Origin: an uncultured cyanobacterium
GTDB lineage: Bacteria; Cyanobacteriota; Cyanobacteriia; CACIAM-69d
Assembly (NCBI GenBank): GCA_937883785.1
Contig: CALGDE010000153.1
Coordinates: 1 to 39,886, forward strand
Length of the DNA stretch: 39,886 bases
Direction: 5' to 3'
Shown here one piece after another: positions 1 through 39,886 of this stretch (positions are counted from its first letter, which is position 1; each line of letters begins with the position of its first letter). Both the position numbers and the translations under genes were made by a program. Below the pieces are notes generated by a model. The model searched no databases and was not told the origin of the DNA. It saw only the letters and a program-made list of their open reading frames with translations.

Positions 1-46
1 ATTCGATGGCTGATCACTTCCCATCATCTCTCAATCCTGCAACGCC
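1..46 (-). mobile_element. End of an insertion sequence (probable IS1-family terminus)
   Basis: Read on the minus strand, positions 46 to 33 are GGCGTTGCAGGATT. The same 14 bases occur at 39373-39386, where they are the end of a recognisable IS1-family element. The following inner bases differ between the two copies, as expected for left and right imperfect inverted repeats of one IS type. The element extends leftwards out of the window. Its edge coincides with the point where the CHAT domain of the flanking gene stops being recognisable. The target duplication cannot be checked because the other end is outside. Assignment to IS1 rests on the shared terminus only. Confidence 0.6.
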
Positions 47-1644
47 AGAAATTCTTCTTGCCCGAAAAATCCGCTGAAATCAAAGGGATCAGTGGCAGTG
101 CGGCGGATACTGCCGGTGATCTCTTGGAATGGAATGCCTGCGGCTTCAGGGTCGGCTCGCACAGAGTTGAGTTGCCCGTCGGGAGAAACGACCCAAATGT
201 AAAGGTCTGTTCCGAGGATGGAATAGGTAACAAGGGTGGCGTTTTTGGACCGGGCGAGTTGCTTAATTTGGTCGATGTTGAGGGGAGTGGGCGGCTGACC
301 ATCGAGGGAGGGGTTTAGGAATTGGACGAGCGATCGGGCTCTGGAGCGATCGGCAATTTCCAACGCCTTTTTGAAGTTATTTTGCTCAGTGTAAGCTTGC
401 TCAAGAAGTAGATATCTAGAAGCCTGAGTTTCAAAGAAGGTAATGCGAGTCGTGTCGCTTGGAAGTAAATTTTCTTCAATTGCTTCAGAGATAACTAGGC
501 TTTCTAGAAAAGATCTTTCAGCCAATTTAAAGTCCTGCTGATTGAAATGCAGTAGTCCCACGATAAACAGAACAAGCCCCTCTTCGCGATGGTTGTTGAT
601 TTCGCGGTATACCTCCAAAGCGCTTTCAAGTTGAATTAGAGCCTCGTCATACTCTCCTTGAGAGAGATATAAAGCGCCAAGCATGGTGAGGGATCGCCCC
701 TCCCCGGTTCTATCGTTTACTTCACGATGAATTTCTAAAGCTGATTGGTATTGCTTTAGAGCCGCGCCATATTCTCTTTGAAGAAGGTTTATCCAACCAA
801 TGTTGTTGAGGACATTGGCTGCTCCAGCACGGTCGTTCATCCTACGCCTAAATGCAAGGGCTGCTCTGAACTGTTTTAGCGCTTGCTCATAGTTTCCTTG
901 TCTGGAATGTATTGTCCCTATATTATTTAGCGCTGTTGCTACGCCATCGGCGTCACGCGCTTCATAGCTGTAGGACAAAGCCAGCAGATAATAATCTAGC
1001 GCTTTGTCATATTCTCCCTGAGCGTTAAGAACTTCAGCGATATTGTTGAAAATAGTGCCTTGTCCACTTTGATTTTTAATCTCACGATAAACATCCAAAG
1101 CTTCAACGTAATATTTCAGCGCTTCCCCATAGTTCCCCCGACGGTACAACAGTAGGCCGATCCCATTTAAGGTGTCTCCTTCTCCGATATGATTGCCAAC
1201 TTCACGGTGAATTCCCAGCGCTGTTGCATATTGTTCGAGTGCTAAATCATCTTGCCCTTGTTTCCGATAGGCTGAGGCCATGTTGCTTAAGATATTTCCT
1301 TCGCTCCTACGGTCTTCAATAGCTTGGCTGCTGCTCAGTGCTTCTTGATAAGCGCTCAGCGCCTGACTGTATTTTCCCTGCGCAGCGTATACGACTCCGA
1401 TGTAGTTGAGACTAACAACGGCTTTTTTTGAATCACCTAAGTACTGAAATAGTTGCAGAGAGGTTTGGAACAGTCTCAGGGCTTCTTTGAACTGCTTGTC
1501 TTCGTACTTCTGTACTCCCTGTCGCAGGGTCCTCTCCGCTTCTGCTTTCTTCTCCTCTAGACTTATCGGAGGCTCTTCAACGTCAACATCATTTTTCGGC
1601 GCTATTGACTCTATCGCGATCGCCCCCACAGGCAGCCCCAGCAC
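31..1644 (-). pseudogene. TPR-CHAT protein gene truncated by an insertion sequence
   Basis: The product has about ten tetratricopeptide repeats of 40 residues (motifs such as LNNIG and YEQALKQF), followed by the linker and first strands of a CHAT domain (LVTYSILGTDLYIWVV). CHAT is a caspase-like peptidase fold; cyanobacterial TPR-CHAT proteins normally have a further 250 to 350 residues carrying the catalytic His and Cys. Here the reading frame enters the IS terminus at position 46 and stops after five IS-encoded residues, so both catalytic residues are lost. The frame is open upstream to an ATG at 1785, but that part overlaps the acetyltransferase gene antiphase. A GTG at 1644, ahead of a short hydrophobic stretch ending in AIA, is the more plausible start, though it gives a very short leader. 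The truncated product is probably a non-catalytic TPR scaffold or is not made. Confidence 0.75.
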
Positions 1645-1649
1645 CAAAC

Positions 1650-1697
1650 CCAGCGCGTTGGCGCAGCCTCTCCTTTGGAGAATCGCCCCGTTCCCTT
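1650..1697. repeat. Palindromic intergenic repeat at the TPR gene start
   Basis: On the minus strand, directly after the acetyltransferase stop codon, TCTCC-AAA-GGAGA forms a small hairpin and is followed by GGCTGCGCCAACGCG. I recall very similar strings (a GGAGA hairpin followed by GGCTGCGCCAACG) as dispersed repeats in cyanobacterial genomes. It occupies the place where the start of the TPR-CHAT gene is expected, which makes that start uncertain. Confidence 0.4.
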
Positions 1698-2845
1698 TAC
1701 AAACTCTTTTCGTAAATGCGGTAGCTCTTGTAAATTTTGCCGCCCGCCTTTTCCACAATTTTCCGCGACGACATATTATCCTCATACACCCAGCCCAACT
1801 CCGCCCAGGTGTAGCGCTTATTCTTCTTCGTTCCCCCCTGAAATGCCAAATGCACCATCGCCAACGGAATTAACTTCCGGCGATGCTCCGGCAAAGAAGC
1901 AAAAGCCAACACCCGCACTCGTTCAATGGTGCGCCGGAACCACAAAAACTTCAGGATGCCAATAAAATCCAGCCTTCCGTTAACCCGCTTCAATACCTCG
2001 TTATAGTCCGGCAGCGCCATAAAAAAGCCCACCATTTCCCCGTCAATTTCAGCAATGGGAAATAGGTCAGGGTCTACCAAACTTTGCAAGGACTTAGCTT
2101 CCTCAAAAAATTCATCCTCCGTGCGGGGCGTGGAACTCCAATTATTGGCAAAGGTTTCCGTAAATAGCCGATACAGCGATCGCACATCCCGCTCAAAATC
2201 CTCCCCCTTAGTGGCAATGGGACGGAACGTAACCCCAGACTTTGTGGCAATTTTGTAAGCCTTTTCAAACTGCTCCGCCATATCGTGGGGCTCGAACCGA
2301 TAGGCATAAGCATCCTTCGCCTTGGTAAATCCATAGCTTTCCCACAGGGTCGGATAGTGGGGCGGATTGTAGGGCATCATCACCATCGGTGGCTCCTCAA
2401 ACCCATCAATCAGCATCTGACAGTTATTGTGGGTGGACAGATCAATAGGTCCCCGAATCCGCATCATTCCTTGGGACCGTAACCACTCCGCCGCCGCCTC
2501 AAATAACCCCGTCGCCACCGCCTCATCATCAACACATTCAAAATATCCAAACAACCCAATGGCAGACTCTTCCCGCTCCACCAATCGCTGATTCACCGAC
2601 GCCACAATGCGCCCCACCAGGGAATCGCCCCGCTTCGCAATAAATCCCTGAAGCTTGCCGTAGGCGCGAAACGCTCCGTCCGCTCCCAGTTGCTTAGCAA
2701 CATCGCTACGCAAAGGCGGTACCCAGTTGGGATCGCCACCGTAGATTTTCTGGGGCACATCCAAAAACTGCTGCAAATCGTCATCACTACCCACCGGCTG
2801 GATAGTTAACGCTGGGGGAGCGATCGCGCTGGAGGTAGACGTCAT
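1697..2845 (-). CDS. GNAT-family N-acetyltransferase-like protein
   Basis: A protein of about 380 residues, conserved in cyanobacteria and other bacteria and usually annotated as GNAT N-acetyltransferase; the substrate is unknown. The N-terminal part holds a motif around YGGDPNWVPPL and a GLFGYFE strand. The middle has RGPIDLSTHNNCQMLIDGFEEPP, and the C-terminal half ends with an acetyl-CoA-fold signature (AELGWVYEDNMSSRKIVEKAGGKIYKSYRIYEK). The ATG at 2845 (MTSTSSAI) is preferred to the upstream GTG at 2884, because residues between them look non-conserved and the family normally starts shortly before the LTIQPV strand. The gene lies downstream of the DnaA-box cluster and is followed at once by the TPR-CHAT remnant. 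Confidence 0.75.
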   Translation of the reverse strand: MTSTSSAIAPPALTIQPVGSDDDLQQFLDVPQKIYGGDPNWVPPLRSDVAKQLGADGAFRAYGKLQGFIAKRGDSLVGRIVASVNQRLVEREESAIGLFGYFECVDDEAVATGLFEAAAEWLRSQGMMRIRGPIDLSTHNNCQMLIDGFEEPPMVMMPYNPPHYPTLWESYGFTKAKDAYAYRFEPHDMAEQFEKAYKIATKSGVTFRPIATKGEDFERDVRSLYRLFTETFANNWSSTPRTEDEFFEEAKSLQSLVDPDLFPIAEIDGEMVGFFMALPDYNEVLKRVNGRLDFIGILKFLWFRRTIERVRVLAFASLPEHRRKLIPLAMVHLAFQGGTKKNKRYTWAELGWVYEDNMSSRKIVEKAGGKIYKSYRIYEKSL

Positions 2846-3242
2846 AGCTGGGAACCACACCTTCAAAAATCGGAAGCTTGGCACTTAATATAGCTTTGAG
2901 CTTTGGCTTTGTCCGCAACTGTGATCGCGGTGAGCGTCCGTTAGCCAAGGGGATTAGTGGCGATCGCTCCCACGGATCGCCCACTGGAACTCTATTACCC
3001 AAACAAAATTTCCACAGGTTTTCCACAGGTTTTCCACAGTTTTCCACAGAAAATTCCAGGTTTTCCACAGAAAGAACTCCCTGCCGCAGTAATTACAGCA
3101 GGGGATCGATGCCTCCAATTGCGGGGGGAAATCAAGCCCATGATCAGGCCAATGACTCAATCAACGGCACACTAAATCACAAAACCTCGCAGTGTGAACT
3201 TGTAGTTAAAAACGCCCCAAAAGCCTTTACTCCGATACTTCT
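2846..3242. other. Intergenic region with DnaA-box cluster
   Basis: This 397-bp gap separates guaA from the acetyltransferase gene, both on the minus strand. It holds the phased TTTTCCACA array described separately. The rest shows no convincing gene; open frames here are made by the repeated boxes themselves. No strongly AT-rich unwinding region is visible beside the boxes. Confidence 0.7.
3008..3069 (+). repeat. Cluster of helically phased DnaA boxes
   Basis: Exact copies of TTTTCCACA begin at 3019, 3030, 3040 and 3061, and a one-mismatch copy (ATTTCCACA) begins at 3008. A decayed copy may occupy the gap near 3051. Spacings are 11, 11, 10 and 21 bp, so all boxes lie on the same face of the helix and in the same orientation. 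TTTTCCACA is the DnaA box reported for cyanobacteria. Only one other exact copy was noticed in the window (1749-1757, inside a gene). The cluster could be a replication-origin element, a DnaA-titrating or reactivating site, or a DnaA-controlled promoter for the acetyltransferase gene. Confidence 0.7.
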
Positions 3243-4865
3243 TTATTCCCACTCAATGGTTCCAGGGGGCTTAGAGGTAATGTCATAAACCACTCGATTG
3301 ACCCCTTCCACTTCGTTAACGATGCGATTTGAAATCAGCTCCAATAATTCATAGGGAGCCCGAGACCAGTCTGCCGTCATTCCGTCTTCACTGGACACAA
3401 ACCGCAGCACGATGGGGTAAGCATAGGTGCGCTTATCACCCATCACTCCCACGCTCTTAACTGGCAAAAGCACCGCAAACGCCTGCCAAAAATCGTGGTA
3501 AAGCCCATGGCGGTTGATTTCCTGACGCACAATTAAGTCCGCCTCGCCTAGGATTTTTAGCTTCGCTGGCGTCACTTCGCCCAAAATGCGAATCGCTAAC
3601 CCCGGACCGGGGAACGGCTGGCGGCGCACAATCTCGTCAGGCAATCCCAGCGATCGCCCCACCTTGCGCACCTCATCCTTAAACAACTTCCGCAGCGGCT
3701 CCACAAGCTTAAATTGCAGATCCTCCGGCAAGCCGCCCACATTGTGGTGGCTCTTAATCTTAACCGCCACCCGCTCCCCTGTTTTCGGGTCCACATTCGT
3801 ATCCGCTGACTCAATCACATCGGGATACAACGTGCCCTGAGCCAAATAATCAAAGGGTCCCAGCCGCTTCGACTCCGACTCAAACACCCGAATAAACTCG
3901 TGTCCAATTCGCTTTCGTTTTTCTTCGGGATCTGTCACCCCCACCATCCGCGATAAAAACCGCTCCGACGCATTTACATACTCCACCGGAATGCGGAATT
4001 CCTCTTTAAACAACTTCATCAACCGTTCCGGCTCGCCCTTGCGCATAAAGCCCTGGTCAATAAACATGCAGGTGAGTTTGTCACCGATGGCCCGGTGCAG
4101 CAAAAACGCCAGCGTCGACGAATCTACCCCTCCCGATAGGGCCAGCAACACCCGTTTATCGCCGACCCGCGCCTTCACTTCCCGAATGGACTCTTCCACA
4201 AACGCCTCAGTGGTCCAGGTGGGCTGAGCCTGGCAAATGTGATACACAAAATTGCGAATCAGCGCCAGTCCCCCCTTTGAGTGCACCACTTCTGGGTGGA
4301 ACTGCACGCCGTAAAGCTTGTGTTTGTGGTGGGCGATCGCTGCACAGGCGGTGTTCGCCGTATGCCCCAACAGCTCAAAACCGTCGGGCAGCGCTGTACA
4401 GGAATCCCCATGGCTCATCCACATGGTGGTGCCATCATCCACGTTGGTCAGCAAATCGGTGGGGTCGTCAATAAAAAATGCCGCTTTACCGTATTCGCCC
4501 CGCTCCGCTGACTCCACCTGCCCCCCCAGTTGCTGCACCATCAGCTGCATGCCGTAACAAACCCCCAGCACCGGGATCCCCAGCTTCCAAATCTCGGGAT
4601 CACACACTGGCGCATAGGGGTTGTACACCGAATTGGGACCGCCGGACAAAATAATACCTTTGGGAGCAAGCTGGGCAAGCTGCTCTGCCGTGGTGCGGTA
4701 GGACAGCACCTCAGAATACACTTCTGTTTCTCGAATGCGACGGGCAATCAGCTCAGAATACTGGGAGCCAAAATCGAGAATCGCAATAAATTGGCGATTG
4801 ATTTCCGGCACCTCAGGGGCAGAGGTGTTGGTAGAAACAGCGGGGGCTTTAGGGGTGGTGGTCAC
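3243..4865 (-). CDS. guaA: GMP synthase (glutamine-hydrolysing)
   Basis: Converts XMP, ATP and glutamine to GMP in the cytoplasm, the last step of guanine nucleotide synthesis. The 540-residue product has the usual fused architecture. A class I glutamine amidotransferase domain occupies about residues 25-215 with nucleophile Cys103 (GVCYGMQ) and His190/Glu192 (FHPEV). An ATP-pyrophosphatase domain follows with P-loop SGGVDSS at 244-250, and the C-terminal dimerisation domain ends in PPGTIEWE, the normal GuaA ending. The first 22 residues are a Thr/Pro/Ser-rich extension. It is flanked by large intergenic regions on both sides and so is probably transcribed alone. Confidence 0.97.
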
Positions 4866-4917
4866 GGGTGGCTAGGGAGAAGCTAGGGGACAAACCAGGG
4901 CATGTCATCAATTAAGT

Positions 4918-5027
4918 GCCAGAAGCTTTACCTAGTGAAGAGTACATGCCCTTTCAGAACGAAAAATACTCAGGGCTGTAACCCTTGCAGCTATTGGCTT
5001 TGAGACTTAAAGGATGGCGAGCCCTCA
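4918..5027 (+). repeat. Dispersed 110-bp structured repeat, copy A
   Basis: The segment aligns along its whole length with 31750-31860 (plus) and 27746-27856 (minus). Shared blocks are GCCAGAAGCTTTAC, a central GCCCTTTC, then AGGGCTGTAACCCTTG, and TTGGCTTTGAGACTTAAA near the end. The right half can fold as a hairpin; in this copy only a 6-bp arm remains (4972-4977 with 5020-5025). It sits just upstream of guaA. The preceding CATGTCATCAATT is shared with copy B only. Confidence 0.75.
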
Positions 5028-5201
5028 GAAACACCGTTTTTATGTTTTTTTGAAAGGTGGACTTTAAAACAGTAAATTCGAAAAAATGTGGGTTTTAAGA
5101 AAAATTGTTTTGGAAATTAGCAACAACGCTAGCTTTTTCACTACATCACTGATGGTGATCAAGTGTTTATAAAGCTAAAACCGGTGGCAAACCCACGACG
5201 G

Positions 5202-5227
5202 TCTTTAACGTTGCGATCTTTAACGTT
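5202..5227 (+). repeat. Direct repeat TCTTTAACGTT x2
   Basis: TCTTTAACGTT occurs at 5202-5212 and again at 5217-5227, a 15-bp period. Each copy contains the palindrome AACGTT. It lies in the guaA-moaA gap and may be a protein-binding site; no known operator was recognised. Confidence 0.45.
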
Positions 5228-5422
5228 AATGAGTTCAGGAAAACGCTAAAACTGCCCTCAATTAGTAGGAAGACCTTCACGTTTCTAACTAGCGAAAAGT
5301 GCCTCTAGCACCCGCCACAGACACAGCGCAAAGACATCGAGTCTAAAGACAGCAATAAACGGATTGGGAAGGACACATTGCCCATAGATCTCCCGTAAGG
5401 TTTCGAGGACAAGGAGGTCCAA

Positions 5423-5470
5423 ATGGCTAAGGTTTATTTTTTAGTTCAGCCATCTTACACCAGGATCTGA
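5423..5470 (+). CDS. Possible 15-residue leader peptide or small protein
   Basis: ATG at 5423 opens a frame encoding MAKVYFLVQPSYTRI. It is preceded by AAGGAGGT, a near-perfect Shine-Dalgarno sequence at good spacing. That sequence lies in the loop of a small GGAC-AAGGAG-GTCC hairpin (5407-5420), which would itself expose or hide the site. No homologue is recognised, and the next plus-strand gene is more than 1.3 kb away. It may be a chance frame with a good ribosome binding site. Confidence 0.25.
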   Translation: MAKVYFLVQPSYTRI

Positions 5471-5645
5471 GGTTCTGGGGTGATGTGGCCGCCCCTTAAG
5501 GGGAAGTTCTAAATCAATCTTTTTACGGATTCTAATTTCGTGAGTTTTTTCTGAATCTTTTTTTACGAATCTTCTTTCGTTGACGAACTTTAAAGACCTT
5601 GATTAAAGTCCCCAGAATCAATGAAGTTTTAGAAGCATTACCGCT

Positions 5646-6713
5646 TTAACCACCAATTTGGGACATGGTTCGACCATAGCGTCCAGTGGTGCCCGCATCC
5701 CGTTCTTTAAAGTTAATTTCAGGCTTTTGGGTAATTAGCGCCTGCACTTGCGATCGCACCGCCGCCAAATCTTCTCCCTGGCGTAGGGGAGTCTTTAAAT
5801 CAAGCTGGCTCGATTCATTCAGCAAACAGGGACGAAGCCACCCATCGGCGGACAATCGCATCCGGTTACAGCGATCGCAAAAACACTCGGACATCTGGCT
5901 AATAAACCCCACGGTGCCCAGTGCCCCAGGAATTTGAAACACATCAGCGGGACCGTTGCCAGCCACCTGCCCCTCCGTCAGCCCCCAGCGACTGCGAATA
6001 CGCTGCCGTAGGGTTTCCGACGTCACCCAGCCGCGATCGCCAAACAGAGCATCATTGCCAATGGGCATAAATTCAATAAACCGCACATGCCACCGCCGCT
6101 CTAGGGTTAGCGCTGCCAACGCCTCCACCTCATGGTCATTGACGCCAGGAATCACCACCACATTTAACTTCAGGGGATCAAATCCCACCTGATACGCCGC
6201 CTGGATGCCGTCCCACACCTCTTGCCACCGCGATCGCCCCTTGGTGCCCACTAGGGAGTCAAACACCTCCGGCTCCAGGGAATCTAAGCTGATATTGATC
6301 CGATTTAAGCCAGCTTTGTATAGAGGCTCCGCCAGGTTTTTAAGCAGGAAGCCGTTAGTGGTCAGGGAAATATCCTCCGTTTCCGGGAATTGGGCGATCG
6401 CTCCCACCAAATCCACTAGCCCCCGCCGCAGCAAAGGCTCTCCCCCGGTAAGGCGAAACCGAGTCATGCCCAGCGGAATAAATACCTCCTCCAGCAGTCG
6501 CAGCAGCTCATCGTTGCTCAACAACAAGGTGCGCTGCAAATACTCAATGGTCTCCCCATCAGGCATGCAGTATTGACACTGGAAATTACACCGGTCAATT
6601 AAGCTAATGCGCAGGTAATTAATCGCCGGTGCCAAAGGCACTTCAGTGGTGGTAACGGAATTAGCCTTTTTGATAACAGGCGTTACGGCAGATGTTATGA
6701 CGGGATTGGGCAT
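5646..6713 (-). CDS. moaA: GTP 3',8-cyclase, molybdenum cofactor synthesis
   Basis: A radical-SAM enzyme that, with MoaC, converts GTP to cyclic pyranopterin monophosphate, the first step of molybdopterin synthesis. The SAM cluster motif is CNFQCQYC at residues 42-49. The second cluster motif lies near the C-terminus as [20 protein letters not shown] (CxxC-x13-C). The protein ends in a Gly-Gly tail (MSQIGG), as active MoaA proteins do. LTTNGFLL and NISLDSL are typical family segments. At 355 residues it is about 25 longer than usual because of a Thr/Val-rich N-terminal extension; a later start is possible, but the only ATG before the core is at 6713. No other moa gene is in the window. Confidence 0.95.
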
Positions 6714-6846
6714 GGGGACCGGCTCACCAAGGGTGTTGAGTTTGGCGAAGGGAAAGTTCTTTAATAATTTAAGGCTTAGCTTTGAGGCTTAGTTTAGTAA
6801 CAAGGCTAAGTGCCCTCAAATTAATCCTAGTTTCCCCGCCTTTTTC

Positions 6847-7410
6847 GTGCCGTCTCCCATCGATCCCATCAATCAACTCCCCCCCTGGAAAAAGCGTCTC
6901 AGTCCCCAGTGGCGAGAGGCTAAAGCAAAGCTGACTCGCAATCCGGCGAGTCGCTTAGAAACCGCATGGGATGTGGCTGTGGCCGTAGAAATGGGTCTTA
7001 CCCTCGACGCAAACCGAGCCACAGCAGACCAATGGCTAAGGCTGCCCAATATTTCCATTCGCCAAGCCCAAACCCTTAGCGACCTGACCCAAAGCGGTGT
7101 GCAGTTTAACGAACTAAAAGATATCGCGGCGGCGTTGGGGCTGACGGAAGAAACTTTGACCTTAGCTGAGCCCTTGATTCAGTTTTATTACTATGACCCC
7201 GACAGCGTTGCCACTATTAAAACCGTTAACGTTAACTATGCGGATTTTGAAACATTACGCCAGGTGCCAGAAATGACGGCGGACTGGGCAAAAAAAATCC
7301 TGGGCGATCGCCAAACCCGAGGAAAGTACCGGAGCCTTGCAGACCTACAGCGGCGAGTAAACCTATCGGGAAAGCAGCTTCAAACCTGGATGCACTACCT
7401 ACGCACCTGA
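6847..7410 (+). CDS. ComEA-like helix-hairpin-helix protein
   Basis: The 187-residue product ends in a helix-hairpin-helix pair. NVNYADFETLRQVPEM followed by ADWAKKILGDRQ is the classical HhH pattern found in ComEA, which binds DNA non-specifically through the backbone. Unlike ComEA it has no signal peptide or membrane anchor at the N-terminus, which instead reads WKKRLSPQWREAKAKL. It starts with GTG at 6847. It may be cytoplasmic, and a role in DNA uptake is not shown. It is divergent from moaA. Confidence 0.7.
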   Translation: MPSPIDPINQLPPWKKRLSPQWREAKAKLTRNPASRLETAWDVAVAVEMGLTLDANRATADQWLRLPNISIRQAQTLSDLTQSGVQFNELKDIAAALGLTEETLTLAEPLIQFYYYDPDSVATIKTVNVNYADFETLRQVPEMTADWAKKILGDRQTRGKYRSLADLQRRVNLSGKQLQTWMHYLRT

Positions 7411-7913
7411 TAACCACCCCCAAACAAACTTGTCTGATCGTCCAGGAACATCCCTATATATCATAGGAAATCTAAAACTAATAATAAAGAGGAATGATAG
7501 CTGTCCTGTGCCCGGCACCCTTTTGAGCCACTGTTCCGGCAAGCCCCCTCGGCTCTTATGTTTCAGCGATTCAGATCGCCTAGCTAGGATTGGCTAAATT
7601 CTTTAGAATACACCTGAGTTTCCTAGACCCCCTGGGCTAGGACGCTTAAGATAAGGCTGCTTACTGGAGATGGGCTTGGCATAATAGCCGCCCTTGGCGA
7701 GAACACAAGTTCAGGATTTTTTCCAAAGGATTTCGTGCTCACGGTAAAACTGGGATACAGTGATAATCAATTTCATTGAAATCTCAATAGGTCGACACAA
7801 ATATTAACGGATTCCTCGGAAAACGTTGATGGGTGGACCAAAAGCCGTTGCCGAACCAGGAGCCACTGGCTTTGGCCTGGCGATCACATGCTCTGAGGTG
7901 AGGGAGTTAACCC
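7411..7913. other. Intergenic region upstream of the alpha-oxoamine synthase gene
   Basis: About 500 bp with no convincing protein gene. Positions 7500-7740 contain several potential hairpins: GAGCC to GGCTC near 7533-7556, CCTAG to CTAGG near 7622-7641, and GAACACAAGTTC followed by a run of T near 7700-7725. An AT-rich stretch with TATATATCATAGG and TAATAATAAAG precedes them. A small RNA is possible. A palindromic operator-like site lies at 7768-7780. Confidence 0.4.
7762..7780. promoter_or_regulatory. Palindromic operator-like site, Fur-box resemblance
   Basis: GATAATCAATTTCATTGAA matches the 19-bp Fur consensus at 12 positions by my count, and it contains the near-perfect palindrome ATTTCA-T-TGAAAT. 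It sits about 135 bp upstream of the alpha-oxoamine synthase start, next to a possible -10 region. Iron control is a guess; the palindrome is what is seen. Confidence 0.3.
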
Positions 7914-9200
7914 GTGGAAGTTGTCAAGGAATACGTTCAACGTTGGATGGCGAGCGGGCTCGACCCGGACGAGTACATATGCCATGGACGAGATGGCAAT
8001 CGTGTTGATATTGAAGTGGCGGCAACAGGACAGCGCTACAACGTATTAACCTTTTGCACTAACGATGTGCTGGGACTGGTCAATGAACCGGCGGTACGCC
8101 AGGCGGCGATCGACGCAATTCACCAGTACGGTACGTCCAATAGCTCCTGTGCGGTACTGAGCGGTCGGATTGATTTACACCGCCAGCTTGAAGATGAAAT
8201 TTCAGAGTTTAAGCATTTACCCCATACCCAGCTGTTTTTAAACGCGTGGATGGCAATGGAGGCGCTGATGGATGCCTTCTGCCACCTGGCAATTCCAGTG
8301 CCTGGGTTCCAGCACACCCGCGAGACGCTGATTATGTCAGACGTGCTAAACCACGGCTGCATTATTTCGGCTTTAGCCCACGCGAACACTCGATCAGGTA
8401 AGGCTTTTAGCCAAAGCCCCAAGGTGCGTGTTAAGGCGTTCCGCCACTGCAATATGGACGACCTGGCGCGCAAGCTTAAGCGTTATGCCAAGCCCGACGA
8501 TCGCATCATGGTGGTATCCGATGCGGTCTTTTCCATGGATGGAGATATCTTCCCGCTGCCGGAAGCCATTGATGTGCTGAGCGCCTACCCGGGTTCGGTG
8601 CTGGTTATGGACGAAGCTCACGCCAGTGGCGCACTGGGCAAGTCCGGTGGTGGCATTTACGACCATTACGGCATTACTCCCCAGGATGCTATTGATAAAG
8701 GCGTGGTACCGCTGATTATGACCACGTTCTCAAAGTTTGCGGCGTCTGCTGGAGCAGCCATTAGCTCTCCGGAACCGGAGCTGAAGCCTCTGTTGCACGT
8801 GTCTCCCACGTCCATTGGTACCATTTCTCTTCCGGCGCCTGTAACCGCTGCTGCCCTTGAGAGTATTCGTCAGGTTCGGAAGCGCCCTGAGCTGGTGTCC
8901 ACCCTCCATGAAAACACTCGGTATTTGCGATCGCGTCTTCTGGAAGCAGACTTCGAGACGGTGGGTACCACCAACGTGATTCCGGTGCTTTTGCCGCCAG
9001 AATTAGACCCCAAAACCTTTGCCCGTCACTTGTTGGATAAGCATGGTATTTGGGTGTCACCCATTTGGTTTATTGCCAAGCCCCGTTTGCGGATTACTGC
9101 TAATGCGCTGCATACGAAGGCTGATTATGACCGTCTGATAGACGCGATGATTGAAACCCGCGACGCCATTTATCCCAAAACCTTGACCGCAACGGCTTAG
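7914..9200 (+). CDS. PLP-dependent alpha-oxoamine synthase family enzyme
   Basis: This 428-residue protein belongs to the family of BioF, 2-amino-3-ketobutyrate ligase, 5-aminolevulinate synthase, CqsA and serine palmitoyltransferase, which condense an amino acid with an acyl-thioester. Landmarks are the substrate loop near YGTSNSSCAVLSG, the cofactor-binding MDEAHASGALGKSGGG, and the PLP lysine in TTFSKFAASAGA. The usual G(S/T)R near the N-terminus is SNSSC here, and the C-terminal RLRITANALHT is typical. No biotin gene, acyl carrier protein or polyketide gene is adjacent, so BioF function is not supported by context. It begins with GTG at 7914 after GGGAG. A strong hairpin follows at 9312. 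Confidence 0.8.
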   Translation: MEVVKEYVQRWMASGLDPDEYICHGRDGNRVDIEVAATGQRYNVLTFCTNDVLGLVNEPAVRQAAIDAIHQYGTSNSSCAVLSGRIDLHRQLEDEISEFKHLPHTQLFLNAWMAMEALMDAFCHLAIPVPGFQHTRETLIMSDVLNHGCIISALAHANTRSGKAFSQSPKVRVKAFRHCNMDDLARKLKRYAKPDDRIMVVSDAVFSMDGDIFPLPEAIDVLSAYPGSVLVMDEAHASGALGKSGGGIYDHYGITPQDAIDKGVVPLIMTTFSKFAASAGAAISSPEPELKPLLHVSPTSIGTISLPAPVTAAALESIRQVRKRPELVSTLHENTRYLRSRLLEADFETVGTTNVIPVLLPPELDPKTFARHLLDKHGIWVSPIWFIAKPRLRITANALHTKADYDRLIDAMIETRDAIYPKTLTATA

Positions 9201-9311
9201 GGATCGGCGAAAATTGTGCCCTGGGCTAGCAGCAGCAGCGCTTGAATTAGTGTGGTGCTAGCTAGCCTTACTGCCCCAGTGGTGAAGTAAGCAAACGAAT
9301 ATCAGCCATAG

Positions 9312-9350
9312 AAACCAGCCTGACACTGTTTAGGCTGGTTTCTAGTTTCT
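9312..9350 (+). terminator. Terminator-like hairpin after the alpha-oxoamine synthase gene
   Basis: AAACCAGCCT at 9312-9321 and AGGCTGGTTT at 9332-9341 form a perfect 10-bp stem with a 10-nt loop, followed by a weak T-rich tail (CTAGTTTCT). It lies between convergent genes and could act on both strands. Confidence 0.6.
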
Positions 9351-9377
9351 ATGATGTTAAGGCTCAGGTGTTGAGGC

Positions 9378-11234
9378 TTATGGTGTTAAGACCCGTGGCG
9401 TTAATGGTAGGGTGATCTTGAACGTAGTGCCACTGCCCAGCTCAGAGGCGCAGGTAATGGTGCCGCCGTGCTTTTCGGTAATTACCTGTTGAGCGATCGC
9501 CAGCCCCATCCCCGTCCCTTTACCAGCGGGCTTAGTGGTGTAGAACATTTCGAAAATGTCATCTAGCCTTTCACTACCGATTCCCGTTCCCGTATCGGTA
9601 ATGGCGATCGCCACCTGCTCATCAGAGAGCTGGGAAGTGCCCAAGGTAACCCGCAACGGTCCATCGTCCCTAGGGCTAGCATGCCATGCAGTATCGATGG
9701 CATCGATAGCATTATTTAACAGGTGCATCACCACCTGATTAAGCTGTCCCGCGTAGCACTGTATCACCGGCAAATCGCTATAGTCCTCCACCAGGTCAAT
9801 GGCTGGGCGATCACTCTGGGCACACAGGCGCGATCGCAAAATCGTCACCACACTTTGAATACTTTCGTTCAAATTAACGAACTTAAGCTCTGCCTCATCT
9901 AGCCGGGTAAACAGCCGCAGGGACAGCACAATTTCTCGGATACGCTCGGATCCGGACCGCATGGATCCCAACAGCTTCGGCATATCTTCCCGCAGAAATT
10001 CAATATCAATGTCCTCTGATATTGCCTGCACTTTGGGACTTTGGGGCGTCTCGCCGCTTTCATAAAGGTCCAGCAGCTTTAGCAAATCCTTCAAATCCTT
10101 TCCAATGTGGATGAGGTTGCCATAAATAAAGCTCACGGGGTTGTTGATTTCGTGGGCAACCCCTGCCGCCACCTGCCCCAGCAGCGACATTTTCTCCGTT
10201 TGGACCAGTTGAGCCTGGGTGTGCCGCAGTTCTTCCAAGGTATGTTGAAGCACCTGGGCTTGGCCCCGAGCCTGTTCAGCACTTTCCGCCAACTCACGGT
10301 TCCGCGTTGCCACCCGTTCAATCAGCGTATCCAGCGATCGCGCCAGCACCCCCACCTCCGTTTCCCGGTGCAAATCCCCCACCACCGGCGTTACCCGCTC
10401 GTGAAATTCCCCCGTTTCCGCTGCCCGCTCAGCCACCGCCGCCGCCTTAATTAAAGGACGGGTAATTTGCTTCGTGACGACCATGGCGATTCCCCCCGCC
10501 ACCAATGCTGCCACCAGCAAACTCAGCAAAATAATTGTTTTTTCCACCCCCTGGTTATTTTCCAGGTCCTCCTCCGCCTGCTCCAGCTTGCTGTAGGTGG
10601 CCACCATTAATGGCACAAGCTCTTGGGTGGCGCGATCTAGTCGGCTCTCTAGGGCCACGAGGTCCTCAACACTGGAGAGCTCGGCGCCAGCATTGAACAC
10701 TTCAGGGAGTCGAGCGCGGGCATAAACCGTCAACACCTCTAGACTTTGGTCTGCCAGCGCCAGTAGCCGCTCTTCCGGTACCGCTGACCAGATGGGTTCA
10801 TCTTCCCTGAGATACTGTTTCAGCTCTTCCACCAATTGTGTGGAGCGGTCGATCGCCTGGCGCACATCCTGAATCAGCAACTGACGCTTTTGGGGCGACT
10901 CTTCGGGGGGATTGCTGAGCTGGAGAATGGCAACGTGCCCCGTTTGCAAGTTTTGATAAAGCCCCCCCATAATTCGATCCTGGGTCGCTGCGTCCCCCAC
11001 AGCCATGACCCCCATCCCCTGCACATGGTCCGTAATGACAAGTCCGGCGATGGAGCCAATCGCCCCTGCGGCGATCGCCACCACATAGCCAGCGGCAATT
11101 TTCTGCCCCAGCCGCCAGCGGTTAATTTCTTTGCGGGTGGGAAAAATCCACAGCCGCCCCAGCTGACGACGAAGTCCTGAGGCACCGCCGGGCATAGCTC
11201 CTGAAAATTTTGAAAATACGGAGGACATGGACAA
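9378..11234 (-). CDS. Membrane-bound HAMP sensor histidine kinase
   Basis: A 618-residue sensor. Transmembrane helices lie near residues 48-68 and 233-254 and flank an extracytoplasmic helical domain of about 160 residues. A HAMP linker (about 254-310) and a coiled coil follow. The HisKA box is GVAHEINNPVSF with phospho-acceptor His361. The ATPase domain has the N box (NNAIDAID), G1 (DTGTGIG), F region (EMFYTTK) and G2 (GTGMGLAI). The sequence resembles cyanobacterial kinases with the HEINNP motif. No response regulator is adjacent, so the partner and the signal are unknown. It is convergent with the alpha-oxoamine synthase gene. Confidence 0.92.
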   Translation of the reverse strand: MSMSSVFSKFSGAMPGGASGLRRQLGRLWIFPTRKEINRWRLGQKIAAGYVVAIAAGAIGSIAGLVITDHVQGMGVMAVGDAATQDRIMGGLYQNLQTGHVAILQLSNPPEESPQKRQLLIQDVRQAIDRSTQLVEELKQYLREDEPIWSAVPEERLLALADQSLEVLTVYARARLPEVFNAGAELSSVEDLVALESRLDRATQELVPLMVATYSKLEQAEEDLENNQGVEKTIILLSLLVAALVAGGIAMVVTKQITRPLIKAAAVAERAAETGEFHERVTPVVGDLHRETEVGVLARSLDTLIERVATRNRELAESAEQARGQAQVLQHTLEELRHTQAQLVQTEKMSLLGQVAAGVAHEINNPVSFIYGNLIHIGKDLKDLLKLLDLYESGETPQSPKVQAISEDIDIEFLREDMPKLLGSMRSGSERIREIVLSLRLFTRLDEAELKFVNLNESIQSVVTILRSRLCAQSDRPAIDLVEDYSDLPVIQCYAGQLNQVVMHLLNNAIDAIDTAWHASPRDDGPLRVTLGTSQLSDEQVAIAITDTGTGIGSERLDDIFEMFYTTKPAGKGTGMGLAIAQQVITEKHGGTITCASELGSGTTFKITLPLTPRVLTP

Positions 11235-11812
11235 ATATTGCCTTCAAGCAAAGTTGAATGCTGGCGCTGGACGCAAAAAGGCAGGCTCGACAAGTTAACG
11301 GGTCAGAAACAGGCGATCGAAAACGGGTGAAAGGCGACGAGAAGTCAATGGAGCAAAGGTCAAACGCCAAAACGCAATGCATGTCACCCGCCATCAATCG
11401 GTGACACGCTCAATGCTCGACATGCTCAATGCCGGACAGGATCAATGCCCGACAGGATCAACGCTTGAAGCTAATTTCTGTTTCTAAGTATTACTAACGG
11501 CGCTGTCGCAGCACAGCCCTGATGTTCAACGCCTTAATTTTTTTTAATGGGTCGAGTATACAGTTCGCCAATATCCTTTTCCACCCCGTTGGCGACGCAT
11601 TAGCCTTTTAGTCAAGAATCAATTCTTTTTTCCGTTTAGAAAACTAAATAGCTTAAAAGCAGCATAGCTTCCGAAATCAGATTTAAGCAATAGTTTTTAA
11701 GGAGCCATTAGTAACAGTCATCTAACTTGTAAACAGAGCTTCTCCATCAATCGAAGTGTTTTTCTTGACCCCTCATTTCCAGATAAAAGAATCTGTTTAA
11801 GTCGTAAAACCA
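11235..11812. other. Intergenic region between kinase and cyclase genes
   Basis: A 578-bp gap downstream of the cyclase gene and upstream of the kinase gene. It contains the 16-bp tandem array at 11409-11471. The remainder (11480-11812) is AT-rich with no gene, and I see no clear terminator. Confidence 0.5.
11409..11471 (+). repeat. 16-bp tandem repeat, about four units
   Basis: Units start at 11409, 11425, 11441 and 11457. The first three read CTCAATGCTCGACATG, CTCAATGCCGGACAGG and ATCAATGCCCGACAGG; the fourth decays after ATCAACGC. The array lies upstream of the histidine kinase gene, about 175 bp from its start. Confidence 0.75.
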
Positions 11813-13369
11813 TTACATAAAGGCTTCCTTGAAGGAGGGTCTATTAACGACTCGCGGTAGTCGATGGTTCAAAAAATAAGCATTCATTTCCCCTTTTCCT
11901 TTGACTTTGATATTGCCTCGAAACTCCAAATGGTACTCCCCTTTAAGGAGTTCGTAGGTAACTTCTGAGACTTGGATTTTCCCGGCAACCCCATGGGATT
12001 CCATACGGCTAGCGATATTAACCGAGTCTCCCCAAAGGTCATAGATAAATTTCTTTTGGCCAATCACCCCAGCCACAACGGGTCCTGTATGGACACCAAT
12101 GCGAATGGTGATTTTTGTTTCGTTACGATAGTTAAATACACGGATTTGATGTTGCATGGCGATCGCCATATCTGCGATCCCCTCTGCATGATCATCCCGT
12201 CGCTCTGGCAGTCCCCCCACCACCATGTAAGCGTCCCCGATGGTTTTGATCTTCTCCAAACTATATTGGTCGCAAAGGGTGTCAAATCCGGAAAAAATCT
12301 GATTCAAAAAATCCACTAACTGCTGAGCACCGACCCGTTGAGAAAGCTCCGTAAAGCCCACAATATCGGCAAACAAAATGGTGGCTTCTGGGAAAGACTG
12401 GGCAATTTGGTTTTCCCCCTCCTTCAGTCGTTTGGCGATCGACGCGGGCAAAATATTTAGCAACAGCCGCTCAGATTTTTCTTGGGCTTCCGCCAGCTCG
12501 CTATTAACCGTTTGCAACTGGGCAGTACGCTCCACCACTCGCCTCTCTAGCTCTTGGGAAATACTGCGCAAGCGGGCAATTACAATCCCAATGCCCACCA
12601 GCGCCAGGCAGGATAAAATCCCCAACATTAGGAATAAGTCCCGTAAACCTCGCTGGGTACGCTGGGCGATCGCATCCAGAGGTTGAACAATTTCCAAAAT
12701 CCCCCGCACATCGCCCACTTTCCAGTCCGTTTTGGGAGTCCCAGGGTAGGTGTTGTGGCAGCCCACGCAGCTAGGGCGCAACACATCCGCCTGGGCATAG
12801 CTAAAGGTTAGGCTATTGCCGCTGCGGTCAAGGCGATAAAAAGGTTCCTGCGGATTTTTTGTGAGGGCCGTAAGGGCCTCTTCTTCAAATTTATTTTTCG
12901 GTCCCCCTGTTTCCTTGCGCCAGGGGAAAGGATAGCTACTGTAAAGCCGGACGGAAATATCCTCGGGACCACCGCGGATTCGCTCCCCCAGCTCAATCAA
13001 GAACGTTGCTGGTAGGGGAATATTCCCCGGGTGCATGGCGTAGTCGTGGCTGGCTTCAGTTTGGCTTTCAGCAACGGCCCGCTTTACTACCTCTGCGCTA
13101 TAAAGCGATCGCGATTCCGTCAGGGATTGGGCATAGAGCTTGGCATTTTGTAAGGCTTGGGTTTGCACCAAAACCTCCGTCAAATGGGACACATTCCACA
13201 TTGACGCAAATACGGCCACCGCAAAAAGAATGCTTAGGCAAAGAATTGTTTTCGAGTAAAGCGCCTTAAAAAAACTGCCTACAAAGTTGTGCCCATCGTT
13301 AACCTTATTCGTCAGGCGACGCTGGAGACGAAGGGCAAGGACCTTACTGCGAGCGTTGTTAACGTCCAT
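11813..13369 (-). CDS. Adenylate cyclase with DUF3365 (Tll0287-like) heme-c sensor domain
   Basis: The 518-residue protein has a helix at about 40-60, an extracytoplasmic DUF3365/Tll0287-like domain at 65-235, a second helix at 243-264, a coiled coil, and a class III cyclase domain at 325-500. The sensor carries CVGCH at 201-205, a covalent heme-c attachment motif. In the cyclase, metal-binding Asp335 (FADIVGF) and Asp379 are present. Lys375 and Asp444 (YDLWGD) are the pair that selects adenine rather than guanine. Asn451 and Arg455 (NIASR) fit the transition-state residues. The overall form resembles cyanobacterial CyaG-type cyclases. The inferred role is to convert a redox or gas signal sensed by heme outside the membrane into cAMP. 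The start is ATG at 13369. Confidence 0.9.
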   Translation of the reverse strand: MDVNNARSKVLALRLQRRLTNKVNDGHNFVGSFFKALYSKTILCLSILFAVAVFASMWNVSHLTEVLVQTQALQNAKLYAQSLTESRSLYSAEVVKRAVAESQTEASHDYAMHPGNIPLPATFLIELGERIRGGPEDISVRLYSSYPFPWRKETGGPKNKFEEEALTALTKNPQEPFYRLDRSGNSLTFSYAQADVLRPSCVGCHNTYPGTPKTDWKVGDVRGILEIVQPLDAIAQRTQRGLRDLFLMLGILSCLALVGIGIVIARLRSISQELERRVVERTAQLQTVNSELAEAQEKSERLLLNILPASIAKRLKEGENQIAQSFPEATILFADIVGFTELSQRVGAQQLVDFLNQIFSGFDTLCDQYSLEKIKTIGDAYMVVGGLPERRDDHAEGIADMAIAMQHQIRVFNYRNETKITIRIGVHTGPVVAGVIGQKKFIYDLWGDSVNIASRMESHGVAGKIQVSEVTYELLKGEYHLEFRGNIKVKGKGEMNAYFLNHRLPRVVNRPSFKEAFM

Positions 13370-13540
13370 CGTGGAATTTCCCTAAAGCTGACCCCCGTAG
13401 ATCGCCTCAGCACACTAAAGGTTGCAGCGCAACGGAATAAGCACTTTTCCTATCAGTGTGCCCCCAGATCCGTAAAGTCGCTTAGGATTGTGACCGATGT
13501 TCACCATCGCCCTCGAAGAAATTTCCAGACTTATATGGAA

Positions 13541-13614
13541 AAACCAACAGCCCATGGTCATCTTTTATACTGCTCCAGCGAGCAAAGACTTCCTTGACAA
13601 AGCTGTTGGTTTTC
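13541..13614 (-). terminator. Long inverted repeat, possible terminator
   Basis: AAAACCAACAGC (13541-13552) and GCTGTTGGTTTT (13603-13614) are perfect 12-bp inverted repeats separated by 50 nt. The loop holds a smaller GCTC-CAGC-GAGC hairpin. On the minus strand the second arm runs into TTTTTCC, so it may terminate transcription after the membrane-protein gene whose stop is at 13643, before the cyclase gene. The large loop is unusual for a simple terminator. Confidence 0.4.
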
Positions 13615-13642
13615 TGTGGTTGGTTCGCTGCAATCTGGGTTC

Positions 13643-14098
13643 TTAGCCCATCTCATCAATGTCGATCGCCGCTGAGCCGCCGGCCACCATTAGCTGCAAC
13701 ATGGAACCAATTTGGAACCAAATCCAAATTGCTGTGGGAATGACCGCCACCGCCGCAGTGCCATAGGCAAGGGTGTCGAAAAAGCCCAACACCGTCAAGC
13801 TTTCCCCAACGGCAATAAAGGTGAAAAACGTCATAGCAAAGTAGGTGAACTTAATAATGGGGGTTTTATAGTTCACCGTTTCCTGGGTCTCACGGTTTTG
13901 ATCCCATTGCCCCACCTGAAATTCCAAGCGATTTTTAAAGACCAAGCCGAAGCCAACCCCCAGCAGGGTGGTGATAATAACCAAGATGGTGGACGCGTCG
14001 AGGGTGGGTCCGTAGGTGATCAGATCGGTGGGAATATTTTCCGGAAGTCCGTCGGGCAAGGCAGTTTCAGGAGGCATAGGGATTAAGTGGTTCAACAC
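13643..14098 (-). CDS. Conserved-looking small membrane protein of unknown function
   Basis: A 151-residue protein with three probable transmembrane helices, at about residues 36-55 (ILVIITTLLGVGFGLVF), 85-105 (FTYFAMTFFTFIAVG) and 115-135 (AVAVIPTAIWIWFQIG). A hydrophilic loop of about 25 residues lies between the first two. The C-terminus is acidic (IDIDEMG). Either Met1 or Met8 could be the start. I do not recognise the family. It lies upstream of the cyclase gene on the same strand but is separated from it by 270 bp and a large inverted repeat. Confidence 0.65.
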   Translation of the reverse strand: MLNHLIPMPPETALPDGLPENIPTDLITYGPTLDASTILVIITTLLGVGFGLVFKNRLEFQVGQWDQNRETQETVNYKTPIIKFTYFAMTFFTFIAVGESLTVLGFFDTLAYGTAAVAVIPTAIWIWFQIGSMLQLMVAGGSAAIDIDEMG

Positions 14099-14279
14099 AT
14101 CTTTGTTTCAAATCGTAACGTACGATGACGTGATTTTTCGAGCTTTGGGGGTTAGCCTAGGGCACTATCTGGGTCGGTTACAGTCAATTTGTATGGTTTC
14201 TGTAGGTTGTGGCGGCGCTGCCGCTGCAATTTATGCACCTTAGGTTTCACCGTAGGGATCGCTAGGAGAAGAGCAGGTA

Positions 14280-14831
14280 ATGGGCATGCAGTTGGGAAGG
14301 CAACCGGGAACACGGCGTGGCGTCCAAGCTTTAGGGTTAATGGCGATCGCCGGGGTGATTGGCGTGGGACTTTCAGGGGCGATCGCCCAGGGCACCGCTG
14401 CTCAAGAGTCTCCTACCCAGCTCCAGCAGACCCTGCTTAAAGACGGTCGTCTTCCCATTCCGTCGCGCCAAGAGTTTACCCAGATCCAGCCCCCTAATAA
14501 GTTTCCCTTGCCGGCCATACGCATGCCTAGCGATGGCAATATCTATTTGGTTAACTACACCAACGCCAAAATTGATTACGCCGTATTGGGCTTAACGGGC
14601 GAGAGCATACTAACGGGTTTGCTGGAAGCGCCCGAGCAGTCGGTGGTGGAGCTACCTAAGCTGGATCGCCCGATCAACCTTTCCCTAAGTCGTCAAGACC
14701 GGGGCTTTATTTTGGTGCGCACGATTGTCAAAGGGGGCGATTTGTATTTAGTTATGGACTTTGCGCCGTCTCTTCAGCTCGACACTAACTACATCAATAT
14801 CAAAGAGGACGGCGAGGTTTATTTGTATTGA
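14280..14831 (+). CDS. Exported protein of unknown function
   Basis: The 183-residue product has a signal peptide: a twin-arginine-containing basic start (RRGVQ), the hydrophobic run ALGLMAIAGVIGVGLSGAIA, and likely cleavage after a nearby Ala. The mature part is about 145 residues and beta-rich, with no Cys and no transmembrane helix, ending in a hydrophobic IKEDGEVYLY. The start ATG at 14280 follows AGGAGAAG. No family was recognised. It is convergent with the sugar-permease gene, only 27 bp apart. Confidence 0.7.
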   Translation: MGMQLGRQPGTRRGVQALGLMAIAGVIGVGLSGAIAQGTAAQESPTQLQQTLLKDGRLPIPSRQEFTQIQPPNKFPLPAIRMPSDGNIYLVNYTNAKIDYAVLGLTGESILTGLLEAPEQSVVELPKLDRPINLSLSRQDRGFILVRTIVKGGDLYLVMDFAPSLQLDTNYINIKEDGEVYLY

Positions 14832-14858
14832 GTCGCTCTGCTTTTCTGCTTTCAACCT

Positions 14859-15698
14859 TTAACCCTTTACACCGCTGCTGGCGTCGCTGGGCACGATATA
14901 GCGCTGGAGGAAGGCAAAACCCACCAGAATTGGGGCGATGGAAATCACTGAGCCCGCCGCCACCAAGCGCCAGTCTAACGAGAACGTTCCCGCCAGTTTT
15001 GAGATTCCCAGGGGCAAAGTATAAAACTCTGGCTGATCCAGGATTAGCAACGGCCAAAGGAAATCGCTCCAGGCGCCAATAAATACAAAAATTGCCAACG
15101 TAATCAGCGCCGGGCGCACGGCGGGCAGCATAATGTGCCACCAAATTCCCAGCTCGCTACAGCCATCAATGCGGGCGGACTCTTCCAATTCCTTGGGCAC
15201 CCCTTGAAAAGCCTGGCGCATTAGGAAAATGCCGAACGCCGAGGCAATGCCGGGAAAAATAAGCCCCAGATAGGTGTTTCGCAACCCCAGGTTCACCGCA
15301 AGGATGTACAGAGGGATCGTGACAATTTGGAAGGGGATAGCGATGGTGGCGACGATCGCCGTAAAAATCACTTCCCGCCCCTTAAAGCTCAGGCGCGATA
15401 GGGGATAGGCCGCCAGAGACGACGACAATAAATTCAACGCCACGGTCAGGCTAGATACCACTAGGCTATTGACCACATAGTTGCCAAAAGGGGCGCTGTT
15501 CCAGGCTTTGACAAAGTTTTCAAAGGTGGGTTGCTGAGGCAGAAAGCGGGGAGGATATTGAAAAATATCTTCGGTGGGAGCCTTGAAGGCAGTGCCTACC
15601 AGCCACAGCAACGGCAGCAGCATCGCAACTCCGATCCCCGCCAGCAAAGCGTAGGTCAGCACCCTATTGCCTAATCGTCGCCACCGTTCCTGTGCCAT
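14859..15698 (-). CDS. Carbohydrate ABC transporter permease, MalG type
   Basis: A 279-residue inner-membrane permease with six transmembrane helices. The EAA loop EESARIDGCSELGIWWHIMLP contacts the ATPase, and the C-terminus (QRYIV...SGVKG) is typical for MalG-type sugar permeases. The usual partners (a MalF-type permease, a binding protein and an ATPase) are absent here. It starts 25 bp after the cobW stop and may be co-transcribed with it, which would be an odd pairing. The substrate cannot be deduced; cyanobacterial GgtD is one relative. Confidence 0.88.
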   Translation of the reverse strand: MAQERWRRLGNRVLTYALLAGIGVAMLLPLLWLVGTAFKAPTEDIFQYPPRFLPQQPTFENFVKAWNSAPFGNYVVNSLVVSSLTVALNLLSSSLAAYPLSRLSFKGREVIFTAIVATIAIPFQIVTIPLYILAVNLGLRNTYLGLIFPGIASAFGIFLMRQAFQGVPKELEESARIDGCSELGIWWHIMLPAVRPALITLAIFVFIGAWSDFLWPLLILDQPEFYTLPLGISKLAGTFSLDWRLVAAGSVISIAPILVGFAFLQRYIVPSDASSGVKG

Positions 15699-15723
15699 GT
15701 TTTTTCGCTAGTTCAGCAATTCC

Positions 15724-16761
15724 CTAGGCGATCACCCGGCGAATTTCGTCTTCGTTGAGGTCTTGCCCAATAATAACGAGCTGCGTGCGGCGATTTTCAT
15801 CGGGCTGCCAGGGGCGATCAAAAAAGCTATCAAAGCGCTTGCCCACCCCTTGCAACACTAATCGCATGGGTTTATCTTCCACATCCACAAATCCCTTAAT
15901 GCGATAAATTTCCCACTCTTCCACCAGTCGCTGCAACTTTTTCACTAGCGTCTTGGGGTTATCCACAGTGCCCAGCTCCACGCCAAAGGACGTGATGCTG
16001 TCGTCGTGGTCGTGCTCCGCTTCATGGTCGTGGTGACTATGGCGATTATCCAAGTCATCTTCCACCGCAGCATTAAACCCCAGCAGCACATCGGGCGAAA
16101 TCTGCCCCTTTTCACAGGGCACAATTTTGACCCCTTTGGGCACTTCCGTTTGTAGCCAGCCGAGGACGCGATCGCGATCGCCAGTCTCCACCTGATCCAC
16201 CTTGGTCAGCAGCACCATATCGGCACAGCCCAGTTGGTCCTCGAACAATTCCTCAATGGGCGTTTCGTGCTCCAAATTAGGATCCTCATCCCGCTGGGCC
16301 GTCAGAGCGTCAATATCGCCCACCACCTGCCCAGCCGCCAGGGCTTCGCAGTCCACCACGGTTACCACGCCATCAACGGTTGCGCCAGTACGAATTTCGG
16401 GCCAGCGGAACGCTTGCACCAAAGGCTTGGGCAGGGCAAGCCCAGAGGTTTCAATCACAATGCAGTCTAGGGAGTCGCGCCGTTTTAGCAGCGCTTGCAT
16501 CGTGGGAAAAAACTCTTCCTGCACCGTGCAGCACAGGCATCCGTTCGCCAATTCCAGAATATTGGTTTCGCTGACTGCGGGCTCACCCTCGTCGCACACC
16601 TGGCACGATCGCAAAATTTCCCCATCAATGCCCACCTCGCCAAATTCATTCACCAGCACGGCAATGCGCCGCCCCTGGTTGTTTTGCAGCAGGTTACGCA
16701 CCAACGTGGTTTTGCCCGCACCGAGGAAGCCAGTGACGACGGTAACTGGAAGTTTATGCAT
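15724..16761 (-). CDS. cobW: CobW, G3E-family GTPase for cobalamin synthesis
   Basis: A 345-residue G3E GTPase thought to deliver cobalt for corrin-ring metallation. Visible features are the Walker A motif GFLGAGKTT (11-19), the metal-binding GCLCC motif (74-78), a Walker B-like ETSGLALP, TKVD for guanine recognition, and a His/Asp-rich metal segment (HSHHDHEAEHDHDD) near residue 240. The C-terminal domain (VEEWEIYRIKGFVDV) is that of CobW. Zinc-related COG0523 paralogues are the alternative, but the cobalamin riboswitch, HupE and DUF1636 nearby favour CobW. A 98-bp gap with a hairpin repeat separates it from hupE. Confidence 0.88.
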   Translation of the reverse strand: MHKLPVTVVTGFLGAGKTTLVRNLLQNNQGRRIAVLVNEFGEVGIDGEILRSCQVCDEGEPAVSETNILELANGCLCCTVQEEFFPTMQALLKRRDSLDCIVIETSGLALPKPLVQAFRWPEIRTGATVDGVVTVVDCEALAAGQVVGDIDALTAQRDEDPNLEHETPIEELFEDQLGCADMVLLTKVDQVETGDRDRVLGWLQTEVPKGVKIVPCEKGQISPDVLLGFNAAVEDDLDNRHSHHDHEAEHDHDDSITSFGVELGTVDNPKTLVKKLQRLVEEWEIYRIKGFVDVEDKPMRLVLQGVGKRFDSFFDRPWQPDENRRTQLVIIGQDLNEDEIRRVIA

Positions 16762-16799
16762 GGTTTTAAAAAGTTTTTGTGGAGAGCGTTGATGGTGGG

Positions 16800-16851
16800 A
16801 GCCCTCACCCCAACCCCTCTCCCCGGGGAGAAGGAGTTAGGGGATGAGGGC
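16800..16851. repeat. G/C-rich hairpin repeat between hupE and cobW
   Basis: GCCCTCACCCCAACCCC, TCTCCCCGGGGAGA and AGTTAGGGGATGAGGGC form one long, nearly perfect hairpin about 25 bp deep with the CTCCCCGGGGAG palindrome at its tip. This is a familiar intergenic repeat type and is related in sequence to the elements at 21668 and 26217. It may weaken read-through from hupE into cobW. Confidence 0.6.
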
Positions 16852-16859
16852 GTCAAAAA

Positions 16860-17561
16860 TTAACCGAGCACGGCAGAAGCTAGGAATGCAGCGCCAAAAC
16901 CGGTGATTGCAAAGCCCATAAAACGCAGTTTTAGGGCAAGGTTTTCCGGCTGGTCGGGGGATAGTTTCTGAGCGATCGCCCGTGCTCCCAAAGCGATCGC
17001 TGCCTGAATCAAACCAAAGCCCAGCAGGTAAGCCAATAGCGGCGTTATTTCTGCGCCCACCACACTTTCCCCGTAGGCATAGCCGTGGAAAATCCCCGCT
17101 ACAACGGCGATCGCCCCCAGCACCAACAAATTCACCTTGCGTCCCCAGGCAACCAGTGCGCCCACAATAACCACGGACAAGGAAATCATCACCTCAGGCA
17201 ACGGTAAATCCAACGCCTGCAAATGGATACCGGTGCCCACCATGGACCCCACCACAAATACCATCGACACCAGCCAGCCCCAGGCGCGATTCACCGCCAC
17301 TAAACCCACGGCAATGACAAATGCCAAATGGTCCAATCCAATTACCGGGTGCCCCATACCGGACATAAAGCCCTCAAAAAAGTTGCTCGGCAATTTGCCG
17401 TCCAGGGGATGGTGGGCAAAGGCCGGGGAAGCCATCAACCAGGTTGCCAAGCTGATCGCCACACCGGAGGAAAAAGTTACGCGCGATCGCTGAGTCATTG
17501 CCTTCATAGAGTCCAAAGCTTTCATAGAGTTCAAAGCTTTCATAGAGTTCAAAGCTTTCAT
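16860..17561 (-). CDS. hupE: HupE/UreJ-family nickel/cobalt permease
   Basis: A membrane protein with a signal peptide ending ASPAFA before HHP, followed by six or so helices. The family motif is HPVIGLDHLAF, and a second histidine motif is FHGYAYGE. Family members carry Ni or Co; cyanobacterial members are known to be under B12 riboswitches, as here, so cobalt is the likely substrate. The frame is open upstream to 17678 but there overlaps the DUF1636 gene, so the start is placed at one of the repeated ATGs (17561, 17543, 17525, 17507 or 17498). These lie in 18-bp tandem repeats encoding MKALNS. The gene begins 50 bp after the DUF1636 stop. Confidence 0.88.
   Translation of the reverse strand: MKALNSMKALNSMKALDSMKAMTQRSRVTFSSGVAISLATWLMASPAFAHHPLDGKLPSNFFEGFMSGMGHPVIGLDHLAFVIAVGLVAVNRAWGWLVSMVFVVGSMVGTGIHLQALDLPLPEVMISLSVVIVGALVAWGRKVNLLVLGAIAVVAGIFHGYAYGESVVGAEITPLLAYLLGFGLIQAAIALGARAIAQKLSPDQPENLALKLRFMGFAITGFGAAFLASAVLG
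17508..17561 (-). repeat. 18-bp tandem repeat that multiplies the hupE start codon
   Basis: Three 18-bp units on the minus strand begin at 17561, 17543 and 17525. Two read ATGAAAGCTTTGAACTCT and the third differs by one base. A further degenerate half unit follows. Each unit begins with an in-frame ATG, giving MKALNS, MKALNS, MKALDS. No copy is preceded by a strong Shine-Dalgarno sequence. Confidence 0.85.
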
Positions 17562-17610
17562 AAAATCCAAAATTTCACGTCTTGTCGGAATAAAAAAATC
17601 GGCCGCCAGC

Positions 17611-18060
17611 CTAGGCGCTGGTGTCGTCCCGGCGCAGAGTTTGCAATAGGTTTTGGGGAACGGGCGGCATTCGGGCAATTACCCCTTTCTTCATGCCATC
17701 TGGGCGATCGCTCCAGCCCATCATCCCGTCCGCTTTAGATTCGTACAGCGCGGCACATTCAAAAACCGCATCGCATTTGCCGTCCACCTCGTCCCCTTCA
17801 TAGGGCAGGTCGCCAAACAAATACTGATGCTTGCCCGGCGCAGAAAAGCTGATGGCACAGGCATGGCTACAGGCGCTCATGCAGCCGGTGGGCTGAATGG
17901 TCAGCGATCGCCGCTGCTCTTCCGGCAGTTGGTCATACTTCTCTTGCAAAGCCGCAAGCAACCGGGTGCCGCCGCTGGTACCAACCCGTTGTCCTTTCTC
18001 CCAAGTGGAGGCACAGGAGGTGCATACAAATAAAGTGGTGGTGGGCGCTGGCGGTGTCAT
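17611..18060 (-). CDS. DUF1636 metal-binding (2Fe-2S-like) protein
   Basis: A soluble protein of about 149 residues with two cysteine clusters: CTSCAS near the N-terminus and PTGCMSACSHACAI in the middle. Three Cys of the second cluster with those of the first could hold a 2Fe-2S cluster or another metal. The family is commonly found with cobalamin and cobalt genes, as here. The frame opens at ATG 18096, but ATG 18060 is preferred because GGAGGG stands 7 nt before it and the family core begins just after (TTLFVCTSCA). The gene is first after the cobalamin riboswitch, and hupE follows after 50 bp. Confidence 0.85.
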   Translation of the reverse strand: MTPPAPTTTLFVCTSCASTWEKGQRVGTSGGTRLLAALQEKYDQLPEEQRRSLTIQPTGCMSACSHACAISFSAPGKHQYLFGDLPYEGDEVDGKCDAVFECAALYESKADGMMGWSDRPDGMKKGVIARMPPVPQNLLQTLRRDDTSA

Positions 18061-18095
18061 CGCGAGTCCCTCCACATCAAATTGTGTGGTTGTCA

Positions 18096-18134
18096 TTATT
18101 TGAGCCGTAATCCATCACTCGTAGATTTCGGCAA
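18096..18134 (-). CDS. Possible 12-codon leader frame between riboswitch and DUF1636
   Basis: AGGAGGG (18138-18144 on the minus strand) stands 3-4 nt before a TTG that opens MPKSTSDGLRLK. Its TAA stop overlaps the ATG at 18096 as TAATG, the layout of translational coupling. The ribosome binding site lies in a small CCTA-AGAAA-TAGG hairpin, so it could be the riboswitch-controlled site. Alternatively the AGGAGGG is non-coding and only the 18060 start is used. Confidence 0.25.
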   Translation of the reverse strand: MPKSTSDGLRLK

Positions 18135-18177
18135 TATCCCTCCTATTTCTTAGGTCTTATAAACCGTTGAAATCAAG

Positions 18178-18302
18178 AATCGGCGGGCATTCTGACTAAA
18201 AAGCGTTTTCGTGGCACGCTTCATCACAGTTGCGGGACAGCGCTGGACTTACACCAAACTTTCCCCCTTGCGTTTGACGGCTGATCTCCGTCAAAACCGA
18301 TT
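18178..18302 (-). promoter_or_regulatory. Cobalamin (B12) riboswitch
   Basis: The minus strand shows the conserved cobalamin-riboswitch blocks in order: GGGGGAAAG, GGTGTAAGTCC (18245-18255), GCTGTCCCGCAACTGTGA, and the B12 box AGTCAGAATGCCCGCC (18182-18197). The closing P1 stem pairs AATCGG (18297-18302) with CCGATT (18178-18183). Side hairpins are TTTGACGG/CCGTCAAA and AGCG/CGCT. No U-tract terminator follows, so control is probably at translation through the AGGAGGG downstream. It should repress DUF1636-hupE (and perhaps cobW) when adenosylcobalamin is abundant. Confidence 0.93.
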
Positions 18303-18693
18303 GGATATTACGCATTGTTTTCAGGAGTTCACCATACCACGGCTATCATTCCAAAATTTCGTCGGGGACTGAAGCGATCGCCCCATCAAAAATTTTTATA
18401 ACAAGATTAATAACGAGCTCATCGCGATTGCCCAGGCTCACGGGTCAAATTGAGTACCAATCTGATCCACAGTGCAGTTGCCGTAACGCATCGGTGCAGG
18501 GCGATCGCTACAATTCAACTAGCGCGCCTTCCATGTACAAACTCCCCATGGTGCCAACTTCGAGTCATCCATTCCTAAGCCCCCATGGCTGCCTGGCGGT
18601 TGACTGCGACCCTGATCGCCGTCCTTTTGAAAAGGATCGCCACGTTATTTCTGTGGCTTGCCAGTGCTTTAAAGCATTAACTTTTTTATTCCT
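18303..18693. other. Intergenic region between riboswitch and methyltransferase gene
   Basis: It holds the promoter for the B12 operon (minus) and that of the methyltransferase gene (plus). The palindrome TGCTTTAAAGCA occurs just before the methyltransferase start, followed by a T-rich stretch. A 55-codon frame ending in an ATGA overlap with the methyltransferase start is present but has no visible family or ribosome binding site. Confidence 0.45.
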
Positions 18694-19971
18694 ATGACCC
18701 AACGCCCGATCGCCATTGACCTGTTTGCCGGTGCCGGGGGGTTGAGCTTGGGATTTGAGCAGGCGGGGTTTGACGTGGCGATCGCAGTGGAAATCGATCC
18801 GGTTCATGGGCTGGTGCACCATTTCAATTTTGCTCAATGGGTGACCTTACCGCGCTCCGTAAAAGACGTTACTGGCAAAGAGCTGCGGGAAAAAGTTCGA
18901 GAACAGTTTGGGGGCGATCGCGAAATTGACGTGGTGGTGGGCGGTGCGCCCTGCCAGGGATTTTCATTGATTGGACAACGGGCACTGGACGATCCGCGTA
19001 ATTTACTGGTCAAAGAATTCCTGCGCATTGTGCGGGAGGTGCAGCCGAAATATTTCCTTTTTGAGAACGTCAAAGGGCTAACCATTGGTCGCCATCGCCA
19101 GTTTTTACAGGAATTAATTGAGGCGGCAGAGGGCGCAGATTATCAGGTGGTGCAGCCGTGGCAGGTGTTGAATGCAGCGGATTATGGGGTGCCACAAAAG
19201 CGCGAGCGGTTATTTTTGCTGGGGGCACAACGGGGGTTACCGCAGCCAGATTATCCCCAGCCTTTGGAGACGAGCGATCGCCCCACCTGCGCCGATGCTC
19301 TAGAGGATTTACCCGACGCTGAAACCTTCACCCGACTGCGCGATCGCGATGCGGTGACTTTAAAGGCTCCGCCAGCACCCACCAGTGCCTACGGTCGGGA
19401 AATGCGATGTGACGCCCCAGATGACTGGCATTTTGGCTATCAGCGCCAGTGGAATCCGCAGCGTTTAACCGGCAGTTGGCGCACCAACCATACGAGCAAA
19501 ATTCGCGATCGCTTCCGCCAAACCCAGCCGGGCACCATTGATAAACCGTCGCGCTTTTTGAAGCTCGATCCCGACGGCGTTGCCAATACGCTACGGGCAG
19601 GTACTGACTCGGCGCGGGGGGCTTTTACCAGTCCGCGGCCAATTCATTACAAATACAATCGCTGCGTTACGGTGCGGGAAATGGCGCGGCTCCATGGCTT
19701 CCCCGACTGGTTTCGGTTACATTCCACCAAATGGCACGGGGCGCGGCAAATTGGCAATTCCGTTCCACCGCCGCTGGCTCGGGCGATCGCCGCAGAAATT
19801 ATCAAAGCCCTGGGACACCAGCCCACGTGCCCAGAAACTGTCCATAAACTGGGCGACCAATCCTTACTGTCAATGGATATTTCAGCCGCGTGCCGCCACT
19901 GGGATATTGAAAATCCTATTGCCCCGCGATCGCGACCGTCCCTTTCCGTCCCCGCAGACTCATCGGACTGA
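18694..19971 (+). CDS. Solitary DNA (cytosine-5) methyltransferase
   Basis: The 425-residue enzyme has all main m5C motifs: motif I DLFAGAGGLSLGFEQAG (9-25), motif IV GGAPCQGFS with nucleophile Cys87, motif VI ENVKG (124-128), a motif VIII/target-recognition region, motif IX (REMARLHGFP) and motif X (RQIGNSVPPPLARAIA). No restriction endonuclease lies beside it, so it is an orphan. In Synechocystis the solitary enzyme Slr0214 (M.Ssp6803I) modifies CGATCG, the HIP1 core. The length and N-terminus (RPIAIDLFAGAGG) resemble that enzyme as I remember it, and the window is rich in HIP1 sites. CGATCG is therefore the most likely target, but this is inference. Confidence 0.9.
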   Translation: MTQRPIAIDLFAGAGGLSLGFEQAGFDVAIAVEIDPVHGLVHHFNFAQWVTLPRSVKDVTGKELREKVREQFGGDREIDVVVGGAPCQGFSLIGQRALDDPRNLLVKEFLRIVREVQPKYFLFENVKGLTIGRHRQFLQELIEAAEGADYQVVQPWQVLNAADYGVPQKRERLFLLGAQRGLPQPDYPQPLETSDRPTCADALEDLPDAETFTRLRDRDAVTLKAPPAPTSAYGREMRCDAPDDWHFGYQRQWNPQRLTGSWRTNHTSKIRDRFRQTQPGTIDKPSRFLKLDPDGVANTLRAGTDSARGAFTSPRPIHYKYNRCVTVREMARLHGFPDWFRLHSTKWHGARQIGNSVPPPLARAIAAEIIKALGHQPTCPETVHKLGDQSLLSMDISAACRHWDIENPIAPRSRPSLSVPADSSD

Positions 19972-20203
19972 AAACGTGAGTAGCCGATGCCAAGGGGGTT
20001 TTGCTCCAAACTTTGACGATTTTTATTTTGACCCTGTTGCCCCAGGGGAGTTCTCGATAAGTTCAATAGTTGCTTAATAGGCTCTCGTTAAAAACGCCCA
20101 AGAGAAACAGCCCTCGAAAAGGCGATCAAGCGAAAAACGCTCAAGCAAAAAACGCCAATAAAAAGGCTGCATCGAAAGCCAGAAAACTTAGCCGATTACT
20201 CCA

Positions 20204-20677
20204 ATGCGCAAACCTATTTCCCTTCTATGTGCTGCCTTTTCGCTAACCCTTTTTTCAATGCCCGTCCAGGCAAGCGTGAAAGGTGAAGCTTGTCGTAGTG
20301 CCGTTGAAGGAATGCAGGCGACGATGGCTCGAGCAAACGGGGTGCAGGTTAGCGGAGTCGAATCCTTTAACCCGGCAGATTTAGGTTACGCCCCGCGTGA
20401 TCGCACCTTAGGCTACACTTTTTCGCTGGTGGCCGATTCCGACACGGTCAATTTACTGAATTCCCCCGTAACGATGTGCAACTACGCCCAACAGGTGGCT
20501 GACGGCTGCCACTCTGTGGCAATGGTCACCTTCTGGCTTGACTCTGAAGAGGGGGGATGGGGAGAAACCTATGGGGTCGACGAAGGGGACACCATGTTTA
20601 AATTCAACTGCATCGGGTCTGGCTCCCCCGAAGCTCGGCAGAATCCACTGCCCTGGGGCTCAGTCATTTGCGGATAA
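20204..20677 (+). CDS. Exported cysteine-containing protein, tandem paralogue 1
   Basis: A 157-residue protein with a clear signal peptide (LLCAAFSLTLFSMPVQA) and a mature part of about 133 residues. It shares with the product of 21050-21562 the pattern C...YAQxVADxC...FxC(V/I)G(A/S)xSPEAxQxPxPWG...C. Four cysteines are common to both, presumably two disulphides in the periplasm or outside; this copy has one more (TMCNYAQ). No known domain was recognised. It lies 232 bp after the methyltransferase gene and 372 bp before its paralogue, so it probably has its own promoter. Confidence 0.72.
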   Translation: MRKPISLLCAAFSLTLFSMPVQASVKGEACRSAVEGMQATMARANGVQVSGVESFNPADLGYAPRDRTLGYTFSLVADSDTVNLLNSPVTMCNYAQQVADGCHSVAMVTFWLDSEEGGWGETYGVDEGDTMFKFNCIGSGSPEARQNPLPWGSVICG

Positions 20678-21049
20678 AGCTGCGGCAATTGCCTTTAGAG
20701 AACTGATGCGCTTTTTCATGGACTGACTCACCGGCACCAATTTCATTGCCATGAATTCTTGTTTGCTATGGATTTTCATCACTATAGATTCAGTGAGTCC
20801 TAACTCCTTAATTCTTTACTAACGTTTCTGTTGTATTGTGATCGCAATTACCGGCAGTTTTAAAATATAAACGCCATAATTGTATAAATGAAAGTTGTTA
20901 AGGACTAAGGATAAATACCTTGTCCTTAGCAATATCAAAAGTGTTGAATCTGAGCTTTCGTTACCGTTAATTGTGCTTCTGCTTTCCTAATTCCTCAGTT
21001 TCAAGACTTAGCACCCCAAATTAGTTTTACTAGAGAAGGAACAGCAGCA
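20678..21049. other. Intergenic region between the two exported paralogues
   Basis: An AT-rich 372-bp gap. It contains an imperfect hairpin (TAAGGAC at 20899-20905 with GTCCTTA at 20922-20928) and, near the end, AGAAGGA before the second gene. No gene is seen. Confidence 0.5.
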
Positions 21050-21562
21050 ATGCGCAAAATTATTTCTACTATTTCTGTAATTTCTATTACTTTTTCAGCC
21101 ATAGCACTTCCACAAAAGCCTGCCAAAGCTGACGATCAAGCCCAGTGCGTTGCGACGATACAAACCATGGTGCAGGAGGCTCAACGACAGCATGGCGTTG
21201 ATATTAACCAGCTAATTACCTTTGACAGCACCGCCATTGGCTACAGATTGATGGTGGATAACGATGGTAATAGGCGCAAGATGGGATACAGCTTTTTCCT
21301 GGAAGCTGACAGCAATTCAGAAGATTTCATCAAATCACTGCCCGTCATGAAAAGTTATGCGCAGAAGGTTGCTGATAGTTGTCGAACCCTATCAATGATT
21401 AGTTTCATCGCATACTCTGAAGCAGCCTGGAATAAAAACTCTGGCAGCGAAATGTTTGGCGTTGATGATGATGCTGAGATATTTCAGTTTCGATGTGTTG
21501 GTGCCAACTCTCCCGAAGCAAACCAGACCCCAATGCCCTGGGGCGTTAGGGTCTGTCGCTAG
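21050..21562 (+). CDS. Exported cysteine-containing protein, tandem paralogue 2
   Basis: A 170-residue paralogue of the preceding gene product, with a signal peptide (ISTISVISITFSAIALPQ...AKA) and a mature domain with exactly four cysteines in the shared pattern. Conserved blocks are SYAQKVADSC, FGVDDDAEIFQF, CVGANSPEANQTPMPWG and a terminal VCR. Identity to its neighbour is only partial, so the duplication is old. The start ATG follows AGAAGGA. Its base composition is more AT-rich than that of its neighbours. The function is unknown; an extracellular or periplasmic role is inferred from the signal peptide only. Confidence 0.75.
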   Translation: MRKIISTISVISITFSAIALPQKPAKADDQAQCVATIQTMVQEAQRQHGVDINQLITFDSTAIGYRLMVDNDGNRRKMGYSFFLEADSNSEDFIKSLPVMKSYAQKVADSCRTLSMISFIAYSEAAWNKNSGSEMFGVDDDAEIFQFRCVGANSPEANQTPMPWGVRVCR

Positions 21563-21667
21563 TGTTTTACGTATTTTTTGATGTGTAGCGCATGATTTCG
21601 CTGCGTGATTTTGGTGAGCTTCTAAGGCACGTCAGTGCGAGGGCACAAAATTAGTTCGAATTTTCTT

Positions 21668-21784
21668 CTCCCTGATAAAGGGGAGGACTGAGGAGAGGAT
21701 CCTTACCTTACGTCCCGTTACCAAGATTTCTCGCTACCGGTTTAAGCATCAGAGGATCCCCCCAATCCCCCTTGGCAAGGGGAG
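21668..21784. repeat. MITE-like repeat X with inverted ends
   Basis: The left end (21668-21702: CTCCCTGATAAAGGGGAGG ...) and right end (21754-21784, reverse complement CTCCCCTTGCCAAGGGGG ...) are imperfect inverted repeats of about 34 bp, each with its own small hairpin. The same layout recurs at 26217-26341. It lies just downstream of argS and may also act as its transcription end. The ends belong to a hairpin repeat type I know from cyanobacterial intergenic DNA. Confidence 0.6.
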
Positions 21785-21821
21785 CTTTTCGTCGAACTGA
21801 CGTAAGGCGGAACCGTCAAAA

Positions 21822-23576
21822 TCACATCCGATCCAGCACATCAATGCCCAGCAAAGATAGCCCTAGCTTGAGGGTGCGGGCGGTGAGGTCACACAGCATT
21901 AGGCGGGATAGGCGATCGCCCTCTTCCGCCTGAAGCACTGGGCACTTGTCGTAAAACTGATTGAATTTCTTACTCAGCTCGTAGAGATATTCACATAGCC
22001 GATTAGGCAACAGCTCCTCAGAAATAGCCTCCAGCACCTCGTCAAGGCGCAGGATATGCTTTGCTAAGGTAAATTCCGGTGCCTCTTTTAGGGCGATCGC
22101 CGCCCCATCAAGCTGGGAAAAATCCACGCCCCCTTTGCGGCTGATACTTTGAATTCGCGCAAAAGCATAGAGCAAATAAGGCGCCGTGTTTCCCTGGAGC
22201 GCCAGCATTTTGTCGTAGCTAAAGGCGTAATTGCTAGTGCGGTTTTGGCTTAGGTCGGCGTATTTCACCGCACCGATGCCCACCTTAGTGGACACCTCGT
22301 TGATAAATTCCGGCGATTCCTGACGCTCCTCTTCCGACAGGCGCTTTTCCAGGTCTGCCCGCGATCGCGCCACCGCCTCATCCAGCAAATCCCGCAGCTT
22401 CGGCGTATCTCCCGACCGAGTTTTTAGCTTTTTACCATCCGCCCCCTGCACCAAGCCAAAGGGCACATGGGTTAGCTCCACGGTGTCAGGCGCCAGAGAC
22501 ACCTTCCGCGCCACCTGAAACACTTGGGTAAAGTGGTTCGCCTGCCCTGAGTCGGTTACGTATAAAATTCGCTCGGCTTTATCATCCCGCACCCGGTAGC
22601 GAATCGCTGCCAGGTCCGTGGTGGCATAGTTATAGCCGCCGTCAGACTTTTGCACAATCAGCGGCAGCGGGTCCCCAGCTTTGTTGGTAAACCCATCCAG
22701 GAATACGCACTGGGCACCCTGGTCTTCCACCAGCAAGCCCGACTCGTTCACCTCCGCCACGGTGTCCGACAGCATCGGGTTGTAAAACGACTCCCCCCGC
22801 TCCGTTAGCTCCACGTCCAGGCGATCGTAAATTTTCTGGAATTCCTTGCGGGACTGTTCACACAGCAGCGCCCAAGCTTTGCGGCTTTCTTCGTCGCCCC
22901 CTTGCAGCTTAACCACGCCCTCCCGCGATCGCTCTTTAAAGTCGTCATCCTCGTCGAAGCGCTTTTTCGCTCGCTGATAAAACGCCACCAGGTCACCAAT
23001 ATCCACCGCATCGGCCTGGGTCAGGGCTTCGGGGCACTCTTCCCGCAGGTGGGTAATCAACATGCCAAACTGGGTGCCCCAGTCTCCCACGTGATTCAGG
23101 CGCAACACATCGTGCCCTAAAAATTCCAAAATCCGGGCGATGCCGTCCCCAATGATCGTGGAGCGCAGATGCCCCACGTGCATTTCCTTGGCGATATTGG
23201 GGCTAGAAAAATCCACAATCACCCGCTGGGGCTGGTCCACCGGGGCAATGCCCAGGCGATCGCTCTGCTGCATCCCCTGAAGCTGCTGGTTCAGATATTC
23301 CGTCTTTAGGGTGAAATTAATAAATCCCGGTCCGGCAATGGTGGGCGCTTCACAAATAGCCGACACATCCAAATTGTCCAAAATTCCTTGGGCAATGTCC
23401 CGAGGAGCCTTGCCGATTTTTTTCGCCAGGGGCAGGGCAATATTCGCCTGATAGTCGCCAAATTTTGGATTATTCGTCGCCGCCAACAGCGGATTTGTGC
23501 CCGATAGCTCCGGACCAAAAGCCGCGACCAAAGCCTGGTCTAGTTGTTGGGATAGAGTGGCGATCGCATCTTTCAT
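21822..23576 (-). CDS. argS: Arginyl-tRNA synthetase
   Basis: Class I synthetase of 584 residues, the normal length, charging tRNA-Arg in the cytoplasm. The N-terminal Add-1 domain ([15 protein letters not shown]) is followed by the HIGH signature as HVGH at 133-136 ([21 protein letters not shown]). The KMSKS region is the degenerate [10 protein letters not shown], and the C-terminal DALR anticodon-binding domain ends in LGIDVLDRM. The start is ATG at 23576. Upstream lies an AT-rich region with short tandem repeats, then the tRNA-Pro gene on the same strand with its own terminator, so argS is transcribed separately. Confidence 0.97.
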
Positions 23577-23637
23577 GGACCCGAAGCCCCGTGACGGGCA
23601 AATAACAGCAGGGATATTTTCAACGGCAAAAATACTC

Positions 23638-23680
23638 TGAAAAATATCCTAGAAAAAATATTCTAGAAAAATATCTCAGG
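23638..23680 (+). repeat. AT-rich 13-14 bp tandem repeat
   Basis: Three imperfect units, GAAAAATATCCTA, GAAAAAATATTCTA and GAAAAATATCTCAG, follow one another about 65 bp upstream of argS, in its promoter or leader region. Confidence 0.5.
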
Positions 23681-23713
23681 AAATAATTCAAACGGCTGTT
23701 TGAAACAGCCATT

Positions 23714-23747
23714 AAAAAACAGGACCAGTCCCGTGGGAATGATCCTG
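23714..23747 (-). terminator. Rho-independent terminator of tRNA-Pro
   Basis: On the minus strand CAGGATCA and TGGTCCTG form an 8-bp stem (one G-U pair) extended by TCCC/GGGA, followed at once by six T (complement of 23714-23719). It lies 73 bp past the tRNA 3' end and ahead of argS. A second hairpin (GGCTGTTT/AAACAGCC, 23694-23710) stands just beyond it. Confidence 0.85.
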
Positions 23748-23819
23748 CTTTTAAGGGGTTAAAAATTTCATCGGTACTCCTTTCGGATGTCTCAATGAAA
23801 TCTAGGGAATGCACTGGAA

Positions 23820-23893
23820 TCGGAGCGGCGGGATTTGAACCCACGACCCCTACTACCCCAAAGTAGTGCGCTACCAAGCTGCGCTACGCCCCG
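23820..23893 (-). tRNA. tRNA-Pro (anticodon GGG)
   Basis: A complete 74-nt cloverleaf. The acceptor arms are CGGGGCG and CGCTCCG with discriminator A. The D arm is GCGC/GCGC with AGCTTGGTA in the loop, the anticodon stem is CTACT/AGTAG with loop TTGGGGT (anticodon GGG), and the T arm is GTGGG-TTCAAAT-CCCGC. CCA is not encoded. No intron is seen. Confidence 0.95.
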
Positions 23894-23998
23894 AAGGCTT
23901 AGACAGAATAGCACAATTTTTTCCCATCCAAACAATCTTGTTGATTCCCTCTAAAAGTCTTTCGACAAAACCCTTTATACGCCGCCCTAAGCTCTCCT

Positions 23999-24364
23999 TT
24001 AAAAGCCGCCCAGATTAGGCAAGGTTTGCACTATCGCGGCGATCGCCCCTGCGCCCCAAGAGCCCTCCGCCCGCCGCCCAGAATTCAACACAATTCGCAC
24101 GCCGTAATGTTGGGCATATCCTTCCGCCCCCAACCACAGCAGCTCTCCCTCCATTTCGCAGGCAACTTTTTCTTCGTCCATTAATTCTGCCGTGATCGCC
24201 GCCACCGCCTCCGTAAGAGACACCAAAAGCCGCTGAAACTCATCCCATTCTGCCCAGGACAATTCCAGCGCCCAATCATCGGCACCAATCAAGCCCGGGA
24301 ATTCTTCACTGGCAGGGTTCCATCCCAATCGCCATCCATCTCCCTGCTTCAGAATTCGTCCCAT
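23999..24364 (-). CDS. DUF1818 family protein
   Basis: A 121-residue soluble protein matching DUF1818, a family found in cyanobacteria. Recognisable parts are the start MGRILKQGDGWRLGWNP, the Trp-rich WALELSWAEWDEFQRL and the end AIVQTLPNLGGF. The function is unknown. Its ATG overlaps the stop codon of the preceding gene as TAATG, so the two are translationally coupled. Confidence 0.85.
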   Translation of the reverse strand: MGRILKQGDGWRLGWNPASEEFPGLIGADDWALELSWAEWDEFQRLLVSLTEAVAAITAELMDEEKVACEMEGELLWLGAEGYAQHYGVRIVLNSGRRAEGSWGAGAIAAIVQTLPNLGGF

Positions 24365-24951
24365 TACAGCAAATCAGCCGCACTGTTGGAGGTGGGTGGG
24401 GGATCTTCGCGGTTTTCGTTACTATCCTGGGTCGTATCGTTGGACTCTTGCTCAGGAACCAATTCCGGATCAAATACGGCAATTAAAGTGTCCACCAACC
24501 GATTACGCTGGTCGCGATTTAGAGCAGAAATTGCCTGCATATCCCCATAGCGAGGATTTTCCGTCATTCGAGAATTGCTGGGGTACGTTTCCGGCGGAAT
24601 TAGTTCATTAATGCCCATATAGTCCGCCAGGGTTAATTTCCAATCCAGCCGAAAACGCGGTGATCGTCCCTTAGAGTACATGTGGTAGCGCATCAGCCGC
24701 GTCACCAAAGTATCCGTCGGATCAACTTCATCCGTATCCTGGCGCACGTAGGTATTTTCCAGGGGAATCTCCGGCATGCGGTCATATACCTGCTGCCAGC
24801 GATCACCAATAATGATTGAACTTTGGGCCTGGGCTGAAAATTGCCCTTGAAACAGTGATCGCCCCTGGACTTCAGGAATCAAGTCCAACGGAGCCAGCAC
24901 ACTTGCCAACCCCACCGTCAATCCGCCTAGCCACAGGAGCGATCGCTGCAT
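24364..24951 (-). CDS. Exported or membrane-anchored protein of unknown function
   Basis: A 195-residue product with an N-terminal hydrophobic segment (LLWLGGLTVGLASVLAPL). The middle is charged, with LMRYHMYSKGRSPRFRLDWKLTLADYMG; the tail is acidic and Ser/Asn/Pro-rich and probably disordered. It is the middle gene of a tight run: rpoZ ends 61 bp upstream and DUF1818 overlaps its stop. No domain was recognised. It is probably a cyanobacterium-specific protein. Confidence 0.75.
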   Translation of the reverse strand: MQRSLLWLGGLTVGLASVLAPLDLIPEVQGRSLFQGQFSAQAQSSIIIGDRWQQVYDRMPEIPLENTYVRQDTDEVDPTDTLVTRLMRYHMYSKGRSPRFRLDWKLTLADYMGINELIPPETYPSNSRMTENPRYGDMQAISALNRDQRNRLVDTLIAVFDPELVPEQESNDTTQDSNENREDPPPTSNSAADLL

Positions 24952-25012
24952 TATGAAAACCTAGCGCCCATGCAGACGCCACCTAAACGCCAATATTGAT
25001 ACGCAAAACTAT

Positions 25013-25243
25013 CTACACGCCGATAATGTCGGGCTGGGTCAGCTCGTCAGACATCTCTACAATGGCCCGAAGCACCGGCTTCATCATCACCTCATCACCA
25101 CTGTCAAAATCCTCATAGCGGCGACGCTTAGCCCGGTTCGCCACCTGTACCGTAATGCGGTAGCGATTGGAAGCCGCATCAATTAGCTCCTCTGCCCGAG
25201 CCATCAATTCCGACGTATCCAAACCCGATGCGTACTTAGTCAT
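25013..25243 (-). CDS. rpoZ: RNA polymerase omega subunit
   Basis: A small protein of 76 residues that stabilises beta-prime in RNA polymerase. The segment [33 protein letters not shown] and the end [21 protein letters not shown] follow cyanobacterial omega subunits closely. The frame opens at TTG 25255, but ATG 25243 (MTKYASG) is the start, because GGAAGAGG lies just ahead of it and includes that TTG. It heads the likely operon rpoZ - unknown - DUF1818. Confidence 0.93.
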
Positions 25244-25582
25244 AGCCTCTTCCAAAAACTTAACGTCAACTTCCCCTACACAATAGGAAAAACTGAACCT
25301 TTAGCTTAACAGGTTGCCCGTTTCATCTAAGGTCGCACTGCTAGTTACAGTTACGCACACAGCCACTCGCAATCCAGACAGAACACCAAAAAGCTGCTTT
25401 TGCGAACTAAGAAACCGGTGCCGCCAGAGATGGGCACACAGGCAGTAGGGCGATCCCCAAAAAAAGGAAGAGAGCGTCAATTCTGTTCCAGGGTTCAGTG
25501 TAGTTGAGCCCTAATTTCCAGCAATGGAAGCCTCTCTTCTCCTTTACACGCCCACTCCCTTACACGCCCACTCTCTTACACG
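25244..25582. other. Intergenic region between rpoZ and the first DUF1400 gene
   Basis: 339 bp containing the rpoZ promoter region. A 16-bp tandem repeat (25544-25591) runs over the 3' end of the DUF1400 gene. An A-run near 25460 (CCCCAAAAAAAGG) is seen, but no gene or clear terminator. Confidence 0.5.
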
Positions 25583-25591
25583 CTACCGAAT
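25544..25591. repeat. 16-bp tandem repeat at the end of the DUF1400 gene
   Basis: TTACACG recurs at 25544, 25560 and 25576, the units being TTACACGCCCACTCCC, TTACACGCCCACTCTC and a decayed third. On the minus strand the array starts at the stop codon of the DUF1400 gene and runs downstream. Confidence 0.75.
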
Positions 25592-26167
25592 CAGATCTCT
25601 GATGCCTGAAAACGCCCCTTGCAGGTCTTCCATAACGTTCAAAGCTCGACCGGCATCAATGCGCACATACTTAACCCCGTACTCACGCAGCACCTCCACC
25701 ACAGAGATTTTGCCGTCATCCATCAAGGACAGAACGATCGCCCCCCGCAGCGCAGGCAAATTGCCCCGGTCCAACGGCGGATAAATAATATCGCTGCCTA
25801 AGCTCAAAACTCGCTTTCCAATAAAGCCGTAAAGTAAGTCCACGGCCCGAGCGCGGTTAATACCAAAGGTGTCCAGATCAATTTCCAACCCCAAAACCGT
25901 TCTCAAGGTTTCCGGGCTAACGTCTGCGTAGGCTTCAATTTGCCGCACCAGATTACGAAATCCTCGGGAGGTTTCTTCCCCCTCCACAAAGGCTTCCAAA
26001 TCATCCACGTCGATAGCAATACCGATGGGACCGTAAATAATTTCCACCTGGTCCGCCGCTGCACTGGGAATCGCTCCAATGCCCACTGCCGCGATCGCCC
26101 CGCAGGCCGCTATTGCCAACTGCTTTCCTGTGGATCGTACCCGACGACTAACCCCAGCAACACCCAT
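25583..26167 (-). CDS. Exported DUF1400 protein (short, no hydrolase domain)
   Basis: A 194-residue protein with a signal peptide (QLAIAACGAIAAVGIGAIPSAAA) followed by a DUF1400 domain: ADQVEIIYGPIGIAIDVDDLEAFVEGEE, then helices with SPETLRTVLG and the segment RAVDLLYGFIGKRVLSLGSDIIYPP. DUF1400 usually sits before an alpha/beta-hydrolase domain in cyanobacterial proteins. Here the protein ends after the leader domain, so no catalytic serine is present. A second DUF1400 gene lies upstream on the same strand, separated by repeat Y. The start ATG follows AGAGGCGG. The function is unknown. Confidence 0.8.
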   Translation of the reverse strand: MGVAGVSRRVRSTGKQLAIAACGAIAAVGIGAIPSAAADQVEIIYGPIGIAIDVDDLEAFVEGEETSRGFRNLVRQIEAYADVSPETLRTVLGLEIDLDTFGINRARAVDLLYGFIGKRVLSLGSDIIYPPLDRGNLPALRGAIVLSLMDDGKISVVEVLREYGVKYVRIDAGRALNVMEDLQGAFSGIRDLIR

Positions 26168-26216
26168 AGTTTCCGCCTCTAATCCTATTTATTTGAATCG
26201 CTATCAAAATAACAAA

Positions 26217-26341
26217 GCCCCTCTTGATAAGGAGGGATGAGGGGAGCCCCAAGCATTCTGACCGCAGCCTAAGCACTGATCAAAACGCTGATCAAAACAT
26301 CGAGAAGCTCCCCCCAAAATCTCCGCCTAATCAAGGGGAGA
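26217..26341. repeat. MITE-like repeat Y with inverted ends
   Basis: It has the same design as repeat X: left end 26217-26250 (GCCCCTCTTGATAAGGAGGG ...) and right end 26303-26341, whose reverse complement begins TCTCCCCTTGATTAGG. The middle carries a 12-bp tandem CTGATCAAAACG/CTGATCAAAACA. It lies between the two DUF1400 genes. Confidence 0.6.
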
Positions 26342-26363
26342 TTTCTAAAATGGGCAGAAGAAG

Positions 26364-27353
26364 CTACAGCACCTCAGCGCAGGCAGACCCAGTGTTTACC
26401 GGCAACTCCAGCACTTCCATCAGTGCCTTCATCAAACCGCTGATCCGTCCTTCGTAAGGGGCAAAGTCAACGACGCTTAGGTCAATACTGGCCACCTCTA
26501 GCAACACCGACGTAAACTCACCAGCTAAAGCTTTACGCAGCAGCTTCGGCAGGTCGATTTGTTGGGCCAAACGATCCAAATCAGATCCCGGCTCCAAGGT
26601 GCCAAAATCTTTAATTGCCTGCTTAATCAGCGCCACATCGGACTGGGTAAAATTCCCTGCTTCCAACAGGTCATTTAGCTTAGCGTCGTCCATATTGATG
26701 ATTTCGCGCACCGTTAGGTCGCCTACCGCATCAACAATGCCGCTGACCTTATCATTCAGCGTGGTGTAGATTCGGAGACCCGCCGCAATATCAAATACCA
26801 GGCTGTCGGAAGACACGTTCTCCAGCACATCCAATGCCGTGATGGGCTCCCGAGACGCTTCACCGACGGAGGACACCACCGCCGCCGCCAACGTGGAGGA
26901 ATCCCCTTTAGCGCCGTCGCCGTAAATAACATCGCTTACGGACCCCAACACCAGCTCTGCTGGGCAGCTATCGACCACCTGAGGCACGGCCCGTGCCGCT
27001 AAGTTACTGACGGTGAATTCGTCGTTCAAAATGGTCTGTAGCTGTTCGATGGAAATGATGTCCTGAACGGCTTCGTCGTTAATAAGTTCGCCAAAATCGC
27101 CGGTAGCCTCTCCCGTCGCCGCAAAGGTTTTAAGCTCCTCGATCGTAATATCCAGGTCACCGACCCCCGGCAAGCGCAACACGACTTTTTCTAGAGCCCA
27201 GGCTCCGGGAGCTGCCATTGCCACTGCAGCGATCGCCCCGGTAACGCTTGCCGTCACCCAGCGTAGGGACCGCCCAAAGCGTGACTGAGCCTTTGCGCGC
27301 ACGGGGCTAAAAAACGTGGAATCAGCACCAATGCGCCCAGTAAACAATGCCAT
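26364..27353 (-). CDS. Exported DUF1400-like protein (long form)
   Basis: About 329 residues with an N-terminal hydrophobic signal (SVTGAIAAVAMAAPGAWA) and a DUF1400-type domain (EKVVLRLPGVGDLDITIEELKTFAATGE ... ISIEQLQTILN). The DUF1400-like pattern partly repeats in the second half, ending GRISGLMKALMEVLELP. No alpha/beta-hydrolase nucleophile motif GxSxG is seen. ATG 27353 is preferred to TTG 27365, because GGAGAG just precedes it. It is paralogous to the next gene downstream. Confidence 0.75.
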   Translation of the reverse strand: MALFTGRIGADSTFFSPVRAKAQSRFGRSLRWVTASVTGAIAAVAMAAPGAWALEKVVLRLPGVGDLDITIEELKTFAATGEATGDFGELINDEAVQDIISIEQLQTILNDEFTVSNLAARAVPQVVDSCPAELVLGSVSDVIYGDGAKGDSSTLAAAVVSSVGEASREPITALDVLENVSSDSLVFDIAAGLRIYTTLNDKVSGIVDAVGDLTVREIINMDDAKLNDLLEAGNFTQSDVALIKQAIKDFGTLEPGSDLDRLAQQIDLPKLLRKALAGEFTSVLLEVASIDLSVVDFAPYEGRISGLMKALMEVLELPVNTGSACAEVL

Positions 27354-27509
27354 AACACTCTCCAAGGTGGGGAAATAGGGAAATTAGTCGTTGATGTGGA
27401 TACAGCGGCATCAGGTCAGTGAGCAATGCCCTGCGGCGATCGCCACATTTGCTGTCCTCACAAGCTGCCACATCGCAAAGCCTCCCCAGAACTGTCAGTA
27501 GACAGAGCT

Positions 27510-27531
27510 AAAAAAACGGCCAGTTACCGTC
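27510..27531 (-). terminator. Small terminator-like hairpin
   Basis: On the minus strand GACGG-TAACTGG-CCGT is followed by seven T. The stem is only 4-5 bp. It would end transcripts coming from the aroQ-sirB1 genes after copy C. Confidence 0.35.
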
Positions 27532-27745
27532 TATCTGCCTTCTGGCTGATTCTAGGTAGCGTCTATGAGTAGGTTATTTTTCAAACCAAGCTAGCTTTTC
27601 AACACTTAGACCCGCCACTCTCTTCCCAAGTTCCTTAACTTAAAGAATTCCTCAAAAGCTCTTTACAGTGGGCTTCACAGAAAATTCAACAGAAAAATCC
27701 TGCACAAAACGCAACGCCTCGCTGCCCAGACTTAAGCGACACATT

Positions 27746-27856
27746 GACTAGGGGCTGTGCTCAATTAAACCTCAAATCCAACAGTAGCGAGGGTTACAGC
27801 CCCTAGTCTGTTTGATTTGAGAGGGCGTGTATTTCCCACGGTGTAAAGCTTCCGGC
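27746..27856 (-). repeat. Dispersed 111-bp structured repeat, copy C
   Basis: Read on the minus strand it matches copies A and B from GCCGGAAGCTTTAC to ACAGCCCCTAGTC. This copy has the best hairpin: GACTAGGGGCTGT (27796-27808 reversed) and ACAGCCCCTAGTC (27746-27758 reversed) are perfect 13-bp inverted repeats around a 37-nt loop. Confidence 0.75.
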
Positions 27857-27899
27857 GCCTAACGGATCACGCGCCCTAGATTTCTGATCTGAGGCAATC

Positions 27900-28730
27900 T
27901 TAAGCATCTTCCATGCGGGTCAGAAGGCGACGAATTAAGTCGCGGTCTTCCGCCTTAGGGGACAGGGTTAGATATTGCTCTAAATCCCAGCGAGCTGGCT
28001 TCAGATTGCCTGCCTGATAGTGGAGTAAGCCGCGATCGCGAGTTTGCTGAATATTGTCGGGGAATAAAATCAACATGCGATTAACGATGGACAGGGCTTC
28101 AGATATATCCTTTTTCGACAGATAAATGCCCTTTAAATTCGCCAACATGCGCATCAAAAATTGCTTTGGGGACACCGGGCGCAAAAATTCAGGCTCCAGT
28201 GCCATCGGTTTACCATAAATGCCGCTAAGCAGCGCCTTGCAATCTTCGGGAAACAAAATATCGCCGCCGTGAAACCCATCCACAAAAATTTCACAGTCGT
28301 CAATATCAGGGCGCACAACAAAATGTCCCGGCAGCCCCACACCCACCATGGGAAAGTCTAGCCGCGCCGCCACCTCCAGATAAACCAGAGACAGGGTAAT
28401 GGGAATTCCTAGCCGCCGCTCCAGCACTGCGTTGAGATAGCTATTGTCCGCATCGTAATAGTCATCTTCATTGCCTCGAAATCCCAGCTCATCAAACAAA
28501 ACGCCGTTGATCACCTGCAGCACCTTGAGGGGATAGCGTTCCGTCGGCAGCTTTGGACGAATCTCATCGGCAATGCCCTGCAGTTCGTCCAAACACAGGT
28601 CAATATCCAAAATTGGATAGGCTTCCTGGGCAATCAATAACGCTGCCCGCGCCAAATCAATCTCAGATTCCGGCTGGCGCACTTCCTGAATAAACTGCTG
28701 GCGGGCAATGGAAAACTCTACGTCAATCAT
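27900..28730 (-). CDS. SirB1 family transglutaminase-like/TPR protein
   Basis: A 276-residue SirB1/YchA-type protein. The N-terminal part is a transglutaminase-like fold (YYDADNSYLNAVLERRLGIPITLSLVYLEVA and GVGLPGHFVVRP); the C-terminal part is TPR-like (DRGLLHYQAGNLKPARWDLEQYL). The canonical catalytic Cys is not evident, as is common in this family, so enzymatic activity is doubtful. The exact role is unknown. It begins 2 bp after the aroQ stop and is surely co-transcribed with it. Confidence 0.88.
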   Translation of the reverse strand: MIDVEFSIARQQFIQEVRQPESEIDLARAALLIAQEAYPILDIDLCLDELQGIADEIRPKLPTERYPLKVLQVINGVLFDELGFRGNEDDYYDADNSYLNAVLERRLGIPITLSLVYLEVAARLDFPMVGVGLPGHFVVRPDIDDCEIFVDGFHGGDILFPEDCKALLSGIYGKPMALEPEFLRPVSPKQFLMRMLANLKGIYLSKKDISEALSIVNRMLILFPDNIQQTRDRGLLHYQAGNLKPARWDLEQYLTLSPKAEDRDLIRRLLTRMEDA

Positions 28731-28732
28731 GG

Positions 28733-29224
28733 TCAGCCGTTCCCCACACCGCCGCTTTTCTCACCCTTGCCAACGGCTTCCTGAGCTAATCCTAAATGTT
28801 CCACCAAAGCCCACAGACCCAACGTGTAACTGTGGGCACCAAAACCCGAAATCTGTCCAATGGCAACGGGAGCAATGTACGAATGGTGGCGAAATGCTTC
28901 GCGTTTGTGAATATTGCTGAGGTGGACTTCCACAAGGGGAATGTCTACGGCGGCGATCGCATCTCGAATTGCCACGCTGGTATGGGTATAAGCTCCCGGA
29001 TTCATCACAATGCCGATAAATCTCTCTCGAGCATCGTGAATTAAGTCAATCAAAACGCCTTCGTGGTTTGACTGACAACATTCAATATCAATTCCAATCT
29101 TTTTCGCTTCGTCCTCAATCCCTTGATTGATATCCTCAAGGGTCAAAGCACCATAAACTTCCGGTTCACGAGTTCCCAACAAATTTAAATTGGGACCATG
29201 TATCACAAGAACTGAACTTAGCAA
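28733..29224 (-). CDS. aroQ: Type II 3-dehydroquinate dehydratase
   Basis: Third step of the shikimate pathway, dehydrating 3-dehydroquinate. The 163-residue product shows the type II signatures: [17 protein letters not shown] with the catalytic Tyr, [16 protein letters not shown], and [17 protein letters not shown]. The C-terminal tail is Gly-rich and slightly longer than usual. The frame starts with TTG at 29224 (giving [10 protein letters not shown], as expected for the family); no strong Shine-Dalgarno sequence is seen, so the start rests on homology. Operon with sirB1. Confidence 0.95.
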
Positions 29225-29388
29225 GATTTCGCCAGGTGAGCTTTACAACGCTATGTTCTCGAATTAAGCAAGTTAAACACTTATCCAAACCTTACTCAAC
29301 AGGAGGTAGTGGTTACTACCCTACCCGACGCCATTGCAACCCAGTACCAGACTCAACTCTTTGTGTCGCCTTTGATCTCCTAGATTTT

Positions 29389-29520
29389 TTAGCGACGACG
29401 GTCATTAACAGGTACGGGAATCGGCTCTGACTCCGGAGTTACGTCCGGTCCCAACAAAGCGTCAATAACGTCGCGAACCCATTCAGCAAGCTTGTCTAAA
29501 ACCTTTTCGATGTAATCCAT
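29389..29520 (-). CDS. 43-residue conserved-looking small protein
   Basis: ATG at 29520 encodes a 43-residue protein. The first half is an amphipathic helix (MDYIEKVLDKLAEWVRDVI), followed by an acidic, Pro-rich stretch (PDVTPESEPIPVPV) and a basic end (NDRRR). TTAAGGAG precedes the start at about 12 nt. I believe similar short proteins occur in other cyanobacteria, but cannot confirm this. It is the first gene upstream of aroQ, about 165 bp away. The amphipathic helix suggests membrane or protein binding; no function is known. Confidence 0.6.
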   Translation of the reverse strand: MDYIEKVLDKLAEWVRDVIDALLGPDVTPESEPIPVPVNDRRR

Positions 29521-29938
29521 ACGAATCGGAAACTCCTTAAGTCACGGGTGACAACTTAATCAGCTCGTAGACAGGGCTGACTAAAACCCTGGCATTTTAG
29601 CCACTGATTAGTTTTGCTTCATCTAGCTTAACGCAAATAGATAAGAAGGGGGACAGTGATTTTTTTGGACCCTATCATTTTTCCCTTTCTCGCCTTGCAG
29701 ATAAGGCGCTTCCAACGGCTACGACCCCTACAAGTTAGCAAAGGCTTAATCGTAGGATGCCCAAGTGGAAGCTTTCCCTCTCGTCTTGATATTATATCGT
29801 TGCAGCCTATTAACTAGTGCGAACAAATAATGAGTTTTGAAACACGTTCTTTGAAGCGCTGGCTCAAAAACCGTTACGAAGAGCGCCGGTTTGGTTGTGT
29901 TCCCCCCTTTGCTAGGCTGCCTTTGGCGTCTCTAAGCC
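29521..29938. other. Divergent intergenic region
   Basis: About 420 bp between the minus-strand 43-residue gene and the plus-strand SemiSWEET gene, so it must hold both promoters. A TTGATATTATATCG stretch near 29787 is a possible promoter for the plus strand. No RNA gene was recognised. Confidence 0.4.
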
Positions 29939-30250
29939 ATGAATATTGACGTTGATATCACTACGCTAATTGGTCTCGGCGGCGCATTTTTTAGCACGAT
30001 CGCCTATTTTCCCCAGGTGATAAAAACCTGGCAAACGAAGTCAGCGGAGGATATGTCTTGGGCTATGCTAATTGCCCTATGCACGGGCATAGTGCTGTGG
30101 TTGGTTTATGGACTCAAGCTGCACAATATGCCTTTGATTGCGGCGAATATTGTGACGCTGACCTTTACAACAACAATTTTGGGGCTGAAGTTTGCCTACT
30201 CGCCGAAGCAGAACGGTAAAATCGGCTGGCGACGGAAACGGATTGGATAG
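29939..30250 (+). CDS. SemiSWEET sugar transporter
   Basis: A 103-residue protein with three transmembrane helices and the PQ-loop motif YFPQVIKTWQTKSAEDMSW, typical of bacterial SemiSWEET (MtN3/saliva) proteins. These dimerise to form a passive sugar pore in the inner membrane. The second helix is MLIALCTGIVLWLVYGL, and the third includes AANIVTLTFTTTILGLKF. The C-terminal tail is basic. The TPR gene starts only 13 bp downstream, which suggests an operon. Confidence 0.9.
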   Translation: MNIDVDITTLIGLGGAFFSTIAYFPQVIKTWQTKSAEDMSWAMLIALCTGIVLWLVYGLKLHNMPLIAANIVTLTFTTTILGLKFAYSPKQNGKIGWRRKRIG

Positions 30251-30263
30251 CGGCAAAGGTGTA

Positions 30264-31697
30264 ATGACAAAGTTGGCGGCGGAGCACAACGGCAGAAAGA
30301 CACGGCACCGGTTTTGGGGGCGAGTTGGAGTGGCGATTTTGGTCGCATCTTCGGCGATAGGCGGGGCAGAGTTGGCTCTGCTAACCCAGCCAGCGATCGC
30401 CCAGCTTCCGTTTTTTAGGATTCTTCAGCCCCCTGCCGACGAGTTTCCCCCTAGCCCTTTGGAGCTAACGGAGGCGGATCCGCTGCTGCCGGAATTCCCC
30501 ATGACTCGGGATTTGACCACGGCGGAGAAAAATAATTTACGTCCTGAGCTGGATAAGCTTCACCTGGAGGGACTACAGCTTGCTCAGGCAGGAAATGGGG
30601 TGGAAGCTTACGGACGCTGGTATAGGGAGTTGCGGCTGCGACGGTTTTTGGGATTAGAGGAGGAAGTGGTGGCGATCGCCCAAGTGGGAGAGCTGGCGGC
30701 GCAGCAAAACCAAACGGAAGCAGCACAGATTTTATTGGAGCGATTGCGGGCCATTGGACGCGGCGAAGATGGGTCTGTACCGGAGCGGGATGAGTCGCCC
30801 TTTGTGGAGCTGACGGCGGTGCCTGAGTTGGAGTCGTCCCTGTTGGAAAAGTTAGGCATGGCGTATCAGGCGGTGCGGGCTCCTCGGTTGGCGCTGGTGG
30901 CGTATAACGAACTGCTAACGCGCGATCGCCAGGAAGGCGATGCTCAGAAGGTGCAGCTTCGCTTGGAAACCATCGCTGAATTACATTTGTCCTGGTTTGA
31001 TTACGGTCCAGCGGCGGATTATTACGAGGAGTTGCTAACCCTTGAGGCAGAGCGCCTAAGGACTGCCCCGCCCCCTTCAGGTCAAGTATCCGCTACGGAC
31101 CCAGCGCTTTTAACGGTGCCCACGGAACGCAAGTTGCCGCCGGAGATTCCGCCCGCTTACCGCAAAACCGTCGCCTACTTACAACAGCTCAGTAATATTC
31201 ATCGCCGGGCAAACCAGCCGGACCAGGGAATTGCCACCGATCAGCGCTTAATTAACACCTACCGTCAACTGGGGCTTGTGCGTCCCATTCCCGTTCTACA
31301 GGTGGGTATCGGCGACAGCTACGTTCAGCTTGGGGACGGAGCAGCGGCGCGATCGCTGTACTTAAAAGCCAGCGCCCTTGCCCAGCAAATTCAACAGTTT
31401 TCCGTTGCCCGCAGTGCTTTGACTCAGCTAATCGCCCTGTATCAAGCCCAGCCAGAGCTACAGCCATCGAATAACACCATTGTGGAAACGTCCTTGGCCG
31501 AATTAGAACTGGCACGGCTGGCGGGGGATGGGTTCGGCATGATGGAATCCTATGACCGACTGGGTAAATGGCTACGGTCCCAGGGACAAATTGATCAGGC
31601 GCGGGTGGCGTTTGAACAAGGGGCAGTTTTGGCGCAGCAGCTTAATTATCGCCAGCTCCATTTCCAGCGCCAGCTACAAACCTTGGAAAATTTATAG
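30264..31697 (+). CDS. Exported TPR-repeat protein
   Basis: About 477 residues. ATG 30264 is chosen because the earlier frame (from 30192) overlaps the SemiSWEET gene. The N-terminus is basic and then hydrophobic (WGRVGVAILVASSAIGGAELALL), with likely cleavage after AIA (PAIAQLPFF), so the protein is probably in the periplasm. Several degenerate TPR-like helical repeats follow (AAQQNQTEAAQILLERL, ALVAYNELLTRDRQ, ARSLYLKASALAQQI, ARVAFEQGAVLAQQL). Function unknown; TPR proteins scaffold complexes. Confidence 0.8.
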   Translation: MTKLAAEHNGRKTRHRFWGRVGVAILVASSAIGGAELALLTQPAIAQLPFFRILQPPADEFPPSPLELTEADPLLPEFPMTRDLTTAEKNNLRPELDKLHLEGLQLAQAGNGVEAYGRWYRELRLRRFLGLEEEVVAIAQVGELAAQQNQTEAAQILLERLRAIGRGEDGSVPERDESPFVELTAVPELESSLLEKLGMAYQAVRAPRLALVAYNELLTRDRQEGDAQKVQLRLETIAELHLSWFDYGPAADYYEELLTLEAERLRTAPPPSGQVSATDPALLTVPTERKLPPEIPPAYRKTVAYLQQLSNIHRRANQPDQGIATDQRLINTYRQLGLVRPIPVLQVGIGDSYVQLGDGAAARSLYLKASALAQQIQQFSVARSALTQLIALYQAQPELQPSNNTIVETSLAELELARLAGDGFGMMESYDRLGKWLRSQGQIDQARVAFEQGAVLAQQLNYRQLHFQRQLQTLENL

Positions 31698-31749
31698 CCC
31701 AATTTTCAGAATCTAAGGCATGTCATCAATGGTGTGTCATCAATCAATT

Positions 31750-31860
31750 GCCAGAATCCTTACGCAGTAGGGAGTCCACGCCCTTTCAAAACTAAACCAA
31801 TTAGGGACTGAAATCCTTGTGGTTACTGGCTTTGAGATTTAAATGATCACAGCCCCTAAT
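31750..31860 (+). repeat. Dispersed 111-bp structured repeat, copy B
   Basis: It aligns with copy A from GCCAGAATCCTTAC through GCCCTTTC, AGGGACTGAAATCCTTG and TGGCTTTGAGATTTAAA to CAGCCCCTAA. The right-half hairpin pairs TTAGGGACTG (31801-31810) with CAGCCCCTAA (31850-31859), with one G-U pair. CATGTCATCAAT precedes it, as in copy A, here partly duplicated. It lies between convergent genes. Confidence 0.75.
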
Positions 31861-31880
31861 TTTTAGAGCCCCATTTTCCG

Positions 31881-32546
31881 TTACGGAACCATCGAAAGGG
31901 ATTCCAAGGCATAGCGCGATCGCAACCGAATGGCGAAATCGCTATCCTCTTTGGATACGTGCTTAAGGCTGTCGAAAAGTTGATTGCGCAGATCGCGGTC
32001 ATGGGTCGTGGGGTTGCTGAGAAAGGCTTGGATACCGGCGATCGCCCCATAGCGCACCACCCATTCCACATCGGTGCACGCTTTCACCATAATCGGCACC
32101 ACCTGTTGCTGCCGGTCCCGACGCACCGCCGCCGATAACTCCTGCCACCGCAAACAGCCCAACCCTTTCACCGCCGATCGCCGCACACTGGGAGCAAAAT
32201 CCCCGTCGGCCACCGCCAACATCAAATCCAGCGCCCGAGGATCGCCAATTTCCGATAGAGCCCGCGTTGCCCAGGCCCGTGCGCCATAGTTATAGCCATC
32301 AATTTGAGCCATAATCGGCTCCACCGCCACGGTGCCCAATGTCACCAACCCTTCAACGGCGGCCACCGCCGCTCCAGGGTTGTTGAATTTTAAGGCGTCC
32401 ATTAAATAGGGAATTGCTTCGGGATTCTCCGCCGCCGCTAGGTCTCGTACCGCATCCACCAGGGCGATCGCCGTGCCAGCCTCATCCAACGCTCGCACTA
32501 AGCGAGCCAGTTCGGCATTAGAAGGCGGCGGCGGAGAGTTGGTCAT
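31881..32546 (-). CDS. HEAT-repeat protein resembling bilin lyase subunit CpcF
   Basis: A protein of about 221 residues made of HEAT repeats. The run NNPGAAVAAVEGLVTLG, DGYNYGARAWATRALSEIGDPRAL and DFAPSVRRSAVKGLG is the pattern of CpcF-type phycocyanobilin lyase subunits, which with CpcE attach bilin to phycocyanin alpha. No cpcE, cpcA or cpcB is nearby, so it may instead be another lyase-like HEAT protein. The start is uncertain: ATG 32546 (MTNSPPPPSN) or ATG 32570, behind AAGGGGGGAA that belongs to a hairpin repeat. Confidence 0.75.
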   Translation of the reverse strand: MTNSPPPPSNAELARLVRALDEAGTAIALVDAVRDLAAAENPEAIPYLMDALKFNNPGAAVAAVEGLVTLGTVAVEPIMAQIDGYNYGARAWATRALSEIGDPRALDLMLAVADGDFAPSVRRSAVKGLGCLRWQELSAAVRRDRQQQVVPIMVKACTDVEWVVRYGAIAGIQAFLSNPTTHDRDLRNQLFDSLKHVSKEDSDFAIRLRSRYALESLSMVP

Positions 32547-32566
32547 AAAACCAAAATCAAAGAAAC

Positions 32567-32594
32567 ACATTTCCCCCCTTGTTAAGGGGGCCTC
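32567..32594. repeat. Short hairpin repeat CCCCCTT-GTT-AAGGGGG
   Basis: A 7-bp perfect G/C stem with a 3-nt loop at the 5' end of the HEAT gene, similar to the hairpins at the ends of repeats X and Y. It could hide the ribosome binding site of the gene. Confidence 0.55.
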
Positions 32595-32710
32595 AGCAGA
32601 TAGACCTTTCACCAAACATCCAACGGCGATCGCATCTCGATTCTCCCCGTCTCTCTGCAGCCAACTAAATCTGCAGCGAAAAGGGACCTTGTTCGATCTG
32701 GACTTTGACG

Positions 32711-33148
32711 CTAGAAATCTTCCTCAGAATCCTCTGGATCGCCCACCATATTGGGGCTAATCAGCGTGATGTCAAATTCATCCGGTGGACCGATAGACAG
32801 GGTGTCCTGCTTCAGGGTGTAGTAAATTGCCCGCACCTGGGGACCAAATACAATTTCGTCTTCGTTCTGTAGGTCGTGGACCTGGAGCTTGCGACCATTA
32901 ATCAGCAGCCCGTTAGCGCTGGGCTTGCCTTTCAAGTTGCCATCCACAATGCGGTAGTAAGCAGTGCCGTCGTCGTAGGATAAGCGCACTAACGTAGCGT
33001 GGCGGCGAGATACAAACTGGGACACTAAAATTACGTCACATTTAGGGTCGCGACCCACGGAATAAACCGGGTTTTCAAGGACGATCTCGCGACGCCCTTT
33101 GTCATCCTCAACAATCAGTAGATGATTTTGACGGGGTTCTGAGGCCAT
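32711..33148 (-). CDS. FHA domain protein
   Basis: A 145-residue single-domain forkhead-associated protein that should bind phosphothreonine peptides. Conserved FHA residues are visible in YSVGRDPKCDVIL (Gly-Arg), VSRRHATLV (Ser, Arg, His) and SANGLLINGRKL (Asn, Gly). The tail is acidic (DPEDSEEDF). No kinase or secretion gene is adjacent. The partner is unknown. Confidence 0.88.
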   Translation of the reverse strand: MASEPRQNHLLIVEDDKGRREIVLENPVYSVGRDPKCDVILVSQFVSRRHATLVRLSYDDGTAYYRIVDGNLKGKPSANGLLINGRKLQVHDLQNEDEIVFGPQVRAIYYTLKQDTLSIGPPDEFDITLISPNMVGDPEDSEEDF

Positions 33149-33584
33149 TATTTCAACGTACGACTAAACAGTGAAAGAGCGATCACAAGGCAACAGGAGT
33201 TTACGAGTACAGGGCAAAAGAATTTGCCGTGAGGCCAGCCAAGATGCCATAGCTTAGCATCCCACGGCAGCCCTCAAAAAACGTTACTCAAGAACCCTAC
33301 CCAGAGACTATACCGGGAATCTATCGAGGGGTTGTTCTGGGGCAAAAAGCGAAGAATGCCAAAGGTCTCGGCAGAAAGAATTCGCATTTTTATTCCAGAG
33401 TCCATTGGAGCTGCTAAGAAGCAAACTTGCCCTCAATAGGGGGTAAAAGCCTGTGGCAAAGCTTATCCCCCCTGTTATAACTGCTCAGGCGCAAGAGGTT
33501 CCATTGTGTATCAATTCTCTGTTAGCCAATTCTTTCACACAGCCTTGGTTGCCCAGTGTCTGTCACCCATTGGCTGGCCGCTGA
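33149..33584. other. Intergenic region between copper ATPase and FHA genes
   Basis: 436 bp. It includes an imperfect hairpin at about 33433-33478 (AGGGGGTAA against TTATCCCCCCT with an inner AAGC/GCTT stem), which may end the copper ATPase transcript. A short ATGC-GCAT hairpin lies near 33244. No gene is seen. Confidence 0.5.
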
Positions 33585-36152
33585 TTAATCGGCTTTATTC
33601 TTGAATTGGCTTGGCGATTGGCTTGGTGATTGGCTTTGTAGCGTCAGGGAATTGACCACCACGCTAACGGAGCTAAACGCCATGAAGCCCGCGGCCAAGG
33701 ATGGTCCAACAGCGACACCGAAGAGGGGCATAAACAGTCCTGCCGCCAGGGGAATGCCAATAAGGTTGTAGGCAAGGGCCCAAACCAGATTTTGGCGAAT
33801 TTTAGTCAGGGTGGCTCTTCCCAGTTTCAAGGCAGCGATTAAGTCGCCCAGAGTATTGCGCGTAAGGATAATATCGGCGGTTTCGGCAGCGGCGGCGGTG
33901 CCAGTGCCCAGGGTAATGCCCAAGTCTGCCTGGGCGATCGCCGGCGCATCGTTAGTACCATCCCCCACCATGGCTACCGTTTCCCCTTTGTTCTGATAGC
34001 TAGAAACCACATCGGCTTTCCCGCTGGGAGTAATTTGTGCCTGAACCGCATCGGCAGCAATGCCCACCTTTTGGGCGATCGCTCGGGCAGTTTCGGGGCG
34101 ATCACCCGTCAATAACGCCACCGTCAATCCAGAGTCTTGCAAATTCTGCACTGTTTGCACCGCGCCATCTTTGAGGGGATCAGCGACAGCAATTAGCCCG
34201 GCCAAAGAATTCCCCAAAGTCAGCCCCACAACGGTTTTTCCTTCACCGGCCAAAGTTACCCAGTGCTTGTGGTGCTCCGCGCTGATTTCAATATTTTGAG
34301 ACTTGAACCAATTTTCATTGCCCAGTTGCACCAGGCAAGCGTCATCGTGCCAGGACACCTGAGCTGCAACGCCGGAGCCGACGGTGGTTTCGTATTGGGT
34401 TGCCGGGGGGAGGGTGAGATTGCGATCGCCGGCAGCAGTTTCAATGGCATTGGCAATGGGGTGTTGGGTGCCTTGCTCCACCGCTGCGGCCAGGGCGAGA
34501 AGGTCGGTGTCCCTAACCTGGTTATTGAGCACTACACAGTCGGTCACTTCTGGCTGACCGGTAGTTAAAGTGCCGGTTTTGTCCAGAATGACGGTGGTGA
34601 TTTTGTTGATTTGCTCCAGCACGTCGCCGCCGCGAATCAGCAACCCACGCTGGGCACCGAGACTCGACCCCACCAACAGCGCGGTGGGGGTGGCTAAGCC
34701 TAGGGCGCAGGGGCAGGCCACCACTAGCACCGCGATCGCAAACTTCAGCGCCACAAAAAGGGACATAAAAACCGGCGACGACGGGGCGGAGCTTGAAGCC
34801 ATGTCCCCCATGTCCATTGCCATCGTGCTCTGGGCCAGGGTAACGGTGCCGCCATCGGTCCACAGTCCGACCACGAGCCAAATGGCCAGGGTTACAGCAG
34901 CAATTCCCATTACGCCATAGGTGAAATAGCCAGCCACCGTATCCGCCAGCCGCTGTACTGGCGCTTTTCGCGTTTGGGCCGCCTCTACCAGTTTCACAAT
35001 GCGAGCCACTTCCGTATCCTGTCCCGTGCCAGTGGCTTGAACAGCGATCGCCCCCGACATCACCACTGTGCCCCCTTGCACCGGGTCACCAACGGTTTTG
35101 CCCACGGGGATGGATTCTCCCGTCAGCATGGATTCATCCACTACGGTTTGTCCCGCTCTAACGGTGCCATCCACAGGCACCTTGTCGCCGGGGAGTACTA
35201 ACAGCCATTGACCGGGAACCACCTGGGATGCGGGGATTTTCTGGGCGATCGCCGGATCCACATTGGTTAAGTCATCGCGGTCTCCAGCGGTTAATGACGG
35301 CAACACCCGCGCCACGGTGGGCTGTAGGGCCAGCAACGCTTCAAAATTCTTCCGTGCCTGTCGCCGAGCCCGCCCTTCCAAGGTGCGCCCCAGCAAAATA
35401 AAGCCCAGCAACATCACCGGCTCATCAAAAAAGCAATCCCACCCCAAGTTGGGCCAAATCAACGCCACTAAGCTGGCTCCATAGGACGACAGGGTGCCCA
35501 TGGCGATTAGGGAATTCATGGTGGGCACTCGCCGCCACAGCCCTAGCAAGCCATCCTGAATAATGTCGCGACCAGGAAACAGCAGCGCCAGGGTAGCCAC
35601 CAAAAAATGAAATTCAATGGAGCTAATTAGCGGCAGCTCGGGACCCCCCATATGGTTCCAATGTCCAAAGCTGGAAACAGTGAGCAGCACTGCCGCCAGC
35701 GCCACCCCGTTCCAATCGTTCCAAAGTTGTTCCCACCGCCCCGGTGCGTCGTCGGTGGAATTTTCTAGCTCGGCTAATTCTGCTTCGGGCGATCGCACTT
35801 CGCTGGGAAAACCCGCCTTACTGAGCAGCGCCGCCAATGTTTCTGCGTTGGTATCGGGAGTAAAAGCGATCGCCGCCGTTTCCGTCACCAAATTGACGCA
35901 CGCTTCTTCAACCCCGTCCTGAAGCCGTAATCGCCGTTCCACCGCCGATACGCAGCCTGCACACTTCATCCCCGACACCGATAGAACCACCTGTTCCATC
36001 ACCACTGGCTGGGGGGCGATCACCATTGAATCTTCTTTTATATCTCCGCCTGTTGCCTCCCCTTTCACTTGGGTGGAGGACAGTTCTGCATTAGAATTCT
36101 GGGGATCGCGAGGTTGGGACTCCGAATCTGACGCTGCCGAAGTAAGGGTCAT
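33585..36152 (-). CDS. copA: Copper-transporting P1B-type ATPase
   Basis: An 855-residue heavy-metal ATPase. Domain order: a 55-residue disordered N-terminus, an HMA domain with GMKCAGC (61-67), transmembrane helices, the actuator loop with TGES, the CPC metal site ([13 protein letters not shown]), phosphorylation motif DKTGTLT, and the hinge GDGTNDAP. The CPC site with C-terminal N...Y and MxxSS motifs indicates Cu(I). A Met-rich luminal loop (MAMDMGDM) between helices is compatible with copper. In cyanobacteria such pumps (CtaA, PacS) supply copper to plastocyanin and cytochrome oxidase; which one this is cannot be said. It is divergent from murJ. Confidence 0.95.
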
Positions 36153-36311
36153 AGACGTTTACTAAAAAATCTGAAATAGGCGGGTTGTGAAAGGGGTTTC
36201 TAAACGGGTTGTTTGAATATTTTTTCAGACAGGTCAGCGCAAAAGCCAATGGCTTGCCTCTCGACCTATTCTTTCAGAGTAGCGGTTTCTTCTGCTATCG
36301 ACCGCCCTTCA

Positions 36312-38399
36312 ATGGCACACAATACGGAAACCCAAGCTAATACCCCTCAGCAGCCTGACTCTACCTCGCCTCAAGAGTCTGGTTCTCAATTTTCAACACA
36401 ATCTGAAACATCTAACGGCACCGCTGATACCCCTGACGGATTTTCCAACGATGTTCCTGATATTTCTGACGGCGTCGCCAACTCCAACGGTACGCCCCAC
36501 GTTCTTAATGGTGCGTCCAGTTTCCCCAACGACGGCGCCACCCCTAACGGTGCGAATGGTATTTCTGAGGCTCAAAACGGCGCTTCCCAAGCTCTCAACA
36601 GCGCTTCTGGCACTGCCAATGAAATAGTTAATGGGACTAGCGCCACCAGCCATGGAATCAGTGGATCTAACGGCACGGGTTCAAATTTCGATGAGCCTTC
36701 CGCTGAAACGCCCGATACATCTGTTGTGGATAAACCTAGCGGCTCAACATCTAACAAGGGGCGATCGCTCCTATCCATTGCTAGTATCGTCGCCGCTGCC
36801 ACCTTACTCAGCAAGGTAGCGGGTTTGGTGCGCCAGCAAACCATCGCCGCCGCTTTTGGGGCTGGTCCGGTGGTAAATGCCTACAGTTTTTCCTACGTTA
36901 TCCCTGGCTTTCTGCTGATTTTGTTGGGGGGCATTAACGGTCCGTTCCACAGCGCCATGGTGAGTGTGCTGGCGAAAAGCGATCGCCGAGAAGCCTCCCA
37001 CATTATCGAAACGGTCACCACCATTGTTGGCGCAGTGTTGCTTGTGGTCAGCGTCGGTTTAGTGCTGGGCGCGGAAACCGTCATTGATCTGCTGGCTCCC
37101 GGCTTAACCATGAACGCTGCCGAAGCCGCTCGCCAAGGGCTGGATCCAGCCACCCTCACGGACCTGGCTCAAACCCGAGCGATCGCCATTCTCCAACTTC
37201 AGGTGATGGCTCCCATTGCCCTGCTGGCAGGATTTATCGGCATTGGCTTTGGCTCTCTAAACGCCGCCGATCAATATTGGATTCCCTCCATTAGCCCTCT
37301 GCTGTCCAGCTTTGTGACCATTGGGGCGATCGCCGTTTACGGTCTGGGCTTTGCCAACGGCGGCGCGGCGCCCCACAACTGGATTTGGGGCGCGATTTTT
37401 CTAGCCGGGGGAACAACTATTGGTGCCCTGCTACAGTGGCTCATTCAGCTTCCCACCCAAGCGCGGGAAGGGCTGGGTAAACTACGACTGCGCCTGGACT
37501 GGAAACATCCTGGCGTGCGCAAAGTTCTCGCCGTAATGGGACCCGCCACCTTGGCGTCGGGCATGCTCCAGGTCAATCTCTACACTGACCTACACTTTGC
37601 CTCCTACATTCCCCAAGCGGCGGCGGCATTGAATTACGCCAACCTGCTGGTGCAAACGCCCCTGGGCTTAGTGTCGAATATTATCCTGGTGCCTTTTTTG
37701 CCAGTGCTGTCCCGGCTGGCGGCTCCCAGTGGTCGCCCCGAGCTAAAAGACCGCATCCGCCAGGGATTGATGATTACTGCCCTCACCATGCTGCCCCTGA
37801 GCGCCGTAATGGTGCCCCTATCCCGGGCGATCGTGCGGGTGATTTATGAACGGGGAGCCTTTAGTCCAGAGGATTCCGCCCTGGTGGCGTCGGTGCTACT
37901 GGCGGCGTCCCTGGGCATGGTGATTTATCTCAGCCGAGACGTGTTGGTGCGGGTGTTCTACGCCCTTGGCGACGCTCAAACCCCCTTCCGCATCAGCCTA
38001 ATTAATATTGTCGTCAACGTGCTGCTGGACTGGCTATTGGTGCAGCAATTCGGCGCGCCTGGCATTGTGCTTGCCACCGTCGGCGTCAACCTCACGTCCT
38101 TAGTTGCCTTTCTGGTCATTCTCAACAACCGCCTTGATGGCTTCCCCTGGGGGCAATGGCTTCCATCTTTCGGCAGCGCCTTCGCCCTCAGCGTGGCCAC
38201 CGGAGCCCTGTGCTGGACCACCCTCTATGGCTTGGAAACCTGGTGGGGCACGGGCGGATTTTTTGTGGAGCTGGCAGAGGTCCTGATTCCGGCGGCGATC
38301 GCCCTAGGAGCATTTTTGGCGATCGCCACCCGCCTTTCCATTCCCGAGGTGGACCTGTTGCTTAAGCGCTTTACCCGAAAGAAAGGAACTTCAGCTTAA
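36312..38399 (+). CDS. murJ: Lipid II flippase MurJ (MviN) with long N-terminal extension
   Basis: A polytopic membrane protein of the MurJ family, flipping lipid II for peptidoglycan synthesis. The family core begins at SIASIVAAATLLSKVAGLVRQQTIAAAFG and ends near LLLKRFTRKKG, with about 14 helices. Before it stand some 150 residues rich in Asn, Gly, Ser and Thr (SNGT-, LNGAS-, PNGAN-like motifs), apparently disordered and cytoplasmic. The start is uncertain: ATG 36312 (MAHNTETQ) is preferred, with an open frame back to TTG 36213. No Shine-Dalgarno sequence is seen. Confidence 0.92.
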   Translation: MAHNTETQANTPQQPDSTSPQESGSQFSTQSETSNGTADTPDGFSNDVPDISDGVANSNGTPHVLNGASSFPNDGATPNGANGISEAQNGASQALNSASGTANEIVNGTSATSHGISGSNGTGSNFDEPSAETPDTSVVDKPSGSTSNKGRSLLSIASIVAAATLLSKVAGLVRQQTIAAAFGAGPVVNAYSFSYVIPGFLLILLGGINGPFHSAMVSVLAKSDRREASHIIETVTTIVGAVLLVVSVGLVLGAETVIDLLAPGLTMNAAEAARQGLDPATLTDLAQTRAIAILQLQVMAPIALLAGFIGIGFGSLNAADQYWIPSISPLLSSFVTIGAIAVYGLGFANGGAAPHNWIWGAIFLAGGTTIGALLQWLIQLPTQAREGLGKLRLRLDWKHPGVRKVLAVMGPATLASGMLQVNLYTDLHFASYIPQAAAALNYANLLVQTPLGLVSNIILVPFLPVLSRLAAPSGRPELKDRIRQGLMITALTMLPLSAVMVPLSRAIVRVIYERGAFSPEDSALVASVLLAASLGMVIYLSRDVLVRVFYALGDAQTPFRISLINIVVNVLLDWLLVQQFGAPGIVLATVGVNLTSLVAFLVILNNRLDGFPWGQWLPSFGSAFALSVATGALCWTTLYGLETWWGTGGFFVELAEVLIPAAIALGAFLAIATRLSIPEVDLLLKRFTRKKGTSA

Positions 38400-38520
38400 A
38401 CAGCAGAAAGAGTTACTAAAGCTTATTCAAAATTTACGAGAAAATTTGTCACGAGCTGTAGATATCGTCCGAAAATCTGGGCAATATGTATTTGTAGATA
38501 CAGAATTTTCTAAATCAGCT
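38383..38520 (+). pseudogene. Possible 3' remnant of a lost gene
   Basis: Overlapping and following the murJ stop in another frame, an open stretch reads KQQKELLKLIQNLRENLS ... and ends VFVDTEFSKSA before TGA at 38518-38520. It has no start codon, is AT-rich unlike murJ, and has helix-like composition, as if the C-terminus of another protein. It may be a remnant from a deletion or rearrangement, or chance. The family is not recognised. Confidence 0.3.
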
Positions 38521-38691
38521 TGAAAAAGTTCTGTCGATTCTGTAGCACTACTCCCAGAGGTGGCGATCGCGGCTTTGGACAGGGCTTTAGCTTTGGGCAT
38601 GGCTTTCTGGAAAAGGCTCTAACGAAATCCTTGAGCCACCCCCCCTGGGGCATCTGCGTATTAGCGCAGGCAGTCACAAAGGAGAATAACA

Positions 38692-39075
38692 ATGGATTTG
38701 ACTTATAGAGGTCACCGCTACACTGCACCTGCCGCATCCACCCATAGTTACGGCGGTTCGTGGGATGGACACTATCGAGGGTTGCCCTGGCATCGCCATG
38801 CGGTTAGAGCATTACCCCACACTCCCCGAGAGCTCAGCTATCGCGGCATTCCCTACGGTGTTAATAACAAAGGTCAAATCGTGCCCAGTCAACGTAAAGC
38901 TGTACCTACTTGGGCAATGAGTGCCCGAAAGTCCACTAGCAAGATGACCGCAGTGGCGGTACGCCATCACGATGCCTTGGTGAGTCGTTTGGAGGAGCGA
39001 ATGGCGATCGCCCGTAACCAGGGCAACACCGAGCTCCTCCAAGTCCTAGAGTCGGAGCGACAACAGCTTGCGTAG
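38692..39075 (+). CDS. DUF4278 domain protein
   Basis: A 127-residue protein opening with MDLTYRGHRYT, the DUF4278 signature common in cyanobacteria. The motif returns in part at LSYRGIPYGV. The middle is His/Arg-rich (HYRGLPWHRHAVRALPH), and the end is a helix with charged residues. AAAGGAG at 38678-38684 gives a perfect ribosome binding site. The function is unknown; no signal peptide or membrane segment. Confidence 0.85.
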   Translation: MDLTYRGHRYTAPAASTHSYGGSWDGHYRGLPWHRHAVRALPHTPRELSYRGIPYGVNNKGQIVPSQRKAVPTWAMSARKSTSKMTAVAVRHHDALVSRLEERMAIARNQGNTELLQVLESERQQLA

Positions 39076-39138
39076 CACTCACTCCTTTTCCACTTCTACT
39101 TCTCGATAACTCAAGCAGTGAGTCTCTGGCGAAGGGCA

Positions 39139-39168
39139 GCAATGTCCCAAGCTAGGGGCTTTTTTTTA
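39139..39168 (+). terminator. Probable terminator of the DUF4278 gene
   Basis: A short stem around TCCC-AAGCTA-GGGG is followed by eight T (39160-39167), 64 bp after the stop codon. The stem is weak but the T-tract is clear. Confidence 0.55.
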
Positions 39169-39384
39169 CGCATTTTTCTGCCCGTCTCCTTTAGAACATC
39201 CAGGGCATATTCGCCGAAAGAAATACGCGCCTTTTGGGGCAACAGCGCAAAGGTCTGATCCCCCTATGGCGAGAGAGCTTGAAGTTTAACCCAGCACAGC
39301 CCCTGGTCAGTGGTGAATGACGACGAGTAGCCACACCAAGGCGTCTCATCAGCATATTTGCTAAATATTTTCGGCGTTGCAGGA

Positions 39385-39759
39385 TTAGGAGAGGAAGTCA
39401 GGATGGCGGAGTGGTAGTGGAACCTGATAATGCTTCAAATAATGCACCAGCAGGCGAATGGATATCTCTAGCATCTCCACTGACTTGGAGTAGCAAAAAG
39501 TCTTCCGCCGCAACCGAGCTAAATAGTGCCTCAAGCGACTATTCTCGCCTTCCACACGGGTCATGTAGGTTTTGGAAATAATCCGATCTCCATCCGGTAG
39601 AAATTGGTCATACACTCGCCACTGATCACTCACCCAAAAGTAGCAGTGCCAGCGCTGGATCCGCTGCCAGAGGGGTTTGAAGGTTTCGGCACTATGATCC
39701 CCAACGGTCCAATCGAGAAGACCTGGGCGAAAGTGGTTCAAGGCAGTCCAAATCCACAC
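39385..39759 (-). CDS. IS1-family transposase, catalytic part (InsB-like)
   Basis: The frame encodes the catalytic half of an IS1-type DDE transposase: VWIWTALNHFRPGLLDWTVGD, ETFKPLWQRIQRWHCYFWVSDQWRVYDQF, and RVEGENSRLRHYLARLRRKTFCYSKS. It should be made as a fusion with the upstream frame by -1 frameshifting at the run of A (39764-39770), joining GAKK to NKVWIW. A GTG that could start it alone stands at 39759. Confidence 0.85.
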   Translation of the reverse strand: MWIWTALNHFRPGLLDWTVGDHSAETFKPLWQRIQRWHCYFWVSDQWRVYDQFLPDGDRIISKTYMTRVEGENSRLRHYLARLRRKTFCYSKSVEMLEISIRLLVHYLKHYQVPLPLRHPDFLS

Positions 39760-39884
39760 TTTGTTTTTTTCGCACCCACAAAAGTCTGGAGTTCATCAAC
39801 CTCTCCAACCTTGGGTGGAGTCAGGTTCTCTTTAGGCTCTTCTAGAGCGGCTTCTGACAGCTTGACCCAGCTAATGATAGTGGT
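39738..39884 (-). CDS. IS1-family transposase, upstream frame (InsA-like, partial)
   Basis: Enters from beyond the window in frame TIISWVKLSEAALEEP, contains the conserved EVDELQTFVGAKK segment with the first catalytic Asp, and stops at TGA 39738-39740 after passing the A-run. In the neighbouring frame the transposase continues without a break, the classical IS1 arrangement. Confidence 0.8.
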   Translation of the reverse strand, partial: TTIISWVKLSEAALEEPKENLTPPKVGEVDELQTFVGAKKTKCGFGLP

Positions 39885-39886
39885 GT

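What the first reader, a model, noticed from the sequence alone, without database searches (positions are those of the whole stretch)
3008..3069. Phased DnaA-box array away from dnaA and dnaN
Four exact TTTTCCACA boxes and one near copy, all in one direction with 11, 11, 10 and 21 bp spacing, lie in the 397-bp gap between guaA and an acetyltransferase gene. TTTTCCACA is the reported cyanobacterial DnaA box. Helical phasing and single orientation argue for co-operative DnaA binding rather than chance. It could be part of a replication origin, a DnaA-titrating or reactivating site, or a DnaA-regulated promoter. Against an origin: flanking genes do not change strand here, and no AT-rich unwinding region is evident.
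Basis: partly seen in the sequence, partly recalled or inferred. Interest (0 to 1): 0.7.

Follow-up and report, generated by a model that had tools for sequence, protein, structure and literature searches.

The report
Conserved off-origin DnaA-box array
Next to a housekeeping gene this cyanobacterium carries a short row of binding sites for DnaA, the protein that starts chromosome copying; the row is not a replication origin, it is kept beside the same gene in many other cyanobacteria, and it probably helps control when copying starts.

Summary
Window 3008-3069 holds one near and four exact TTTTCCACA boxes, all in one direction, at steps of 11, 11, 10 and 21 bp (chance about 3e-9 per genome). 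The genome has only three such clusters: this one, one upstream of a DUF2811 gene, and a denser two-way cluster with a DnaA-trio beside dnaN. The last is the likely origin, so the window array is not.

The array is conserved. In 77 named cyanobacterial guaA loci chosen without regard to boxes, TTTTCCACA is the commonest 9-mer in the 600 bp after guaA: 57 copies toward guaA, 3 away, steps mostly 20-22 bp. In the sister species it is the main conserved island of the gap. The DUF2811 array is nearly universal. Three genomes without dnaA have no paired boxes; DUF2811 is lost in two and boxless in the third. DnaA-trios flank 18 of 29 dnaN-side clusters and 0 of 98 others.

Best reading: an off-origin DnaA-binding platform that tunes DnaA availability or activity, working like B. 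subtilis DnaA-box clusters or E. coli datA/DARS. DnaA binding is strongly inferred; the regulatory action is not shown. The open-access literature searched describes no such sites in cyanobacteria.

The parts
3008..3016 (+). near DnaA box ATTTCCACA
   Evidence: in the sister species only TCCACA of it is kept
3019..3027 (+). exact DnaA box TTTTCCACA
   Evidence: identical and equally spaced in the sister species
3030..3038 (+). exact DnaA box
3040..3048 (+). exact DnaA box
3061..3069 (+). exact DnaA box, two turns after the previous one
3079..3103 (-). terminator-like hairpin (10 pairs) on the guaA strand, between guaA and the array; chance level in shuffles is 0.9 such sites
3243..4865 (-). 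guaA (GMP synthase), whose 3' end faces the array
   Evidence: orthologues with the same arrangement
1697..2845 (-). GNAT acetyltransferase gene on the other side; its start lies 163 bp from the array; not a conserved partner outside the genus

Best explanation
The array is an off-origin DnaA-binding site. DnaA monomers bind the five boxes in one orientation on one face of the helix (one- and two-turn steps), so that they can form an ordered row. The row withholds DnaA from oriC or changes its nucleotide state, and so tunes initiation timing. It belongs to a set of three DnaA-box clusters typical of many cyanobacterial genomes: oriC beside dnaN, an array upstream of DUF2811, and this array at the guaA 3' flank. 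Shown here: the boxes, phasing, direction, conservation, absence of origin features, and absence of box clusters where dnaA is lost. Inferred: DnaA binding, oligomer formation, and the effect on initiation.
For: Same word and same flanking letters (G before, G after) as at oriC; TTTTCCACA is the experimentally supported cyanobacterial DnaA box (PMC4674748). Conserved beside guaA in box-blind loci with one direction and 20-22 bp steps. Only conserved island of note in the gap in the sister species. Array stays beside its other neighbour when guaA is absent. No paired boxes in three dnaA-less genomes although single copies are as common as elsewhere. No DnaA-trio in 98 non-dnaN clusters against 18 of 29 dnaN ones. 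The gene across from guaA runs toward the array in 22 of 32, so a promoter role is not general.
Against: No binding or deletion data. The guaA array is patchy (21 of 78 loci), so it is dispensable in many lineages. Its distance to oriC is not fixed, unlike E. coli datA/DARS. About 100 single boxes exist per genome, so five more would titrate little unless binding is co-operative. Only three dnaA-less genomes could be tested.
Confidence: 0.6

Rival explanations
1. DnaA-controlled transcription: DnaA bound to the array regulates a flanking promoter (here the GNAT gene, elsewhere DUF2811), as a transcription factor.
For: In the window the array lies 163 bp upstream of the GNAT start, with a weak promoter-like match between them. 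The sister array is always upstream of DUF2811 and points at it.
Against: At guaA the gene across the array differs between genomes and runs toward the array in 22 of 32. The GNAT-side sequence is not conserved in the sister species. guaA itself ends at the array, so its promoter is not there.
Confidence: 0.22
2. The array is part of a second or back-up replication origin.
For: Cyanobacteria that lost DnaA-oriC dependence replicate from several places (PMC7198777).
Against: oriC-like cluster is on C15. No two-way boxes, no AT-rich stretch, no DnaA-trio at the array or at any of 98 non-dnaN clusters. Clusters are absent in dnaA-less genomes, where back-up origins would be most needed.
Confidence: 0.04
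3. Another protein, not DnaA, reads TTTTCCACA here.
For: No binding data exist for this site.
Against: The same extended word serves oriC, and clusters are absent where dnaA is absent.
Confidence: 0.06
4. Chance or a tandem-repeat expansion without function.
For: Part of the array is a near-perfect 10-11 bp repeat (GGTTTTCCACA).
Against: Chance about 3e-9. In relatives the spacers differ and only the boxes recur, at the same place and direction. The reversed-word control gives 0 arrays in 291 genomes.
Confidence: 0.02

Closest known systems
Bacillus subtilis DnaA-box clusters (DBCs) outside oriC
   Same: Several DnaA boxes in intergenic DNA away from oriC; removing six of them gives early initiation (PMC5295017).
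   Different: Cyanobacterial arrays are single-direction, phased at 10-11 and 20-22 bp and sit at two recurrent loci (guaA, DUF2811). Effect on initiation untested.
E. coli datA, DARS1 and DARS2
   Same: Off-origin clusters of about three to five boxes that control DnaA activity (PMC4585315, PMC5295017).
   Different: E. coli sites need IHF/Fis sites and keep a relative distance to oriC; here the distance to oriC is not conserved, and IHF/Fis are to my knowledge absent from cyanobacteria (not searched).
Cyanobacterial oriC beside dnaN
   Same: Same 9-mer and same extended context (G before, G after).
   Different: oriC has boxes in both directions, an AT-rich flank and in many genomes a DnaA-trio; the guaA array has none of these.

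Membership tests
Off-origin DnaA-box cluster (DBC-type) | Several DnaA boxes clustered in intergenic DNA outside oriC | tested here: met
Off-origin DnaA-box cluster (DBC-type) | DnaA binds the cluster in the cell | not testable with these tools
   needs ChIP; indirect support from dnaA-less genomes
Off-origin DnaA-box cluster (DBC-type) | Loss advances initiation | not testable with these tools
   needs deletions
E. coli datA / DARS | Conserved relative distance to oriC | tested here: not met
   0.04-0.45 of the chromosome in complete genomes (positions)
E. coli datA / DARS | IHF (and Fis) sites within the element, nucleotide-state change of DnaA | not tested
   no IHF/Fis site search was made; the biochemical activity needs an assay
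Bacterial oriC | Beside dnaN/dnaA with boxes in both directions | tested here: not met
   met at C15
Bacterial oriC | DnaA-trio and AT-rich unwinding stretch beside the boxes | tested here: not met
   no GC-skew test possible with 167 unordered contigs
DnaA-regulated promoter | Boxes placed upstream of the same gene in relatives | tested here: not met
   At guaA the far gene varies and runs toward the array in 22 of 32. The criterion is met for the sister array at DUF2811.

The most novel reading that the evidence does not exclude
Cyanobacteria share a DnaA control circuit: a guaA-side array acts as a DnaA-remodelling or titrating platform, and the DUF2811-side array makes DUF2811, a small unstudied cyanobacterial protein, a DnaA-responsive (perhaps DnaA-regulating) gene. 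This would be a cyanobacterial counterpart to the DnaA control systems of E. coli and B. subtilis, lost when dnaA is lost.
Probability: 0.3. Interest if true: 0.85.

Novelty: new variant of a known kind. Interest (0 to 1): 0.68.

Why it matters
How cyanobacteria limit DnaA is open: work on S. elongatus concludes that as-yet-unknown factors regulate DnaA besides its own ATPase (PMC6478999). Two conserved off-origin sites give concrete targets: ChIP-qPCR primers, deletions, and one candidate gene (DUF2811). They may also give a genome-level marker of whether a lineage still uses DnaA, because the clusters were absent in the three dnaA-less genomes tested.

Tried and rejected
Origin reading: rejected (C15 oriC, no DnaA-trio, no AT-rich stretch). 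Simple tandem repeat: rejected (spacers differ, boxes recur in relatives). Promoter of GNAT as the general role: rejected at guaA (varying neighbours that mostly run toward the array; GNAT-side DNA not conserved). Fixed distance to oriC as in E. coli: tested, not found. The ORFs that run across the array (2787-3068 - and 2878-3288 +) were set aside as spurious because the flanks are not conserved in the sister species. Literature searches for DnaA-box clusters, datA/DARS or guaA with DnaA boxes in cyanobacteria found no description of such sites; only open-access papers were searched. The original B. subtilis DBC paper is not held, so it is cited through a review.

Full report
CHECK. The array is as described: + strand boxes at 3008 (one mismatch), 3019, 3030, 3040 and 3061, in the 397-bp gap between guaA (3243-4865, -) and a GNAT acetyltransferase gene (start 2845, -). 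The window is one whole contig (C153) of a 4.84-Mb cyanobacterial draft genome in 167 contigs. The genome has 105 exact boxes but only three places where two exact copies lie within 39 bp on one strand: C15, C27 and this window. Same-strand pairs expected by chance: 0.04, observed 7; a run of four: about 3e-9.

THE ORIGIN IS ELSEWHERE. C15 (3.16 kb) carries dnaN and, upstream of it, ten boxes of at most one mismatch in both directions. That flank is 63.7% AT, with one 50-bp stretch of 80%. One box (GTTTCCACA) is followed by G-CTACTACTACTA, the DnaA-trio arrangement of the basal unwinding system (sequence; motif from PMC8287927). dnaA itself lies on C101 without a cluster. The third cluster (C27) has five boxes in one direction at steps of 11, 11, 21 and 21, upstream of a DUF2811 gene. 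That C15 is the origin is an inference from these features.

THE THREE-CLUSTER PATTERN IS GENERAL. In 59 relatives, 48 have paired boxes and none has a pair of the reversed word. In 291 class members, 102 have three-box arrays at 19-22 bp steps, reversed control 0. I fetched about 120 neighbourhoods and typed 127 clusters by neighbour: 29 beside dnaN (24 with both directions), 40 upstream of DUF2811, 33 beside guaA, 25 other. In every guaA case the main direction of the boxes points at the 3' end of guaA, in every DUF2811 case at that gene. These counts come from box-selected places, so two box-blind sets were made.

BOX-BLIND TEST AT guaA. 80 named cyanobacterial guaA loci were found by protein similarity. 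Within 500 bp after guaA exact boxes occur at 1.5 per kb, against about 0.03 elsewhere in the loci. TTTTCCACA is the most frequent 9-mer in the first 600 bp: 57 toward guaA, 3 away. The exact to one-mismatch ratio is 57:9 against 19:273 in the background, and 32 of 39 steps are 20-22 bp (enrichment p about 1e-66, direction p 6e-14; these p values ignore the relatedness of the loci). Arrays occur in 21 of 78 loci, spread over Leptolyngbyaceae-type lineages, Elainella, Oscillatoria, Trichocoleus, Kastovskya and Okeania, and need at least 11 changes on the guaA tree. I read that as an old site with many losses, but the tree alone cannot tell gain from loss. In eight of the 25 'other' cases the array sits beside a CDF transporter or the F13 gene, the usual partners across from guaA, so the array can stay when guaA is not there.

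BOX-BLIND TEST AT DUF2811. DUF2811 occurs in 95 of 96 class genomes. In the 30 best-scoring loci, 62 exact boxes point at the gene within 700 bp and 5 away; 21 loci have at least two and one has none. No paper on DUF2811 was found.

LINK TO DnaA. A curated DnaA model is at noise level in three near-complete genomes (G142, G149, G156). They hold 93-112 single boxes but no pair. DUF2811 is absent from two of them; in the third no box of up to one mismatch lies in the 900 bp upstream. All 15 dnaA-bearing genomes of family f32 keep one exact and one to three near boxes there, mostly at 22-bp steps, pointing at the gene. Fisher p for DUF2811 against dnaA is 0.0014. One dnaA-bearing genome (G244) also has no exact pair. 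The numbers are small, but every dnaA-less case goes the predicted way.

NOT AN ORIGIN, NOT A GENERAL PROMOTER. With a strict motif, DnaA-trios flank 18 of 29 dnaN-side clusters and 0 of 98 others. At guaA the gene across the array runs toward it in 22 of 32 loci, so no promoter of either neighbour lies there; 10 have a start on that side, as in the window. In the sister species the four exact boxes and their spacing are identical, while the sequence between array and GNAT, and between array and guaA, is mostly not conserved.

MECHANISM. Shown: sequence, phase, direction, place, conservation, covariation with dnaA. Inferred: DnaA binds; one- and two-turn steps put monomers on one face and allow an ordered row; the row either withholds DnaA or alters its ATP/ADP state. 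Because some 100 single boxes also exist per genome, pure titration by five boxes looks weak unless binding is co-operative, which favours an active platform. I put about 0.9 on DnaA binding, 0.6 on control of DnaA as the main role, 0.22 on transcription, 0.04 on an origin. The sister array at DUF2811 may well act on transcription; the two sites need not do the same job.

COMPARISON. It works most like the B. subtilis DnaA-box clusters. It cannot be filed as datA or DARS: the distance to oriC is not conserved (E. coli conservation), and IHF/Fis sites were not tested. The papers read describe cyanobacterial boxes only at oriC.

LIMITS.

Noticed in passing
L010:6754-7477 (G000 C27): DUF2811 gene preceded by a phased DnaA-box array; gene nearly universal in the class, missing in two of three dnaA-less genomes, and with no paper in the library. 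A candidate DnaA-linked protein.
   Followed up: partly
G000 C14:77014-78207 (L046:7014-8207): Second beta-clamp gene (dnaN, 397 aa), 59% identical to the chromosomal one, beside a DNA cytosine methyltransferase near a contig end; looks like a prophage or plasmid copy. No DnaA boxes there.
   Followed up: partly
L127, L141, L153, L167, L086 (guaA arrays): Some guaA arrays carry one extra box in the opposite direction 15 bp before the first (TTTTCCACA-N6-TGTGGAAAA in exact cases).
   Followed up: no
L009:41-1096 (G000 C15): An XerC/D-type integrase gene lies beside dnaN and the oriC-like cluster on the same 3.16-kb contig.
   Followed up: no
G143, G054 (genus g25), about 220-260 kb from oriC: A further two-box site (TTTTCCACAGGGTTTTCCACA) at a similar distance from oriC in two genomes of one genus.
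   Followed up: no
family f32 genomes, DUF2811 upstream: Here the DUF2811 array is kept as one exact plus one to three near boxes at mostly 22-bp steps, so exact-word scans undercount arrays.
   Followed up: partly

Follow-up and report, generated by a model that had tools for sequence, protein, structure and literature searches.

A cobalamin riboswitch ahead of DUF1636, hupE and cobW in an uncultured cyanobacterium, and a predicted link of DUF1636 to cobalt insertion

A cobalamin riboswitch was proposed, in a sequence-only reading, for the minus strand of a contig of an uncultured cyanobacterium, just ahead of genes for a DUF1636 protein and the permease HupE, with cobW further on. The locus raises the question whether these genes respond to a B12-type cofactor and what a protein of the unnamed DUF1636 family does among them. 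In the 39,886 nucleotides that were analysed (hereafter the window; features are on its minus strand unless stated otherwise), the Rfam model for cobalamin riboswitches (RF00174), the search by which the proposal was to be checked, gave a significant match at 18165-18316. The score is well above the gathering cut-off (49.5 against 31.5 bits, E 1.5e-9 for the 39.9-kb window) and bears out the proposed riboswitch; it is the sole RF00174 match found in the 4.84-Mb genome. The range initially given, 18096-18302, holds most of the aptamer plus the leader, but ends 14 nucleotides short at the 5' edge of the aptamer, and its part 18096-18164 falls outside the aptamer. In an alignment of 25 cyanobacterial aptamers, including that of the window, both sides vary in 18 of the 33 consensus pairs, so that the consensus helices are kept by compensatory change; with the model built from these 25 sequences the window scores 136 bits, by construction, as it is itself among them. 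The position also fits this riboswitch family, with HupE and CobW encoded downstream on the same strand. The sequence UCCCGC (18232-18237) is taken as loop L5, the kissing-loop side of the aptamer, a name that was assigned from the UCCCG consensus quoted in PMC10653944. We predict that the RNA of the window acts as a ligand-binding, regulating cobalamin riboswitch. Single-sequence folding of the leader gave a z-score of -2.0, yet a structure unlike the aptamer, and was set aside. A complementarity of seven bases, AAUAUCC in the 5' flank of P1 with GGAUAUU (18133-18139), which by eye is kept through a G-U pair in a relative of the same genus (genome G001), was discarded as being close to chance expectation for the stretch length by our estimate.

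The three genes follow the riboswitch in the proposed order, and all score above their family cut-offs. The DUF1636 gene (17614-18060) encodes a protein of 149 amino acids from ATG 18060 or 161 amino acids from ATG 18096, which matches PF07845 with 121.7 bits (gathering cut-off 31.6) and is found once in the genome. The next gene (16863-17561) encodes a metal permease of the HupE/UreJ family, as indicated by PF04955 (132 bits) and the HPxxGxDH motif (HPVIGLDH); from its context, HupE would transport cobalt. The 5' end of hupE (17508-17561) contains three near-identical 18-base tandem copies of ATGAAAGCTTTGAACTCT, and the resulting tandem ATGs provide several in-frame starts, leaving the start of hupE ambiguous. 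The CobW cobalt chaperone GTPase (15724-16761) is a TIGR02475 equivalog (506 bits, cut-off 332) that also matches PF02492, possesses a CLCC (CxCC) motif and a His-rich stretch, and is the best CobW match of the genome. Cotranscription of cobW with hupE is uncertain, since a 49-nucleotide inverted repeat (about 16802-16850, with its 3' arm single-copy in the window) parts the two genes. About 25 nucleotides after cobW lies a gene for a sugar-type ABC permease (14859-15698), which is kept there in a same-genus relative (L089) and may share the operon transcript. A C5 cytosine DNA methyltransferase gene on the plus strand (18694-19971) diverges from the riboswitch operon. Further, the genome encodes CobN (1576 bits), located elsewhere and away from the window operon, the B12-dependent methionine synthase MetH, and CbiM, which provides a further candidate cobalt importer besides HupE. 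Because CobN, MetH and CbiM are present, the host probably makes and uses a cobalamin.

The link of DUF1636 to cobalt or B12, as proposed from this one locus, finds support in other cyanobacteria. Among 39 relatives, 20 DUF1636 genes score above the Pfam cut-off, and for 12 of the 20, counted by eye, a same-strand riboswitch lies upstream at a distance of up to 3 kb; this holds for 9 of 10 genes of the CxxC...W form and 3 of 10 without that form (by eye). In a wider draw from the class, DUF1636 was found in 147 of 291 genomes (E up to 1e-10) and the riboswitch in 272 of 291 (E up to 0.001). Named loci were taken as the best 80 of 258 DUF1636 matches, all of them cyanobacterial, a choice that is biased to window-like DUF1636. 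These best 80 of 258 contain 68 riboswitch matches by the 25-aptamer model; one weak match (L139, 42 bits) was excluded from later counts. In 62 of the 80 loci a riboswitch is located within 3 kb upstream of DUF1636 on the same strand, and 51 of these are direct, with less than 500 nucleotides and neither HupE nor CobW between. Same-strand partners of the riboswitch and DUF1636, by Pfam identity, are CobW (23/62), CobK/CbiJ (11/62) and MetE (1/62), again among the best 80 of 258; HupE belongs to the run, before or after, in 13 of the 62 loci, and all four are absent from the runs of 20 of the 62. No upstream riboswitch was found in 18 of these 80 best matches of 258, 12 of which are from Pseudanabaena by name or by the same neighbourhood; in Pseudanabaena DUF1636 follows DUF2605 and DUF2973 genes, and some contigs begin close to the gene. 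Within the host's own family, in five of six genomes (G000-G004) a single strand carries the riboswitch, DUF1636 and the best CobW match of that genome, all in a span of about 3 kb; the sixth (G005) has cobW on another contig.

Control of HupE, a cobalt importer, by a B12 riboswitch had been assumed to be established for cyanobacteria, and is indeed published (PMC4284471, PMC7689651). The window shares with the hupE riboswitches described there the aptamer family RF00174, a HupE-type cobalt permease as target and the cyanobacterial host; it differs from them, as far as those descriptions go, in having DUF1636 first, cobW following and a seemingly degenerate expression-platform hairpin (see below). 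CobW under a B12 riboswitch is also described for the B12-regulated cobW-cobN clusters of proteobacteria (PMC2770081). A tblastn search of plasmids with DUF1636 gave 110 records, and 10 loci were opened of 40 among the matches listed, chosen for variety. Six of the ten carry a DUF1636-cobW-cobN run, with DUF1636 directly before cobW, and all six are from alpha-proteobacteria; unlike in these clusters, cobN of the window genome is not part of the locus. By Rfam, five of the six runs have a riboswitch immediately preceding DUF1636; that of the Rhodovulum locus is 3.7 kb upstream, in front of a run of cobalt-transport genes with CbiM. In plasmid loci of Sinorhizobium medicae and Trichormus a riboswitch precedes DUF1636 with other genes behind; for Methylibium (DUF1636 beside cbiB) and Synechococcus NIES-970 (a siderophore-like cluster) Rfam found no riboswitch in the stretch opened. 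DUF1636 paralogues were also observed in clusters of a TonB receptor and an iron ABC transporter (L179, L181), one of which is preceded by a cobalamin riboswitch. PMC2770081 states that in cyanobacteria cobW does not cluster with B12 genes and is not under riboswitch control. On genomic context this statement appears to be contradicted by 23 of the 80 named loci (best 80 of 258) and by the five genomes out of six of the host's family. A search of open-licence papers for DUF1636, COG5469, ORF378 and CobW/ferredoxin found no paper tying DUF1636 to B12. We regard the riboswitch of the window itself as ordinary, and the functional link of DUF1636 as the useful part.

As to the protein, the two Cys clusters noticed at the outset are present in the form of CxxC and CxxxCxxxC. 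Cys 13, 16, 60, 64 and 68 are invariant in the DUF1636 alignment, and so is Cys 102 in the riboswitch-type set. An AlphaFold2 model obtained with 58 sequences (mean pLDDT 88.7) has as its best match PDB 9jn8 (Z 14.3, 109 residues aligned, rmsd 2.4), followed by the Aquifex [2Fe-2S] ferredoxin (Z 9.5-9.9; 1m2a, Z 9.8). The former structure, titled thioredoxin-like ferredoxin, is ORF378 of R. capsulatus, which is also a sequence homologue of DUF1636 (E 2.9e-16) and possesses the same five Cys in CxxC and CxxxCxxxC, although identity in the structural alignment is only 38%. The model thus predicts a thioredoxin-like [2Fe-2S] ferredoxin fold for DUF1636; such a protein would bind a [2Fe-2S] cluster via four Cys. 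Such a fold was already predicted for DUF1636 in PMC4520260, where one ligand position is described as different. Most likely, DUF1636 acts as the Fe-S or thiol partner in cobalt insertion of the CobW/CobN (late) type, a role for which the exact job is suggested by context.

How binding of a corrinoid would reach the first gene depends on the leader between aptamer and start codon. The best candidate for the Shine-Dalgarno sequence of DUF1636 is GGAGGG (18068-18073), seven nucleotides before ATG 18060. The region, GTGGAGGG, is kept in G001, there before GTG, for which reason ATG 18060 appears to be a better DUF1636 start than ATG 18096; the frame from 18096 is also open in both the window and G001. 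A small hairpin (18072-18089) takes in the first two G of GGAGGG. Another hairpin, GCCGAAAUC / GAUUACGGC with loop UACGAGUGAUG (18104-18132), occupies the place of the P13/L13 expression-platform hairpin and is conserved in G001. From its position and partial sequence we infer that it is homologous to the AUCUGCGAGGUAC(A/G)GAUG hairpin of relatives. In its loop the Shine-Dalgarno-like GAGG is changed to GAGU, and L13 (ACGAGU) would keep three of the five proposed pairs with CCCGC, as compared with the common GCGAGG. An ATG at 18115 in the loop opens a possible upstream reading frame of 12 codons (MDYGSNNDNHTI, 18077-18115, stop at 18077-18079), out of frame with DUF1636; the peptide is not conserved, with 7 codons in G001. 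In four other genomes of the host's family (G002-G005) the hairpin start, ATG or GTG, is by eye in frame with DUF1636, and the changed hairpin therefore belongs to the window's genus, in which the expression-platform hairpin appears to be degenerate. A terminator scan of the leader on the minus strand revealed no terminator-like site, as had been claimed; since an intrinsic terminator is lacking there, the translational control that was proposed is plausible.

In relatives, the leader hairpin has the form (A/G)UCU(A/G)CGAGG...(A/G)UG; its loop carries the Shine-Dalgarno sequence (GAGG), and its stem the start codon. Within 1.96 Mb of strand sequence this hairpin was counted 57 times, in 56 cases just behind a riboswitch; the lone hairpin away from a riboswitch match (L131, position 4306, plus strand) is possibly a remnant or part of an unrecognised riboswitch. 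Loop L5 contains CCCGC in all 68 aptamers and L13 contains GCGAGG in 57 of 68, which suggests that CC-CGC of L5 pairs with GCG(A)GG of L13, leaving a bulged A; this scheme agrees with the bulged kissing loops mentioned in PMC10653944. Among 67 plus-strand leaders (66 and the window), one motif identified 40 in which the hairpin start is that of DUF1636 or HupE, and a looser motif identified another 3; in 21 leaders, among them that of the window, this start opens a short reading frame; no hairpin motif was found by either pattern in 3 of the 67. For the group, translational control by hiding the Shine-Dalgarno sequence and start codon is well supported by these comparisons. Several Nostocales leaders (L126, L150, L153 and L154, also L124, L131, L146 and L157) have reading frames of 30-47 codons between the riboswitch and DUF1636 or metE, and the stretches shared by these leaders possibly represent an element conserved at the RNA or DNA level.

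Very probably, then, the cobalamin riboswitch turns off a gene set for cobalt acquisition and insertion when a B12-type cofactor is plentiful. The parts of this explanation that were observed are the aptamer, the gene order, the CobN and MetH of the genome, and the recurrent co-occurrence of riboswitch and DUF1636. When corrinoid is scarce, the expression-platform hairpin would be open and the message translated. This would yield HupE for cobalt import, the small thioredoxin-like ferredoxin DUF1636 and probably also CobW as the protein that hands Co(II) to CobN. With corrinoid bound, contact of L5 with L13 would close the hairpin and translation would fall, with no terminator taking part. Because the L13 hairpin is degenerate in the window's genus, control of DUF1636 may proceed there via the structure around GGAGGG or via the short upstream reading frame.

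The latter route would be a relay, in which the riboswitch controls translation of the 12-codon frame and ribosomes finishing it open the hairpin at 18072-18089, exposing GGAGGG for DUF1636. This is possible, although we lean against it. A short reading frame starts at the hairpin ATG in 21 of the 67 leaders, that of the window included, and stop and start are close together in the window (16 nucleotides, with the Shine-Dalgarno sequence between), in G001/L089 (ATGA overlap), in L105 (GTGA overlap) and in L113 (5 nucleotides). A precedent is the ppe2 B12 riboswitch of M. tuberculosis (PMC11260477), which according to the description there has, like the window, a short reading frame between riboswitch and gene, the start region and L13 in one hairpin, and close stop-start spacing; it stands apart in gene set and phylum, and the frame in the window is a predicted one with a peptide that is not conserved. 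Peptides of the short frames vary in general: all codon positions are affected by changes, in two of three sets mainly by non-synonymous ones, and sister species have frames of different length. The Rhizonema/Scytonema and metE-type sets gave no sign of coding constraint, and the Scytonema/Brasilonema pair has 3 synonymous and 2 non-synonymous codon changes, too few to tell. In other leaders with short frames the stop is 15 to about 500 nucleotides from the first candidate DUF1636 start; in the window the change of GAGG to GAGU leaves the upstream frame without a good Shine-Dalgarno sequence, and the hairpin ATG may be kept for pairing alone. The sequence-only reading had instead taken AGGAGGG at 18138-18144 as a Shine-Dalgarno sequence hidden by the riboswitch. 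This strong heptamer is located where it was claimed to be, in the right region between aptamer and hairpin, and three nucleotides on, a TTG opens a short reading frame that ends at TAATG (18094-18098); but it lies 41 nucleotides upstream of ATG 18096, the nearest listed start, and 77 upstream of ATG 18060, and it reads AGGACGG in G001, the only same-genus relative compared, whereas GTGGAGGG before the start is kept. The assigned role is thus not supported, and we consider it highly improbable. Action at the level of transcription, by intrinsic or factor-dependent termination, is known for other cobalamin riboswitches (PMC10653944), but is unlikely here in view of the terminator scan and of the hairpin of most relatives, which embeds both Shine-Dalgarno sequence and start codon.

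The metal itself could also be questioned. HupE and UreJ proteins serve hydrogenase or urease in other bacteria (PMC4284471), and DUF1636 paralogues also occur beside siderophore-type genes, which would fit a HupE that imports nickel and a DUF1636 that is a general Fe-S protein merely sharing the operon. This is made very unlikely by the B12 riboswitch, by the CobW equivalog next in line and by the DUF1636-cobW-cobN runs in another phylum. A more far-reaching proposal, which we offer as speculation and hold to be rather doubtful as a whole, gives DUF1636 the place of the missing CobW partner in late cobalt insertion, conserved between alpha-proteobacteria and cyanobacteria, with its synthesis in the window's genus gated through the short upstream reading frame. 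DUF1636 would then be a riboswitch-controlled thioredoxin-like ferredoxin or a Cys metal-relay protein that helps CobW to release Co(II) to CobN, or that keeps the redox state of cobalt or corrin right.

Under the preferred explanation, a cobalt acquisition and insertion gene set that is turned off by a B12-type cofactor, the unnamed DUF1636 family gains a pathway, B12 synthesis, because in two phyla its genes are found downstream of a B12 riboswitch and next to cobW or cobN. The published view of cyanobacterial cobW as not riboswitch-regulated would be revised, on genomic context. In vitro work on CobW infers a further, not yet named factor that triggers GTP hydrolysis for cobalt hand-over (PMC10206600), and DUF1636 is a concrete candidate for this factor.
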